64,000 nucleotides of DNA from Flavobacteriales bacterium (GCA_002862785.1 PKDZ01000037.1:1-64000); one strand, 5' to 3'. Positions 1 to 64,000 are shown, counted from the stretch's first letter. Numbers and translations are program-made. Notes: a model not told the origin generated them from the sequence alone.

Positions 1-112
1 AACAATCCTACGAAAATCCACGAAAATAACTTGGAAATCAAGGATTTGAATTTGTCGGTAGGCCGCGCTGCGTTCTGTTCTACGGTGGACCATGCCGTGC
101 TAATTTGAGCCC

Positions 113-2035
113 ATGCCGTTCTTCTTGGATTCCCCCGAGGCCATCGCCCGGGCCCGCCGCGATGCTGCTGCCAACCCTGACGCCTTTTGGGCCGACATCG
201 CCCGCCACTACGAGTGGATGTCGCCGTGGGACGCGGTGTGCGATTGGGAGTTCGACACGCCCCGCGTACGCTGGTTTGACGGCGCCGAGCTCAACATCAC
301 CGCCAACTGCCTCGACCGCCACGTCGCCGCCGGCCATGGCGACCGCATCGCCATCCTGTGGGAGCCCAACGACCCTTCTGATCCGACCATATCCATCACC
401 TACGCCGAGCTGCTGGACCGCGTCTGCCGCTTCGCCAACGTGCTCCGAGCGCGCGGGGTGAAGAAGGGCGACCGCGTGGCGCTCTATCTGCCCATGGTGC
501 CGGAGCTGGCCGTGGCGGTGCTGGCCTGCGCTCGCATTGGCGCGGTGCACAGTGTGGTCTTCGCCGGCTTCTCCGCCCGCAGCCTCGCCGACCGCATTCA
601 GGACGCCGGCGCGGTCTGCGTCATCACCAGCGACGGCATGAAGCGCGGGGCCAAGGGACTCGGCCTCAAGGCCGTCGTCGACCAGGCCCTCGCCGAATGT
701 CCCACGGTCACCACCAACCTCGTGGTTCGCCACACTGGAGAGTCCGTCGAGTGGACGGCCGGCCGCGACGTTTGGCTCCACGACGCCTTGACCACCGCGT
801 CCGCCGACTGTCCGCCGGAGCGGATGGCCGCCGAGGATTTGCTCTTCATCCTGTACACCTCCGGCAGCACGGGCAAGCCCAAGGGCGTGGTCCACACCTG
901 CGGAGGCTACATGGTCTACGCGGGCTACAGCTTCGCCAACGTCTTCCAGTACCAGCCGGGTGACGTCTACTGGTGCACCGCCGACATCGGCTGGATCACC
1001 GGCCACAGCTACATCGTCTACGGCCCGTTGCTCAATGGCGCCACCACCGTCATGTTCGAGGGCGTTCCGACCTGGCCCTCGCCGGCCCGCTTTTGGGAGG
1101 TCTGCGAGAAGCTGAAGGTCAACCAGTTCTACACCGCACCGACGGCCATCCGCGCCCTGATGGCCTGCGAGCCCCGCTTTGCCTACGGGCACGATCTGTC
1201 GGCGTTGAAGGTCATCGGATCGGTGGGGGAGCCCATCAACGAGGAGGCGTGGCAGTGGTACCACGACGCCATCGGCGGCGGCCGGTGCGCGCTCGTCGAC
1301 ACCTGGTGGCAAACCGAGACTGGCGGCATCCTCATCAGCGGCCTCGGCGCCCACAGCCCGATGAAGCCGGCCCATGCGGGCTATCCGCTGCCCGGCATTT
1401 CACCCGTCCTCGTTGATGGCGATGGCAACGCTTTGGAAGGGGAGGCCGAAGGTTACCTCTGCATCGACCGCCCGTGGCCGTCCATGATCCGCACCACCTA
1501 TGGCGACCACGAGCGCTGCCGCAACGTCTACTTCAGCGCCTTCAAGGGCAAGTACTTCACGGGTGACGGTGCCCGGCGCGATGCGGACGGGATGTACCGC
1601 ATCATCGGTCGCGTCGACGACGTGGTCAACGTGAGCGGCCACCGCTTCGGCACCGCCGAAATCGAGGACGCCATCGATTCGCATCCCGCTGTGGCCGAGT
1701 GCGCCGTCATCGGCTACCCGCACCCCATCAAGGGCCAGGCGGTCCACGCGTACGTCATCCTCAAGGACGGCGCCCTGCCCGACACGGACGAGGGCATCGC
1801 CGCCCTGCGCAAGGAGATCGGCGTGCAGGTCAACACCGAGATCGGCAACATCGCCCGCCCGGACCGCATCCAGTTCACGCCGGGCCTGCCTAAGACACGG
1901 TCGGGCAAGATCATGCGCCGCATCCTCCGCAAGGTGGCCAGCGGCGAGCACGACCAGCTCGGCGACACCTCCACACTCCTCGACCCGACCGTTGTCGACG
2001 GCCTCGTCACCGGCGCCGCCGAATTCCTCGGCTGA
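113..2035 (+). CDS. acs: acetyl-CoA synthetase (acetate--CoA ligase)
   Basis: 640 aa; adenylate-forming motif YTSGSTGKPKGVVH, TWWQTETGG, C-terminal PKTRSGKIMRRILRK acetylation-site motif. Confidence 0.97.
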   Translation: MPFFLDSPEAIARARRDAAANPDAFWADIARHYEWMSPWDAVCDWEFDTPRVRWFDGAELNITANCLDRHVAAGHGDRIAILWEPNDPSDPTISITYAELLDRVCRFANVLRARGVKKGDRVALYLPMVPELAVAVLACARIGAVHSVVFAGFSARSLADRIQDAGAVCVITSDGMKRGAKGLGLKAVVDQALAECPTVTTNLVVRHTGESVEWTAGRDVWLHDALTTASADCPPERMAAEDLLFILYTSGSTGKPKGVVHTCGGYMVYAGYSFANVFQYQPGDVYWCTADIGWITGHSYIVYGPLLNGATTVMFEGVPTWPSPARFWEVCEKLKVNQFYTAPTAIRALMACEPRFAYGHDLSALKVIGSVGEPINEEAWQWYHDAIGGGRCALVDTWWQTETGGILISGLGAHSPMKPAHAGYPLPGISPVLVDGDGNALEGEAEGYLCIDRPWPSMIRTTYGDHERCRNVYFSAFKGKYFTGDGARRDADGMYRIIGRVDDVVNVSGHRFGTAEIEDAIDSHPAVAECAVIGYPHPIKGQAVHAYVILKDGALPDTDEGIAALRKEIGVQVNTEIGNIARPDRIQFTPGLPKTRSGKIMRRILRKVASGEHDQLGDTSTLLDPTVVDGLVTGAAEFLG

Positions 2036-2049
2036 CCTACCTTTTGGCC

Positions 2050-3165
2050 ATGCGATTCCAAGACCTCCTGATGCTGGCTGTGGTGCCGGTTTTCCTGTTC
2101 GTTTCCTGTGCCGACGATGAGTGCTGTTCCGCCCCCGGACATGACCATGCTGCCCACGAGGGGCACGACCATGGCGCCCTCGCGGACGATTACCACGCCA
2201 CCGGGAGCTGCGCGATGGAATTCACCGCCGCCGACAGCGCCCGCCGCGCCGCCAAATACGCCGAGCCCGGTGTCAAGATGGTCGAGCTGTCCAACGGCTA
2301 CCGCGTCTTCACCCAGACGGTGGGAGAGAACCCGGATGTCAAGATCCTGACGCTGCACGGCGGGCCCGCCTGCACCCACGAGTACATGACGGCCATCTCC
2401 GACGTCCTGCCCGAGGGCCAGGGCTACGAGGTCATCCTGTACGACCAGCTCGGCAGCTTTTACAGCGATCAGCCGACCGAGGACATGTGGACCATTGACC
2501 GTTGGTGCGAGGAGGTCGAAGAGGTGCGCCAGGCGCTCGGCCTCGATGCGTCGAACTTCTATCTGCTGGGCAACAGCTGGGGCGGCATCCTCGGCATGGA
2601 GTACGCCTTGCGGTATCAAGACAACCTCAACGGCCTCATCGTCTGCAACATGGTCACGAGCATTCCGGAGTACGCTGCGTACAACGAGGAGGTCTTGCGG
2701 CCGCAAATGGACCCGAAGGTGCTGGCCAAGCTGGTCGCCTATGAGGAAGCTGGCGACATCCAGAACGAGGAGTTCCTGCAGCTGGTCAATGACCACTTCT
2801 ACGCCAAGCACATCTGCCGCCTCGAGGGGTGGCCCGAGGCCATCACCGGTTCCTTCGAGCGGCTCAACTACAAGCTCTACGACCTGATGCAGGGCCCGAG
2901 CGAGTTCCGTGTGGGCGGGCGCCTCATCGACTGGGACATCACCGACCGCCTCGGTGAGATCACGGTGCCGACCCTGATGGTGGGCGCCGAGCACGACACG
3001 ATGGATCCGGACAAGATGACGAAGCAAGCGACGCTGGTGGCCAACGGCCGCTCGCTCCATTGCTACAACGGCTCCCACCTCTGCATGTGGGACGACCAGG
3101 AAGCCTTCATGGGCGGGGTCACCAACTTCATCGAGGACGTCGAAGCCGGCCGCCCCCTGCGCTGA
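2050..3165 (+). CDS. proline iminopeptidase-family alpha/beta hydrolase, predicted lipoprotein with His/Cys-rich N-terminus
   Basis: LHGGPACTHEY, GNSWGG nucleophile elbow, lipobox-like VSC after signal peptide; ATG at 2050 preferred over the TTG at 2044. Confidence 0.85.
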   Translation: MRFQDLLMLAVVPVFLFVSCADDECCSAPGHDHAAHEGHDHGALADDYHATGSCAMEFTAADSARRAAKYAEPGVKMVELSNGYRVFTQTVGENPDVKILTLHGGPACTHEYMTAISDVLPEGQGYEVILYDQLGSFYSDQPTEDMWTIDRWCEEVEEVRQALGLDASNFYLLGNSWGGILGMEYALRYQDNLNGLIVCNMVTSIPEYAAYNEEVLRPQMDPKVLAKLVAYEEAGDIQNEEFLQLVNDHFYAKHICRLEGWPEAITGSFERLNYKLYDLMQGPSEFRVGGRLIDWDITDRLGEITVPTLMVGAEHDTMDPDKMTKQATLVANGRSLHCYNGSHLCMWDDQEAFMGGVTNFIEDVEAGRPLR

Positions 3166-4029
3166 TCACTCCGGAGAGCAAGGCGGGTCGAGCCGGTCGA
3201 GGCCGTGGGTGCGGATGATGTGCTCGATGCGGCCATCGGCGCCCTCGGGGTCGTAGGACCGATTGAGGCGGTAGCCGGTGAGCCGGCTGAACATCTTGAT
3301 CGTGCGCCAGTAGGGGAGCTTGATGGCTTTGGCGTAGTCGTCGGCGAAATCCAACATGCCCGGGTTCTGTCGGTCGAGCAGGTGCACCAAGAGAAACGCG
3401 GCCTTCATGCCCATCTCGTCCTCGAAGTCTGGATTTTGGAGGAGCATGCGCTCGCCGTCGGCATTGACGCTGTCCGTCCGGAGGTAGCCGTCTTGCTCCT
3501 GCATGGCGATCCAGCAGTCGACATCCGGCATGAACAGGGTGTCCGGCCCGTCGGATTCCTCGCCAAAGGTGAGGCTGACCTCGTCTTCTGAGGCGTCGTC
3601 CTGCTTCTGCGCCTTCTTTTCCTTCCGCTCCTCCTTGCGGTCGGCCTTGGCTTGGGCCCGGCCGTCCTTGACCTCCTGGCGGTGGGCCCGCAGCGTATCG
3701 GTGGGGACCGATTCGATGCCGGAGAGGAAGGTGGGGCGCAGGGTGTCGAGCATCACCGTGATAATCTGCACGCTGGGCCAGACGGCCAGCACCATCTCCT
3801 CCAGCTCGCGGTACTTCTTCTGGTCCTGGTCGTAGTCCTTGATCTCCATCGACCGCCAATCCGGCCCGTCCAGGGGCGCGATGACCTCCGCGGAGCCGAG
3901 CAGGTGCACATAGGGGCGGAAGCCCTCCGGCACGGCGGCGGTGTCGATTGCACCGCTCTGGGCGCACAGGACTGTCGAGAGAAGGAGGGGCAGCAGAATG
4001 TCAGCCGTCCGAAGGAACAATGTGCGCAC
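3166..4029 (-). CDS. hypothetical secreted protein (possibly DUF4294-like)
   Basis: Signal-peptide-like N-terminus (VRTLFLRTADILLPLLLSTVLCAQ) from a GTG start; family assignment weak. Confidence 0.6.
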   Translation of the reverse strand: MRTLFLRTADILLPLLLSTVLCAQSGAIDTAAVPEGFRPYVHLLGSAEVIAPLDGPDWRSMEIKDYDQDQKKYRELEEMVLAVWPSVQIITVMLDTLRPTFLSGIESVPTDTLRAHRQEVKDGRAQAKADRKEERKEKKAQKQDDASEDEVSLTFGEESDGPDTLFMPDVDCWIAMQEQDGYLRTDSVNADGERMLLQNPDFEDEMGMKAAFLLVHLLDRQNPGMLDFADDYAKAIKLPYWRTIKMFSRLTGYRLNRSYDPEGADGRIEHIIRTHGLDRLDPPCSPE

Positions 4030-4033
4030 GGTG

Positions 4034-4045
4034 CAATTTACCTTG
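4034..4045. promoter_or_regulatory. overlapping divergent -7-like boxes sharing one TA step
   Basis: CAATTTACCTTG: plus strand TACCTTG (ATG 4051), minus strand TAAATTG (GTG 4029). Confidence 0.5.
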
Positions 4046-4050
4046 CCATC

Positions 4051-4653
4051 ATGGCCCACACCTTTTCCGTCGGCGACCGCGTGCGCTTCCTCCGCCAGAC
4101 CGGCGAGGGCGTCGTCCAGGCCGTGGAGGAGGAGGGACGGACCCTTGTGGTCGAGGACGGGGACGGCTTTCCCATGCGGATCGCGGCGAAGGATTGCCTG
4201 CCGGTTCCCAATGCGGCCGAGGAGGTCCGCGCCTATGCGTCCAAGGAAATCAGCAAGGGCGAATTGCTCGAGCGCAACGTCGATGAGACCGTCCTGAAGG
4301 CGGCACAGAAGGACTTCGACGTCAAGTACCGCAACCCCAACGCGACCAACATGCGCAAGCGGGACGAGCACATGGAGGTGGACCTGCATTACCACGTGCT
4401 GACCGGGGTGCGGGACAGTGCTTCACCCCACGAGATGCTGAGCCTTCAGATGGAGCACTTCGACCGGATGATGCGGCGTGCCGAGGAAAAGCGGATTCCG
4501 CGCATTGTGTTCATCCACGGGGTGGGACAGGGCCGGCTTCGGCAGGAAATCCGGGATGCACTGTCGTCTTATTGGCCGCAATGCACCTGTCGGGAAGGGG
4601 ACCCGCGGAAGTACGGGCATGGCGCCACAGAGGTGCGCTTCAAAGGCGGCTGA
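4051..4653 (+). CDS. Smr-domain protein with N-terminal DUF2027-like region
   Basis: MEVDLHYHVL ... IVFIHGVGQGRLRQEIRDAL Smr signature; FSVGDRVRFLRQTGEGVV N-terminus typical of Bacteroidota DUF2027/Smr proteins. Confidence 0.88.
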   Translation: MAHTFSVGDRVRFLRQTGEGVVQAVEEEGRTLVVEDGDGFPMRIAAKDCLPVPNAAEEVRAYASKEISKGELLERNVDETVLKAAQKDFDVKYRNPNATNMRKRDEHMEVDLHYHVLTGVRDSASPHEMLSLQMEHFDRMMRRAEEKRIPRIVFIHGVGQGRLRQEIRDALSSYWPQCTCREGDPRKYGHGATEVRFKGG

Positions 4654-5412
4654 TCACTGGCGGTCCGCCTCCAGTCGGCGGCGCATCATCTCACCCTCAC
4701 TGACCGGGAAGGTGTATCCGTCCAGGGAAATCTCGACCGGATTGTCCAGTTCTTCGATGCCCTTGAATTCGATCACGAGCCTCGGGTCTCGGCTGAATCG
4801 GGTGTCGATGGAAATCCAGCGCGTCGCAAAGCCTTCGTAGGTGCCCGTGGCGAGGGACTGGAAGCCCGGTTCGAAGCGGGGCCAGAGGCGGCCGATGGCA
4901 TTTTCCATTGGGCTGGATTGGCTGTCGGCCCACAGCTCGTCAATGCGCGTGCCCTCTTCGAACCAGTAGTGGGCGCTCATCCGACCGTCAATTTCCCGGT
5001 CGCCGGAGACCCGCATCACCTGCAGGGTGTCCGTCATGCGGTCGCTCATGGTGGCCTCGGTACCCAGCTTGGCCACGCCGAGGTCCGTGAGGCTGTAGCG
5101 CATGCCGCGGGTCAGGTCGCCGATGCTGATGAGGGTGGTCTCTCCCGTCTCCACCACGCGGGCATAGGCGCTGTCCCCCGGGGTGAAATACAGGTCCATG
5201 TTGCCCTCGATGCGGCGTGGCGGCTGGCCTTCGCCCGCCTCGATCCGCTGGACCAAATCGTAGTGGATGACATAGCTGAAGGTGTAGCCGGACGGGCGCT
5301 CGACCCCGCCACCGTACACCTCGTTGATGAGATCGTCGACGGTGACCTGGCCATGGGCGATGGGAATCAGGGCCAATGCGGCCAGCAGGACGAGCACGGT
5401 GCGGTTTGCCAT
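4654..5412 (-). CDS. hypothetical secreted protein (DUF4412-like)
   Basis: Signal peptide MANRTVLVLLAALALIPIAHGQ; beta-rich body. Confidence 0.65.
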   Translation of the reverse strand: MANRTVLVLLAALALIPIAHGQVTVDDLINEVYGGGVERPSGYTFSYVIHYDLVQRIEAGEGQPPRRIEGNMDLYFTPGDSAYARVVETGETTLISIGDLTRGMRYSLTDLGVAKLGTEATMSDRMTDTLQVMRVSGDREIDGRMSAHYWFEEGTRIDELWADSQSSPMENAIGRLWPRFEPGFQSLATGTYEGFATRWISIDTRFSRDPRLVIEFKGIEELDNPVEISLDGYTFPVSEGEMMRRRLEADRQ

Positions 5413-5440
5413 GACCGAAAGATACGGCTGGACGTCGGCC

Positions 5441-6328
5441 TCAGCGCCGGTTCCGCCGGCCGTTTCGTGGCCGGGGGTCGTTGAAGGGACGGTCTTCCTG
5501 AAGGGGCTGGATGGCGTCCACCTTTTCCTGAAGCATCCATGGCGCACCCTTCTTTCCGGGGGCATAGGCGTCGAAGGTCATGTCCGGCCCGTAGTATGCT
5601 GTGATGCCCGTCAGATGCGGTTCACGCGGGGCCAAATGATCGAACAGGATGCGCTCGGGATGGCCCTGCTTGCCCAGGGCCTCGGGCTGGTGGCGGAGTG
5701 AGGCCTGCACGGCATCGGCGTATTCGAGCACGTGCCGGCGACGCAGGCCTTGAGGGGACTGGAGGACCCCGGCTCCGAAACGGGGCCCTTTGGCCCGCAT
5801 TTGGAGCGGCTCGATGATTTTGCGGGTGACTTGGGCGTCGGCGTCATCCCAGCCCAGCAGGAGCCAGACATCGGGATCCACGGCATCCGGCACCATCCCG
5901 TAGTAGAGGGCGCCGCACCAGTCTTCCGGCTTGAAGATTTGGTTTTCGTCCGGACGGTCGGCGCTGCTCGCGTCATGGAGTCGGGTGAACTCAATTCTGG
6001 CGTCGGCATGGTCCCGGAAGGCGACGAGCCCACCGTAGCTCGAAGTGCGGTCCTCGTGTGGCCAGTTCCACGTCATCACCTTGAGTCTGCCATCGGCCGA
6101 TTCCACCGTGGCCATGAACCCAGCAGTGCCCGATGGCGGCTCCCACGCGCCCTCTTCAAGGAGGTGGGCTTCGAGGGCTGAGGTCAACGAATCGCTGAGG
6201 GTCAGGCAGGCGTCCCCCGCACAGCAGGACAGGCCCGCGTGAAGGGATTGGAGCCCCTCGATGGATTGGCCCCATGCCGGAAGCAGGGGAGAGCACAGAA
6301 AAAGGATGGCCAGGCCGGTCCGGCCCAT
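5441..6328 (-). CDS. hypothetical secreted protein
   Basis: Signal peptide MGRTGLAILFLCSPLLPAWGQ; start overlaps stop of ferredoxin gene. Confidence 0.65.
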   Translation of the reverse strand: MGRTGLAILFLCSPLLPAWGQSIEGLQSLHAGLSCCAGDACLTLSDSLTSALEAHLLEEGAWEPPSGTAGFMATVESADGRLKVMTWNWPHEDRTSSYGGLVAFRDHADARIEFTRLHDASSADRPDENQIFKPEDWCGALYYGMVPDAVDPDVWLLLGWDDADAQVTRKIIEPLQMRAKGPRFGAGVLQSPQGLRRRHVLEYADAVQASLRHQPEALGKQGHPERILFDHLAPREPHLTGITAYYGPDMTFDAYAPGKKGAPWMLQEKVDAIQPLQEDRPFNDPRPRNGRRNRR

Positions 6329-6675
6329 CAGAGGTGCATGAACGCCTTCTTGGCGAGCAGCTGGTCCTCGGACTCCCGGTGGTCCGGGTCGTCCACGCAG
6401 CAGTCCACCGGGCAAACGGCGGCGCATTGGGGTTCGTCGTGGAAGCCTACACATTCGGTGCACTTGTCGGTGGCGATGTAGTAAACGTCCATGCTCCCCG
6501 GTTCTTGCGTGGCGTCCGCATTGATCGACCCGGCAGAAGGGTGGTTGCCGTCGCCTTTCAGGCCCGTTCCATCGGCAAACGTCCACTCTGCGCCACCTTC
6601 ATAGATGGCGTTGTTCGGGCATTCCGGCTCGCAGGCTCCGCAATTGATGCAGGCGTCGGTGATCATGATGGCCAT
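6328..6675 (-). CDS. 4Fe-4S dicluster ferredoxin
   Basis: CINCGACEPECPNNAIYEG and CTECVGFHDEPQCAAVCPVDCC cluster motifs. Confidence 0.95.
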   Translation of the reverse strand: MAIMITDACINCGACEPECPNNAIYEGGAEWTFADGTGLKGDGNHPSAGSINADATQEPGSMDVYYIATDKCTECVGFHDEPQCAAVCPVDCCVDDPDHRESEDQLLAKKAFMHL

Positions 6676-6754
6676 GGGACGGGGCGTTTGGGTAGAGCAA
6701 AATTAACCCTTCGACCCCTCAAGATGTTGCGGCCATCTTTGCACCCTGCAACGC

Positions 6755-7810
6755 ATGATGAACATGGTTACCCACACTTCCGTCGACCTCGACCGTGCCC
6801 GCACGGTGCTCGCCGCCCTCAGAGAGGGATGGCTTGAGGCATTGGGCGACGCCCCCTCGGCATCCTGGGCGCCGCTCCACGCGGCCATGGCCTCCGCCGA
6901 GCACGCCAATGGATGGTTTGCGCCGTCCGAGGTGCGGCACGCCGCCGAGACCTGGTGTACGGCCCTTGAGGACGAGGCCATCGAGTCCTGGCTCGAGGGA
7001 CTCACGGTGCCCGAGGGGGAGGCCCAGCCGGTCACGGTCGGCCTCGTGCTCGCGGGAAACATTCCCTTCGTCGGGGTGCACGACCTGCTCTGTGCGGTGG
7101 TGTCCTGCCACCGAGTTCGGGTCAAGCCAAGCCGGGACGATGCCCGTCTGACCGAGGCCCTGATTCAGGGGTGGGCCGCTGCCTGCCCAGGAATCGGCGA
7201 GCAAATCGAGATCGTAGAGCGGCTCGACGGCTTCGACGCCGTGATCGCCACCGGCAGCCGCAACAGCGGGCGGTACTTCCAGCATTACTTCAGCAAGGTC
7301 CCGCACATCATTCGGGGCCAGCGGACGTCCGTCGCTGTGCTCGACGGCAGCGAGACCCACGAGCAGATGCAGGCCCTGTCGCAGGACATCTTCCGCTACT
7401 TCGGCCTGGGTTGCCGCAACGTGACCCAGGTCTTCGTGCCGCGGGACTTCGACCTCGACCGGCTGTTCGCCGCGTTCGTGGAGTGGACCCACCTCGGCGA
7501 CCACCACCGCTACCACAACAACTACACCTACCACAAGGCGCTGTGGTTGATGGAGGCCGTGGACCTGCTCGAGAATGGGTTCGTCCTACTCAAAGAGGAC
7601 CCGCAATGGGTCTCGCCGGTGGGCGCGTTGCATTATCAGCGTTACGACGATCTCGCCGACGTGGAGGCCAAGCTTGACGCGGGCGCCGATGAGATTCAGT
7701 GTCGCGTGGGAACAGGCGGACTGCCTTTCGGCAGGGCCCAGCACCCCGGACTGACCGATTATGCGGACGGCGTGAACACGATGGCCTTTCTGCTCGGCCT
7801 CGGACGCTAA
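6755..7810 (+). CDS. acyl-CoA reductase (LuxC-like family)
   Basis: 351 aa; ATGSRNSGRYFQHYFSKVPHIIRGQRTSVAVLDGSET, GLGCRNVTQVFVP; divergent from ferredoxin as in other Bacteroidota. Confidence 0.9.
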   Translation: MMNMVTHTSVDLDRARTVLAALREGWLEALGDAPSASWAPLHAAMASAEHANGWFAPSEVRHAAETWCTALEDEAIESWLEGLTVPEGEAQPVTVGLVLAGNIPFVGVHDLLCAVVSCHRVRVKPSRDDARLTEALIQGWAAACPGIGEQIEIVERLDGFDAVIATGSRNSGRYFQHYFSKVPHIIRGQRTSVAVLDGSETHEQMQALSQDIFRYFGLGCRNVTQVFVPRDFDLDRLFAAFVEWTHLGDHHRYHNNYTYHKALWLMEAVDLLENGFVLLKEDPQWVSPVGALHYQRYDDLADVEAKLDAGADEIQCRVGTGGLPFGRAQHPGLTDYADGVNTMAFLLGLGR

Positions 7811-7819
7811 CTTCGCGCC

Positions 7820-8989
7820 ATGCCCGAGACGCGATTCCTGCTGTGGTCCTGTCTGATCCTGGTCGTCCTGTCGACCGGGTGTTCCACCGACGTGGACCTG
7901 AACGCCCCGTATGAGGAGCGCACCTTGGCGTTCTGTCTGCTTGACCCCAATGCGGATGAGCAATGGGTGCGGGTCAACCGGACCTGGCTGGGGGAGGGCA
8001 ACAACCTCGAGTTTGCCCAGGTGGCCGACAGCAGTGAGTATGCGCCTGGCGAGGTGTCCGTCACCGTGGAGGCCTTTGCCGCCAACGATCCGGCCTTCGC
8101 GTTGCCGCTGGCCACCTACACCGCCAGTGACACCCTTCTGCAGGACAAAGACGCCAACGGCATCTTCTTCGGACCGGAGTATCGGGCCTATCACTTCACG
8201 ACACCGGACGGACTCGAGATTGCCCCGAACAACAACCCCGACGCCCTGCGCGTCTACCGGCTCACGGTGGCCTTCACCGATGGCCGGCCTTCGCTGACCG
8301 CCACGACGACCTTGATTGGGGAGTCCCTTGGCAACATCAGCAATCCGCCGGCCGGCATCCCCGGCTTCAGTTTGAATTTCGCCAGTGGAACCGGCGGCCT
8401 CGTCACCTACCCCAACGTCAACTTCAAGTGGTCTTCGACGCCTGGCGCCAAGCGCTATGAGGCCGCCGTGGAGATCAAGTACACCGAGCGCATTTGGGTC
8501 GATGCGGCCCACACCCAGCTCGCGTCGGAGACGGACCGCGTCCTGCGCTGGGATCTGGGCGAGGAGAGCACCTCGGATGATGAGGGTGGCGAAGAAATCA
8601 AGCTGCCCGTCAACGGCGAGGCCTTTTTCCTCTACCTCGCTAGCAACCTCGAGGAGGACCCGCTGATCACCCGGCAACTGGGGGTGTGGAACGACAACAT
8701 TGACCGCGTGCGCTGTTTCGATTTCGTGCTCAGCATCGCCAATGAGGAGCTCGACACCTACCTCGCAGTGAACGCGCCGGTCACCGGCATCATCCAGGAG
8801 CGCCCGCAGTACACCAACATCACTGGAGGGCTCGGCCTGTTTGCGAGCCGGACCCAGCAGCGGGTCAATGGCCTTGGCATTTCCAAGCCCTCCGTACAAG
8901 AGCTGGTCGAGGGCCAGCACACCGCAGCCCTGCAGTTCTGCCTGCCTCCCGATACCGAGGGGGATGTGGCGGAGTACGCCTGCCCTTGA
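7820..8989 (+). CDS. DUF4249-type lipoprotein
   Basis: Lipobox LSTGC; PYEERTLAFCLLDPNADEQWVRVNRTWLG N-terminal pattern. Confidence 0.65.
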   Translation: MPETRFLLWSCLILVVLSTGCSTDVDLNAPYEERTLAFCLLDPNADEQWVRVNRTWLGEGNNLEFAQVADSSEYAPGEVSVTVEAFAANDPAFALPLATYTASDTLLQDKDANGIFFGPEYRAYHFTTPDGLEIAPNNNPDALRVYRLTVAFTDGRPSLTATTTLIGESLGNISNPPAGIPGFSLNFASGTGGLVTYPNVNFKWSSTPGAKRYEAAVEIKYTERIWVDAAHTQLASETDRVLRWDLGEESTSDDEGGEEIKLPVNGEAFFLYLASNLEEDPLITRQLGVWNDNIDRVRCFDFVLSIANEELDTYLAVNAPVTGIIQERPQYTNITGGLGLFASRTQQRVNGLGISKPSVQELVEGQHTAALQFCLPPDTEGDVAEYACP

Positions 8990-9029
8990 CCGGGGAAATT
9001 CAGGGTGGGGTTGTGGATAGACCGCCCCT

Positions 9030-9527
9030 ATGAATCGTCGGTTCAGGCGCGTTCTGAACCACCTTGCCGGCATGGCCCACGCGTTTACCTATCAGGCGCC
9101 CTATGGCGTTTTCCATTTCTCGGAAGGGTTGCTCACCGTCGAATTGGCGGAGGATTTGATTGTGGACCTGCCCCTGATGCAGCGCGTGGCCGCGCAGCGC
9201 TTGGAGCTGTTGGGGGACCGCGAGGTGGCCGAGCTCATTGTGATTCCCCGGGCCCACCTGTTGCTCGACCGGGCGGCGCTGACGTGGCTCGCTCAGCAAA
9301 GTGCGTTGACCGGGGTGCACCACCGGGCCATTGTCGTGCCGGCACACCTGCTCGTCTGGCGGGATCGGTTGTATCAGGTGATGAGCCGGATGCGGCCCAA
9401 TGTTCGGGTCTTCCGCAACCGGAGAGTCGCCAAGGCTTGGCTTCAGGATCGGGCCGGCACCTTCACTCCCTCGGTGATGCCGAGCAAGGAAGCGGATCTC
9501 GACCTCGCCGCCGAACTCAACGGATGA
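9030..9527 (+). CDS. hypothetical protein (STAS/SpoIIAA-like?)
   Basis: 165 aa intact ORF in a coding gap; fold inferred loosely. Confidence 0.6.
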   Translation: MNRRFRRVLNHLAGMAHAFTYQAPYGVFHFSEGLLTVELAEDLIVDLPLMQRVAAQRLELLGDREVAELIVIPRAHLLLDRAALTWLAQQSALTGVHHRAIVVPAHLLVWRDRLYQVMSRMRPNVRVFRNRRVAKAWLQDRAGTFTPSVMPSKEADLDLAAELNG

Positions 9528-10551
9528 CCACCTGGGCCGAGCGCCCGGCGCCCAGATCGGTGACCACGATGAGTCCGCTGGTCCAGTCCTTCGTGTCCAA
9601 CATGGCCCCGGCGCCAGTGGGGCTCGGCTGACCTAGGAAAAGCGTCCGTCCCATGGCGTCCGCAACGAGGAGCTCCCGGCCGGCGAGTCCCGGACAATGG
9701 AGAGGCGCTCCTTGCTGGAGCGGGGAGGGGCCGAGTTTCCAGTCGACTGGCGCGGTTTCGGTCACGGCGTCGGTCTCCCCCGGCTTGTATTGCCAGACGG
9801 CGGGGATGTCGATGAAGGTCTGGACGCTGAGAACGGGCATTCCCTCGCCTGCAGCGTACCATTCGTAGACCGTTCCCTCCCGTGGCAGGGTGAAGCCGAT
9901 GTCGGCCGCCGCCACGTTGATGGTGTCGAGGGCGGAAAAGGTGCGCTTGACCCTGAGGCAGTCGAATTCACCCCCGGGCAGCAGCAGGGTTCCCCAGGCA
10001 TCCACTTCGATGTCCATGTCCTGCTCGGTGGCATAGAAGAACAGGCCCTCGACATCGAGGGCAAAGGCCGACGTTTCCTGCATTTCAGAGCCGTAGACCA
10101 AGGGCAGGGGAAGCAATTCCTCCTCGTCGTCAAAGGGGACAGGGAGGTCGATGAAGTCCGTGGTCAGGCCGATGCCCACCGTTTTGTAGGCATTGCCTCC
10201 GAATTCGCGGTAGACGGTGGCTCCACTGATGGGAATGGGGAGGTCGGCACCGAAATCGGGCAGGTCAAAGGCCGTGAAATGATCGGCGGAGGAGAAGATG
10301 AGTTGCGTCGTGAAGCTCGCTGACCCCATGGGGAAGTACTCCGTTTCCACATCGTCCGTGCCCACCAAATCGCTGAAGTTCCAGGTGACATTCTCTCCAT
10401 CATTGTTGATGTCGTCCGCATTGAAGGGCGGAACGGCATTGGCGCGGAGGTAGACGGTGCCACCCTGCGGGAGATCCGCTGTGCCGATGGTGGGCTGTGA
10501 ATGGACAACGAGACAAGCCGACAGGACCGGGACAAGAAGGAACAGACGCAT
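9517..10551 (-). CDS. hypothetical secreted protein with degenerate T9SS-type C-terminal domain
   Basis: Signal peptide; C-terminus LGPSPLQQGAPLHC...LLVADAMGRTLF...GLIVVTDLGAGRSAQVVIR. Confidence 0.7.
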   Translation of the reverse strand: MRLFLLVPVLSACLVVHSQPTIGTADLPQGGTVYLRANAVPPFNADDINNDGENVTWNFSDLVGTDDVETEYFPMGSASFTTQLIFSSADHFTAFDLPDFGADLPIPISGATVYREFGGNAYKTVGIGLTTDFIDLPVPFDDEEELLPLPLVYGSEMQETSAFALDVEGLFFYATEQDMDIEVDAWGTLLLPGGEFDCLRVKRTFSALDTINVAAADIGFTLPREGTVYEWYAAGEGMPVLSVQTFIDIPAVWQYKPGETDAVTETAPVDWKLGPSPLQQGAPLHCPGLAGRELLVADAMGRTLFLGQPSPTGAGAMLDTKDWTSGLIVVTDLGAGRSAQVVIR

Positions 10552-10555
10552 GACC

Positions 10556-10563
10556 CAAAGGTA
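10556..10563 (-). promoter_or_regulatory. -7-like box TACCTTTG, 4 nt from ATG
   Basis: Minus strand TACCTTTG-GGTC-ATG. Confidence 0.55.
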
Positions 10564-10570
10564 TGGGCGG

Positions 10571-13500
10571 TCAATCTTCGTTCCCGGTGGTCCTGCTACG
10601 GGAATGGAACAGGTCCGAGAGCTGGTTGAATCGGAGCTGATAGGCCGCACCGATGCCTTGTTTCGGGTCATCTTCCATGGGGCTTTCGGGAACGCTGTAG
10701 GCCTGGAGTTCCCATCGGCCATCGGCTGTCAGTCGGTACCGGACATCGAGTCCCCCCCGGAATTCGGACGTGCCCAGCGAGGACCCGTCCATTCCCTGGG
10801 CCCCGACGCTCCCTGAAATCTGAAGCCGGTCGTTCATCAGGCTCAGGCCCAAATCCAGCTCGAAGGCCTCCTCGAAGCCGGAGTCGGTCCCCTCTGCGGT
10901 GGCTGCAGCGGACGGCACGTACCGGAGCCCGATGTCCAGGTCTTCGGACAGCCCACTCAGCCACTCAGAGAGACGGGCGGAGACCAGCTCAGACGCCTGT
11001 GCAGCTGCAGTCTGGGAGAGAAACGCACCTTGGGCTTCCGCCGGGATGAATTGGCCGGTGGCGAGGAGGGCGAAGGCCTGGCGCTCCACGGATTCGTCGG
11101 TGGACAGGGCACCTTGGACCTCGGCGAGCATGGCCGGATCGGATTCTGCGTATTCGGGAAAGGCGATGTCGAAGTCGAGCTGGGGAGCTTCCAGGGCGCC
11201 GCGGATGCCGAGGCCGACCTCGACGCGGGTCTTCTGCGATTGGACCACGCTGGGCAGCAGGGGCGAGGGGTTGACCCGCAACGAGGAGAAGGCGACGAGG
11301 TCGAGTTCAGCGGAGTAGGGATCCCCATCCCAATCGATGCGCCCACCTGGGGCGATGTCGATGCGTTTGGTGAACAGGTCCCGCAGGCTGAACCGGTACT
11401 GCCCGTCGACGATGTCCAAACCGCCTTCCACGGTCAAGGGCAGGTCTGGCGACTGGGAAATTCGGAGGGTGCCATTGGCGCGGCCGTCGACCCGTTCCCC
11501 CGCTTTTCCATCGAGAACCAAAGCAAGCTCGGCTTCGGAGGTGACCTCGAGGTCCAGATCGAGACCGAGGTTGAAGGGAATGCGTTCTTTGGTCGGAGGG
11601 GGTGCCGATTCGCGGTGGACGAATTGGATGCCGCTGGGTAGGTCCGTCCCTTCCAAGGCGTCCAGGGGCAAGGTGAACCGCGTTCCGGCTTCACTGCGCA
11701 ATGCGGTTTCAATCTCGACTCCATGCTCGTCCCCAAACACGTCCAGGTCTCCTGTGGCGAACACGGTGCCATAGAACAGACGGTCGGCCGCCGGAGCGAG
11801 ATCCATGACACGGAACGGGGCGCCGACAATGTCGATGCCGAGGTCATAGTTCCACTGCGCGTACCCTTCATGGAGAACGGACAGGTTGAGCCGGGCCTCA
11901 TGGCCGTCCGGATCGGTGATGAGGGCCTGGTCCATTCCCATGAATCCACGCTCGAGTCGGAACTCTCCTTGCACGGCATGTCGTCCTCCTGTGGCCTCGA
12001 CATACAGATCGGGCACATCCAGTCGGATGCGGCCCAAGGCCAGGGGCATTCCATCCTTCCACTCGAGGTGGACCTCGCCATCGGCCGTGCCCACGAGGTC
12101 AACGCCCGCCTTGTCGAGCAGGGGGTTGAGCATCCCCAAAGGCCACCGGGTCATCTCCACCAACGCAGCGTTGGGGTCCTCCAGCCGGGCCACGAGAACT
12201 TCGGTGTCCTCCACGAATTGCTGCACCGTGCCGGACAGCCCTTCATCCCACTGCAGGTCCAGACAGAGGTCTCCCAGCGCGTAGGGCGCAGCGGCGGCAT
12301 CCTGCCACTGAAGGAAGCCCTGTCCAATGCGTCTCCTCAGGTCCAATTGTGCCCGTCCGTTGAGCGTGCCGGTGACAGCGGGCAGGTCCGCGTCGAGCCA
12401 GGCCCCCGCCCAGCCGGGCAGGACTTCGGCCGGCACGCCGTCGACATCGAGGGTCAGCCAAGGTCGCTCCCCACTGGGGACGGTTTCCGTGTTCAGTTGG
12501 ACCTTGCCCAAGGGGCCATCGAGGACGAACTCCATTGCGGTCAGGGACGTCCAATCGGTTCCGTCCCACTGGAACGTGCCCGAACGGGTGGTGTCGAGGT
12601 CCCACGGCCCGGAGTCGTGCGCGAGGGAGACCGACCCCATGGTCAGGATGTGCCGACCGTTGTCCTGCAAGGTGTGCCCGGCCGAGATGCGACCGGCGAG
12701 GGGGGCATCCCATGCAATGAGGATGTCCGACTGGGTGCCGGTGGACACGGCGGCCTCGACCGTGAGGCTCTCCATCCGTCCGGCTTGGGTGTGCCGGATG
12801 GCTTGGGCTTCCAGTCCCACATGCAGGGCCGTCGTTCCTCCTTCGAGCACGAGGTCCACCGGGCCGGTGCGCACCGCATCGAAATGGAGCCCGGTGAGAT
12901 TCAGACGGGTCTCCAACTGGCCATTCACATGCGAACCGGTCCACCTCGACCCCGGCCCCACCGATTGGGTGCCGCCACTCCACCGTTCCAACAGGTCGTC
13001 CCGAACGAGGGTGAGGTCCACCCGCCAGTCTTGGGTGAGGTTAAACGGGGCCGGAGCCTCCGCAAAGCCACCTGAAGCGAGGGCCTCCTGGATGGGTCCG
13101 GACCAATGGCTCGGATCCAAGGGCCCTTCAATGTCACCTTGGATAAAATCTCCGTCCAGCGTGGCCGCAAAGACGTCAGCATCCCCCCGGCTGCGGAGGG
13201 ACATCCGCCGCATGGAGAGCGGGGCTCCATTCTGTCCAGAGGCTCCAAAACCGGCTTTGGGAATCCAGCGGGAGTCCAGAAGGTCAACGTGGGCCCACCA
13301 GGACGCGAGGCCTCCCTGCTCATCAGCCGTCAGTTCGCCTGAGCACGCGAGGTCACCAAACAGGGCCAATTCCGGATTGAGGTTCAGGGGCGCACATCGG
13401 CTGAGCACGTCGAAGCGAGCGGACCAGGGACCGGCGTTGCTCCGCTGCAGGGTCAGGTCAAGGCGGCCGTCATCGGCGTCCAATCCCGCGTTTTCCGACA

Positions 13501-14749
13501 GGGTTCGAATCGACCACGATCCGGACCACACCAAGCTGAGGGAGGCCACATCCTCTTCCGGGGTCCACTTGGGCATCGACCCGTCCAATGTGAGCGTCAA
13601 CTGATGGTCAGAAGCGAACAGGTCGGGTTGGATTGCCGCTGTCATGCGGACGGTTCCCGTCTTCGGTGTCCAGGTGCCGTTCAACGTGGTCCGCTCACTG
13701 GACGATCCTGCGACCTCCACCTTGATCGTCACATCGTCTTGAATTTGCGGAGAGCCCCACTTCGGGGCAACGTCCCCTCCGGACCAGGCGAGGGGAAGGC
13801 GGGTCTGGAGGGTCATGCTTCCCTCACCATTCGGCAGGGAGGAGGCGAATTGGGAAAGATCGGGGGTGACCACCCGCAGACGATGGCATTCTAAGGAATC
13901 CTCCGTCCATGTGGCGTCCAGCTCCGCAGTGCCCACGTCGAAACGGGTCCGGATGGATGCCGTCTGCTGGGAGAGGTCGACGGCGACATCCGCCCCTCGG
14001 AAGTGCCATTCGGTCGAATCGAGGACGGAAACAGCCCAGCCCGGACCTCCGGTCTCGGCGTCGATTCCGATGGTGAGGAATTCCGGCGGCCCATTCACTT
14101 CCACAACCGCGGTCAAGGGGCCGCGGTCATGCAGGCCGCTCACCTTCAGTCGGGCATGGGCTTCCTGCCAAGTGGTTCTGGGACCGTCGAAGACCAGGGC
14201 GCTCCATTCGCCCTCGTCCATGCGAATGGCGAGGGAATCCACACCCTCCATCCCGTTTCCGGGCAGTGCGATGTCCACATCTGTCAAGTGAAGGGCGGCC
14301 AATTCGACGGGGGCGGCGGTGCCCTCGGCATCCGACTCGAGGTGGTTCATCCACTTCAGGGCTGCCGCTTCGATGCGCAGGCCGGCGATGTCGATCAGGG
14401 CCCATCGCGCGGGATCCAGTCCGGAAGGCTGAAGGGTCAGGGTCTCAACCGTGGCCAAGGGTTCGCCGCCCTCGGCCAGGGACCACTCGAGGCCGCGGAG
14501 CGCAATGCCGAGCGGAGCATGATCGATTCCGACGGATTGGACACTCACTTGGGTTGCGGGGGCCTCTTTCGGCAGCATGCGGTCCAATTGATGGACCGCA
14601 AAGCGCACGGCGTGTCTCTGGCCGGGAGGTGTGGCGAGGAAGAGGAACGGGAGAAAAACCGGCAAAAACCACACCCCTCTTCGCCACCGAAGACGGCCAG
14701 TCGAGCCTCCGTCTGGGGCCGTATGAGGGGAGGGGGGGGGTGCGTTCAT
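10571..14749 (-). CDS. tamB: translocation/assembly module TamB-like protein (DUF490)
   Basis: 1392 aa with N-terminal TM; C-terminal LPLTVEGGLDIVDGQYRFSLRDLFTKRIDIAPGGRIDWDGDPYSAELDLVA and LLATGQFIP; divergent to tsaD. Confidence 0.88.
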   Translation of the reverse strand: MNAPPPSPHTAPDGGSTGRLRWRRGVWFLPVFLPFLFLATPPGQRHAVRFAVHQLDRMLPKEAPATQVSVQSVGIDHAPLGIALRGLEWSLAEGGEPLATVETLTLQPSGLDPARWALIDIAGLRIEAAALKWMNHLESDAEGTAAPVELAALHLTDVDIALPGNGMEGVDSLAIRMDEGEWSALVFDGPRTTWQEAHARLKVSGLHDRGPLTAVVEVNGPPEFLTIGIDAETGGPGWAVSVLDSTEWHFRGADVAVDLSQQTASIRTRFDVGTAELDATWTEDSLECHRLRVVTPDLSQFASSLPNGEGSMTLQTRLPLAWSGGDVAPKWGSPQIQDDVTIKVEVAGSSSERTTLNGTWTPKTGTVRMTAAIQPDLFASDHQLTLTLDGSMPKWTPEEDVASLSLVWSGSWSIRTLSENAGLDADDGRLDLTLQRSNAGPWSARFDVLSRCAPLNLNPELALFGDLACSGELTADEQGGLASWWAHVDLLDSRWIPKAGFGASGQNGAPLSMRRMSLRSRGDADVFAATLDGDFIQGDIEGPLDPSHWSGPIQEALASGGFAEAPAPFNLTQDWRVDLTLVRDDLLERWSGGTQSVGPGSRWTGSHVNGQLETRLNLTGLHFDAVRTGPVDLVLEGGTTALHVGLEAQAIRHTQAGRMESLTVEAAVSTGTQSDILIAWDAPLAGRISAGHTLQDNGRHILTMGSVSLAHDSGPWDLDTTRSGTFQWDGTDWTSLTAMEFVLDGPLGKVQLNTETVPSGERPWLTLDVDGVPAEVLPGWAGAWLDADLPAVTGTLNGRAQLDLRRRIGQGFLQWQDAAAAPYALGDLCLDLQWDEGLSGTVQQFVEDTEVLVARLEDPNAALVEMTRWPLGMLNPLLDKAGVDLVGTADGEVHLEWKDGMPLALGRIRLDVPDLYVEATGGRHAVQGEFRLERGFMGMDQALITDPDGHEARLNLSVLHEGYAQWNYDLGIDIVGAPFRVMDLAPAADRLFYGTVFATGDLDVFGDEHGVEIETALRSEAGTRFTLPLDALEGTDLPSGIQFVHRESAPPPTKERIPFNLGLDLDLEVTSEAELALVLDGKAGERVDGRANGTLRISQSPDLPLTVEGGLDIVDGQYRFSLRDLFTKRIDIAPGGRIDWDGDPYSAELDLVAFSSLRVNPSPLLPSVVQSQKTRVEVGLGIRGALEAPQLDFDIAFPEYAESDPAMLAEVQGALSTDESVERQAFALLATGQFIPAEAQGAFLSQTAAAQASELVSARLSEWLSGLSEDLDIGLRYVPSAAATAEGTDSGFEEAFELDLGLSLMNDRLQISGSVGAQGMDGSSLGTSEFRGGLDVRYRLTADGRWELQAYSVPESPMEDDPKQGIGAAYQLRFNQLSDLFHSRSRTTGNED

Positions 14750-14818
14750 CTTCTACCTGCGAACTTCGCAACAGAAATGATGCCAGACCGGCATGGAAGG
14801 ATGGGGAATCGCGAATTC

Positions 14819-15862
14819 ATGAAAGAGGGAGGCTGGAAGGTCCAGCAACGTGTCATGCTGGGCATCGAAAGTTCCTGTGATGACACGAGCATTGCCGTGC
14901 TGCGCGGCTCGGAGTTCCTGGCCCAATTCACGGCGGCTCAGCACATCCACGCCAAGTATGGCGGTGTGGTCCCCGAGTTTGCGTCTCGGGCCCACCAACG
15001 GCACATTCTGCCTGTGCTGGACGGAGCCCTTGAGCAGGCCGGCATGACCCTGGATGATGTGGAGGGCATCGCCTACACACGGGGCCCGGGGCTGCACGGA
15101 TCCCTGTTGGTGGGCAGCGCCTTTGCCCGAAGTCTGGCCTGGTCCCGCGCGCTGCCCATGTGGCCGGTGCACCACATGCGGGCCCACGTTCTCGCACATT
15201 GGATTGCCGACGCCAACCCGCCGACCGGCCCCATGATGGCCTTGACGGTGTCGGGCGGGCACACCCAGCTGGTGGATGTGCGATCTCCGTGGGAGCTCGT
15301 GGTGGTCGGCACCACCCTCGATGACGCGGCCGGAGAGGCGTTTGACAAGGTGGCCAAGATGATCGGCTTGCCCTACCCGGGGGGGCCACATGTGGACCGC
15401 CTTGCCCAAGAGGGCAACCCAAAGGCCTTTGCCTTTGCGGCACCACGGATGGAGGGATTGGACTTCAGCTTCAGTGGTTTGAAGACCTCGGTGCTGAGGA
15501 CGCTCGAGCGCGATGGGCGAGACGCCATGGAGCGCGAAGGGTGGCAAGCCGACGTGTGCGCCTCTTTGCAACGCACCATTGTGGACATGCTCACAACGCG
15601 ACTGGAACAGGCCTCCGATCAATTCGGACGAACGGCCATCGCCATACAAGGTGGGGTCAGCGCCAACTCAGGGCTGCGGAGAGCGGTGCAAGAACTGGGA
15701 GCGCGCAGGGGGTGGTCGGTTCACATTCCGCCATTCAAATACTGCACGGACAATGGCGCCATGATTGCCATGGCGGCTCAGTTTGCAGCAATGAAAGGAG
15801 AAGAGGGTGCCCTGTCCGACGGACCCATGCCGCGCTGGCCGATGGTGTCCGATCAGGCCTGA
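14819..15862 (+). CDS. tsaD: tRNA N6-adenosine threonylcarbamoyltransferase
   Basis: MLGIESSCDDTSIAVL, VPEFASRAHQ, TRGPGLHGSLLVG, SGGHTQLV; start could be 14777, 14819 or 14855. Confidence 0.96.
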   Translation: MKEGGWKVQQRVMLGIESSCDDTSIAVLRGSEFLAQFTAAQHIHAKYGGVVPEFASRAHQRHILPVLDGALEQAGMTLDDVEGIAYTRGPGLHGSLLVGSAFARSLAWSRALPMWPVHHMRAHVLAHWIADANPPTGPMMALTVSGGHTQLVDVRSPWELVVVGTTLDDAAGEAFDKVAKMIGLPYPGGPHVDRLAQEGNPKAFAFAAPRMEGLDFSFSGLKTSVLRTLERDGRDAMEREGWQADVCASLQRTIVDMLTTRLEQASDQFGRTAIAIQGGVSANSGLRRAVQELGARRGWSVHIPPFKYCTDNGAMIAMAAQFAAMKGEEGALSDGPMPRWPMVSDQA

Positions 15863-16275
15863 ACGAGCGCCACGGCGTCCTCGAGGTGTTCCGCGAGGAG
15901 GGACCAATAGCTCTTCGTCCACGATTCCGTCATCCAACCATCGTCTCCGGAGGGAACACCAATGTGGTTCAGGATGAGGGTGGTGTATCCTACCTCGTTG
16001 CGGGAGAGTCGCATGTCCACCGTTGTGAAGTGACCAGCGGGAAATTTCTTGTGGGTCCAAGCCAGAACAATGCGCTTGTTCTGGACGATATGCAGGAAGT
16101 ACCCCGTGTGGTTCTGATTGCACAGCGAGAAGGCTCCGCCCTCGTGGGGCTGGATCAACGCGTCCTTGCCAGTGAACGCGACATGGGCGTCCTGGTCAAG
16201 CAGCGCGTCAAAAACCTTGGCCGGTGGGGCCGGAAGCTCGATGACCTGATAGATGTTCTCGGTCTGGAGTTTCAT
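15853..16275 (-). CDS. START/SRPBCC-fold (AHSA1-like) protein
   Basis: YQVIELPAPPAKVFDALLDQDAHVAFTGKDALIQPHEGGAF... typical AHSA1 pattern. Confidence 0.75.
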   Translation of the reverse strand: MKLQTENIYQVIELPAPPAKVFDALLDQDAHVAFTGKDALIQPHEGGAFSLCNQNHTGYFLHIVQNKRIVLAWTHKKFPAGHFTTVDMRLSRNEVGYTTLILNHIGVPSGDDGWMTESWTKSYWSLLAEHLEDAVALVQA

Positions 16276-16333
16276 GTCATTGCAAGGTGAAATACCAAGA
16301 TAGCCGAGGATGCGGCCTGGACAATACAGGACG

Positions 16334-17386
16334 TCAACTCGTTGTCCACAAACTGCCGCGGCAGGGGAGCACGAGGCGCGCCCGGACCTCGGACGGCAAG
16401 GTGTCGAGGCGAAGGGCCTCCGGATTGCGGGATTCCATCAAGGCCAGTCGCTGACGGATGAGGTCCGTGGCATGCCGCCGCCGCTGGGGGGAGACTGGGT
16501 GATGGACAGGGTGGCCCTTCCCGTGGTCCACCCCATCATGGCGGGAGTTCCGGACGATGATGATGGCATGGCCGGTCGGACCCGGTCGGACCTCCACACT
16601 CAGGCTACCGGCCCCATTGACCGCAGTTCCACCCAGTCCATGCCACAAGGCGTTTTCGACGAGGGGTTGGATCATGAAGGCCGGAATCTGCTGGGTTTCC
16701 ATCCCATCGGGAATGGGCAAAAGCCTCCAATCCACCGGGCGGTCCATCCGCCGCAATTCGAGTTGGATGTAATCTCCGAGCATGGACCATTCCCGGTCGA
16801 GCGACAACCACCCGCCTCGACCCGCTTGAATCTGATCGACGGCCAGGCGGCGGAAAGCCCGCAGATTCTCCAGACCAGCTTCGCGTTCGCCACGGAGAAA
16901 GTCAGACATGATGCCGTTGAGGGCATTGAACAGGAAATGCGGATCCATGAGGTGGCGCAGGGAATCCGCTTGAACCCTCGCGAGCTCTCTTCGCTTCATG
17001 ATGGACTGTTGCGCCAACCAACGCTCGGCCCGCACCCGGGTTTGCCAATGGGCCATTTCTGCATGACGGCGTCGCTGTTCACGTCCGAGGTGATTGCGGA
17101 CGGATCGGTCGAGCAGAAATCCATTGCCCGCGAGTCCGGCGACGGCAACGAGTGGCCAAGGGATACCCGTGCTTCCTTGGATCGAGGGCACGAGAACAAT
17201 GACCACCACCAAAGTCCAGAAGGGCCACCAGGCCGCGCGGGGAGTGAGGAGGCGCCATTGCCGCCATTTCCGCCATTCCGACCGGTCCATCCGGAAAGCC
17301 GTCAGGACCGCTCCGGCCATCACGGCGAGGGCGACCGCCCCACAGACAGCGTCGAACCATCGGTTGGCGTGGACAAGGAAGTCCAT
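16334..17386 (-). CDS. LytS/YehU-type sensor histidine kinase
   Basis: MDPHFLFNALNGIMSDFLRGE H-box and MIQPLVENALWHGLGG N-box; two predicted TM segments. Confidence 0.9.
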   Translation of the reverse strand: MDFLVHANRWFDAVCGAVALAVMAGAVLTAFRMDRSEWRKWRQWRLLTPRAAWWPFWTLVVVIVLVPSIQGSTGIPWPLVAVAGLAGNGFLLDRSVRNHLGREQRRRHAEMAHWQTRVRAERWLAQQSIMKRRELARVQADSLRHLMDPHFLFNALNGIMSDFLRGEREAGLENLRAFRRLAVDQIQAGRGGWLSLDREWSMLGDYIQLELRRMDRPVDWRLLPIPDGMETQQIPAFMIQPLVENALWHGLGGTAVNGAGSLSVEVRPGPTGHAIIIVRNSRHDGVDHGKGHPVHHPVSPQRRRHATDLIRQRLALMESRNPEALRLDTLPSEVRARLVLPCRGSLWTTS

Positions 17387-17477
17387 GGAACCAAGGAAAC
17401 CGGAAGGACCATTCTTCCAAACTGGAGGCCCCTTCCCTTTGTGGGCGTGAAGGTTGAGTTTGTAGCCGGGGGACGGG

Positions 17478-18998
17478 TCAGTCCTCGAAAGCCATCCGCA
17501 GGCCCTGCCGCAATTTGCGGTTGTACTCATCCATGAGCCACTGACGATAGTTGTCGGTGGTCTTCGAGATGCATTTGGTGTAGTCGCGGATCCGCTGTTC
17601 GATGTCCCCTTCCAGCTCGTCGATGAGCTCGATGGCATGGAACTCATCCTCGGCCACCCGCTGGATCATGTGCACGTGGTTCTGGAGGCTGATCTCGATG
17701 GCCTCCTTGGGGCGCTTCCCTTTCCGGGTGGCATCGACGTAGGCGTCCTTCATGGAGAAGGGCTCCAGTTCCTCGATGCGGAACAAGGCCTTCAGCCGGT
17801 CCGGCATCTCGTACACGAAGGTCTCCTCAATCTCCTCGTCGGTGTACAGCCCTTCGAGGTAGGCGTTCGGGGCGCGGAAGATGTCCTGCCAGTTCACGTG
17901 GGCGTCCCACAGTCCGAACCGGCGTGCGTTGTTGCCCAGGTCGATGACGGTGAAGTCCTTCTTCTGGCCGAAGACGCGGGACCCCCGACCGATCATCTGG
18001 TGGTACAGGGTCAACGACTTGGTCGCCCGATTCAGGATGATCGTTTCGACGGAGGGTTCGTCGAATCCGGTGGTCAGGATGCTCACCGAGGTGAGGATGG
18101 CATCGGGCTTTTCGTGGAACCACGTCAAGATTTCTGCGCGCTCCTTCTCCGTGTGGGTGTTGTCGAGGTGGCGGATCTCATAGCCTTCCTCTTCAAACAG
18201 CTGGGCCACCATCAGGGAAGTGTGGATGCCATTGTTGAAGATCAGGGTCTTGGTGCCCTTGGCCTTTTCCTCGTAGGCGTAGAGCAACTTCTCCTGCATG
18301 AAGTAGTTGCCGTACAGCCGCTCCGAGCTGGAGACAGTGTAGTCTCCATTGATGCCCACCTTCAAGGATTTGAGGTTGACGTCGTAGCTGTAGGTCTTGG
18401 CCCGGGCGAGATAGCCGTCGTCGACGAGGGTGCAAATCGATTCCCCGACGATCAGCTCCTGATAGTTGTCCTTCAGCGGCAATTTGATGTTGCTCGACAG
18501 GGGAGTGGCGGTGACACCGAGCAGGATTTGCCCCTCGAAGAATTTGAAGAGCTTCCGGAAGCTGTTGTAGTGCGCCTCGTCAATGACGACCAATCCGAGG
18601 TTGTCAAAGGCGATGTGCTCGTCGTTGAGTCGGTTGTTGAGGGTCTCCACCATGGCGACGTAGCACCAATGCTCCTTGTCCTCGTCGAGCATCTTCACCT
18701 TGGAGTCGATGATCTTGTTCTCGACACCGATGTCCGTCAGCATCCGACTGGTTTGTCCCAGCAGCTCGATGCGGTGGGTGAGGATGAGGACCTTCTTGCC
18801 CTGCTCGAGAATAAAGCGTTTGGCGAGCTCGCTGAAAATGACCGTTTTTCCCCCTCCGGTGGGAAGTTGATAGAGCACATTGTAGTTCTCAGGGAACTTC
18901 CGCATGCGCTCCATGATGGCGTCGATGGCCTTCGCCTGGTAGCCATACAGCTGCTTTCCCTGGGTGGAAATGAGCTTCTCTTTGAGCGCGTCGGTCAT
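17478..18998 (-). CDS. DEAD/DEAH-box SF2 helicase (RadD/XPB-like)
   Basis: QLPTGGGKTVIFSELA, VIDEAHYNSF, LTTGFDEPSVE, YHQMIGRGSR motifs. Confidence 0.92.
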   Translation of the reverse strand: MTDALKEKLISTQGKQLYGYQAKAIDAIMERMRKFPENYNVLYQLPTGGGKTVIFSELAKRFILEQGKKVLILTHRIELLGQTSRMLTDIGVENKIIDSKVKMLDEDKEHWCYVAMVETLNNRLNDEHIAFDNLGLVVIDEAHYNSFRKLFKFFEGQILLGVTATPLSSNIKLPLKDNYQELIVGESICTLVDDGYLARAKTYSYDVNLKSLKVGINGDYTVSSSERLYGNYFMQEKLLYAYEEKAKGTKTLIFNNGIHTSLMVAQLFEEEGYEIRHLDNTHTEKERAEILTWFHEKPDAILTSVSILTTGFDEPSVETIILNRATKSLTLYHQMIGRGSRVFGQKKDFTVIDLGNNARRFGLWDAHVNWQDIFRAPNAYLEGLYTDEEIEETFVYEMPDRLKALFRIEELEPFSMKDAYVDATRKGKRPKEAIEISLQNHVHMIQRVAEDEFHAIELIDELEGDIEQRIRDYTKCISKTTDNYRQWLMDEYNRKLRQGLRMAFED

Positions 18999-19075
18999 GA
19001 TCGGGGGGCGTAAAAGTACCCCCGGGAATGGCCGGGACCAATGGAAGTGCCCCCGTATTTTAGGAGGTTTCACAC

Positions 19076-19780
19076 ATGTCGTCGACAGGAATGCACGCGT
19101 TGGATCCACGGATTATGGCCCAATCGGTCGAGGGGTGGTCCCCTTGTCTTGAGGGGGTCCTCACCGACGGGTTGGCCCAGTCCGTCATCCTGGCGTACCA
19201 ATCGGCACGGTGCCATCCACGGCCCGAGAATTGGTTCGCCGCCCTGCGTGAGGTGGGTCGGCCGGAGCAGGTCCGAGTCTGCATTCTTGGTCAAGATCCC
19301 TACCACGGACCCGGTCAGGCCCACGGACTGTCCTTCTCCGTGCCACGCGGTGTGACGATTCCACCTTCTCTGCGGAACATGTTCAAGGAAGTGGCCCGGG
19401 ATTGTGGAGGGACACCACCTGCGCACGGTGACCTCCAACCTTGGGCAGCGCAGGGGGTGCTGCTGCTCAATGACGTCTTGTCCGTGGAAGAAGGGAAGGC
19501 GGCCTCCCATGCCGAGCTCGGTTGGCAAGCTGTGACACGCGCCATCCTGAGTTCCCTCCGGCACCGACCCGTGGCCTTCCTGCTCTGGGGGCGGCATGCC
19601 CGGTCTCACCGCGCGGAGATCGAAGTCCTTCGCTCCGACCATCTCATCCTCGAGGCCCCCCATCCCAGCCCGCTCAGCGCCCATCGCGGATTTTTCGGCT
19701 GTGGCCACTTCAGCGCGGTGAACCGCTGGCTTTCCACCCGGGGCGAGACGCCCATCGAATGGTTCGGCGACCCGTGGTGA
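19076..19780 (+). CDS. ung: uracil-DNA glycosylase (family 1)
   Basis: [22 protein letters not shown] and [21 protein letters not shown] motifs. Confidence 0.97.
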
Positions 19781-19795
19781 CGACCCGGTCCGCGG

Positions 19796-19803
19796 TACTT
19801 TCG
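19796..19803 (+). promoter_or_regulatory. -7-like box TACTTTCG, 4 nt from ATG
   Basis: TACTTTCG-CACC-ATGG; same string on the minus strand upstream of 25313. Confidence 0.5.
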
Positions 19804-19807
19804 CACC

Positions 19808-20689
19808 ATGGTCGTCGGTAGCGGAAGCAAGGAGACGGGCGTGTGGCGTTGCCGCGCGGTCCTCGAAGGACACCTCGGCGCCGTCTATGACCTGTCGTCC
19901 AGTGACCGGGATACGCTGTGGAGTGTTGGTGGGGACGGCTGCCTTGTTCGGTGGACCCGACTGGACGGCGTTTGGAACCCGCAGGGCATGGCCATGGCCA
20001 AGGCCGATGAGGCCCTGTTCTGTGTCCGGGTGATGCCCGGCGGGGAGGTTCTGGCCGGCGGCGCCTCGGGCGGGCTCATTGCCTGGACGCAAGCGGGGGT
20101 GGAGATCCTCGGGGGGCATCCCGGCGGGACGTTCGTGGTCACGGACCAATGGAGTGCGGGCGCGGACGGTCATCTCCGGCGTTGGCAGACCGGAGAATCC
20201 GTGGGGGCATTCCCCGGCAGAATCCGCTGTGTACTGGACACCCGAATCGGAACGTGTTTGGGCCTGCACGATGGCCACATGGCCAGAGTGGGGTCGGAAT
20301 CGCTCCAACCTCTACACGATGGGAGTCTTCGGGCGATGATGCCGTGGCCGGGGAAGGAGGCCCTCGGGACAGCGGGCGCAGACGGGCGCATTCGAATCTG
20401 GGAGGAAGCGGGAGACACCCTGCGCGACGTGGTGTCAATCGACGCCCACAAGGGCGCCATCTACCGGTTGGAGGCCGCCCCGGATGGGCTGCGGGTGGCC
20501 AGCGCGTCGCGGGACCGGACCGTCGCCATCTGGAACGCGACCGACCTCGCTTTGGAGGCCCGTCTGTCCCGCCAGTCGGGCGAAGGGCACACCCGATCCG
20601 TCAATGCCCTGTGCTGGCTGGATGACCACACCTTCGCCACGGGCGGGGATGACCGCCGCATTCTCCTTTGGGAGCGTCGGTCCGACTAA
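19808..20689 (+). CDS. WD40-repeat protein
   Basis: Repeats such as LEGHLGAVYDLSSSDRDTLWSVGGDGCLVRW, RVASASRDRTVAIWN, TFATGGDDRRILLW. Confidence 0.9.
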   Translation: MVVGSGSKETGVWRCRAVLEGHLGAVYDLSSSDRDTLWSVGGDGCLVRWTRLDGVWNPQGMAMAKADEALFCVRVMPGGEVLAGGASGGLIAWTQAGVEILGGHPGGTFVVTDQWSAGADGHLRRWQTGESVGAFPGRIRCVLDTRIGTCLGLHDGHMARVGSESLQPLHDGSLRAMMPWPGKEALGTAGADGRIRIWEEAGDTLRDVVSIDAHKGAIYRLEAAPDGLRVASASRDRTVAIWNATDLALEARLSRQSGEGHTRSVNALCWLDDHTFATGGDDRRILLWERRSD

Positions 20690-20694
20690 CTTTG
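20687..20694 (+). promoter_or_regulatory. -7-like box TAACTTTG upstream of hisS
   Basis: TAACTTTG-ACCCCG-ATG; box overlaps the upstream TAA stop. Confidence 0.55.
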
Positions 20695-20700
20695 ACCCCG

Positions 20701-22068
20701 ATGAGCAAGCCGAGCATCCCCAAGGGAACCCGCGATTTCACGCCGGCCATCATGGCCCGCCGTCAGTGGATTTTCTCGACCCTGCGCGAGGCCTTCGAGG
20801 CCCGGGGCTTCGTGCCGATCGAGACCCCGGCGATGGAGTCGCTGGCCACCCTCACTGGGAAGTACGGCGAGGAAGGGGATCAGCTCATTTTCAAACTGCT
20901 CAACAACGGGGATTTTCTCGCCAAGGCCCAAGACGATACGCTGGCCGCACGCGACAGCAAATCCCTGGCGTTCCAAATTTCCAAGAAGGCCCTCCGCTAT
21001 GACCTGACCGTGCCCTTCGCCCGGTTCGTCACGATGCACCGCAATGACCTGCCGATGCCGTTCAAGCGGTACCAGATGCAGACCGTTTGGCGGGGCGATC
21101 GACCGGGCCGCGGGCGGTACCAAGAGTTCGTCCAATGCGACGCGGACATCATCGGTTCGACCGGCATCCTGTGCGAGTTGGAGTTGGTGAGTCTGTTTGA
21201 CGAGGCGCTGCGTGCGCTGAGGGTGCCTGGATACCGCATTCTGGTTAATGACCGCCGCATCCTCGCCGGCATCGCGGCCTCCATCGGCGTCGGGGTCGAC
21301 CGATTGACGGACTGGACCGTGGCCGTGGACAAGCACGACAAGGTCGGCCTGGACGGGGTGTGTGAAGAGCTTGAGCGACGTGGATTCGATGGGGGAGTCC
21401 AAGAGGGAACCCGCCGATTGTTCGGGATGACCGCGTCTGGTGTGGCCGGCATGGAGGCCCTGCTCCATGCGTTCGCCCACCCTCAGGTTGAGGAGGGCGT
21501 CGCCTCCTTGAAGGCACTGTGGGCACTGGCCACGTCTGAGGGCATAGGCGAACCGGAGCTCGTGTTTGCACCCGGTCTCGCGCGGGGCCTGAATTACTAC
21601 ACGGGGGCCATTTTCGAAGTCCAGGTGGTGGATGCGCCAGTAGGCAGCATCTGCGGCGGTGGTCGATACGACGACCTCACCGGCATCTTCGGCATGCCCG
21701 GGGTGAGCGGAGTCGGCATCAGCTTCGGGGCCGACCGGATTTACGATGTGCTCGAGCATTTCGACGCCTTCCCTCCGGATCTGGCGACCGACCTCGATGT
21801 GCTCGTGCTCCACATGGGAGAGGAGTCCCTCGACGCGATGCTGCAGGCGGCGCGGCTCTGCCGAGAGCGCGGACTTCGCACCGAAGTGTACCCGGATGCC
21901 GCCAAGCTCAAAAAGCAGTTCAAGTATGCGGATGACCGCCAAGTCCCGCACGTTCTCGTCTTGGGGAGTGACGAGGTCGAGGCCGGCACATGCACTTTGC
22001 GGGACATGCGCAGCGGAGAGCAGGTGACCGAACCGCTCAATCAGGTGATGGACCGCCTCGGTGCCTGA
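20701..22068 (+). CDS. hisS: histidyl-tRNA synthetase
   Basis: PKGTRDFTP, RYDLTVPFARFV, GRGRYQEFVQCDADIIG, GGGRYDDL motifs. Confidence 0.97.
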   Translation: MSKPSIPKGTRDFTPAIMARRQWIFSTLREAFEARGFVPIETPAMESLATLTGKYGEEGDQLIFKLLNNGDFLAKAQDDTLAARDSKSLAFQISKKALRYDLTVPFARFVTMHRNDLPMPFKRYQMQTVWRGDRPGRGRYQEFVQCDADIIGSTGILCELELVSLFDEALRALRVPGYRILVNDRRILAGIAASIGVGVDRLTDWTVAVDKHDKVGLDGVCEELERRGFDGGVQEGTRRLFGMTASGVAGMEALLHAFAHPQVEEGVASLKALWALATSEGIGEPELVFAPGLARGLNYYTGAIFEVQVVDAPVGSICGGGRYDDLTGIFGMPGVSGVGISFGADRIYDVLEHFDAFPPDLATDLDVLVLHMGEESLDAMLQAARLCRERGLRTEVYPDAAKLKKQFKYADDRQVPHVLVLGSDEVEAGTCTLRDMRSGEQVTEPLNQVMDRLGA

Positions 22069-22093
22069 AAAGAATGCAACTCGGGACCGGACG

Positions 22094-23077
22094 TCACTCC
22101 GGAATCAAAGGAAGTTCGAAATGCCAGGCTCCACCGGCGTGGGAAATACCGCCGTGGCGCAACATGAAGGCCGCGTCCCAGTCCTTGCAGGTGTGCTCGG
22201 ACCACGGGGTCATCGGTCCGCCCGAGGTGGACAACCGGACCCGATCCTCTTCCAGGCTCCAAATCCACTGGATGCCAGGGGTCTCCGTGCACTCGAGGAA
22301 GGCGATGCCCATCCTCTCGGCCATGCCGAGGAAGAGCGTGGATGGCACCTTGCGGGCGTATAGTGAAGAGCCGGGCTCCGGTGCCCCGACGATGTCGACC
22401 GGTCCAGTCCCCATGTCTTCCAGCCAACGGGCCCATCGCGCAATGTGGCCCGCCGTCTCCCCAAAGGACACGTCATCCCGGTCGCGCTCGATGAACACGT
22501 GGCGAAGGTGGCTGGCCATGCCGCCGACGAGGGCGGCCGAAGCATGCCGGTCCACATGGGGAGTCGCCAGTCTGGACTCCAAGGTGCGAAACAGATGGTC
22601 CACATCCTCTCCATCATCCTGCGACAGGAGAAGGGTCGAACGGCACCGCCGCATCCTCCGGTCCATGGCTTCGTGCTCCCGGGCGCGCATGATGCCGTCT
22701 TGGATGCTGCCTCTCCGCCAGACAATCCACGCCATTTCCTGTGACGCACGGGCTTCCTCGGCCGCGAGGTTGCGGCAGGCGGACTGGGCGGTGCGGTGAA
22801 GCAGAGGAAGGGGGAGCATCCCGATCAGCACGGTCCATGCGGCTGGGTTATGCCCCATCCATCCAGCACCCAGCAACAGCAGGAGGCCCAGAGCAGGCAC
22901 AATCCCCGTGAGCCATTGGAACCGGAAGGGGACATGCTCCACCGGGTGTGGAGTCCACTTCACGGGGGGGGAGGGCACATCCTCCCCCGCGGACGTCCCG
23001 GTGACGACCGGTCGTGCGGCGAAGAGGAGGCAGGGAATCAGCACCCAAGGCAACAGGACAAGGAGGAGGAGCAACAC
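22094..23077 (-). CDS. membrane protein; degenerate LytS-like (pseudo)histidine kinase
   Basis: N-terminal TM segments; C-terminal region follows LytS order but lacks canonical H-box and N-box residues (see findings). Confidence 0.6.
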   Translation of the reverse strand: MLLLLLVLLPWVLIPCLLFAARPVVTGTSAGEDVPSPPVKWTPHPVEHVPFRFQWLTGIVPALGLLLLLGAGWMGHNPAAWTVLIGMLPLPLLHRTAQSACRNLAAEEARASQEMAWIVWRRGSIQDGIMRAREHEAMDRRMRRCRSTLLLSQDDGEDVDHLFRTLESRLATPHVDRHASAALVGGMASHLRHVFIERDRDDVSFGETAGHIARWARWLEDMGTGPVDIVGAPEPGSSLYARKVPSTLFLGMAERMGIAFLECTETPGIQWIWSLEEDRVRLSTSGGPMTPWSEHTCKDWDAAFMLRHGGISHAGGAWHFELPLIPE

Positions 23078-23101
23078 AGGGGACAGTCGATGAGGTCAAC
23101 C

Positions 23102-24151
23102 TCAATCTAGGCTGTCCAACAGGCGTCGCAGGGCGTCAAACGCGGCACTTTGTGTGCGGTGGGATTCACTTTGCAGGCGTTTCCATGCGGCCTCGAATCC
23201 GGGTTTGGATTTGACCCGCATCAGGATTTCCCGGTCGAGCAGGGCGACCAGGGCATCGCGGACCTGCCGCCGTCGGCGGGCGTCCAAGCTCCCGTCCTCC
23301 GCGGCTTCTGCAAGGCGAGACTCAATTCGGTCGACCCATTCCCCAACGCCCTTGGCATCGAGCCCAGACCCGAGCCCGAGCAGGGGAGGAGCACCTTCGG
23401 GAGGGGCCTGCATGAGCGCCAACGCTCCGCGAAAGGCGGCCAGGCTGGAACGGGCCAGGTCGATCTGTTCGGCTGGACCGTCCGCCTTGTTCATGATGAC
23501 CACATCCGCCCATTCGAGGATGCCCCGCTTGATGCCTTGCACACCGTCGCCTCCTCCCGGCAGCATGAGCAGGAGAAAGGCATCGGTCATCCTGCGAACT
23601 TCCGTTTCGCTCTGGCCGACCCCGACCGTTTCGATCAGAATGCGGTCGAATCCCGCAGCCTCACAGAGTTGAATCGTTTCCATCGTGGCCCGGGCGACGC
23701 CCCCGAGGGTGTCACCGGCCGGGGAAGGGCGGACGAACGCCCGAGGATGCCGGGACAGCGAGTCCATGCGCGTCTTGTCGCCCAACATGCTGCCCCCCGT
23801 TCGGCTGCTGGAAGGGTCGACGGCCAGGACGGCGACTTGGTGGCCACGCTCGAGCAGGGCGGTTCCGGCGGCTTCGATCCAGGTGCTCTTGCCCACACCC
23901 GGAACTCCCGTGATGCCGATGCGCCGCGTCGGGTGGGAAGGGGCCGGTATGGCTTGCAGGAGGGACTCGACGGCCGGCCGCTCGGATTCCCGGCGACTTT
24001 CGATAAGGCTGATGGCTTGGGCCAATGCCGTCCGGTCTCCTTGTGTGATGGCGGCCGCCCATTCGGCGGCATCCCGGACGGGTCGGGCCTTGGCACTGCG
24101 GATGTTCCGAAGTGCCCGCGACCTCGCTTCGTTTTCAGGGTCTTTGGCCAT
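23102..24151 (-). CDS. meaB: methylmalonyl-CoA mutase-associated GTPase MeaB (ArgK family)
   Basis: GITGVPGVGKSTWIEAAG, VLAVDPSSSRTGGSMLGDKTRM, ETVGVGQSE. Confidence 0.95.
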   Translation of the reverse strand: MAKDPENEARSRALRNIRSAKARPVRDAAEWAAAITQGDRTALAQAISLIESRRESERPAVESLLQAIPAPSHPTRRIGITGVPGVGKSTWIEAAGTALLERGHQVAVLAVDPSSSRTGGSMLGDKTRMDSLSRHPRAFVRPSPAGDTLGGVARATMETIQLCEAAGFDRILIETVGVGQSETEVRRMTDAFLLLMLPGGGDGVQGIKRGILEWADVVIMNKADGPAEQIDLARSSLAAFRGALALMQAPPEGAPPLLGLGSGLDAKGVGEWVDRIESRLAEAAEDGSLDARRRRQVRDALVALLDREILMRVKSKPGFEAAWKRLQSESHRTQSAAFDALRRLLDSLD

Positions 24152-24182
24152 GACGCTCCCAAGTTAGCGGTAGTTTGGCCCT

Positions 24183-24968
24183 GTGAATTCCCAAACGGTG
24201 CGTTTCCTGGCTCCTTGGATGCTGTGGTGTGGACTGCTGTCCGTGCCGCTCGGCATGCAGGCCCAGGAGTCGCAGAACGCATCCAGAGACCGGGTGTTGC
24301 TTTCGGGCGAGGTGCTCGGTCCGGATGGACGGGGCCTGCCGGGATGCATGATCGTGAACCGATCCACCGGAGAGGGACGGTTTGGTAGCGCCAGCGGACG
24401 CTTTGCCTTGGATGCCGGGGCCGGGGACACCATGCAGTTCGCCGCCATTGGGTTCCGCACGGTCACCCGCCGCATTCCGGCCGACAGTGTCCCCGAGACC
24501 CTCAGCTGGTCCATCCACCTCGCCCGGATCATCGTCGAGGTTGCCACGGCGGAGGTCATCGCGCCCCGGGACCTGGGCGAAATTGTCCGGGACATCGAGG
24601 CACTGGGATACGACGAAAGAGAACACCGCACCAGCGGCATTGATGCCTTGACGAGCCCCATCACCTTCCTGTATGAGCAGTTCAATCGGATGGAGCGGAG
24701 CAAGCGGGAGGTGGCTCGGCTTGAAAACGAGGATCGGAGGCGGGACCTCCTCAAGGAACTTCTCGGCAAGTATGTGGACTATGAAATCGTGGACTTGAAG
24801 CCCAGTCAGTTCGATGACTTCGTCGAGTTCATGGACCCGGGTGAGGCTGTGCTCAAGGCCTTGACCCAGTATGAGTTCATCCTCTGGACCCGGGAGCGAT
24901 TCACGGCCTGGAAGGCTCGGCCCGATCGGCTCGAGGATGCCGACTTTGAGTATCAATGGGACGATTGA
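24183..24968 (+). CDS. carboxypeptidase-regulatory-like domain secreted protein
   Basis: GEVLGPDGRGLPGCMIVNRSTGEGRFGSASGRFALDAGAGDTMQFAAIGF (CarboxypepD_reg-like) after signal peptide; GTG start. Confidence 0.75.
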   Translation: MNSQTVRFLAPWMLWCGLLSVPLGMQAQESQNASRDRVLLSGEVLGPDGRGLPGCMIVNRSTGEGRFGSASGRFALDAGAGDTMQFAAIGFRTVTRRIPADSVPETLSWSIHLARIIVEVATAEVIAPRDLGEIVRDIEALGYDEREHRTSGIDALTSPITFLYEQFNRMERSKREVARLENEDRRRDLLKELLGKYVDYEIVDLKPSQFDDFVEFMDPGEAVLKALTQYEFILWTRERFTAWKARPDRLEDADFEYQWDD

Positions 24969-24977
24969 CGCCCGGAA

Positions 24978-25313
24978 TCACTCGAGGTAGGAGGAATTCA
25001 GGTAGAAGGTGAACGCCTTGAAAATGAAACCGGCTCCAATGATGGCCACCCCGAGGATGCGCCACGTGCGTCCTCCCTGGTAGTGATCGAAACGGACCAC
25101 CAGGTCAATGAACAGGGCGGCGGCGGCAATGGCCTCGAACAGGGTGATCCAGCCACGGCGCGCGTCGATGAAGTCCATGGCCCGGGCGGCCGCATTGTCC
25201 GGCAGGGAGTCCATCAGGATGTCGGCCACGAACAGGACGTTGTAGGCGACGAGCAGCACAAGACTCGCATCGAGCAACCGCTGTTCCGTGCGGGATTCGG
25301 AGGACGCTTCCAT
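24978..25313 (-). CDS. small membrane protein
   Basis: 111 aa with three hydrophobic segments; promoter-like box directly upstream of ATG. Confidence 0.65.
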   Translation of the reverse strand: MEASSESRTEQRLLDASLVLLVAYNVLFVADILMDSLPDNAAARAMDFIDARRGWITLFEAIAAAALFIDLVVRFDHYQGGRTWRILGVAIIGAGFIFKAFTFYLNSSYLE

Positions 25314-25317
25314 GGTG

Positions 25318-25325
25318 CGAAAGTA
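25318..25325 (-). promoter_or_regulatory. -7-like box TACTTTCG, 4 nt from ATG
   Basis: Minus strand GTACTTTCGCACCATGG, identical to the plus strand at 19795-19811. Confidence 0.5.
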
Positions 25326-25400
25326 CATCTGGAGCCCTCCGGCGGAGGACCTCGTTTTCGCACACAACAATTCGGACCTTACTTTCGTTGGCACCCTGCC

Positions 25401-25643
25401 ATGCAAGATTTGAACCGCCCCAAGGTCCGAGTGATCGCCCTCGGCAAGAACGGACAGCCCTCCGGCCAGAACGGCGAGGAGCGCCATTCTCGACTCCAGC
25501 GTCAGATGGTCATCCTCATGGGACTCCTTTGGATGTTGGCCTTTGCAACCGGATGCAGCCGCAACGGCAAGAATTGCAGTGCCTACGACGGTGTGCGGCT
25601 CGAAGTGGCCGCCACGGCCCAGCCTGCGGCCGTTCAGAACTGA
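25401..25643 (+). CDS. small putative lipoprotein
   Basis: MVILMGLLWMLAFATGC lipobox followed by NCSAYDGVRLEV; N-terminal extension of uncertain reality. Confidence 0.5.
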   Translation: MQDLNRPKVRVIALGKNGQPSGQNGEERHSRLQRQMVILMGLLWMLAFATGCSRNGKNCSAYDGVRLEVAATAQPAAVQN

Positions 25644-27343
25644 AAGTAGATGAAGGGCGTTCCGCCGGCGGCGAGGACGGCCATGGCCACCACCACAGCT
25701 GCGGTGGCCGCCGCAACTTGGAGACCGAGCCCCGCCTGCACGAAGGCGGCGCGATAGCGTGCCTTCCACCGGGAAGGGAGCAGGTGGATGATGTACCCGA
25801 GCCCCATGACCGCAAAGACATGGCCGTAGTGGCCCAGCACTTCGGTGATCACCGCAACTGGAGTGGACGTCGTCAGGCGGGAGAGCACGAGGTTGGCTGA
25901 GGCCCATTCGGCCTGCAGGTCATGCTCCGTGTCGAAGGAAGCCCAGCTGGTGTGGGAGGCCGTCCGGAACCAGATGCGGGTGAACGTGATGAAATGGAAG
26001 GTGAGCAGGACGGCCACAGCCCGCTTCCAGACGCGGTCTTTCCGTTCCCAGGGGCTCACCTTCCGCCACAGCTTGTAGACGGTGATGCCCAAGCCGTTGA
26101 GGCCACCCCAGATGACGAAGTTCCAGCTCGCTCCGTGCCACAGTCCGCCCAGCAGCATGGTCATCCAGATGTTGATGTTGGTGATCACCCACCGGTGGAA
26201 GCGGGGGATGCGGGCCATGGCGATGCCCCCGCCAACCAGGCCTCCGGCAATAAGGCCGAGCGTGGTCAGGCCGGGCCGCAGCAAGACGACGAAGGTGAGC
26301 AGGAAACTGGCACTGATGGCCGTGAACCAGGAAGCCGACCGGTTGCCGCCCATGGGGATGTACAGGTAATCCTTGAGCCAACCTGAAAGGCTCATGTGCC
26401 AGCGCCTCCAGAAATTCCCGCAACTGTCGGCCTTGTAGGGGCTGTTGAAGTTCTGAGGCAGGCGGTAGCCCATGAGCAGGGCGACCCCGATGGCCATGTC
26501 GGTGTATCCGCTGAAGTCGGCATAGACCTGGAGGGAATAACCATACAGGGCCATCAGCATCTCGAAGCCGCTGTGCGCTTCCGGGGCCGCGAAGACCCGG
26601 TCGTTGAAGTTCACGGCGATCCAGTCCGCCAGCAGCACCTTTTTCAGCAACCCATTGAGGATCCAAAACCCGGCGAGACCGACCGTGGCTCGGGTGACAC
26701 GGCCCGGATTCAGGATCTGGGGCACGAACTCCGCCGCGCGGACGATGGGGCCGGCCACGAGCTGGGGGAAGAAGGAGACGTAGAAGCCGAAATCGGTCAA
26801 CCGCTTCAGAGGCTGGACGTGGCCTCGGTGGATGTCCACTGTGTAGCTGATGGTCTGGAAGGTGTAGAAGCTGATGCCCACGGGCAACAGGATGCGGTCG
26901 ACCGACCACGTTGTGCCGAGTGCGGCATTGGCCCCCACGGCCAGCCAGTTCCTTGGAATGATGTGGCTCCCTGTGGCTCCATTCCACGCATCGGTCAAGA
27001 AGTAGGTGTACTTGAAGTAAAAGAGCAGTCCGAGGTTCAGGGCGATGCTCAGGGCAAGCCATGCGTTGCGGCCCCGGGTCGAATTCGACCGGGCGATGCG
27101 GTGCCCGATCAGGTGGTCACTGAAGGTGGAGAAAATCAGGATGCCCACGAACCAGCCGGAGGTCTTCCAATAGAACAAGAGGCTGGCGAGGAGCAGCCAT
27201 CCGTGCCGGAGTGCCCGATGGCGGTCCCGGTTCCAGAGCCCGTCCACGAGGAGGACGCCCACGAGGAACACCCAGAACCCCGAATCGAGGAAGGTCCATG
27301 GCGCACCGGCATCGTGGGCGAGGAAGGGCATCCAGTCCATCAT
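25634..27343 (-). CDS. MBOAT-family O-acyltransferase (AlgI/PatA-like)
   Basis: GLWHGASWNFVIWGGLNGLGI, FSGYTDMAIGVALLMGYRLPQNFNSPYKADSCGNFWRRWHMSLSGWLKDYLYIPMGG. Confidence 0.95.
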   Translation of the reverse strand: MMDWMPFLAHDAGAPWTFLDSGFWVFLVGVLLVDGLWNRDRHRALRHGWLLLASLLFYWKTSGWFVGILIFSTFSDHLIGHRIARSNSTRGRNAWLALSIALNLGLLFYFKYTYFLTDAWNGATGSHIIPRNWLAVGANAALGTTWSVDRILLPVGISFYTFQTISYTVDIHRGHVQPLKRLTDFGFYVSFFPQLVAGPIVRAAEFVPQILNPGRVTRATVGLAGFWILNGLLKKVLLADWIAVNFNDRVFAAPEAHSGFEMLMALYGYSLQVYADFSGYTDMAIGVALLMGYRLPQNFNSPYKADSCGNFWRRWHMSLSGWLKDYLYIPMGGNRSASWFTAISASFLLTFVVLLRPGLTTLGLIAGGLVGGGIAMARIPRFHRWVITNINIWMTMLLGGLWHGASWNFVIWGGLNGLGITVYKLWRKVSPWERKDRVWKRAVAVLLTFHFITFTRIWFRTASHTSWASFDTEHDLQAEWASANLVLSRLTTSTPVAVITEVLGHYGHVFAVMGLGYIIHLLPSRWKARYRAAFVQAGLGLQVAAATAAVVVAMAVLAAGGTPFIYFQF

Positions 27344-28557
27344 GGATTCAGGGCTTGGTCAAGGGCCGCGCGCACGAGGGTATCGTACAGCAACTCGCCG
27401 ATGAGTTCATAGCCGGTGCGGTTGAAGTGAAGGTGGTCCGTGGCGGCGAACCCCACCTCGCGAAGCCGCTCGATGCTGTGGGCCCCTCCGAGAGCGCCGT
27501 AGAGGTCCCAGCAGGCCACATCCAGTTCTTGGGCGAGCGTGAGCATCGTCTGCCGGACCCGCTCGGCATTGGGGTTGTGTCGCCTCCGGTAATGGCTGTC
27601 GTTGTTGGTGATCAGCAGAATCTCAATCTCAGGCCGGGCTTCTCGGAGCCGGAGGATAAGGTCGGCATAGCGTTCAGCGAACCGGTGTTCCCGAAATCGG
27701 TCGGGGGCCATGTGCGCGTCATTGATGCCCCAGGCGAGGATGGCCAGATCCGCTGGGCATTCGGCGAGCTGGGTGCCGAGGTGGGGATGGCGCAACCAGG
27801 CCGCGGTGCTCGCGCCGTTGCCGCCCAAGTCGTGGAAGACCAGGGCGGCGTCTTCCTCCTTCACCCAGACCCCGTGCAGCCGCGCCAGGCTGTCCGGTGT
27901 CCACAAAAGCAGGGTGTCCGCCCCGCTGTCCGCCCACGCCCATTGGTGTTCGGGCGGATTCAGGATCTCCACCCCGGCGATGCACCCGGGGCCGTGGGAT
28001 TCTCCATTCCACAGCCTCACCGTGTCGGCGCCGAGGGCTGAGGCCTCGAGGCCGGTCAACCCCCATTCTCCGTCGTGCCGCCGGTGGGCGGAACGCTGGC
28101 CCGTCCATCGGGCCTGACTGGCCCACCGCACCTGTGGGGGGCCGTTCTCTCCGGCCAAGCGGTGGGGAGGGAGGACGCCCCGGCTCACGATGAGATCCGG
28201 CCGGTCCTCCGACAGGCGCTTGCGAAAGGTCCACCCGATGCGCCCAGCTTGCACATGGGACCCCCCGAAGTGGAGTACGGAAAGGGCTTCTCGCCCTTCC
28301 TCGAGAGCGTGCTCGAAAAGCAAGTGGCGGAATTGGTCGAGGAATTGCGCGATGTGTTCCTGCCCGACGATGCCCGTGGATTCACCACCGAGGAAAGTGA
28401 GGGCGTCGGATCGGAGTGGATCGGTCATCACCGTTCCAGCGGCCAGTTCGACCGACTCCGCTTCGCTCGCAGAACGGTCCTGTGCACGAGTTGGCCCCAA
28501 GGCGAGGAAGAAGGCCGGGATGGCCAACATCACATTGCAGCGCACCTCAATCATCAT
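27340..28557 (-). CDS. secreted SGNH/GDSL-like hydrolase
   Basis: Signal peptide; block I HFGGSHVQAG, block III AWGINDAH, block V DHLHFN. Confidence 0.85.
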   Translation of the reverse strand: MMIEVRCNVMLAIPAFFLALGPTRAQDRSASEAESVELAAGTVMTDPLRSDALTFLGGESTGIVGQEHIAQFLDQFRHLLFEHALEEGREALSVLHFGGSHVQAGRIGWTFRKRLSEDRPDLIVSRGVLPPHRLAGENGPPQVRWASQARWTGQRSAHRRHDGEWGLTGLEASALGADTVRLWNGESHGPGCIAGVEILNPPEHQWAWADSGADTLLLWTPDSLARLHGVWVKEEDAALVFHDLGGNGASTAAWLRHPHLGTQLAECPADLAILAWGINDAHMAPDRFREHRFAERYADLILRLREARPEIEILLITNNDSHYRRRHNPNAERVRQTMLTLAQELDVACWDLYGALGGAHSIERLREVGFAATDHLHFNRTGYELIGELLYDTLVRAALDQALNP

Positions 28558-30241
28558 TGGGTGCGGGGAGTTGCAGGGGCACGGAGGAGGACGGACGGCG
28601 CTCGATTCCCTTCATGGCCGGGGTTCGCCCCCCATTTTCCCACCGTCTGAATTCGGCCCAGAAGGCCCGATCGAGCCATTCGCCCACCTGGCGTGCCCCG
28701 CGTGGAGTGAAGTGGACGTGATCTGGTCCCGCCAACGGTGGTTCGGAGGCGACCCAGGCCGGCATGCTGCCCAAACCGCCCATGGCGACGAGCAAGTCCC
28801 AATGGGCCACGCCCGCATCGAGGCTGGCGTCACGGATGGCGGTTCGCACGGCATCCAACTGGGGGAAGGGGGTCCATTGTGTGCCCGTTTTCTCGGCCAT
28901 GTCCGAGGGGCCGATGACCAGGATGGCCGTCTCTGGGGCCAGGGCCTGAAACAATGCAATCTGACGTTTGAACCATCCGCCATAGCGCACCGCGGACAGC
29001 GAGTCTCGGGTGTATGGGACAGTGTTGCCTCCGAATTGAAGGACGATGAGGTCGGGTTCCAGCCGTTTGAGCTGGGTGCTGAAGGGGATGCGCGCCAATT
29101 TCCGAAACAGCGTGCCGGAAGAGCCTCGCATGGCCACTGAATGCCATTGGGTCCCCTGTCCGACTGGATGAAGGGCAAACAGGCGGGGAGGTCGACCCGA
29201 GAAGCACAGTTGAACGGGGGTCCCTCCGGGTTCCATCCCCGACGAGGGCAGGGTGAGCACACCGGGGAGGGTGCCCGGTTGGAGCGTGTCGACCGGAAGG
29301 CCGTCCACCAGGACTTCGCAGAGGGTGTAAACCGTATCGTGCCAGAGGTCAATTCGGTCCCACCGGGCAAATGAGCCTGGACTGCGGCGTTCGGGTCCCA
29401 CGTCGATGCAGGAGGGGGTGGAGGAGGAGTCCGCCGTGGCGTAACTGGCGAGCAGGCCGTAGTTCTCGTCGAGGTCTGTCGAGTCGCGCCGGCCGAAGCG
29501 GGTATGGCGTTTCCATGGACCGCGGAGCGCTTGTCGAAGGGAGAAACTCTGGACGAGCGGAACCGGGGGCTGGATGCCCGGGCCATGGCCGCCCCAGCGT
29601 TCCTGCCAACGCTGCCGAATCGTTCCGGAAATGCGGTCGCCCTCAATCTGGCTGTCTCCGTAATGGAGGACGTGAACTGATTCTCCCCGGTCCAGCTTGG
29701 CGAACAGGTCATGGAACGCCGGCTCTTCCTCCGGAGGAATGCCGATGCGGAGACTGCCCGGAATCCAATCGCCTGTTTCGGGCGTAGCGGCCGCGTTGGG
29801 TTCCGGGCCAGCCGAAACCGCCGTGGACGATGGAGAGGGGTCGGGGTCGGGATGGGCCGCGTCCATCTGTGGCTCCTCTTGGCGGGCTGCGACTGCGGAG
29901 TCAGGGGGCGGGGACGAGGGCACCACAATGCTGGAGTCGGCCTCCATGGAGGGGCGGTGTGCCGTGTCTTGGGCTTCGATGGCGGAGAGTTGTTCCTCGT
30001 ATCGCTCGAGCAAGGCTTCGACGTCATCGGGCTTCCATTGGGGAATGATGGTGGGCTGCGGGTCGGAGGCCCACAAACCATCCCAAGCGGACGGTGTTTC
30101 GATGCGAACGGTGTGCCCGGCGATGGTCCATCCCTCATCGGGACAGGCCCAGGCCAGAAGTGCCGAGGCTCCGCCGACGGCAAACAAAGCGAGGACCGGT
30201 CGCCAACGGGCTTCGCGTGAGGGGGAATCTGGCGCGCTCAC
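28547..30241 (-). CDS. membrane-anchored SGNH/GDSL hydrolase
   Basis: N-terminal TM; block I HYGDSQIEGD, block III QFGGNTVPYTRD, block V GPDHVHFTPRG; GTG start overlapping upstream stop (GTGA). Confidence 0.85.
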   Translation of the reverse strand: MSAPDSPSREARWRPVLALFAVGGASALLAWACPDEGWTIAGHTVRIETPSAWDGLWASDPQPTIIPQWKPDDVEALLERYEEQLSAIEAQDTAHRPSMEADSSIVVPSSPPPDSAVAARQEEPQMDAAHPDPDPSPSSTAVSAGPEPNAAATPETGDWIPGSLRIGIPPEEEPAFHDLFAKLDRGESVHVLHYGDSQIEGDRISGTIRQRWQERWGGHGPGIQPPVPLVQSFSLRQALRGPWKRHTRFGRRDSTDLDENYGLLASYATADSSSTPSCIDVGPERRSPGSFARWDRIDLWHDTVYTLCEVLVDGLPVDTLQPGTLPGVLTLPSSGMEPGGTPVQLCFSGRPPRLFALHPVGQGTQWHSVAMRGSSGTLFRKLARIPFSTQLKRLEPDLIVLQFGGNTVPYTRDSLSAVRYGGWFKRQIALFQALAPETAILVIGPSDMAEKTGTQWTPFPQLDAVRTAIRDASLDAGVAHWDLLVAMGGLGSMPAWVASEPPLAGPDHVHFTPRGARQVGEWLDRAFWAEFRRWENGGRTPAMKGIERRPSSSVPLQLPAPNDD

Positions 30242-31590
30242 CGGGTGGGAATTCGAATGCGCATGCCCGGGCGGAGGTCTTCCGGAGCCACCTCGTTGAG
30301 GTCGAGCAAATCGACGAGATCCACTCCCGGGTGATCCCGTGCAATGGACCAATAGGACTCTCCGGCTTCGACGGTGTGCCACGTCCATGAAGTGGCGTCG
30401 GTGGAGGAAGCGGGTGATGCGGGCTGGGAGGTCTCCGGCGGGATGCCACCACGCAGGCTCAAGGTCTGACCCACCCGGATCAGGTCACCCTCAATCTGGT
30501 TCCATCGACGGATATCCTCGATGCGGAGTCCCACGCGACGGGCGATGGTGCCCAGGACATCTCCGGGCCGCACGGTGTAGTTCCATGTGAGGGGCGCGGA
30601 GGGGAAAGGTCGGGCGCCACACCACCCGGCCGCAGTCGAATCCGAGGCGAGCCAGTCCCGTCTGACTTGCACAGAAGGGCGGGACGCGGTCCGTCCGATG
30701 GAATCCGTGGTGAACCAAGGATTTTCCGTTCGCAAGGCCCTTAGGTCCCATTCCGTATCCCGGTGGTGACTGAAATACAGCGGGGTGGCTTCTGCGCAAG
30801 AGAAAGGCACCCAGTCGCGCTCACGCAACGCCCAGAGGGCATGGAGCCGGTCTCGGCGAAAGTTGCGGTCCACTTGGAGCATGACCCGAAGCAGGTGCAG
30901 CCAACCGAGTAGATCCGCCTCCACAGCGTCGGCGTCGAAGGCCTGACCGGCCTGTCCGCCCCGGACCAGGGAGAGCACCTGTCGCATGGGCGATTCCGGA
31001 TGCACATCCTGGACTTGGGCAATGCGCAGGCAGGCGGCCTGGGCCATCCGTCCCGGCACATGGCGTTCGTCCCATCCCCGTCGGATGTCGAGCCCGAGTG
31101 CCAAGGCGGTCGGCAGGTCCATGGCCCACGCTCCGGCCCTCCGTCCCGGGCCGTAGTAGGCGGCATCCCATCCCGTCAGCACCATGGGCAGAACCGCCCA
31201 CTCAGAGGGAAGACCGGCCTCGGAGAGGGCACTTTCCATGGCCGGTCGGTGACGGTCGGAGGCGGCTTGGACGAGGCGAAAGCGGAGCATGCCATCGGCG
31301 AGGAGGCGGTCCAGGGCGCGGTCGGCATGATGCTCGGCGAGGGGCAGGGCTTCGAGCTCAGCGATGAGTCGGTCGGCCCAGGAGCTGTGTCCTCGGACGC
31401 CGTCCACCATCAGTTCGGGTAGCATCGGACCTAGGATGCAGTCCGGTTCCAAGGCTTCCAATTCTGCAATCCACGGTGACTCCTCGAAGGCGGAAATCAT
31501 GGAGGACCAACCCGACAGATCGGGTTGGGCCAAAGCCGCTCCTGTGCAGGGGAGGAGCAGTAGGAATCGGATGAAATCGGGCGTTTTCAC
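30238..31590 (-). CDS. secreted MltD-like (degenerate SLT) protein with two C-terminal LysM domains
   Basis: SLT-like segment LSEAGLPSEWAVLPMVLTGWDAAYYGPGRRAGAWAMDLPTALALGLDIRRGWDERH; LysM WNYTVRPGDVLGTIARRVGLRIEDIRRWN and WHTVEAGESYWSIARDHPGVDLVDLLDLN. Confidence 0.85.
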   Translation of the reverse strand: MKTPDFIRFLLLLPCTGAALAQPDLSGWSSMISAFEESPWIAELEALEPDCILGPMLPELMVDGVRGHSSWADRLIAELEALPLAEHHADRALDRLLADGMLRFRLVQAASDRHRPAMESALSEAGLPSEWAVLPMVLTGWDAAYYGPGRRAGAWAMDLPTALALGLDIRRGWDERHVPGRMAQAACLRIAQVQDVHPESPMRQVLSLVRGGQAGQAFDADAVEADLLGWLHLLRVMLQVDRNFRRDRLHALWALRERDWVPFSCAEATPLYFSHHRDTEWDLRALRTENPWFTTDSIGRTASRPSVQVRRDWLASDSTAAGWCGARPFPSAPLTWNYTVRPGDVLGTIARRVGLRIEDIRRWNQIEGDLIRVGQTLSLRGGIPPETSQPASPASSTDATSWTWHTVEAGESYWSIARDHPGVDLVDLLDLNEVAPEDLRPGMRIRIPTR

Positions 31591-31667
31591 GGGATGGCAC
31601 TGGCCGTATTACGAAGATGGGGGGGAGTGTGCAGTATCTTCCTGTTGCCAACCTGTTGTTGCCCCCA

Positions 31668-33272
31668 ATGAGCGTCGATTCCATCCACGAAATGGGACCT
31701 CGGGAACGCCAAGCGTTTCTCGAGGCAGAGGTGCGTCGTCTCCAGGCCAAGTGCAACCGCTATGAAGACATCGTGGCCAACATGGCCCTCGGCATTCTGG
31801 AGGTGGACACGCAGGAAAGGATTGTTCGGGCAGATGAGCGCTTCTGTTCGATTGTGGGGTATGCGGAATCCGAATTGAGGGGGAAGAAAGCCTCGGAAGT
31901 CCTCCTCTCTGGAGAGGAGGTCGATCAGATGGACGATCGGACAAGGGCCAGGAATTCGGGAGAGGCCGGAGCGTATGAAGTCCCCATCACCACGGCCGAT
32001 GGCGGTCGGAAGTGGTTGTTGATCAGCGGCGTTCCCAAACGCAATGCGGAGGGGGACATCATAGGCTCAGTGGGCATTCACCAGGACATCACCGAGCGGA
32101 AGATGGTGGAGGAAAACCTGCGGGAGTCGCGGGACGAGGCAAGGGCGGCCGAGAAGGCCGAGCGGGAATTCCTGACCCGGATGAGCCACGAGATCCGCAC
32201 CCCGATGAATGCCATCATGGGCATGGCGGACCTGCTGGGCGACACTCAGCTCGATTCGGAACAGAACAACCTGCTCACGTCCATTCGGGGGGGAAGCGTT
32301 CTCCTGAAGGGGCTGCTTGATGACATGCTGGACCTCGCCAAACTGGAGGCGGGCCAGCGGGTTTGCCACAAAGAGGCGACCCTCATCGAACCGATTGTCG
32401 AACGCGTGACCACCATCTTCCACTCCCAACTCAAGGAGAAGGGGGTTCGACTGGAGGTCCGCTTTGATGCCGATCTCCGAGTTGGTTGGAAGGTGGATCC
32501 CTCCATTCTGACCCAGATCCTGATCAACAGCCTGGGCAATGCGGTCAAGTTCACCGATTCCGGAACCATTGGCCTCACCCTGTCCCTCGAAGGGGGAGGC
32601 CCCATGGAGCCTCATTTGGTGCTGGAGGTGACCGATTCGGGCCTGGGAATCGACCAGAAGGACCTTGAGGTCGTATTCGAGCGCTTCAGCCAGGCATCCA
32701 ATCGCGAGGTCCGCCATGGCGGTACCGGACTCGGGCTCGCCATCGTCAAAGAACTGTGTGCCTTGCATGGAGGCGAGGCTACGGTCACGAGCACATTGGG
32801 GCAGGGCAGTACGTTTCGATTCACCCTGGCCATGGAGCCCGTGCTCGAAGAAGCGGATGCGCCGGTCACAACCGAAACCGCCCTGCTTGAGGGACATCGA
32901 ATCCTGGTGGTGGAGGACAACGATGTGAATCGATTCTTGATCCGGACCCTGCTCGGAAAATGGAAGGCGGACGTCACGTGTGTGGAGAACGGCCAGGAGG
33001 CCCTCAACCTGATGACCGAGAACCGGTTTGATCTCGTGTTCATGGACATTCAGATGCCGGTGATGGATGGTCTTGAGGCGACGCGACGGTTCAGGAATGT
33101 GGAGCGCGAGGAGAACCGCGAGCCGACTCCGATTGTCGCCCTAAGCGCGTTTGCCTTCGACCACGACAAGGAGGCCGCCAAGCAGGCAGGGGTGAACCTG
33201 CACATGTCCAAGCCCTTCAGTCGGGAGGAGTTGCAAGCCGTGTGCCTTGGCTTCCTTTCCCCTGATTTGTAA
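31668..33272 (+). CDS. PAS-containing hybrid histidine kinase (PAS-HisKA-HATPase-REC)
   Basis: FLTRMSHEIRTPMNAIMGMADLL, GLGIDQKDLEVVFERFSQ, GGTGLGLAIVKEL; REC VVEDNDVNRFLI...VFMDIQMPVMDG. Confidence 0.95.
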   Translation: MSVDSIHEMGPRERQAFLEAEVRRLQAKCNRYEDIVANMALGILEVDTQERIVRADERFCSIVGYAESELRGKKASEVLLSGEEVDQMDDRTRARNSGEAGAYEVPITTADGGRKWLLISGVPKRNAEGDIIGSVGIHQDITERKMVEENLRESRDEARAAEKAEREFLTRMSHEIRTPMNAIMGMADLLGDTQLDSEQNNLLTSIRGGSVLLKGLLDDMLDLAKLEAGQRVCHKEATLIEPIVERVTTIFHSQLKEKGVRLEVRFDADLRVGWKVDPSILTQILINSLGNAVKFTDSGTIGLTLSLEGGGPMEPHLVLEVTDSGLGIDQKDLEVVFERFSQASNREVRHGGTGLGLAIVKELCALHGGEATVTSTLGQGSTFRFTLAMEPVLEEADAPVTTETALLEGHRILVVEDNDVNRFLIRTLLGKWKADVTCVENGQEALNLMTENRFDLVFMDIQMPVMDGLEATRRFRNVEREENREPTPIVALSAFAFDHDKEAAKQAGVNLHMSKPFSREELQAVCLGFLSPDL

Positions 33273-33380
33273 ATGTCCCAAAGAGCTACATCAGACGACG
33301 GGAGCTAATTTTGTATCGTCAAAATAGCATAATAAGTAGACGAATTGCCATAAAGTGTTGGTTTTTTCGATTGTAATGTG

Positions 33381-33388
33381 TAAATTGA
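33381..33388 (+). promoter_or_regulatory. weak -7-like box TAAATTGA with TTG at 33358-33360 (20-nt spacer)
   Basis: Partial match to Bacteroidota TTG-N19-21-TAnnTTTG architecture. Confidence 0.3.
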
Positions 33389-33396
33389 CGGTGTGG

Positions 33397-33470
33397 TTGA
33401 CAGGCACTTCCTTCGGGAAGTCAATCACAGTTGTGAATCGTAGAGAAGCACCCGCAACGGCGGGTGTTTC
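33397..33470 (+). ncRNA. candidate structured RNA / leader: three consecutive hairpins
   Basis: ACTTCC-TTCG-GGAAGT; TCACA-GT-TGTGA; GAAGCACCCGC-aacg-GCGGGTGTTTC (GAAGC/GTTTC arm includes one G-U). Confidence 0.4.
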
Positions 33471-33562
33471 CATTTTCTGGACCAGCCGCTGCGTGGCAAC
33501 TTGTGGACAAGGCCCAAGCCCGTCATCGCGCTTCGACCGTCTTCGTTGGTAACTTGGTAGGC

Positions 33563-34036
33563 ATGGAGGGTGACAGATCGACTCGACGGTTCAAAATCAT
33601 GGGCGGACGGCGCAGTTTCGATGTGTGCGATTACGTCCGGGAAATGCAGGCCAGTGAGGCCCAATTCATCCTCTACGTCGGTTGTGACAGCCAAAATCAC
33701 CGCAACCACACCGTGTATGTCACCACCGTGGTTTTCCGCTTTCCGCGGTCAGGAGCCCATGTCATCTATCGGAAGGAGAAGGTGCCCAAGATTGCCGATT
33801 TGTGGACGAAGCTGTGGGGCGAGACGGAGCGTTCCGTGGCCCTCGCCAACCTCCTTCGGGAAGAGGCTGGGGTGGAGGTGGCCCAGATTGACCTCGACTT
33901 CAATACGGACCCGGCCCATCCAAGCAACAAGGTGCTCAGTGCTTCTGCAGGCTATATCCAATCCCTGGGCTTTCAGAGTGGAGCCAAACCGGGCTTGCTG
34001 ATGGCGGCGTGGGCCGCCGACGCCCTGTGCCAATGA
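33563..34036 (+). CDS. YkuK-family (RNase H-like) protein
   Basis: QFILYVGCDSQNHRNHTVYVTTVVFR...IDLDFNTDPAHPSNKVLSASAGYIQSLGF. Confidence 0.85.
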   Translation: MEGDRSTRRFKIMGGRRSFDVCDYVREMQASEAQFILYVGCDSQNHRNHTVYVTTVVFRFPRSGAHVIYRKEKVPKIADLWTKLWGETERSVALANLLREEAGVEVAQIDLDFNTDPAHPSNKVLSASAGYIQSLGFQSGAKPGLLMAAWAADALCQ

Positions 34037-34527
34037 GCCCCACAACCCTTCGGTCTGAGCTGGCTGTGGCCGCCCCGGTGGAGGAGGTGTGGACCTTTTT
34101 TCAGACCGCGCATAACCTCGTGGAGATGACGCCTCCAGAGCAGCGCGTGCGCATCGATCGGGGAGGAGAAGTCCCCCTTCACCCGGGCTTGGAAGTGCGC
34201 ATTTCGGTCTCTCCAGTCCCCGGCATCCGAACCGGATGGCTCACCCGAATCGAGGAAGTTCACCCTCCGTCCGGCCCGGAGGGCATCGGCTGGTTCCGGG
34301 ACACCCAGCTCAGCGGTCCCTTTTCAGAATGGAACCACCGCCACGAATTCCGTCCGGTCGAGGGGGGCTGTCTCGTCGTGGACGAACTCGAGTATCGGTT
34401 GCCGATGGGGCGGCTGGGCGGTTGGGTGGCCGGGCGCTGGGTGCGGCGGAGCATCGAGTCGCTGTTCGCGTACCGATCGGAGAGGATGGCGGACTTGTTC
34501 GGCCGGCTGACGGAGGGAATACCCTAA
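34033..34527 (+). CDS. SRPBCC-fold ligand-binding protein
   Basis: LAVAAPVEEVWTFFQTAHNLVEMTPPEQRVRI...SEWNHRHEFRPVEGGCLVVDELEYRLPMG. Confidence 0.82.
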   Translation: MSPTTLRSELAVAAPVEEVWTFFQTAHNLVEMTPPEQRVRIDRGGEVPLHPGLEVRISVSPVPGIRTGWLTRIEEVHPPSGPEGIGWFRDTQLSGPFSEWNHRHEFRPVEGGCLVVDELEYRLPMGRLGGWVAGRWVRRSIESLFAYRSERMADLFGRLTEGIP

Positions 34528-34536
34528 ATTCGAGGC

Positions 34537-35235
34537 ATGCGGTTGACCACCACGCTCTTGGCCCTCACGCTCCTGTTGTGGACAGGAGCACCGCTTGTTG
34601 GCCATGCTCAGTTCGGCATCGAGCCCACAGACAGCCTGGTGGCGGAGTTCCCCACGGACAGCCTGACCCGCATTTTTCAGATTGATTTTCCGAATGAGAC
34701 CCCCGATTCGCTGGGCCTAACCTGGAGGTACATCGACGGGGGGTGGACCGACGGATGGGATGTGAACCTCTGTGATCTTGGCGAATGCTACACCGGGGTG
34801 CCGTCCGACGCCGACATGTTGCCCATGCCCGAGGGCGGAGCTGGATTCCTGAAGCTCATCGTCAATTCGCTGGACATCGAGGGGACGTGCTTCCTTCATT
34901 TCTGGGTGTGGCCGACCGACAATCCGGACGCCCTGGTCAATGTCTGGTTTGACCTGCGCAATGGAGGGGTGAATGCCGTGGCCGACACGCCGCGTCCCAT
35001 CATCGAGGTCCATCCGAATCCTTGTCGTTCCGGGCAGCAGATTGTCGTGTCTATGCCCCCGAATGGAAACTCCCACCCAACCATGCAACGGTTGACCCCG
35101 GATGGAAGGTTACTCAAATGCACACCGAAAAGGTCTGATGGCCGTTGGCTTCTGTCGACGGAGGGATGGCCCACCGGGATGTACCTCCTACGATGGACGG
35201 GAGGGGGTCGCTTCGAGCGACTGATGGTCCATTGA
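34537..35235 (+). CDS. secreted protein with T9SS type A sorting-like C-terminus
   Basis: Signal peptide; C-terminal EVHPNPCRSGQQIVVSMP...GMYLLRWTGGGRFERLMVH. Confidence 0.75.
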   Translation: MRLTTTLLALTLLLWTGAPLVGHAQFGIEPTDSLVAEFPTDSLTRIFQIDFPNETPDSLGLTWRYIDGGWTDGWDVNLCDLGECYTGVPSDADMLPMPEGGAGFLKLIVNSLDIEGTCFLHFWVWPTDNPDALVNVWFDLRNGGVNAVADTPRPIIEVHPNPCRSGQQIVVSMPPNGNSHPTMQRLTPDGRLLKCTPKRSDGRWLLSTEGWPTGMYLLRWTGGGRFERLMVH

Positions 35236-35254
35236 CCTGCACCAAGAAGAAACC

Positions 35255-38200
35255 ATGCACACATTGCACTCCAAAGCGCTGTTTGCGCTGCTCCTGCTGA
35301 TCGGGACTGTGACCACCGGGTCCGCCCAGAATGCCACCTTGTTGTCCGATGACCACGACGGTATCGTCGTCCGGTTCGACTTCTCCGATCCAATCCTGCA
35401 CGAAGTGACCACCCCCGACGGGGTCGCCGTGATGCCCCGGGTCCTCGGGGACACCCCCATGCTTCGCGCTGGCGCTCCGGACCTGTCCAAGGTCGACGCC
35501 ACCTTGATGATCGGGGCGACCGTGGGCACGGCCCTTGAAATCGTCGAGACGGAATTTGTCGACCTCACTGAGGTGGACGTGGTGCCGAGCAAAGGCAACC
35601 TCTACCGCAACGTCGATCCGGCGTCCGTGCCCTTCACCGAAGGCGCAGTGTATGCCGAGGATGCGTTCTACCCGCAATCCGTGGCCGCACTGCAGACGCC
35701 CTTTGTCCAGCGCGGCGTGCGCGGCCAAAGCGTCTGGGCACATCCCTTCCAATACAACCCGGTGAGCCGGGTCTTGCGGGTGCACACCTCCATCACGGTC
35801 CGCATCGTGGAGACGGAGATGGCTCCGGTCAATCCCGCCGTGGCTCCGGTCCGTCTCTCCGCTGAATTTGCCGACCAGTTCGGACGCCGCTTCCTCAATG
35901 CGGCCAGCGTCAGCGAGCGCTACGACTACATCGAGGAGCACGGCAAGGTGGTCTTCGTGACGGACGCCATGTACGACGACGTGCTGGCCCCGCTCATCCA
36001 ATGGAAAATCGAGAAGGGACTGACGACCCAGGTCGTCTACGCGGCGGACTTCGGCAACGATTACGACGCCATCAAGGATTTCCTCGCCGACCAGTACTTC
36101 AACGAAGGGTTGACCCACGTCATCCTCGCCGGAGACGAGGACCAGGTGGCCGCCACGCTCGTGACCAACGGCGGCGGCTCCGGATACTGCGATCCCTGCT
36201 ACGGCTACGTGGAGGGGGACGACCACTACCCGGAGTTCTTCGTCGGCCGCCTGCTCGTGCACGATGTGGACGAGATGGAGACGCTGGTGGAGCGGACGCT
36301 GGAATACGAGAAGAATCCGTTCCTCGGGGAGGAGTGGTTCAACATCGGTGTCGGCATCGGATCCAATGAGGGCGCTGGCATCGGCGACAACGGAGAAAGC
36401 GATTGGCAGCACCTCAACGCCATCAAGGACAAGCTCATCGACTACGACTTCCAGGAGGTCTGGGAACTGTACGATGGCAGCCAGGCCGGCAACAGCCCGA
36501 CCGGCGGGGAGACGGCCGACGAAGCGGGCAACCCCAACGCCAACGACATGATCGAGCTGGTGAACAAGGGGCTGTCCTTCATCAACTACACCGGCCACGG
36601 ATACCACGGAGGCATCGCCTCGAGTGGATTCGACATCAACGCCATCGGCCAGACCACCAACAACGGCATGTACGGCTTCTTCGTGCCGGTGGCCTGCTGC
36701 GTCGGCGACTTCGACGAAGGCGAGGGGTCCGGAGACTGCTTCGGTGAGGTGTGGATCAAGCACACCTCCAATGGAGAGCCGGCCGGCGGCATCGGCGGCG
36801 CGTTCTCCAGCGTGCTCCAAAGCTGGGCACCGCCGATGCGCGGTCAGGACGAGATGACGGACCTCGTGGTCGAGGACGGCGAAGTGGAGATCCGCCACAC
36901 CTTTGGCTCCATCGTGGCCCATGGCTGCTCCGGCATGATCGACAGCTACGGAGGTGGCGGCGAGGAGATGATGGACACCTGGTGCATCTTCGGCGACCCG
37001 TCCGTCGTGCTCCGCACGGCCTTCCCGGACCAGTTGGCCCTGTCCCACCAGGAGGTCTACTTCCTCGGCACCCCGACCATCGAGGTGAGCTGCCCGACCG
37101 AGGGCGCGCTCGTGGCCATCACCCAGGGCGACCAGATCCTCGGCACCGCCTTTGTGGAGAACGGCGTGGCCACCATCACCCTGGACGAGCCGCTGGGCGT
37201 TCCCGGGGACTACCTCATCACGGGCACCGCCTACAACACGATTCCCTACCAGTCGACGGTCCAGGCCGTTCCGGCCGATGGACCGTACGTCCTGAGCAGC
37301 GGCAATGCGGCCTTCGATCCGACTGGAGACAACGACGGCATGGTCGACCAGGGCGAGAGCATCGACCTCGAGCTCGACCTGTCCAACGTGGGCATCGAAA
37401 CTGCCACCGACGTCATGGTGACCATCACCACGGCCGACGAGTGGGTGACCATCACCAATGGGGCGGTCTCCGCCGGCGACATCGCCGCAGACGGTTCCCT
37501 GACGCTGTCCGGCTTCGCGTTTGACGTCACACCCGGCGTGGCCGACCAACACGTGGCCCTGTTCGACGTGCTCATCACCGACGCTGACGGCAACGAGTGG
37601 ACGACGTCCTTCCCCGTGACCCTCAATGCGCCCCATTTCAGCATCGTCGATCTCGTCGTCGAGGACAGCGGCAACGGCATCCTCGAGAGCGGGGAGGAGG
37701 CCAACCTCGTCTTCACCATCGTCAACGACGGCCACGATGGGGCACCGGGTGCGGTGGGCATCCTCGCCTTCGAGCACCCGGATGTGACCATGGGCTTCAA
37801 CGGAAACTACGAGATGGACATCATCGAGCCCGGCGGGTCCTTCACGATGTCCTACCCGGTCACCGTGGCCGAGGACGCCGGCCTCGGCGGACTGCTTCCC
37901 ATCACCTTCGCGGTCAACACGTCGGGTCCGGACAACGCGGAATTGTACCTGACCACGGCGGACTTCTTCGAGCCGATCAACCTCATCATGGAGACGTGGG
38001 AGACCGGAGACGACCAGAGTTTCCCGTGGGCCTACGACGGCAACGAGGACTGGTTCGTGTCGACCAACAATCCGTACCAGGGCGACTTCTGCATGGAGAG
38101 CGGCGACATCGGCGACAACCAAAGCACCGACCTCACCATCGCGTTGGAGTTCTTGGGCGACGGCGACCTGACGTTTGCGCGCCGCGTGTCCACCGAAGAC

Positions 38201-39784
38201 GGCTGGGATTTCCTCCGTCTGGAGATCGATGGGGCCATGGTGGCCGAATGGTCGGGCGAGCTCGATTGGGCCGAGGAGTCCTTCCCGCTGACGGCGGGAT
38301 TCCACACCATCACCTGGTCCTACGAAAAGGACAACATCATCTCCGGAGGCGCCGACGCCTGCTGGGTCGACGACATCGTCCTCCCGCCGTTCTGCTTCAT
38401 CGACGCCGAGATCACCCAGAGCGGAGCCCCTGGCATCCTGTGCCCGGGCGAGAGCGTGACGCTGACCACCAACAGCGGGTTTGAGACCGCGTGGAGCAAT
38501 GGCGCCACCGAGACCAGCATCGAGGTGTCCGAGGCGGGCACGTACAGCGTGACCCTCACCGACGACGCCGGATGCAGCTTCACGTCTGACCCGGTCACCA
38601 TCGAGGTGCTCGAGCCCACCGCGCCGACCGTGGAGGTCGACGGCCAACTCGGATTCTGTGAAGGCAGCACGGTCACCCTCACCGGCCCCGAAGACGGGGT
38701 GTGCGTCTGGAACGTGGGCGTCGAAGGCCCCTCCATCGAGGTGGGCACCAGCGGCACCTTCCAGTTGACCTTCACCGACGCCTGCGGGGCAGAGAACGTG
38801 AGCGACGAGATCGTGGTCGACGTGTACCCGATTCCGGAAGCGCCGACCACGGAGGACATCACCATCGAGAACCCGGCCGAAGTCGACCTCAACGCCACCG
38901 GCGACAACCTGCTGTGGTACGAGAACGAAGACGACCTGATGCCGTTTGGCGCAGGACCGGATGTACCCGTCTACGTGGGGGCGACCACCACCTTCTGGGT
39001 GGAGAGCGAGTCCACCAACCCCGGCACCACCGGCACGGGCGCCAAGGCGGACCGCGACGAGGAGAACGGCCAGCACCACACCAGCTCCGGCTTCTGGCTC
39101 GTCTTCGACGCCTACCAGGGCCTGACCATCGAATCGGTGAAGGTCTTCGCCAACGGCGAGGGCAACCGCACCATCGCCTTGGTCAATGACGCCGGCACCG
39201 AGCTCGAGAGCGTCACGGTCAACATGGCCGACGGCGAAAGCGTGATCGACCTGGGCTTCTATGTCCCGGCTGGCGAGGGCTACGGCCTCCGCTCCACCGA
39301 CGACAACCCGCAGCTCTGGCGCGACGGCATCGGGTCCAACCCCGAGTACCCCTTCGCCCTCGGCGACTTCGGCGCCATCACCGGCACGAGCGTCAACGGC
39401 GCCAACAGCCTCAACTACTACTACTTCTTCTACGACTGGACGGTCAGCGTGGACGCGGTGGGCTGCGCCTCCGAGCGCGTGCCCCTGACGGTCACGGTCA
39501 CCAACCCGGTCGGCGTCGGCACCATCGACGGCCTCGCCGCCGTGGAGGCCTTCCCGAACCCGACGTCCGGCGCCCTGACGCTCGACCTCGACCTCGGCGC
39601 GACGACCCTCGACCTCGACGTCGCCCTCTTGGACGCTAGCGGCCGTACGGTCCTCTCCACCAACTGGAGCGGCCAGACGACCGGCCAACGCACCCTCGAC
39701 CTCACCGCCCTGGCGCCCGGCCTCTACACCGTCCGCCTCACGGACGGCCAGGGCCAATGGCGCCTCCCCGTCGTCCGCCACTAA
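35255..39784 (+). CDS. gingipain-family (C25) cysteine peptidase with T9SS type A sorting domain
   Basis: 1509 aa; INYTGHGYHGG (His) and VPVACCVGDFD (Cys) dyad region; C-terminal EAFPNPTSGALTLDLD...GLYTVRLTDGQGQWRLPVVRH. Confidence 0.93.
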   Translation: MHTLHSKALFALLLLIGTVTTGSAQNATLLSDDHDGIVVRFDFSDPILHEVTTPDGVAVMPRVLGDTPMLRAGAPDLSKVDATLMIGATVGTALEIVETEFVDLTEVDVVPSKGNLYRNVDPASVPFTEGAVYAEDAFYPQSVAALQTPFVQRGVRGQSVWAHPFQYNPVSRVLRVHTSITVRIVETEMAPVNPAVAPVRLSAEFADQFGRRFLNAASVSERYDYIEEHGKVVFVTDAMYDDVLAPLIQWKIEKGLTTQVVYAADFGNDYDAIKDFLADQYFNEGLTHVILAGDEDQVAATLVTNGGGSGYCDPCYGYVEGDDHYPEFFVGRLLVHDVDEMETLVERTLEYEKNPFLGEEWFNIGVGIGSNEGAGIGDNGESDWQHLNAIKDKLIDYDFQEVWELYDGSQAGNSPTGGETADEAGNPNANDMIELVNKGLSFINYTGHGYHGGIASSGFDINAIGQTTNNGMYGFFVPVACCVGDFDEGEGSGDCFGEVWIKHTSNGEPAGGIGGAFSSVLQSWAPPMRGQDEMTDLVVEDGEVEIRHTFGSIVAHGCSGMIDSYGGGGEEMMDTWCIFGDPSVVLRTAFPDQLALSHQEVYFLGTPTIEVSCPTEGALVAITQGDQILGTAFVENGVATITLDEPLGVPGDYLITGTAYNTIPYQSTVQAVPADGPYVLSSGNAAFDPTGDNDGMVDQGESIDLELDLSNVGIETATDVMVTITTADEWVTITNGAVSAGDIAADGSLTLSGFAFDVTPGVADQHVALFDVLITDADGNEWTTSFPVTLNAPHFSIVDLVVEDSGNGILESGEEANLVFTIVNDGHDGAPGAVGILAFEHPDVTMGFNGNYEMDIIEPGGSFTMSYPVTVAEDAGLGGLLPITFAVNTSGPDNAELYLTTADFFEPINLIMETWETGDDQSFPWAYDGNEDWFVSTNNPYQGDFCMESGDIGDNQSTDLTIALEFLGDGDLTFARRVSTEDGWDFLRLEIDGAMVAEWSGELDWAEESFPLTAGFHTITWSYEKDNIISGGADACWVDDIVLPPFCFIDAEITQSGAPGILCPGESVTLTTNSGFETAWSNGATETSIEVSEAGTYSVTLTDDAGCSFTSDPVTIEVLEPTAPTVEVDGQLGFCEGSTVTLTGPEDGVCVWNVGVEGPSIEVGTSGTFQLTFTDACGAENVSDEIVVDVYPIPEAPTTEDITIENPAEVDLNATGDNLLWYENEDDLMPFGAGPDVPVYVGATTTFWVESESTNPGTTGTGAKADRDEENGQHHTSSGFWLVFDAYQGLTIESVKVFANGEGNRTIALVNDAGTELESVTVNMADGESVIDLGFYVPAGEGYGLRSTDDNPQLWRDGIGSNPEYPFALGDFGAITGTSVNGANSLNYYYFFYDWTVSVDAVGCASERVPLTVTVTNPVGVGTIDGLAAVEAFPNPTSGALTLDLDLGATTLDLDVALLDASGRTVLSTNWSGQTTGQRTLDLTALAPGLYTVRLTDGQGQWRLPVVRH

Positions 39785-39812
39785 GGCAGCCGACGATAGA
39801 ACGACAACACCA

Positions 39813-39853
39813 CCAACAGAAAAGCCGGGCCCACGCCCGGCTTTTTTTGTTGG
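39813..39853. terminator. bidirectional Rho-independent terminator between convergent genes
   Basis: CCAACAGAAAAGCCGGGC-CCAC-GCCCGGCTTTTTTTGTTGG, long stem with A-tract and T-tract. Confidence 0.93.
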
Positions 39854-39892
39854 TCCCAGACGGTGATTCGTCGGGATCCTTTTAAAACGGGA

Positions 39893-40648
39893 TCACTTGA
39901 TGCCGCGCTGTTTTTTGATGGCCTCGTAGGCGGCGGTGATGCGGTCGAAGCGCTCGCGGGCCTGCTTCTGGTAGTCCTCGCCCATGTCGCGCACCTTGTC
40001 GGGGTGGAACTTGACCGCCATGCGGCGGAAGGCCTTTTTGACCTCGCTGTCGGTGGCCGTTTCCGGGATTTCGAGGACGGCGTAGTGGGAGGCGACGTCG
40101 GTGTAGAAGCTGGCTTCGATGCTCTTGACGTCCTTGGCGCTGATGCCGAGCCAGGTGGCCATCTGGCGGATGACCTCGACCTCGCGGGGGTCTACGTCGC
40201 CATCGGCCTGGGCGATGCCGTAGAGGTATTGGAGGAGGAGCAAGCGCTTGCTGTGCTCCATCATGGCGCTGATCTGGCGGCAGACGGCGCGGGTGTCCAC
40301 GTCTTGCTTCAGGACCTCGCGGAGGGTGAGGATGTAGCGCTCGCTTTGGGCGGCGCCGAAGTTGCTGACGAAGAAGCGCTTGACGTAGTCGAGCTCGGAC
40401 TTCAGGATGCGGTCGTCGGCCTTCATGACCGCCGCGCTCAGGACGATCATCGAGGCGGCGAAGTCGCCCGCTCCGGTCTGTCGCTGTCGCGGTCCGCCAC
40501 CGGGCATGCTCCGCTGTTGGGGGCCGCCCTCCATGGAGAGGCTCTTGTCGGCCACCATGGATCCGAAGGCATAGCCCATGATGGCGCCGATGGGGCCGCC
40601 CAGTGCCCAGCCGAGGGCGCCGCCGATGTATTTCGCGTATCTGCTCAT
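39893..40648 (-). CDS. TerB-DnaJ domain protein (DjlA-like)
   Basis: TerB region MKADDRILKSELDYVKRFF...AQADGDVDPREVEVIRQMA and J-domain with HPDK (MAVKFHPDKVRDMG). Confidence 0.92.
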   Translation of the reverse strand: MSRYAKYIGGALGWALGGPIGAIMGYAFGSMVADKSLSMEGGPQQRSMPGGGPRQRQTGAGDFAASMIVLSAAVMKADDRILKSELDYVKRFFVSNFGAAQSERYILTLREVLKQDVDTRAVCRQISAMMEHSKRLLLLQYLYGIAQADGDVDPREVEVIRQMATWLGISAKDVKSIEASFYTDVASHYAVLEIPETATDSEVKKAFRRMAVKFHPDKVRDMGEDYQKQARERFDRITAAYEAIKKQRGIK

Positions 40649-40665
40649 TGGGTCTCGTGTGAGGG

Positions 40666-41478
40666 TTACCAGCTGCCGCCAGCGCCGCCGCCGCCGAAGC
40701 CGCCACCCCCGAATCCACCGCTGCCACTGAATCCGCCGCTTCCGCTGCTGAAGTTGCTGAAGGAGCCGCGGTTGCGCTTGGCCGATTGGTTGGCCAGCAG
40801 CATCAAGGCGACCAGAGAACCAAGGTCGTTGTTCTTGCCATAGCGGCGGAGGATGCCGAACGCGGCGATGAGGGGCACCAGGAAAACGAAAAAGAAGAAG
40901 AACAGGGCCACGAACAAGGCCCCGGCCCCCAGCGGTGCGCCCGGCTCATATTCTTGGATTTCTCCACTGGCCAACGGGCCCAAGACTGCGACGGCATTGC
41001 CGATGCCCCAGGCGTAGGACTCAGTCCCACCCAGCTTGAATTCCGGGATCATCTCGATGTCGATGATCCGGTTCGCGGTCACGTCCGGGATGGCGCCTTC
41101 CAGCCCGTATCCCACGGCGATGAAGACCTGTCCTTTGCGATTGCCCGTCTTCGGCGAGACCGAGATGACGATGCCGTTGTCGAATTCGGCATCGCCGACG
41201 CCCCATTTGCGCCCGACGCCGGTCGCGAAATCGAAGGGGGATTCCCCGCAGAAGTCAGGGTGGGTGACGACCACGATGCTGTTGGGCGTGGTGTCGTTGA
41301 GTGCCCGGATGGTCGCATTGATGTCGGCCTCATCGTCGGGGCCTAGGATGTCCGCGAAGTCATACACGAAGGTGCCCGGCGTGCCGGAAGGAGGGAGGCA
41401 ATCCAATTCGGCTTGGGCCAGCACCGGGCCACCCCAGAGGAGGGTGACCGCCAGAAGGAGGGAGAAGGCGCGCCTCAT
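40666..41478 (-). CDS. TPM-domain membrane protein (YgcG-like)
   Basis: FVYDFADILGPDDEADINATIRALNDTTPNSIVVVT..., TM segment, Gly/Ser-rich tail GGFGGGGAGGSW. Confidence 0.9.
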   Translation of the reverse strand: MRRAFSLLLAVTLLWGGPVLAQAELDCLPPSGTPGTFVYDFADILGPDDEADINATIRALNDTTPNSIVVVTHPDFCGESPFDFATGVGRKWGVGDAEFDNGIVISVSPKTGNRKGQVFIAVGYGLEGAIPDVTANRIIDIEMIPEFKLGGTESYAWGIGNAVAVLGPLASGEIQEYEPGAPLGAGALFVALFFFFFVFLVPLIAAFGILRRYGKNNDLGSLVALMLLANQSAKRNRGSFSNFSSGSGGFSGSGGFGGGGFGGGGAGGSW

Positions 41479-41912
41479 GACCCGAAGCTGATGTCGTCCG
41501 ACAGTTCGTTGACGTCGTCTGCCGCGACCGGGAAATGCGCGGCCAATTGGTCACCAGCCAGGCGGATGCCCGCGGCGAGCCCGTCGACGGCATTCCCGGC
41601 AGCGAGGCCCTGGATCACCGTGTCCCGGACGCCGTCCCAAAAGTCATCGGGCACCACCGCGTTGATGCCGCCATCGCCGAGAATGGCGAATTGGCGGTCC
41701 TCCGTGGCGAGGTAAAACAGGACCCCATTGCGGAGCTCAGTCTTGTGCATCCCGAGGACCTCAAAGACGCCGGCAGCGCGGTCGAGCACGTCGGCCTTGC
41801 ACCGGGATTCCACATGAAGCCGGATCTCGCCGCTGGTGGTGTTTTCGGCATCCGCGATGGCGGCGCGGATGGCGTGCCGGTCAGAATCGCTGAAGAAGTT
41901 CCGCGCCGACAT
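41475..41912 (-). CDS. TPM-domain protein
   Basis: TSGEIRLHVESRCKADVLDRAAGVFEVLGMHKTELRNGVLFYLATEDRQFAILGDGGIN. Confidence 0.9.
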   Translation of the reverse strand: MSARNFFSDSDRHAIRAAIADAENTTSGEIRLHVESRCKADVLDRAAGVFEVLGMHKTELRNGVLFYLATEDRQFAILGDGGINAVVPDDFWDGVRDTVIQGLAAGNAVDGLAAGIRLAGDQLAAHFPVAADDVNELSDDISFGS

Positions 41913-42496
41913 CAGGACCCGAAGTCGACGGTCGGGGCGGCCTCGGATCCGGCGACGGATTCGAAGTAGTCCCGCTGCTCGAAGCCGAACATGCCGGCCC
42001 ACAGTGAGCCCGGAAAGCGGCGAACCTTGCCGTTGTAGGCCTTGACGGACGCGTTGAAATCCTTCCGCGCCACGGCGATGCGGTTCTCCGTGCCTTCGAG
42101 TTGGGCCTGCAGGTCGGAGAAGTTCTGGTTGGCCTTGAGCTCCGGATACCGCTCCGAGTAGCCGAGCATGCCATTCATCGCCCGTCCGAGCACCATGTTG
42201 GACTGCTGGAAGTCGGCAATGCTGCCGGTTCCATCGCCCACGGCCTGCATGGCATTGAAGGCGGAGGCCCGGGCCTCGGTCACTGCGGTCAGGGTCTCCT
42301 GCTCGAATTCGGCCACTCCCTTGACGGTCGCGACGAGGTTGGGAATCAGATCGAATCGACGCTGGTATTGCGTTTCGATATTGGCCCATTGGCCATCGAC
42401 GTCCTCGTCGAGGGAGACGAATCCGTTGTAGCTGCCCATGGCGCTGTAGCCGACGATGGCGATCAGCGCGAGGACGATCCAAAGGAGGTACTTCAT
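41912..42496 (-). CDS. lemA: LemA family protein
   Basis: YNGFVSLDEDVDGQWANIETQYQRRFDLIPNLVATVKG...YNGKVRRFPGSLWAGMFGF. Confidence 0.95.
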   Translation of the reverse strand: MKYLLWIVLALIAIVGYSAMGSYNGFVSLDEDVDGQWANIETQYQRRFDLIPNLVATVKGVAEFEQETLTAVTEARASAFNAMQAVGDGTGSIADFQQSNMVLGRAMNGMLGYSERYPELKANQNFSDLQAQLEGTENRIAVARKDFNASVKAYNGKVRRFPGSLWAGMFGFEQRDYFESVAGSEAAPTVDFGS

Positions 42497-42512
42497 GTTG
42501 TGAATCCAGAAT

Positions 42513-44465
42513 TTAGGAGAGGGCGTCGTACCCCTCTGCGATGAAGGTAGTCAGTTCTTCTCCCGCAAGAAGTCCTTGCGAGAGGCGGGCCAGGGCGATG
42601 GCGCGTTCCACCTTCGGCTTGCGGGCCTCGGCGTCGCCGTCGGTCCACGAGGTCACCAGCGGGTGGTTGGCATTGAACACCACGTCATAGCTGTCGGGCA
42701 TGTCGCCAAACATGGCCATGCCGCCGCCTCCGACGCGCTGCTGCTCCTTCATCCGGCGCATGAACTCGCTCTGGGTGATGGTGACCGGCGGCGCGGTGGG
42801 GGACATGGGCGCAAAGGCCACCTTGTACACCATCTTATCCGGCAAGATGGCCTCGATCTCCTCCTTGAGCGCGGTCTGCTGGTCCTCGGTCAGGGCGCTT
42901 TCCGGCGCATCGTCCTTGGGGATCAGGCGGTCGACGATGTCGGCGTCGACGCGGCGGAACTGCACCTTGGTGTCGCCGGAATTCATCTCCAGCTTCTGGA
43001 TCAAGTGCGAGGTCAACGGGCTCTCGAGGTGGAGCACCGTGTACCCGGCGTCGCGGGCCGCGGCCACATAGCTGTGCTGAGCCTGCGGATTCGGCGTGTA
43101 GAGCAGGACCACGTTGCCGTCCTTGTCGGTGTGCGCGTCCTTGACGTGCTCCACGAGCTCGTCCATCGTGCGGTGCGCCCCGTCGGTATCGGTGTAGAGG
43201 GCAAACTTGCCAGCGCGCTCAAAGAACTTCTCGTCCATGAGCATGCCGTACTCGGTGAAGACCTGGATGTCGGGCCACTTGGCGGCAAAATCATCGCGGT
43301 CGTCCTTGAACATCTTGGCGAGCTTGTCGCTGACCTTCTTGGAGATGTGCGACGTGATCTTCTTCACGTTGGCGTCCTCCTGCAGGTAGGAGCGGCTCAC
43401 GTTGAGCGGGATGTCCGGGCTGTCGATGACGCCGTGCAGCAGCGTCAGGAAGTCCGGAACGATGTTCTCGACGTTGTCGGTGATGAATACCTGGTTGCTG
43501 TAGAGGTGGATCTTGTTGCGCTGCAAATCCATCTCCTTCTTGACCTTCGGGAAGTAGAGAATGCCCGTGAGGTTGAAGGGGAAGTCCACGTTGAGGTGGA
43601 TCTGGAACAGCGGCTCCTCGAAGTTCATCGGGTAGAGCGTCCGGTAGAAATCGAGGTAATCCTGGTCCTCGAGGTCGGCGGGCGACTTGAGCCAAATGGC
43701 ATCGGTGTCGTTGATCACGCGGGGCTCCTCGACGGGCACGCGCTTCACGTTGCCTTCCTCGTCCTTGGCGCCCTCGGGGTCGTCCACGTACTCCGTCTTG
43801 GTGCCGCACACGACCGGCACGGGCATGAACTTGCAGTACTTCTCGAGGATGCCGGTGATGCGGGCGTCTTCGTTGAACTCCTCGCCGTCCTCACCGAGGA
43901 GCAGGACGATGTCGGTGCCATGGAGCTGGTCCTCGGCGCGGCCGAGGGCCTTGAAGTCGTCCTCGGGGATGGCGCCCATCTCGAAGTTGGGCGAACCGTC
44001 GCACGTCCACTTCACGGGCACAGCGTCCTTGCGCTGGCTCCAGGAGTAGATGTCCACGCGGTCGGCCACCATGAAGGCGCTGTAGAAGCCGAGGCCGAAG
44101 TGGCCGATGATGGCTTCCTTGGCGTCGGCCTTGTCGGCGTACTTCTCCTGGAACTTCTCGACGAACTCGGTGGCGCCTGAGAAGGCGATCTGGTTGATGT
44201 ACTTGTCGACTTCCTCCTCGGTCATGCCGATGCCGGCGTCGCGGATGGTGAGCGTCTTGGCCTCACTGTCGAGGATGACGTGGACCTGGGCGCCGTCGGC
44301 GTTGCCCTCGATTTCGCCGACCCGCAGGAGGGCCTTGCGCTTTTGGGTGGCGTCCACGGCGTTGGAGACGAGCTCGCGGAGGAAAATTTCGTGGTCGCTG
44401 TACAGGAACTTCTTGATGATCGGGAAGATGTTCTCCGTCTGTACGTTGATCTGTCCTTGTTGCAT
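42513..44465 (-). CDS. htpG: molecular chaperone HtpG (Hsp90 family)
   Basis: ENIFPIIKKFLYSDHEIFLRELVSNAVDA, RDAGIGMTEEEV, IGHFGLGFYSAFMVA. Confidence 0.97.
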   Translation of the reverse strand: MQQGQINVQTENIFPIIKKFLYSDHEIFLRELVSNAVDATQKRKALLRVGEIEGNADGAQVHVILDSEAKTLTIRDAGIGMTEEEVDKYINQIAFSGATEFVEKFQEKYADKADAKEAIIGHFGLGFYSAFMVADRVDIYSWSQRKDAVPVKWTCDGSPNFEMGAIPEDDFKALGRAEDQLHGTDIVLLLGEDGEEFNEDARITGILEKYCKFMPVPVVCGTKTEYVDDPEGAKDEEGNVKRVPVEEPRVINDTDAIWLKSPADLEDQDYLDFYRTLYPMNFEEPLFQIHLNVDFPFNLTGILYFPKVKKEMDLQRNKIHLYSNQVFITDNVENIVPDFLTLLHGVIDSPDIPLNVSRSYLQEDANVKKITSHISKKVSDKLAKMFKDDRDDFAAKWPDIQVFTEYGMLMDEKFFERAGKFALYTDTDGAHRTMDELVEHVKDAHTDKDGNVVLLYTPNPQAQHSYVAAARDAGYTVLHLESPLTSHLIQKLEMNSGDTKVQFRRVDADIVDRLIPKDDAPESALTEDQQTALKEEIEAILPDKMVYKVAFAPMSPTAPPVTITQSEFMRRMKEQQRVGGGGMAMFGDMPDSYDVVFNANHPLVTSWTDGDAEARKPKVERAIALARLSQGLLAGEELTTFIAEGYDALS

Positions 44466-44528
44466 GGTGGTGGTTTTCCTTGTGCTGCGCCGAACTGGGC
44501 AAATGCCATGCCGGGCGGCTCAAACGCA

Positions 44529-44566
44529 AAAAATCCGACGACCTGACAGGAGGCCGCCGGATTTTT
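44529..44566 (-). terminator. candidate Rho-independent terminator of the minus-strand T9SS gene
   Basis: AAAAATCCG ... CGGATTTTT stem with internal CCTGACAGG hairpin and T-run, just 3' of the 44587 stop. Confidence 0.55.
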
Positions 44567-44586
44567 CGTGTCAGGCTGTCAGCCCG

Positions 44587-45570
44587 TCAGTGCTTCACCA
44601 CGCGTTGGGCGGCGCCGTTGTCGAGCCGAACGGTGTGCGCGCCAGCGTGAAGTCCGGAGAGGTCGAGGCGGTCGCCATCTTGTCCTTTCCCGTTCATCAC
44701 GACGCGGCCCGTGGCATCGAGGACGGTCCACGTGTGTGCACCCGTGAAGGCGAGGGTCACCTCGCCCGCCGTGGGGTTCGGCCAGGCTTGCAGCGAGGTG
44801 GCGCGCGCCTGGGTGACGTCTAGGGTCGTGCCGGTGGGCCCGAAGCGGTAAACCGTGCCGTCCGCCGGGTGAGAGAAGAGGTAGGGGCCGTAGTACCACT
44901 CATAGATGTCCCCGAGGGGCTCGATGGTCGGGTCTGCGGGATTGCCGTCGAGGGCGTAGACCGTGCCGCTGTAGCTGAAAGGGTCAAACTCGAGCAGCAA
45001 GCCGCTGATGGCGGGCTCTTCGAGGGACGTGAGGAGGGACGAAGGGCCGAAGTGGAATTCAATGACCCCATCCGCCTCGTAGAGCCTCAACTGCAGGTCC
45101 ATTGAGCTGAGCTCCTTCACAGCGGAGTCTGCGAACACCTCCTCGTAGAGGCCGGCACCGGCCCATTCCATGGTGAAGACCTGCTCCCCAGGCGCTCCGG
45201 TCGTCTGCCATCGGATCAGGGACGGCGCGCCGCCCGCCATGCCGTTGTCGGCGAGATCGAAGTTGGTGGGAATGAAGCCGTGAAGCAGGGGCAGGCCGCT
45301 CTTGTCGTCAATGGTGGTGCCCATCATCAAGGAGCCGACGCCCACCTGGTCGAGGGCATCGATGATGTAACCGCTGTAGTTGAAATCGAACCCGAGCGGC
45401 ACGGAGAATTCCGGGTCATCCCATCCGTTTGGGTAGTCATACTGGCTGGTTTCCAAGGCCGTGGACTCCAGCAGGGGGGTGTAGGGCTGATCGAGGACCG
45501 TGAGGTCGAAGGGCAGTTGGGAGAACAGGGCCACAGGCGAAAGCAGGGCCAGGAGAAGCGCGTGTTTCAT
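44587..45570 (-). CDS. secreted protein with T9SS type A sorting domain
   Basis: Signal peptide MKHALLLALLSPVALFS; C-terminal LQAWPNPTAGEVTLAFTGAHTWTVLDATGRVVMNG...AHTVRLDNGAAQRVVKH. Confidence 0.85.
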   Translation of the reverse strand: MKHALLLALLSPVALFSQLPFDLTVLDQPYTPLLESTALETSQYDYPNGWDDPEFSVPLGFDFNYSGYIIDALDQVGVGSLMMGTTIDDKSGLPLLHGFIPTNFDLADNGMAGGAPSLIRWQTTGAPGEQVFTMEWAGAGLYEEVFADSAVKELSSMDLQLRLYEADGVIEFHFGPSSLLTSLEEPAISGLLLEFDPFSYSGTVYALDGNPADPTIEPLGDIYEWYYGPYLFSHPADGTVYRFGPTGTTLDVTQARATSLQAWPNPTAGEVTLAFTGAHTWTVLDATGRVVMNGKGQDGDRLDLSGLHAGAHTVRLDNGAAQRVVKH

Positions 45571-45638
45571 GGGGTTGATTTGCACCGCAAACTTCGAATG
45601 CCCGGTTGCATTGAGCCCCATCCTCCGGTATGAATTGT

Positions 45639-46043
45639 TCACTCCACGCGGGTGGAACCGATGCGCAAGGTGTGGTCAAAGCGAATCCATGTCCGGCCTT
45701 CGCTGACCTCGGTCCACCAGTCGGCGGGCACATCGGGATAGTCGAGCCAGGTCCGTCCGGGAACCTCCAGCGTGTCGATCCATGCGGTGGCGCCTTGCAG
45801 GTCTCCGCACTGGGAGCACTTGCCCCGCATGTGATAGGTGAACCGGGTGAAGGTCTGTCCCGGAGCCAGGTGGACATCCACCGAGTCGTTCCATGGCAGA
45901 CTGTCAAACCGGGCGATGACGTGGAGGGTGTCCGGCAGCAGGTTGTGGAAGGAGTGCGACATCGACGTGCTGCCCTCACAGCCGGAGAGGGCCGTCAGAA
46001 CCAGCGCTGACAAGCCCCATAAAGAGGGGGTGTGCATCCTCAT
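45639..46043 (-). CDS. hypothetical lipoprotein
   Basis: Lipobox LSGC; 134 aa. Confidence 0.6.
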   Translation of the reverse strand: MRMHTPSLWGLSALVLTALSGCEGSTSMSHSFHNLLPDTLHVIARFDSLPWNDSVDVHLAPGQTFTRFTYHMRGKCSQCGDLQGATAWIDTLEVPGRTWLDYPDVPADWWTEVSEGRTWIRFDHTLRIGSTRVE

Positions 46044-46062
46044 TCTTGGTGAACGGCCAGAC

Positions 46063-46758
46063 TCAGAAGTTCGGCTTGAGCAGGAAATTCGAGTAGAAGT
46101 TGTCCATGATGGCCACGGCTTCGTCAGCGGTGTCCACGACATGGATCAAGTCGAGATCTTTGGCGCTAATGGTGGCGTTCTGCTCGAGGAGGACGGCTTT
46201 GATCCATTCCATTAGCCCATTCCAGAAGGCCGAACGGACCAGGACAATCGGAAACCGCTTGGATTTGGAAGTCTGGATGAGGGTGATGGCCTCGAAGAGC
46301 TCGTCGAGGGTGCCGAAACCGCCGGGCAGCACGATGTAGCCTTGCGAGTACTTCATGAACATCACTTTTCGCACGAAGAAGTAGTCGAATTCCAAGCTCG
46401 TTTCCGGGCTGATGTAGGGATTGTGGTGCTGCTCGTGGGGCAGGTTCATGTTCAGGCCCACCGATACGCCTCCTTCTTCATGGGCACCCTTGTTTCCGGC
46501 CTCCATGATGCCGGGACCGCCCCCGGTGATCACGCCATATCCACTGCGGACAAGTTTGCTGCCGATTTCGGTGGCCAACAGGTAATCCGGGTCATCGGCT
46601 GCCTTCCGGGCCGAACCAAAGATGCTAATGCAGGGTCCCACGCGCTGCAGACTCTCAAAGCCTTCCACGAACTCGGACATGATCTTGAAGATGGACCAGC
46701 TGTCGTGGGCCTTGATGTCGTTCCAGCTCCTAGGGTCAATAAGCGGTTTCTGTGCCAT
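46063..46758 (-). CDS. LOG-family (TIGR00730) Rossmann-fold protein
   Basis: ISIFGSARKAADDP, VITGGGPGIMEAGNKGA, LPGGFGTLDELFEAITLIQTSK; start 46758 or 46776. Confidence 0.92.
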   Translation of the reverse strand: MAQKPLIDPRSWNDIKAHDSWSIFKIMSEFVEGFESLQRVGPCISIFGSARKAADDPDYLLATEIGSKLVRSGYGVITGGGPGIMEAGNKGAHEEGGVSVGLNMNLPHEQHHNPYISPETSLEFDYFFVRKVMFMKYSQGYIVLPGGFGTLDELFEAITLIQTSKSKRFPIVLVRSAFWNGLMEWIKAVLLEQNATISAKDLDLIHVVDTADEAVAIMDNFYSNFLLKPNF

Positions 46759-46788
46759 AGAGATAAGATACGGCACACAAGGTAGAGG

Positions 46789-49680
46789 CTATGAGCGGTC
46801 CAGCATCTGACGCAGGAACGGTGCGGTGGCCCCGTTGCTGTTGGCCACCTCTTCCGGGGTGCCTTGGGCGACGATGGTGCCGCCTCCATGGCCCCCTTCC
46901 GGGCCGATGTCCACGATGTGGTCGGCGTTGCAGGCCACGTCCAACTGATGCTCGATGACAAGGACTGTATTTCCTTGATTAACAAGTCTTTGGAGTACTC
47001 TTAGGAGCATCTCTACATCCTGGAAATGAAGCCCCGTGGTCGGCTCGTCGAGGATGTAGAACGTGTTGCCGGTGTCCTTCCGCGCCAGCTCGGTGGACAG
47101 CTTGACGCGCTGGGCTTCTCCACCAGAGAGGGTGGTGGAAGGCTGGCCCAAGGTGAGATAGCCAAGACCGACATCCCGCAACGTGCTGCACACCCGTTTG
47201 ATCTTGGGGTGGGCGTCGAAGAACTCCAGCGCCTCCTCGATGGTCATGTCGAGCACATCGGAAATCGATTTTCCTCGGTATCGGATTTCCACCGTTTCCC
47301 GGTTGTAGCGCTTGCCTCCGCAGTCCTCGCATTGGACGTGGACGTCCGGCAGGAAGTTCATCTCGATGGTCCGCAGGCCGGCGCCCTTGCACGTCTCGCA
47401 GCGGCCTCCGACCACATTGAAGGAGAACCGCCCGGGCTTGTAGCCGCGAATCTTGGCCTCCGGGAGCTGGGTAAAGAGGTTGCGGATCTCGCTGAAGACG
47501 CCGGTGTAGGTGGCCGGATTGGATCGGGGGGTGCGTCCGATGGGACTTTGGTCGATGGCGATGACCTTGTCCAGATGCTGCAGACCGGTGAGCTTTTTGA
47601 AGGGAAGAGGGCGCTTGGTCTCCTCATAGAAATGGTTGTGCAGCGCGGGGTGGAGCGTCTGGTTGATCAGGGTGCTCTTCCCGCTGCCGCTTACGCCGGT
47701 CACACAGATGAAGGTGCCCAGTGGGAGCCGGAGGTCCACCGATTTCAAATTGTGTCCCGAGGCACCGAGCAGCCCGAGCTTCTTCCGGTTGCCCTTCCGG
47801 CGATTCTCGGGAATGGCAATGCGCCTGCGCCCGTCGAGGAACTCGGCCGTCACGCTGCCTTGGGCGAGGTGGGAGGCAGGAGGCCCTTCGGCCACGACCT
47901 GCCCGCCGTGCTTGCCGGCGCCCGGACCGATGTCGATCAGGTGGTCGGCCTGGCGCATCATGTCTTCGTCGTGCTCCACGACGATGACCGTGTTGCCCAC
48001 GTCCCGCAGGGTCTTGAGGCTGTCGATGAGGCGCTGGTTGTCCCGCTGGTGAAGGCCGATGCTGGGCTCGTCGAGGATGTACAGGACGCCGGTGAGCTTA
48101 GAGCCGATCTGGGTGGCCAGCCGGATGCGTTGGGCTTCTCCGCCGCTGAGTGACCGCGCGGGACGGTCGAGGGTGAGGTAGTCGAGGCCCATGTCGAGCA
48201 GGAAGCCCAGACGGGCATGAATCTCCTGGAGGGGTTCCTTGGCAATCGCCGCCTCCCGTTCTCCCAGCGTGTCGAGCGCACTGCCCGCCCAGACCATGAG
48301 GTCCTTCAGGTCCATGCCCACCACGTCGGGCAGGGTGGCCCCGGCGATTTTGAACTGGTGCGCCGTGGGCTTGAGCCGCGAGCCACCGCAGGAGGGGCAG
48401 GGGCGCTTGTGAAGGAATTTCTGGGCCCACCGCTTCAATGGCGCTCCGGAGCCATCCTTGGCGGTCCGCTCGATGGTCGCGATGACGCCATCGAATCGGA
48501 CGCGGCGTTCTTTGGTGCCAGCTTTGCCCGGCAGGACCACCGGTTGGTCCGCACCGTAGAGGATGCTCGACATCGTGGCCTCATCCACGTCGTCCATGGG
48601 GGTCCGGGCGGAGTGGCCGGCGGCATCCAGCATGGCTTCGACCACCTGCCGTGTCCAGCCGGTCTTCAGGACGCCCAAGGGAGCGAGGCCGCCCTGTCGG
48701 AGGTTCTTGCTCCCGTCCGGAATGATCAGCTCCCGGGACGCTTCCGCCACCTGCCCCAGGCCGTTGCAGGTCGAACAGGCGCCGTAGGGAGAGTTGAACG
48801 AGAACAGGTTGGGCTCGGGTTCCGGGTAACTGATGCCGGTGGTCGGGCACATGAGGGCCCGGGAGAAGTGGCGGGGCACCGCATCGTCCACGGGCAGCAC
48901 CATCATGCTGCCCTTGCCCATGGCCAGCGCAGTCCGCAGGGAGCGCATGACCCTCGCTGCCTCCTCGTTGGCCGGCTTGCCGTCCTCGTCCAGTGCCGGC
49001 GGGTCGGGCACGACGATGCGGTCCACCACGGCCTCGATGTCGTGGACCTTGTAGCGGTCCACCCGGAAGCCGGGTTCGAGTTCCACGACTTCCCCGTCCA
49101 CGCGGGCCCGGAGGTAGCCCTGCTTTTGGATGGTCTCGAACAGCTCGCGGTAATGTCCTTTGCGTCCCCGGACGAGGGGGGAAAGGAGCAGGAGCCGTTC
49201 TCCGGCGTAGTCCTCCACGATGCGGGAGAGAATGCCCTCATCGGTGAACCGCACCATGGGCTCCCCGGTGGCGCTGGAATAGGCCGTGGAGGCCCGGGCG
49301 AAGAGCACGCGCAAAAAATCGAGGAGCTCGGTGACCGTCCCGACCGTGGACCGCGGATTGCGGCTGATGGTCTTTTGCTCAATGGCGATGACCGGGCTCA
49401 GTCCCGTGATGCGCTCCACCTTCGGACGCTCCAGACCGCCCATGAATTGGCGGGCATAGGCGCTGAAGGTTTCGAGGTACCGGCGTTGTCCTTCGGCGTG
49501 CAACGTGTTGAATGCGAGGCTGGATTTCCCGGATCCGCTCACGCCAGTCACCACGACGAGCCGGTCCCGGGGGATGTCCACATCAATGTGCTGCAGGTTG
49601 TTCTCTGCAGCGCGTTGGACCCGGATGGTCCGGTCGTCCTGTAGGGCGAGATAGGCGTCCTGCTCCATGGAGGGGTTCAA
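46789..49680 (-). CDS. uvrA: excinuclease ABC subunit UvrA
   Basis: 963 aa; [25 protein letters not shown], two ABC signature regions ([34 protein letters not shown]), CxxC zinc motifs. Confidence 0.98.
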
Positions 49681-49701
49681 CAGGCGGGAGGCGCGCTGGG
49701 T

Positions 49702-51195
49702 TTACTCTGCCTGCGCGGAACTCTCGTGGACGGGCACCGGCGGGGGAATGCGGAAGCCGAGGGCGGCGACCAGGAGGGTCATCAGGGGCGACACATAGTT
49801 GAAGACGCAATACGGGGCAAAGGCGAGGACCCCAACGCCGAGCACGCCGCTCTGGGCAACTCCGCAGGTGTTCCAGGGAATGAGCACGCTGGTCACGGTG
49901 CCGGCATCCTCCAGGGTCCGGCTCAGCAGTTGGGGTGCCACGCCACGCTCAGCATAGGCCTCGCGGAACATGCGGCCTGGGACGACGATGGCGATGTACT
50001 GGTCGGCGGCGATCACATTGAACACCACACTGGAGAAGGCCGTACCGAAGACGAGGGAGAAGGTGCCCCGGACGGCGGAGAGGATGGCGGCGGTGATCCG
50101 CTCGAGGAAGCCTGCGGCCCCCATTACGGCGCCGAACGTAAGGGCGCAGATGATCAGCCAGACGGTATTCAACATGCCGGCCATGCCGCCCGCGGTGAGC
50201 AGGTCGTTGACCACCGGGTTGCCAGTTTCAATGGCCGTGTCGAGCGCGGCGGCGGTCATCAGCGTCGAGAAGGCGGCGCCGAGGTAGGTGTCGCCCAATC
50301 CGAGCGCGGGGCCGATGGCATCCGTCCCCAACGAGCGGATGAGGTCCGGCTGGGCGATGGCGGCGGCCACGGCGCCCCCGAGGACTCCGAGGAAGAGTGC
50401 GGGCACCGGAGCCACCTTCCGCGCGATGAGGACAATGACGCCCACGGGCACGAGGAACAGGGCCCAATGCAGGTTGAAGTGGGTGGCCAGCACGGACTGG
50501 AGTTCAGCGGCTCCACCCAGATCGGCGGGGCCTTCCGCTCCCAAACCCGCGAAAGTGAACACGATGAGGGCAATGAGGATGCTCGGCACCGTGGTCCAGA
50601 GCATGAACCGGATGTGGGTGAAGAGGTCGGTGCCCGCCACGGTGGGAGCGAGGTTGGTCGTGTCCGAAAGCGGGGAGAGCTTGTCGCCGAAGTAGGCGCC
50701 GGAGATGATGGCGCCAGCCGTCCAGCCTTCACTGATGCCGAGGGCCTGTCCGATCCCGATTAGGGCGACACCGACCGTGCCGACGGTGCCCCAGCTGGAT
50801 CCCGTGGCAAGGCTCACCGCGGCGCACAGGATGCAAGCGGCGGGGAGGAAAATGTCTTTGCTGAGGACGTCCAATCCGACGTCAATGAGGGTGGGAATGA
50901 TGCCGGAGACGAGCCAGGTGCCGGCGAGGGCCCCGATCAGGAGCAAGATGAGGATGGCGCCAATGGCATCGCCCAGCGTGTCCTTGATCCGGCCCTCGAA
51001 ATGGGTCCACGATTGGCCTCGGGCCATGCCGAGTGCGACCGTGGCCCCGGAGGCAATCAGCAGGGCCACCTGGTTGCTGCCGTAGCTGCTGTCCTCCCCA
51101 AAGGCGATCACATCCGCCGCCAGCAGCAGAACGAGAAGCGCGATGGGCAGCAGGGCCATCCCGAGGGACGAGGTGGGCGAGGTCGAGGAGGTCAT
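49702..51195 (-). CDS. nhaC: Na+/H+ antiporter NhaC family
   Basis: Multi-TM; ATGSSWGTVGTVGVALIGIG, GAYFGDKLSPLSDTTNLAP. Confidence 0.93.
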   Translation of the reverse strand: MTSSTSPTSSLGMALLPIALLVLLLAADVIAFGEDSSYGSNQVALLIASGATVALGMARGQSWTHFEGRIKDTLGDAIGAILILLLIGALAGTWLVSGIIPTLIDVGLDVLSKDIFLPAACILCAAVSLATGSSWGTVGTVGVALIGIGQALGISEGWTAGAIISGAYFGDKLSPLSDTTNLAPTVAGTDLFTHIRFMLWTTVPSILIALIVFTFAGLGAEGPADLGGAAELQSVLATHFNLHWALFLVPVGVIVLIARKVAPVPALFLGVLGGAVAAAIAQPDLIRSLGTDAIGPALGLGDTYLGAAFSTLMTAAALDTAIETGNPVVNDLLTAGGMAGMLNTVWLIICALTFGAVMGAAGFLERITAAILSAVRGTFSLVFGTAFSSVVFNVIAADQYIAIVVPGRMFREAYAERGVAPQLLSRTLEDAGTVTSVLIPWNTCGVAQSGVLGVGVLAFAPYCVFNYVSPLMTLLVAALGFRIPPPVPVHESSAQAE

Positions 51196-51199
51196 GGCG

Positions 51200-51629
51200 T
51201 CATCGTGTGGGGTTGCCCCGCCGGACGTCGATGGCGAGGGTGGCCGGCGAAATGGCCCTGACACGGGCGCTGTTCCCCAGCCGGTGCTCGATTTCCGCAC
51301 TGAGTTGCTCAGAAGGCACTTCCGTCCGTGGGGTCCGCAGGCCTTCGACGCGGAGCCGGACGGGGTCGCGGTTCGGGCGCCAACGTCCGATGAGATGGTC
51401 CCATGGGGAGAGCACGACCTCGGCCTTGGCCAGTGAATCCAGCAGGTCCGCTTGCAGGCCCGTGCTGGCCTCCACTCCGACCAATTCGATGCCAAAGGTG
51501 TAGGTCACGGTCCGCTCGCCTTCCATGGTCCGCAGCATCCACAGGAAGGCCGAGAGGCCGATGCAGATGAGGAGGGTGCGACCATTGAAGGCCATGACCT
51601 GCTTGCGCAAGGTGCCGAGCAGGCCCATC
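51200..51629 (-). CDS. short YbbR/CdaR-like membrane protein
   Basis: N-terminal TM plus beta-rich domain; position next to yajC as in Bacteroidota. Confidence 0.6.
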
Positions 51630-51956
51630 TCAGGAGCGCTGTTCGATGGCCTCCTGGCTGGCGCCGCCTTCCGAGGAGATGCCCGCCAGATCCACACGGA
51701 GTTCGCCTTTGAGGACTTTCAGCTCGACGTAGCCCATGTCGTGGTTGACCGACATCACCTCGCCATGGATTCCACCGACCGTGACGACCTCATCACCCGC
51801 CGCGATGTTGTCCCGGAACGTGCGGGCTTCCTTCTGCTTCTTGATCTGCGGACGCATGATGAAGAAATAGAAGACGAGCATGGTGCCGACGATGAACACG
51901 AGGGTGCTGCCGCCGCCGGCCGGAGCGGCCTGGGCCAAAATGTGGGAGAGGGTCAT
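51630..51956 (-). CDS. yajC: preprotein translocase subunit YajC
   Basis: FYFFIMRPQIKKQKEARTFRDNIAAGDEVVTVGGIHGEV. Confidence 0.96.
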   Translation of the reverse strand: MTLSHILAQAAPAGGGSTLVFIVGTMLVFYFFIMRPQIKKQKEARTFRDNIAAGDEVVTVGGIHGEVMSVNHDMGYVELKVLKGELRVDLAGISSEGGASQEAIEQRS

Positions 51957-52435
51957 GATTCAGGATCTGGAATTCGGTCCGGACCGAGCACCTGCGCGGT
52001 GAAGCGCAATTCCACGGAGGCGGGAATCGCATTGGTCACCACGGTGGCCGATTCGGACAGGGTTCGTGTGGTTTCGCCTGCTTCAAAGCGGAGCAGGATG
52101 CGGGTGGACTGACCCGGAGCCAGTGGGGAGGCGTCCCAGGGTTCAGCGATGGTACAGCCGCAGCTGGGCAGAACCTGCGTCACGATGAGGGGGGACCCTC
52201 CGGCATTGGTCAGCTCATAGGCGAGCTCGCGGGACTCCCCGGCGGCGACGAGCCCCAAGTCGATGTCCGTCTCGGCCCAGGCCATGTGGGGGGCATCTTG
52301 GGTGCCCTCGGCACCGGGGAGATGGATGAAACTGGCGTCGACTGGATTGCTGGTGGAGCCGGAGCAGCCCATCAGGACGAGGCCCAGGAGGAAGGGAGCC
52401 ACAACGGCGAAGAAAATCCCCGGTGGTCGTCTCAT
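51953..52435 (-). CDS. DUF1573 domain lipoprotein
   Basis: Lipobox LMGC; DLGLVAAGESRELAYELTNAGGSPLIVTQVLPSCGCT. Confidence 0.9.
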   Translation of the reverse strand: MRRPPGIFFAVVAPFLLGLVLMGCSGSTSNPVDASFIHLPGAEGTQDAPHMAWAETDIDLGLVAAGESRELAYELTNAGGSPLIVTQVLPSCGCTIAEPWDASPLAPGQSTRILLRFEAGETTRTLSESATVVTNAIPASVELRFTAQVLGPDRIPDPES

Positions 52436-53376
52436 TCGATGAGGCCCCTTCCGGTCTTGACGATGCGCCCGTCTTCCCGCATGGCGCCGAACAGTTTGTC
52501 CAGCACCCCGTTGACGAAGGCGCCCGACTTTTCCGTGCTGTAGAACTTCGCGAGGTCGATGTACTCGTTCATCGTGACCTTGAGGGGGACGGATTCGAAG
52601 GTCCGTGCTTCGGCCAGGGCCATGCGCAACAGAAGCAGATCCATCGTTGCAATGCGCTCAAGGTCCCAGTTGGAGGCGGCTTCCTCAATGGCCTTGTCGT
52701 GCTCACCGGCGAGGGCCAACGTGCGGCTGAAGAGTTGCTCGAGGAACTCCTTGTCGTCTCCTTCCTCCTTCCACATCTCGCTCAGCAGGAGATCGTCCGA
52801 ATCCTCGGCGATGGTCTTGATGGTCTTCAGCACAATGGAGCTGGCAAGGTCGAGGTCGTCGCTCCACAGAATGCTTTGCTCCTCGAGCCATTCCTGGAGC
52901 GACTCGTCGTTGACCAAATGTTTGCGGAACATCCGGTTCAGGGACTCCCGATCGTGTTGGAATCCCCGCTCCTCGTTTTCCATGTAGGCCGCATACTCCT
53001 CGCTGGCGACGAGGGACTTGAACAGCCGCTTCACCAGGTCCTGCTCATTGGCCCACCCGAGGCTCCGGTTGGCCGCTTCCTTGGCGAGCACCTTGCTCTT
53101 GATCACGACCCGCAGGGGCTTGTTGTTCACGAACTTGGTGTTGGGGTGGAGGTCCTCCCGCGTGGGCTGCTGCTTCATCCTGCCGGCTTCGATGCGCTCG
53201 ATGGCGGCATCCTGCATTTCGGCGATCAGCAGCAGCAGAAGCAAATACAAATCGTACGTCTTCTCCACGGCGCTCATCAGGAGCTTGTGGGCGTCCTCCA
53301 CGGACCCCTCCTTGTCGGAGTGGAGGGCATACAGGGCGTGCAAGACCTTGATGCGGAGCTGGCGGCGGTTGAACAT
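52432..53376 (-). CDS. nusB: transcription antitermination factor NusB
   Basis: MFNRRQLRIKVLHALYAL start; C-terminal DLLLLRMALAEAR...VTMNEYIDLAKFYSTEKSGAFVNGVLDKL. Confidence 0.95.
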   Translation of the reverse strand: MFNRRQLRIKVLHALYALHSDKEGSVEDAHKLLMSAVEKTYDLYLLLLLLIAEMQDAAIERIEAGRMKQQPTREDLHPNTKFVNNKPLRVVIKSKVLAKEAANRSLGWANEQDLVKRLFKSLVASEEYAAYMENEERGFQHDRESLNRMFRKHLVNDESLQEWLEEQSILWSDDLDLASSIVLKTIKTIAEDSDDLLLSEMWKEEGDDKEFLEQLFSRTLALAGEHDKAIEEAASNWDLERIATMDLLLLRMALAEARTFESVPLKVTMNEYIDLAKFYSTEKSGAFVNGVLDKLFGAMREDGRIVKTGRGLIE

Positions 53377-53500
53377 GATACAGGCGAATCGCCTGCAATT
53401 TGATGCAAACCGGTCAGAATTCGGGGGATTCCTTGTGTTTGGAGACCCTAATTTTGAACATGTGCCGGCTTCCTGCGTTGCTTGCAAAACCCCGGTCCCC

Positions 53501-54448
53501 ATGCGCCTGAGTCCATCGTCCTTCCGTTTGCCTTTCGTCCCGGTCTTGGCCCTTTTGCTGATGGCCGGCTGTGAGACGCCCATCGACGTGGAAATCCCCC
53601 TCGCGGAGCCAATGCTTGTGGTGGAGGGGCGAATCGAGACGGGAGCCCCGCCCATCGTCCTGCTCAGCCGTTCCCAGAACTACTTTGATCCGGTGGATGC
53701 CACCCTGCTTGGTTCGCTGTACGAAGGCGGCGGAGAGGTCCGGATCACCGTGGACGGCGAGGCCATTCTTCTGGATGAGGTCTGTGCGGGGGACCTCAGT
53801 CCGACGGAACTCCTGATCGCCTCCGAGCTGCTGGGCTTGCCGGTGGAGGTGCTGATGTTCAGCAATCTGTGCGCCTACACGTCCTTCGGCCTCATCGGGG
53901 AAATCGGAAGCACCTATGCTCTGGAAGCCATCCTCGACGGGGACACGGTGTCGTCCGTTTCCAAGCTCAACCCTCCAGTTCCGCTCGACAGCGTCTGGTT
54001 TGAGGTGCCCGGAACGGCCGATTCGCTCGGCTTCATCCACGCCCTCTTCGAGGATCCGGACTCCTTGGGCAATGCTTACCGTTGGTCCGCGGGCCGACAG
54101 GGAGTGGACCCCGGACTGCTCTACAACTCGGTCTCGACCGTGGAGGATGCCTTCTTCAATGGGTTGTCCTTCGAGTTCAACCAATTCCGACCAATCACGG
54201 CGGAGGATTTCGAGGACGATGCCAATCCCGACGAGATCGGCTTTTACAAGTGGGGCGACACGGTGACGGTCCGGTGGGACCACATCGACCGTGGCGCCTA
54301 TGAAGCCATCCGGAGCATGGAAGAGCAGCTCCAGTCGCAAGGCAGTCCCTTTGCTAATCCAGCGGATGTGGCCACCAACATTGCCGGGGGGCTCGGTCTG
54401 TGGGTGGCGTATTCCCCCTTTGTGGACACGGTGGTCTGCGTTCCCTGA
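53501..54448 (+). CDS. DUF4249 domain lipoprotein
   Basis: Lipobox LLMAGC; EPMLVVEGRIETGAPPIVLLSRSQNYFDP. Confidence 0.85.
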   Translation: MRLSPSSFRLPFVPVLALLLMAGCETPIDVEIPLAEPMLVVEGRIETGAPPIVLLSRSQNYFDPVDATLLGSLYEGGGEVRITVDGEAILLDEVCAGDLSPTELLIASELLGLPVEVLMFSNLCAYTSFGLIGEIGSTYALEAILDGDTVSSVSKLNPPVPLDSVWFEVPGTADSLGFIHALFEDPDSLGNAYRWSAGRQGVDPGLLYNSVSTVEDAFFNGLSFEFNQFRPITAEDFEDDANPDEIGFYKWGDTVTVRWDHIDRGAYEAIRSMEEQLQSQGSPFANPADVATNIAGGLGLWVAYSPFVDTVVCVP

Positions 54449-54473
54449 GTGGGGCGGATTACCTTTCGGGTCC

Positions 54474-55973
54474 ATGCCGCGTTTCTCCTTTATCCTCTTC
54501 GTTTCCTTCCTGTTCCTCGAGGCCTTGAATGGCGCCGTGATGGCCCAACAGGTCGAGCGGGTGGTCCTGTATCGGGATGCCGCCGTTGTGACCTGGAGGG
54601 CCGAGGCCGAGGTGGGTGAGCAGGTCCTCGCCCGCAGTTTCTCTCCGATCGAGGCGTCGCTCGTGACCGTCATGCCAGAGGAGGCGGGTGCCCCATTCGG
54701 GGTGGCCCACGAGCGGGAGTCAGAATGGCCCATGGCGAGTGGGGCGGGGGCCAATGCCGCCCGGGATCGGGTCGATGGCCTGCGGTTGGACGTGGCCCTG
54801 AAGCAGGCCCAGTTGGACATCATTGAAGAAGACCTCGCCATGCTGCGGGCCAACCGTCCGGTTGGCGGCACGAGCGAAAGCCTCTTGGTGGAGGACCTGG
54901 AGGACATGGCGGAGTGGATGCACGACGCCTTCAGGGAGGCCCTGTACCGCAGGGTAGAATTGAGGGAGGAGTTGGCGCTCCTCGAAAAAGAGCACCGCGA
55001 GGCCCTCGCCGTGCTGGGGGAAACCCGGCCGCGGATCGCGTTTGATTGGGTGGTGGAGGTGCCGGAAGGTGTGGGTGGCGACATCCTGACGCAGGTGGTC
55101 GAGACGCACGGCGCCGGTTGGTCTCCGGCCGACCTGGTGGACCTCGCTTCTGACGGAAGCCCCTCCACATGGCATCGCCGAATCGAATACCGCCTGTCCT
55201 TGCCTCATGCGGGAAAGGCGGACCTCCTCTTTGTGGACGAATGGTGGACCCCGAACGGGTCGGCGGACCGGACCCTTCCCCATGCTGTGGCCTCCTATGA
55301 TCAGCCGCGCGGCAAGTCGAAGCGCAGCGGTTCCGGAGCATCGAACGCCGGGTCAGGCGGGATGACGGAGGCGGGGCGCTCCCGGTGCCGTCCGGAGGGC
55401 CCACTCGCTGTGGGGACTGATGCCGGAGGAACAGTGAAGGTGGGAGAATGGACTGCGGTTTTCCGCCGTCAAGCGGACACCCAACCACAGGTGGCTGAGG
55501 TGGTCGACGTTTGGCATTCCGTCTCCTCCTCGGGTCGGTCCGTGGTTCGCGCGGATGGGGTAGATGTGCGGCTCGATGGGGCGCCGCTCGGCCCGCGGAA
55601 CGTGGTCCATGCCGCGGACAGCCTGGTCGTCATGACCGGAGTGGATGAAGCGTGGACGGTGTCGCGGGCGGAAGAAGCCTCCTTGTGCAGTCGATCCAAC
55701 CTCGGCAGCCGCATTCGCCATCAACGGGCCTTCTCCATCTGGGTGACCAATGGCAGTTCGGTGGCGGGAGCGGTCCGGGTGGTCGAGCCGCTTCCCCGGT
55801 CCCGGGAACTGGAGATCGAGTTGAATCCCGAGGAGCTTGACGGGGGCGTGGTGGACGCCGTCAACGAAGCGATCGTGTGGGAACTCCAACTGAAACCGGG
55901 GGAGAGCCGGACGCTGCGCTTTGCCTATGCCGTAGAGCACGATCGGGACGTCCGGGTGTCCGGGTTCAACTGA
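54474..55973 (+). CDS. DUF4139/DUF4140 (mucoidy-inhibitor-like) protein
   Basis: VERVVLYRDAAVVTWRAEAEV N-terminus; coiled-coil; C-terminal NEAIVWELQLKPGESRTLRFAYAVEHDRDVRVSGF. Confidence 0.85.
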   Translation: MPRFSFILFVSFLFLEALNGAVMAQQVERVVLYRDAAVVTWRAEAEVGEQVLARSFSPIEASLVTVMPEEAGAPFGVAHERESEWPMASGAGANAARDRVDGLRLDVALKQAQLDIIEEDLAMLRANRPVGGTSESLLVEDLEDMAEWMHDAFREALYRRVELREELALLEKEHREALAVLGETRPRIAFDWVVEVPEGVGGDILTQVVETHGAGWSPADLVDLASDGSPSTWHRRIEYRLSLPHAGKADLLFVDEWWTPNGSADRTLPHAVASYDQPRGKSKRSGSGASNAGSGGMTEAGRSRCRPEGPLAVGTDAGGTVKVGEWTAVFRRQADTQPQVAEVVDVWHSVSSSGRSVVRADGVDVRLDGAPLGPRNVVHAADSLVVMTGVDEAWTVSRAEEASLCSRSNLGSRIRHQRAFSIWVTNGSSVAGAVRVVEPLPRSRELEIELNPEELDGGVVDAVNEAIVWELQLKPGESRTLRFAYAVEHDRDVRVSGFN

Positions 55974-55982
55974 GGCTCGGCC

Positions 55983-57113
55983 TCATTTCCCGAGGGGCCG
56001 CATCAACGATTGGGCGACCTGTTCCGCCGCACCGGCCGACCCGAGGGCGGCTTGCAATTGTGCATGCTGTTCCTTTTGGGCGCGTTGTCCTTCGGGGGTC
56101 GTGATGGACTGGAGGGTCCGGGCGAGAATCTCGGGCGTGCAGCGTCCCTGGATGCGCTCCGGGACTGCCTCCCGGTCGAGAATCAGGTTGACGAGGCTGA
56201 TGAAGCGGACCCGGCTGAACGCCCGGGCGATGGCATACGTGATGGCGCTCGTGCGGTAGGCCACGACCTGAGGCAATCCGGCCAGGGCTGCCTCCAGCGT
56301 CGCGGTGCCGCTGGTGATCAACCCGATGGCCGCGTGCCGGTACAGTTCGGCGGTGTCGCCGAAGAGAACAGGCAAATCCGTTGCATAGTCCTCCCGGGAG
56401 CGTCCGGGTGCCCCCGCCACCACCGGCACGTGGTCTGGGAAGGAGCGGGCCGCTTTGAGGAAGACCGGGAGCATCCTTCGAATCTCTTGGGGCCGGGAGC
56501 CGGGCAGGAGGGCCAGCAGGGGGCGGTCCGACGGGAGGTTCCGTGCTTCGCGCCACCCGTGCTTGGCGCGCTCGTCCACCGGCGCGATGGGAGGGGCATC
56601 CAGCAGGGGGTGACCGACAAAGTTCACCTCGAGATTGACCCCGGAAAAGGCCGCTTTCTCGAAGGGGAGAATGACACTCAATCGATCCAGGTCCCGCGCC
56701 ATCGCGTGGACGCGTCGGCGTTTCCATGCCCAGACCTGAGGGCCGATGTACATGTCCACGTTGAATCCCTGCTCGCGCGCCCACCGGGCCATTCGGAGGT
56801 TGAAGCCGGGGTAGTCGACGATCAGGATGCGGTCGGGACGGAACGCGAGGATGTCCGCCTTGACCCGCGCCATCAGGGCGCGGATGAAGCCGAGTTTCGC
56901 CACCACCTCGGCGAAGCCCATGATGGCCGTGTTGGACACGTGCTCCACGAGGTCGACGCCTTGAGCCTCCATGGCATCGCCTCCCATGCCGCGGACTTCG
57001 ACCTCGGGCCACTGGTCGCGGATGCGCTCCACGACCCGGGCGGCATGGGCTTCTCCGGAGGCTTCTCCGGTCAGGATGTACAGGCGCTGCGGCCTGGATT
57101 CTGGACTGGCCAT
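55983..57113 (-). CDS. lpxB: lipid-A-disaccharide synthase
   Basis: LTGEASGEAHAARVVERI, IDYPGFNLRMARWA-type motif, GPQVWAWKRRR, LLALLPGSRPQEIRRMLP. Confidence 0.96.
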   Translation of the reverse strand: MASPESRPQRLYILTGEASGEAHAARVVERIRDQWPEVEVRGMGGDAMEAQGVDLVEHVSNTAIMGFAEVVAKLGFIRALMARVKADILAFRPDRILIVDYPGFNLRMARWAREQGFNVDMYIGPQVWAWKRRRVHAMARDLDRLSVILPFEKAAFSGVNLEVNFVGHPLLDAPPIAPVDERAKHGWREARNLPSDRPLLALLPGSRPQEIRRMLPVFLKAARSFPDHVPVVAGAPGRSREDYATDLPVLFGDTAELYRHAAIGLITSGTATLEAALAGLPQVVAYRTSAITYAIARAFSRVRFISLVNLILDREAVPERIQGRCTPEILARTLQSITTPEGQRAQKEQHAQLQAALGSAGAAEQVAQSLMRPLGK

Positions 57114-57424
57114 CAGGGAGCCTCCATTTGGAGCCAGACGATGGCCATGACCAGGGCAATCATGACGAACAGGGTGCCTTTGGCGAAGCGGTCCCACTTC
57201 CGGCCGTAGGCCAGATGGAAAGCGGGCACAATGGCGAGGGTGCACACGCTCAGGATGCGGTCCTTGAAGAGGGGGCTTCCGAGGAAGACCTCCCGATGGA
57301 AATAGCCGAGAGATTCCCCTTGCGCAACACCCCAAAGGAGACCAAGCAGAAGATAGCCGATGCCGGCGGAGAGCAGCCCGGCGGCCGCTCCGATTCCAAA
57401 GGTGTCCCGACGGTCAGCCTGCAT
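57113..57424 (-). CDS. small integral membrane protein between lpxB and surE
   Basis: 103 aa, three hydrophobic segments; stop/start overlap with both neighbours. Confidence 0.75.
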   Translation of the reverse strand: MQADRRDTFGIGAAAGLLSAGIGYLLLGLLWGVAQGESLGYFHREVFLGSPLFKDRILSVCTLAIVPAFHLAYGRKWDRFAKGTLFVMIALVMAIVWLQMEAP

Positions 57425-58220
57425 CGTTGAGGTTCCACCCGTTCAGGGTGCCGATGGTGTGGTGGGCGGTGAGGTCGAATTGCACGGGAACGACGCTGGC
57501 GAACCCGCGTTTGAGCGCATGGATGTCGGTGTCCTCTCCCTTGTCCGGGTTGTGGAATTCACCGCGCATCCAGTAGTAGGGACTGCCGCCGGGCGTCTCC
57601 CGTTGGTCAAACGTATCCCGCCAATGGCCCATGGCCTGGCGGCAGATGCGGATGCCCTGGAGTTCATCGGGGCTGACTTTCGGAATGTTGACGTTCAGGC
57701 ACGTGCCTTGCGGCAATCCGTTGTCGAGGACGGCCTTGGCCATCGTCTTGGCCACGCCGATGGAGGCGGTGAAGTCGGCGTCCCACCGCTCGTCGAGCAG
57801 GGAGAACCCGATGGAGGGGATGCCGCACATGGCGCCTTCCACGGCGGCGGACATGGTGCCCGAGTAGATCACGTTGATGGAGGCGTTGCTGCCGTGGTTG
57901 ATTCCGCTCACGAGCAGGTCGGGCAGGTTGTCCTCACCAAAGACCTCGGCCACGGCGAGCTTGACGCAATCCACGGGGGTTCCCGAGCACGCGCGGGCTT
58001 CGCGGATGCCGCGGCCGAATTCGAACGGGTGGAGCCGGAGGATGCGGCTGAACGTGACGGCGTGGCCCATGCCGCTTTGGGGGCTGTCCGGCGCGACGAC
58101 ATACACGTCGCCGAATTCGGTCATCGCCTCGGCGAGGCCTTGGATGCCCTTGGCCGTGATGCCGTCGTCATTGGTGACGACAATGCGGGGGCGTTGGCCC
58201 GGGGAGTCGGAAGCGGTCAT
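57414..58220 (-). CDS. surE: 5'/3'-nucleotidase SurE
   Basis: IVVTNDDGITAKGIQGLAEAM, VVAPDSPQSGMGHAVT, VSGINHGSNAS. Confidence 0.97.
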   Translation of the reverse strand: MTASDSPGQRPRIVVTNDDGITAKGIQGLAEAMTEFGDVYVVAPDSPQSGMGHAVTFSRILRLHPFEFGRGIREARACSGTPVDCVKLAVAEVFGEDNLPDLLVSGINHGSNASINVIYSGTMSAAVEGAMCGIPSIGFSLLDERWDADFTASIGVAKTMAKAVLDNGLPQGTCLNVNIPKVSPDELQGIRICRQAMGHWRDTFDQRETPGGSPYYWMRGEFHNPDKGEDTDIHALKRGFASVVPVQFDLTAHHTIGTLNGWNLNDAG

Positions 58221-59677
58221 CCGTTCTGCGGGGTGCGGGCCAAAGCTTCCTGGAACCAGTTCCAATACTTGGCGGTCGACGACACGGACGCCCGTTCATC
58301 GGGGCTGTGGGCGCCGAGGATGGTGGGTCCGAAGCTGACCATGTCCAGCCCGGGGTAGCGGCTGCCGAGGATGCCGCACTCGAGTCCCGCATGGCAGGCG
58401 AGGACCAGCGGCTCTTCGTCGTGCAACTCTCGGTAGAGCTCGGTCATCATCTGGACGACTGCACTGTCGGGGTTGGGCGTCCAGCCGGGGTAGGCGCCCC
58501 CGCGGCTGGGGGTCAGGCCCGCCATCCGGAAGGGGGCTTCGATGCGACGCGCGAAGTCCATTTTTTCGGAGTCGACCGAGCTGCGGGTCAGACAATGGGC
58601 TTCCACCTGTCCGTCCTCGAGGAGGATGCGCGCCAGGTTGTTCGACGTTTGCACGAGGCCAGGGATGTCCGGACTCATCCGGTCGATGCCGTTCGGACAG
58701 GCGTCCAGGGCGGCCAGCAGCGAGGCGGCCTGCTCCTCCGGCACCACCTCGTCCGGGGCGCCCACCTCGTGGAAGTGGACGGCGAGGTCGGGGTCCGTGG
58801 TCCGGTATTCCGCTTGGATGGCATTGGTCAATTCGGTGAGATCCGCTGCCCAGTCCGACGCACTGCAGCTGGAGGACAGCGTCGCCGTGGCCTCCCGGGG
58901 AATCGCATTGCGCAGCCCTCCACCATCGAGGGCGGCGAGCTCGGTGTGAGGCTCCCGGGCACGCATCTCCTGAAGCACCCGAACCAGCAGCTTGTTGGCG
59001 TTGGCCAATCCTTTGTGGATGTCCATGCCGGAGTGACCACCGCTGCCCCCCTTGACCTCCACCACGACGCCGTGGTCCTCGGTTCCGGTGACGGGGGAAT
59101 AGGATCCGCGGAAAGAAAGGTCCACGCCGCCGGCACATCCGATGCCAATTTCGCGGTCATCCTCGGTGTCGAGGTTGAGCAGGATGTCGCCGCGCAGCCA
59201 CTCCTGCTGGAGCTCGAGCGCGCCCGTCATGCCGGTCTCCTCATCGATGGTGAAGAGGAACTCCAGCGGAGGGTGGGGAAGGTCGGTGGATTCCATCACG
59301 GCGAGCATGGTGGCCACACCGAGGCCATTGTCGGCGCCGAGCGTGGTGCCTTCGGCCTTGACCCAATCGCCCTCGACGACCATGCGGATGCCTTCGGTGT
59401 CGAAATCGAAGGCGGTGTCGTTGTTCTTCTGGTGGACCATGTCCACGTGGCTTTGAAGAATGACGGACTTGCGATTTTCCATGCCGGGCGTCGCGGGCTT
59501 GCGAACGAGCACATTGCCAACGGCATCTGATTCCACGTCGAGACCGGCCTCACGGGCCAGCCCGGTGATCCAGGCGCAGACGGCCTCTTCTTTCCCCGAC
59601 GCGCGGGGGATTTCATTCAAATCGGCGAAACGGCCCCAGAGGGTTCGGGGCTCCAATTGACGTACGGCTTCGGACAT
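58217..59677 (-). CDS. pepD: aminoacyl-histidine dipeptidase (M20 family, PepD)
   Basis: ILQSHVDMVHQKN, GTTLGADNGLGVATMLAVME, FTIDEETGMTGALEL, GGHSGMDIHKGLANANK. Confidence 0.97.
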   Translation of the reverse strand: MSEAVRQLEPRTLWGRFADLNEIPRASGKEEAVCAWITGLAREAGLDVESDAVGNVLVRKPATPGMENRKSVILQSHVDMVHQKNNDTAFDFDTEGIRMVVEGDWVKAEGTTLGADNGLGVATMLAVMESTDLPHPPLEFLFTIDEETGMTGALELQQEWLRGDILLNLDTEDDREIGIGCAGGVDLSFRGSYSPVTGTEDHGVVVEVKGGSGGHSGMDIHKGLANANKLLVRVLQEMRAREPHTELAALDGGGLRNAIPREATATLSSSCSASDWAADLTELTNAIQAEYRTTDPDLAVHFHEVGAPDEVVPEEQAASLLAALDACPNGIDRMSPDIPGLVQTSNNLARILLEDGQVEAHCLTRSSVDSEKMDFARRIEAPFRMAGLTPSRGGAYPGWTPNPDSAVVQMMTELYRELHDEEPLVLACHAGLECGILGSRYPGLDMVSFGPTILGAHSPDERASVSSTAKYWNWFQEALARTPQNG

Positions 59678-59714
59678 GGCTCGAAATTCGGCCAAAATCC
59701 CCGCCTCTCCACCG

Positions 59715-62700
59715 TCAAGGAGTGCAAACCGTACCGAAGCCGGCCAGAAGAATCAACAGGTCGGCGCTGGTCACGGCGCCATTGCCATCCACATCCTGTG
59801 AGCAGTCCACTGTGCAGCCGAATTCGCTGAGCAGGCCGAGCAGGTCTTCGATCGCGGTCAGACCATCTCCGTTGAGGTCGCTGGCGCAGGGGGCCAATTC
59901 GCTGCCGGACACGAAGCCGTCACAGTTCACATCGCCACCGAGCGGGGCGACCGGAGCGCCAGGATAGTAACTGGCGCTGCCGTCGTTGCAATCGCCGGTG
60001 TTGGTGACCCACCCGGGAGGCGGCACCCCGCAGAAGGGCTGTCCCGTGCCCACATCGGCGTCGCCATAGCCATCGCCGTCCGCGTCGGGCCATGCCAGGA
60101 TGGGGAAGAAGCAGCTTCCGTCGTCCTCCGTGGCGCCTGCGGTGAAGTTGCAGGCATCCGGATTGGTGCAGCCGGCGAATTCATCGCCGTCGCAAATCCC
60201 GTCGCCGTCGGCATCGCCACTAAGACAGTCGCCGGCGCAGTCGAGGCCCTCCTCGGCAAAGAAGCACGTCTCGTCATCACACAGGGCAAAGAGGTCGAAG
60301 TTGCAGGCGGCTGGATGGGTGCATCCCGTGGCCTGGAGGCAGGTGCCGTCGTCGAGCGTAGCGTCTAGGTCGTAGTTGCACGCGACGGGGTCGGTGCATC
60401 CGAAACAGGAGTAATCGCAGAATCCGGGGCCATCGGCTGCTGGATCGAAGTTGCAGGCCTGGGGCTCCCGACATCCGGGATGGGAAACTGGGGGCAGGCA
60501 GATCTCCTCGGTGAGGACACTGCTGAACTGCGGATTCACCTCGTGGACGAGGGTGTCGCTCCCGATGAGCAGGGTCCAGGAGGTGGCCCCGTCCGGGCAT
60601 TCTGCCCAGCCATCGGCGTTGGCATCCTGGATCTGGAAGTCCCGGCACCCTTCGTCGAGGCAGAGGGTCCAGGACTGGGGCCCCGGTCCAATCGCACCCG
60701 CTGAAATGGCGAGACCATCTGGCGCCAGGCTCCAGCTGACCTCGGGTGCATTGCACCCGGGCGCCATGGAAATGGTCAGAGGGTAGCAGGTGGGCTCGCA
60801 GGTGCCATCGTCGAAGAGGGCGTCGGCGTCGTAGTTGGAGGCATAGGGATCTTGACACCCCCCGGACGTCAAATCGTCCATGCAAAGGGTGTAGGTCCCC
60901 ACCACACCGGCCTCCGGAGAGACGAGGAATGGGGCGTCTGCTCCTGGGATAGAGAGGCTGAAGGCCAAGGGGGTGGCGCAATCGGCCATGAGCGGTTCGT
61001 ACCCGCTGAGTTGGTCCCGGTGGATTTCCAGGGTCAGACAGGCATTCGGGACACACAGGGTGTCGACCGTCAGGGTCTGTGGGGCGACCCATCCGGACCG
61101 GTGCAGGACCCGACCGAGGGCGTCGCGCAACACCCAGCCATGCTGGGAGGCGAAACAGTCCGATTCGAACGCCAGAATCAGCGGCGTGCCATTGTCGATG
61201 CCGTGCACTTCCACCGAGCGGGTGTTGTTGGCCGGTCGTTCATCGACGGCACCATTGACCCCGGTGAGGATCGCGGTGAACTGGGACCAGCCTGCCGGGA
61301 TGGGGAGGGGGGCGAGCTGAAGGTGGAGGCTGTCTCCCGGTTCGATCCAGCCATTCCAGACCGTATCAGCCGAAGCCCCGCCGAAGTGGCCGTATTGGAT
61401 CTGAAGCTGCTGGATGGGTTGCGTCCCGAGGTTGATGACAGGGAGGACCGGGTGGGATTCTGCGTCACAGATCGAGCCGCGCGGAGCGAAGATCCGTCCG
61501 AGGGCAGCGTCGACCGTCGGGGGATCGGGCAATTCCAGCGTGAAGATGCCCCGTCCATAGGTGGCGGCCGCGAGGCGACCCGACGGCGCATGGACCACGA
61601 GGTCGGACACGACCACATTGGGCAATCCTTCGGACAGGCGTTCCCATTCGCTTCCCGCGGCGGGATCCAAGCGGTAGACCCCCACATCCGTACCGACGTA
61701 ATGCAGGCCGGAGCCAGCCACGTTCGGGGCGATGCAGTTCACGGGGGCTTCGGGAAGCCCGTCGGACAGGTTGGTCCAATTGTCACCTCCATCGGTGCTT
61801 TCGAGGACCTTGGCGTCGTTGTTGTAATTGGAGAGGGTGATCCACAGGTGGTCGGCATCGGCGACATCCACTTCGATGTCCTGAATCCAGGAAAATCCGT
61901 TGGGTGTGTCGAGCAGGTCGAAGGTCTGCCCATCGGTGGAGCGGTACAGTCGGAATTCCTTGGCCACATACAGCCGGGACACATCACTGGGACACAGTCC
62001 CAAGGCGGTGGCGTCTCCATTGGGGATGTCCCCGAGGGCGGTCCAGTCCTCCCCGCGATTCGTGGATCGGTAGACGCGGTCCTTGGCGACGTAGACCCAG
62101 TCGGGGTTGAACCGGCTCACGGCCCAGGGGGTGAGCCAGGCGCCTTGTGAATCGATACCGCCACCGGCATTGCCGGCAATCTCGACGAAGGCATTGCCCC
62201 CATCCTCAGACCGGAACACCTGCCCGTAATAGAGGGAGGCGTAGACCACATCCTCGACTTCGCCGTGGAAGGCGCAGGCAAATCCATCGCCGCCGAGGAC
62301 GTGTTCCCATTGGCCGTCGTGCTTGAGGAAGGTCCCATTGTCCTGGGTGCCGGCGATGAAGCGATCCATGGCGAGCGGGTCCAAATCAATGCGGTAGGCT
62401 TGGGCTATGGCCAGGCCGGCGCTGTGGTCCTCCGCCTCGTCGGTCGCCGGATCGTAGGTGAAGGCCCCGCCGTCGTTGCCGATGACCAGTCGACCATCCT
62501 CGAGAAAGGCCATCCCGTGCTGGTCGGCATGCAGGTAGGGACGCTCACCGCCGGCATACCAATGACCCGCGCAGGACCAAGTCTCCCCAGCGTCGGAGGA
62601 GGTCCAGAGGTTGACGCCACCAGCGTACAGCTTGTCGGAATCAGTGGGGTCCACAGCGAGACAGAGGTCATACCAGGCCTGACCTCCGGCATCGGCCCCG

Positions 62701-63836
62701 TCGACGGTCCAGCCGAGCAGATTCGGGGCGCTGCCGTCGAGCACTTGGACATCCCAGCTGCCTCCACCGTCCAGACTGCGCCAGATACCGGCGAATCCCT
62801 GGTTGCTGACCTTGCCGGCCATGGCATAGACCACGGACGGATTGGAGGGGCTAAACGCCACGGCAATGCGGCTCAAGCCGTAGGTGTTGCCATCGAGATA
62901 TTGGGTGCTCCAGCTGCCACCGGCGTCGTGGCTTTCGGCGATGAGGTTGCCGAAGGAGCCGGCCAACAGGTGCTCCGGGTCCGAAGGGTCGATTTCGAGG
63001 CTGGCGATGTCTCCCGTCAAGGTCCGTGTCCAGCTCAACCCACCGTTCAGGCTTCGGTACACGCCGAGACTCGAGGCGGTCCACAGGGTGTCCGGATGGT
63101 CGGGATGGACGAGCATCCGCGTCTGGGTCCGTCCCATGTAGGGCGCCCAATCGAGGGCAGTGGCACTCCAGCTTTCGCCTCCATCTTCCGAAGTCCAGAC
63201 ACCGATGGACCGGGTGTCCCCGAAATCGCCGTCTCCTGTGGCGATCCAGAGGCGATCGGGGTCGGTGGGGTGGAACGCGATGTCCGTGACGCCGATCGAA
63301 GTCAATTGGCCATTGCCCATCGCCGTCCAGCTGTCTCCTCCATCCTCGGTGCGCCACAATCCTCCGGCGGGGGCGCAGGCCCACCACTCTTCGGGCACGC
63401 CAGGCCGGGGCACCACCCGGTTCAAGCGACCGCTGCCACCGAGGCCGGTGGGGCCAATGGGTCCCTCGTATTGCCATTCGGGATCGTTCAAGGAGCGGGC
63501 GGCCGATTCAGACTGGGCATCCAGCCGGGCTTCCTCGAGGGCGCGAAGGGTGCGGCCATTGGTCGGGCGCAGTCCATCGGCGTCAACCCGAGGCGCCATG
63601 AAGGTGAGCCAGCGCTGGAAGGGCTTCATTCCCTTGCCCCGCTCGACGTTGCCTTCCTCAGCCCAGGTCTCAAAAGCCTGACGGACGGAATCGATTGGAA
63701 TCTCCGGATTGCGCATGAGGCCACTCCAGTGCACGGCATCCTGGCCTGCCATTCCCGCGGAGCAGGAAAGCAGAATCAGGACCGCGAGGGTCCTGATCGG
63801 GGTGGGAAGCAATGCGCCTGATGCGGCGAGGGGCAT
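59715..63836 (-). CDS. large secreted protein: BNR/sortilin-like beta-propeller, GCTDPxACNYD repeats, MopE-like motif, dockerin-like C-terminus
   Basis: 1373 aa; SEDGGESW/SLDGGGSW repeats; five GC(T/Q/R)xPxAxN(Y/F) units; DADGDGYGD...GDCNDGSASYYPGA; DLNGDGLTAIEDLLGLL / DVDGNGAVTSADLLILL. Confidence 0.9.
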   Translation of the reverse strand: MPLAASGALLPTPIRTLAVLILLSCSAGMAGQDAVHWSGLMRNPEIPIDSVRQAFETWAEEGNVERGKGMKPFQRWLTFMAPRVDADGLRPTNGRTLRALEEARLDAQSESAARSLNDPEWQYEGPIGPTGLGGSGRLNRVVPRPGVPEEWWACAPAGGLWRTEDGGDSWTAMGNGQLTSIGVTDIAFHPTDPDRLWIATGDGDFGDTRSIGVWTSEDGGESWSATALDWAPYMGRTQTRMLVHPDHPDTLWTASSLGVYRSLNGGLSWTRTLTGDIASLEIDPSDPEHLLAGSFGNLIAESHDAGGSWSTQYLDGNTYGLSRIAVAFSPSNPSVVYAMAGKVSNQGFAGIWRSLDGGGSWDVQVLDGSAPNLLGWTVDGADAGGQAWYDLCLAVDPTDSDKLYAGGVNLWTSSDAGETWSCAGHWYAGGERPYLHADQHGMAFLEDGRLVIGNDGGAFTYDPATDEAEDHSAGLAIAQAYRIDLDPLAMDRFIAGTQDNGTFLKHDGQWEHVLGGDGFACAFHGEVEDVVYASLYYGQVFRSEDGGNAFVEIAGNAGGGIDSQGAWLTPWAVSRFNPDWVYVAKDRVYRSTNRGEDWTALGDIPNGDATALGLCPSDVSRLYVAKEFRLYRSTDGQTFDLLDTPNGFSWIQDIEVDVADADHLWITLSNYNNDAKVLESTDGGDNWTNLSDGLPEAPVNCIAPNVAGSGLHYVGTDVGVYRLDPAAGSEWERLSEGLPNVVVSDLVVHAPSGRLAAATYGRGIFTLELPDPPTVDAALGRIFAPRGSICDAESHPVLPVINLGTQPIQQLQIQYGHFGGASADTVWNGWIEPGDSLHLQLAPLPIPAGWSQFTAILTGVNGAVDERPANNTRSVEVHGIDNGTPLILAFESDCFASQHGWVLRDALGRVLHRSGWVAPQTLTVDTLCVPNACLTLEIHRDQLSGYEPLMADCATPLAFSLSIPGADAPFLVSPEAGVVGTYTLCMDDLTSGGCQDPYASNYDADALFDDGTCEPTCYPLTISMAPGCNAPEVSWSLAPDGLAISAGAIGPGPQSWTLCLDEGCRDFQIQDANADGWAECPDGATSWTLLIGSDTLVHEVNPQFSSVLTEEICLPPVSHPGCREPQACNFDPAADGPGFCDYSCFGCTDPVACNYDLDATLDDGTCLQATGCTHPAACNFDLFALCDDETCFFAEEGLDCAGDCLSGDADGDGICDGDEFAGCTNPDACNFTAGATEDDGSCFFPILAWPDADGDGYGDADVGTGQPFCGVPPPGWVTNTGDCNDGSASYYPGAPVAPLGGDVNCDGFVSGSELAPCASDLNGDGLTAIEDLLGLLSEFGCTVDCSQDVDGNGAVTSADLLILLAGFGTVCTP
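59718..59895 (-). other. dockerin-like duplicated Ca-binding-type C-terminal domain
   Basis: CASDLNGDGLTAIEDLLGLLSEFGCTVDCSQDVDGNGAVTSADLLILLAGFGTVCTP*. Confidence 0.75.
60110..60872 (-). repeat. five GCTDPxACNYDxxATxDDGTC-type protein repeat units (one separated from the others)
   Basis: GCQDPYASNYDADALFDDGTC; GCREPQACNFDPAADGPGFC; GCTDPVACNYDLDATLDDGTC; GCTHPAACNFDLFALCDDETC; GCTNPDACNFTAGATEDDGSC. Confidence 0.9.
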
Positions 63837-63868
63837 GTTTCAATCCAGTTGGTCCCCGGAAGGGGAGG

Positions 63869-64000
63869 TCAATTCGAACAGGGCAGACCGTAGGCTCCGA
63901 GCAGGAGCAGGAAGTCCGCCACGTCCACGCCGGGAACTCCGTTCAAATCGAACGTACAATCCACGGCGCATCCGAACTCGCCGAGGAGCAGGAGGATGTC
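63869..64000 (-). CDS. C-terminal fragment of a second protein with the same dockerin-like C-terminus (runs off the window)
   Basis: Manual translation of complement: DILLLLGEFGCAVDCTFDLNGVPGVDVADFLLLLGAYGLPCSN*; not in the ORF track. Confidence 0.8.
   Translation of the reverse strand, partial: DILLLLGEFGCAVDCTFDLNGVPGVDVADFLLLLGAYGLPCSN

Follow-up and report, generated by a model that had tools for sequence, protein, structure and literature searches.

The window, by which we mean the whole stretch of 64,000 nucleotides that was analysed, belongs to a Flavobacteriales-type genome (G000) of 2.4 Mb that is 98.5% complete. An earlier note on this DNA had described four minus-strand genes overlapping at each junction, and we indeed found them in this arrangement. 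They are, starting from the lead gene:

30238..31590, minus strand: pseudo-MltD (P0004), 450 aa, GTG start; signal peptide, MltD-fold transglycosylase domain without the catalytic Glu, two C-terminal LysM domains
28547..30241, minus strand: SGNHb (P0003), 564 aa, GTG start; Ape1-type SGNH domain, N-terminal TM helix
27340..28557, minus strand: SGNHc (P0002), 405 aa, ATG start; secreted SGNH protein
25634..27343, minus strand: PatA-like MBOAT (P0001), 569 aa, ATG start

Successive genes overlap by 4 bases (GTGA, between P0004 and P0003), 11 bases (ATGATGATTGA, between P0003 and P0002) and 4 bases (ATGA, between P0002 and P0001). Tight junctions recur in relatives, in whose named loci the median gaps at the three junctions, taken in the same order, are -1, -11 and -1 bases. 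The start of P0003 was taken as the GTG at 30241, which we preferred to an ATG that exists upstream because the ATG start of the orthologue at locus L035 overlaps the same junction and because the TM helix then lies at residues 9-32. When compared with the nearest relative, all four genes have a dN/dS of 0.09-0.16, indicative of purifying selection, and the arrangement is therefore not one of chance open reading frames. The domain identities given in the earlier note also held: Pfam recognises MBOAT in P0001 (3.5e-21), GDSL_2 in both P0003 (2.7e-9) and P0002 (1.8e-13) and two LysM domains in P0004 (residues about 338-379 and 406-448; 3.8e-24), and the AlphaFold model of P0004 is closest to MltD.

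Conservation of the cluster in Bacteroidota

The earlier note had named two results that would speak against its proposal, a gene order confined to close strains and a location of the cluster in exopolysaccharide loci of relatives. We looked for both and neither was found. For the gene order, 80 named genome loci were retrieved with an SGNHb profile; they were picked by best SGNHb match and are not a random sample. The full order LysM-SGNHb-SGNHc-MBOAT is kept in 46 of these 80 Bacteroidota loci, and the loci that have it occur in Flavobacteriales, Cyclobacteriaceae, Bacteroidales and others. Cultured relatives that carry the four-gene form include Phaeocystidibacter luteus LMG 25704 (L122) and Maribellus luteus XSD2 (L152). 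At another 17 of the 80 the order is SGNHb-SGNHc-MBOAT and no LysM gene is recognised, so that the lead gene is not universal, and LysM-SGNHb-MBOAT is found at 7 of the 80; in most of the remaining loci contig ends intervene or the genes are unlinked. Some families retain just a short LysM protein, from which the MltD domain is gone. As regards the surroundings, 90 flanking proteins of 26 clusters include 2 family-2 glycosyltransferases, the others being ParB, DUF5683, LytTR and unrelated families. On these flanks, together with the neighbours in the window, we rejected an exopolysaccharide locus of the AlgI/AlgJ/AlgX type.

We also followed the co-occurrence of the genes in 80 genomes, comprising that of the window and those of its relatives. 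Of these, 51 contain SGNHb and 48 an orthologous MBOAT (E<=1e-80); in two more, G019 and G038, a weaker MBOAT adjoins SGNHb, which brings the genomes with both genes to 50 out of 80. A single genome (G041) has SGNHb without MBOAT, and 29 of the 80 have neither. Linkage is not required for this co-occurrence, as the MBOAT is also present in several genomes in which SGNHb and SGNHc are unlinked. A loss of SGNHb alone in members of the genus was considered and rejected, since the genomes without SGNHb are also without the orthologous MBOAT. SGNHc, for its part, was undetected genome-wide in ten genomes that retain SGNHb and MBOAT. The system is patchy in the phylum, since a strong SGNHb match was obtained for 47 of 297 genomes drawn evenly across it.

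The MBOAT and the two SGNH proteins

In PatA, the acetyl group is carried by the Tyr of a C-terminal FXYXXF motif (PMC12148441). P0001 has the MBOAT fold with the invariant catalytic His, here His403 in GLWHG, as well as the C-terminal motif, its end being FIYFQF with Tyr566 as the putative acyl carrier. The Tyr is found in all 37 homologues with an intact C terminus (39 homologues in all). The best family model for P0001 is DltB, at 160 bits and thus below the 375-bit cut-off, and the MBOAT structures that it matches are of DltB only. The window genome has a second MBOAT, which lies beside a GDSH protein.

The AlphaFold model of P0003 (pLDDT 81.3) shows an N-terminal TM helix (9-32) followed by a helical stretch, a disordered linker and the SGNH domain, which carries a beta insert. 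By this model P0003 has the inserted beta domain of Ape1 and is closest to Ape1 structures, as the best five PDB matches by Foldseek are all Ape1 (E 2e-20 to 1.5e-19, TM-score on target 0.75-0.80), with 2.2e-20 against C. jejuni Ape1 (8gld) and 1.1e-19 against N. meningitidis Ape1 (4k3u), whereas the next-best fold reaches only 4e-7. The profile of P0003 also matches the Ape1 chains of N. meningitidis and C. jejuni. The likeness of P0002 to Ape1 is one of profile only (3.7e-31 for N. meningitidis Ape1 and 6.5e-25 for C. jejuni Ape1). About 147 residues separate its blocks I and II and it is aligned to Ape1 across the insert; P0002 thus appears to retain an insert-sized segment, unlike Ape1c, which according to Weadge et al. 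(2005; PMC1199599) lacks a roughly 100-residue segment after motif I. The triad and the block III Asn are complete in both proteins, with Ser197, Gly373, Asn406, Asp507 and His510 in P0003 and Ser100, Gly248, Asn279, Asp374 and His377 in P0002. In agreement with the earlier note, block I reads GDS in the TM-anchored protein and GGS in the secreted one; it is invariant within the alignment of each family, as GGSH in that of P0002, and the other blocks of P0003 are likewise invariant in its family.

In Gram-negative bacteria the recognised acetyltransferase of peptidoglycan is PatB. Its family is DUF459, and the Ape2 of 2005 was later shown to be this transferase (PMC6174289, PMC9487903). Over the curated cut-off, DUF459 (PF04311) has no match in P0002, in P0003 or in the rest of the window genome, and a canonical PatB elsewhere in this genome was rejected on that search. 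Besides P0002 and P0003, the genome encodes just one GDSL_2 protein, on contig C18. Across 60 genomes DUF459 gave three weak matches, located at the SGNHc genes of G020, G031 and G067. Another feature of PatB is the replacement of the block II Gly by Ser or Asn (PMC12148441); this change is in neither P0002 nor P0003, where Gly248 and Gly373, respectively, are aligned to the Gly of block II in N. meningitidis Ape1.

Since no DUF459 PatB is found in the window genome, the transferase is SGNHb, SGNHc or something unrecognised, and probably one of the two Ape1-like SGNH proteins. Two lines of evidence on its identity conflict. The ten genomes that have MBOAT and SGNHb with SGNHc undetected favour SGNHb. 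In contrast, weak DUF459/PatB matches were obtained for 13 of 21 SGNHc homologues (best 7e-7) and for 1 of 24 SGNHb homologues, which favours SGNHc and counts against SGNHb. The pairing of a transferase with an esterase, as put forward in the earlier note, is plausible, and either SGNHb or SGNHc may fill each of the two roles. Judging from the families, we lean towards SGNHb as the candidate acetyltransferase partner of the MBOAT, with transfer from MBOAT to SGNHb. For SGNHc we see an even chance that it is an O-acetylesterase; alternatively it is a candidate for a second acetyl-handling protein.

The MltD-like protein that leads the cluster

No Pfam match was obtained for the MltD-like region of P0004 itself, and the SLT model is matched by 29 of 37 members of its family. 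Its AlphaFold model (pLDDT 85.9) has P. aeruginosa MltD (8rhf, E 2.9e-11) as first PDB match by Foldseek. P0004 shares its fold and C-terminal LysM domains with MltD, both that of P. aeruginosa (8rhe, 8rhf, 8rhi) and the intact free-standing MltD that the window genome also encodes on contig C20, but it is without the catalytic Glu, GLWQFM and AYN, all of which are retained by the free-standing protein. The position of the catalytic Glu (ES motif) is occupied by Leu138, codon 31177-31179, and the AYN motif is broken, Leu208-Val209 replacing Tyr-Asn. The structural residues G153, W155, D174 and R176 are retained.

The same was observed in all 51 Glu-less cluster orthologues, which span several orders. 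The Glu is absent, with Leu, Ala, Cys, Ile, Val, Thr or others in its place, and the Asn of AYN is gone, while G-W and D-x-R (the equivalents of Gly153, Trp155, Asp174 and Arg176) are invariant. The active site is complete in 28/28 free-standing MltD/SLT transglycosylases of relatives. It is also whole in the eight Glu-bearing lead genes found in clusters, mostly of Bacteroidales, each of which (8/8) is an intact MltD; these may be housekeeping mltD genes with acetylation genes alongside.

In an unrooted tree built with the catalytic columns left out, in which several rows have long branches, all Glu-less proteins are on one side of one branch (support 100/98), which corresponds to one change of state. 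The loss of Glu in the lead-gene MltD thus maps to one branch, as a single loss; repeated independent losses were rejected because this tree requires a single state change. The dead copy may have arisen by duplication of such a neighbouring mltD. Against the nearest relative, the LT domain of P0004 has a dN/dS of 0.10, a constraint no weaker than that on the SGNH genes, and it is therefore kept for some role other than cutting. We rejected a decaying pseudogene for this domain on that value and on the invariant structural residues. As far as the families can tell, we slightly favour a role of the pseudo-MltD as a scaffold that binds peptidoglycan on behalf of the acetylation enzymes. A catalytically dead MltD leading an acetylation operon appears not to have been described before, as no description of a pseudo-MltD in acetylation clusters was found in the open-access literature.

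A candidate peptidoglycan O-acetylation operon

Weadge et al. (2005; PMC1199599) describe ape1b-ape1c-pat O-acetylpeptidoglycan (OAP) clusters in P. gingivalis, B. thetaiotaomicron and B. fragilis, give measured peptidoglycan O-acetylation of 69.4% for B. fragilis and 27.0% for B. thetaiotaomicron, and list no ape2/patB in the Bacteroidota OAP clusters. In the window, the MBOAT gene adjoins at least one ape-type SGNH gene and the order ape1b, ape1c, pat is found as SGNHb-SGNHc-MBOAT; this SGNH-SGNH-MBOAT part is therefore a known kind of cluster. The two have the same order, the same phylum and Ape1-type SGNH proteins, with no ape2/patB in either, and their equivalence is one of order and family. 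They differ in the lead gene, which here encodes a LysM/pseudo-MltD protein, none being mentioned for the 2005 clusters in the excerpts of that report. The PatA-PatB-Ape1 systems of Neisseria and Campylobacter (PMC12148441, PMC6174289) share with the window an MBOAT with a C-terminal FXYXXF, an Ape1-fold SGNH protein and a likely peptidoglycan substrate; however, here there is no PatB/DUF459, gene order and content are different and the operon includes a coupled pseudo-MltD.

The best explanation overall, which we consider likely, is a single operon of the Bacteroidota type in which all four genes serve peptidoglycan O-acetylation. Three features, namely the Ape1 fold of P0003, the Ape1 profile of P0002 and the LysM/MltD partner, speak for peptidoglycan as the scaffold or substrate, as the earlier note suggested, and we infer from these families that peptidoglycan is very probably the substrate. 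The PatA-like MBOAT would draw acetyl from cytoplasmic acetyl-CoA and load it on Tyr566 of FIYFQF. The membrane-anchored SGNHb would receive it from this Tyr and hand it on to peptidoglycan at its muramic acid residues, and the secreted SGNHc would most likely strip it off again, or serve as a second transfer step. The pseudo-MltD would bind glycan strands uncut and position or stimulate the SGNH enzymes at the wall. The nearest experimental parallel to this last step is in N. meningitidis, where LtgA complexes with Ape1 and raises its activity, and where peptidoglycan is hyperacetylated in a strain having LtgA minus helix 30 (PMC7083599); an LT fold supports a peptidoglycan O-acetylesterase there, and a defective transglycosylase alters O-acetylation. 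However, LtgA is a natively active enzyme of non-MltD type that was made defective in the laboratory, whereas P0004, the putative partner here, is naturally dead and is encoded in the operon itself.

The operon might instead work like AlgI/AlgJ/AlgX or DltB/DltD and O-acetylate another polysaccharide, either of the envelope or secreted, with the LysM protein as a mere wall tether. Many polymers are served by MBOAT-SGNH pairs (PMC12148441), the acyl relay from MBOAT to SGNH being the shared principle, and the family model and structures closest to P0001 are those of DltB, the former below its cut-off. We nevertheless find this improbable, as the Ape1 structures are far closer to P0003 (E about 1e-19 to 2e-20) than any other fold is (4e-7 at best), the clusters are not flanked by polysaccharide loci and the loci here are neither alginate nor teichoic acid loci. 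Moreover, the separate MBOAT with its GDSH protein is available for another polymer, and O-acetylated peptidoglycan is reported in Bacteroides with the published cluster type (PMC1199599). A swap of roles within the operon weighs more, though we still regard it as rather unlikely: SGNHc would be the acetyltransferase, as a distant PatB, and SGNHb an Ape1 esterase served by the pseudo-MltD as Ape1 is by LtgA. The DUF459 similarity of SGNHc, the Ape1 fold of SGNHb and the coupling of the pseudo-MltD gene to SGNHb, with its LtgA-Ape1 precedent (PMC7083599), are all in line with it. It is opposed by the ten genomes that have MBOAT and SGNHb without detectable SGNHc, by the N-terminal TM anchor of SGNHb, as predicted for PatB (PMC12148441), and, weakly, by the lack of any locus with MBOAT and SGNHc but not SGNHb, weakly because the loci were selected by SGNHb.

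Two other readings concern the lead gene. It could be a decaying MltD paralogue that hitch-hikes with the operon, as the relatives with only a short LysM protein and no MltD domain might suggest, but the dN/dS of its LT domain and structural residues invariant in 51/51 proteins over several orders make this very improbable. Least credible of all is an MltD-like protein that still cuts by means of a relocated acid residue, the operon then coupling acetylation to wall cleavage. The intact MltD leading eight clusters, in Bacteroidales and others, does make an active enzyme possible in this position; however, the Glu is replaced in 51/51 Glu-less orthologues, AYN is broken too, and in the tree the proteins with Glu stand apart from those without it.

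Returning to the reading of a peptidoglycan O-acetylation operon, it bears on a wider question: the Bacteroidota clusters of 2005 are without patB, yet Bacteroides peptidoglycan is heavily O-acetylated. The gene set described here, together with clusters reduced to SGNHb and MBOAT, makes the identity of the transferase directly testable. We put forward tentatively, as somewhat short of an even chance, that an Ape1-fold SGNH protein and not PatB is the Bacteroidota-wide peptidoglycan acetyltransferase, with a dead MltD of single origin as its dedicated peptidoglycan-reading subunit. The dead MltD would then represent a lytic transglycosylase that is inactive by nature and linked through its operon to acetylation control, and would extend the LtgA-Ape1 idea to a family maintained across several orders.

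Distribution of the system within the genus

The window's genus was sampled with 16 members, and four of them (G002, G004, G007 and G014) have neither SGNHb, the TM-anchored Ape1-fold protein, nor the orthologous MBOAT. Since these four genomes lack the two genes together, the system may be lost as one unit within the genus; completeness is 96% for G004 and only 67% for G007. One MBOAT of another genus member and one of the window's own genome are listed here:

4657-6378 of L040 (G001:C86, genus member): MBOAT without the C-terminal FIYFQF
653-2116 of L223 (G000:C68, window's genome), minus strand: second MBOAT, C-terminal end EFIYFAF

In the L040 protein, homology ends at query residue 533, and the missing FIYFQF looks like a frameshift or an assembly error. 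The second MBOAT of the window's genome is adjoined by a GDSH-motif protein, and the two form an MBOAT-SGNH pair separate from the operon.

Other genes in the window

31668-33272, plus strand: PAS hybrid histidine kinase with a receiver domain
35255-39784, plus strand: secreted protein of 1509 residues, read from translation

A very short spacer lies between the operon and the divergently transcribed kinase gene, and a regulatory link between the two is possible. Judged from its sequence, the 1509-residue protein looks like a large protein of the cysteine-peptidase type, carrying a sorting tail at its C terminus.

Cluster composition and lead gene in relatives

At three loci (L056, L060 and L064, in G034, G045 and G026, respectively), SGNHb is separated from the secreted SGNHc and the MBOAT, and is immediately preceded by a gene for a secreted protein of about 650 residues, whose sequence reads like a repeat-type envelope protein. 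Reduced clusters, with just a short LysM protein, SGNHb and the MBOAT, were observed at L063, L066, L085, L088, L106, L109, L114 and L124; an SGNHc profile search of six genomes among this set did not detect SGNHc genome-wide. The environmental MAGs carrying L147, L150 and L173 stand under the titles Chryseobacterium gleum and Chitinophaga pinensis, species labels that may be misassigned and are unsafe to rely on.

An intact mltD occupies the lead position at L126, L139, L157, L172 and L173, and the cluster flanks include ParB and DUF5683 proteins. These five are probably the housekeeping mltD locus, from which the captured pseudo-MltD may have come.
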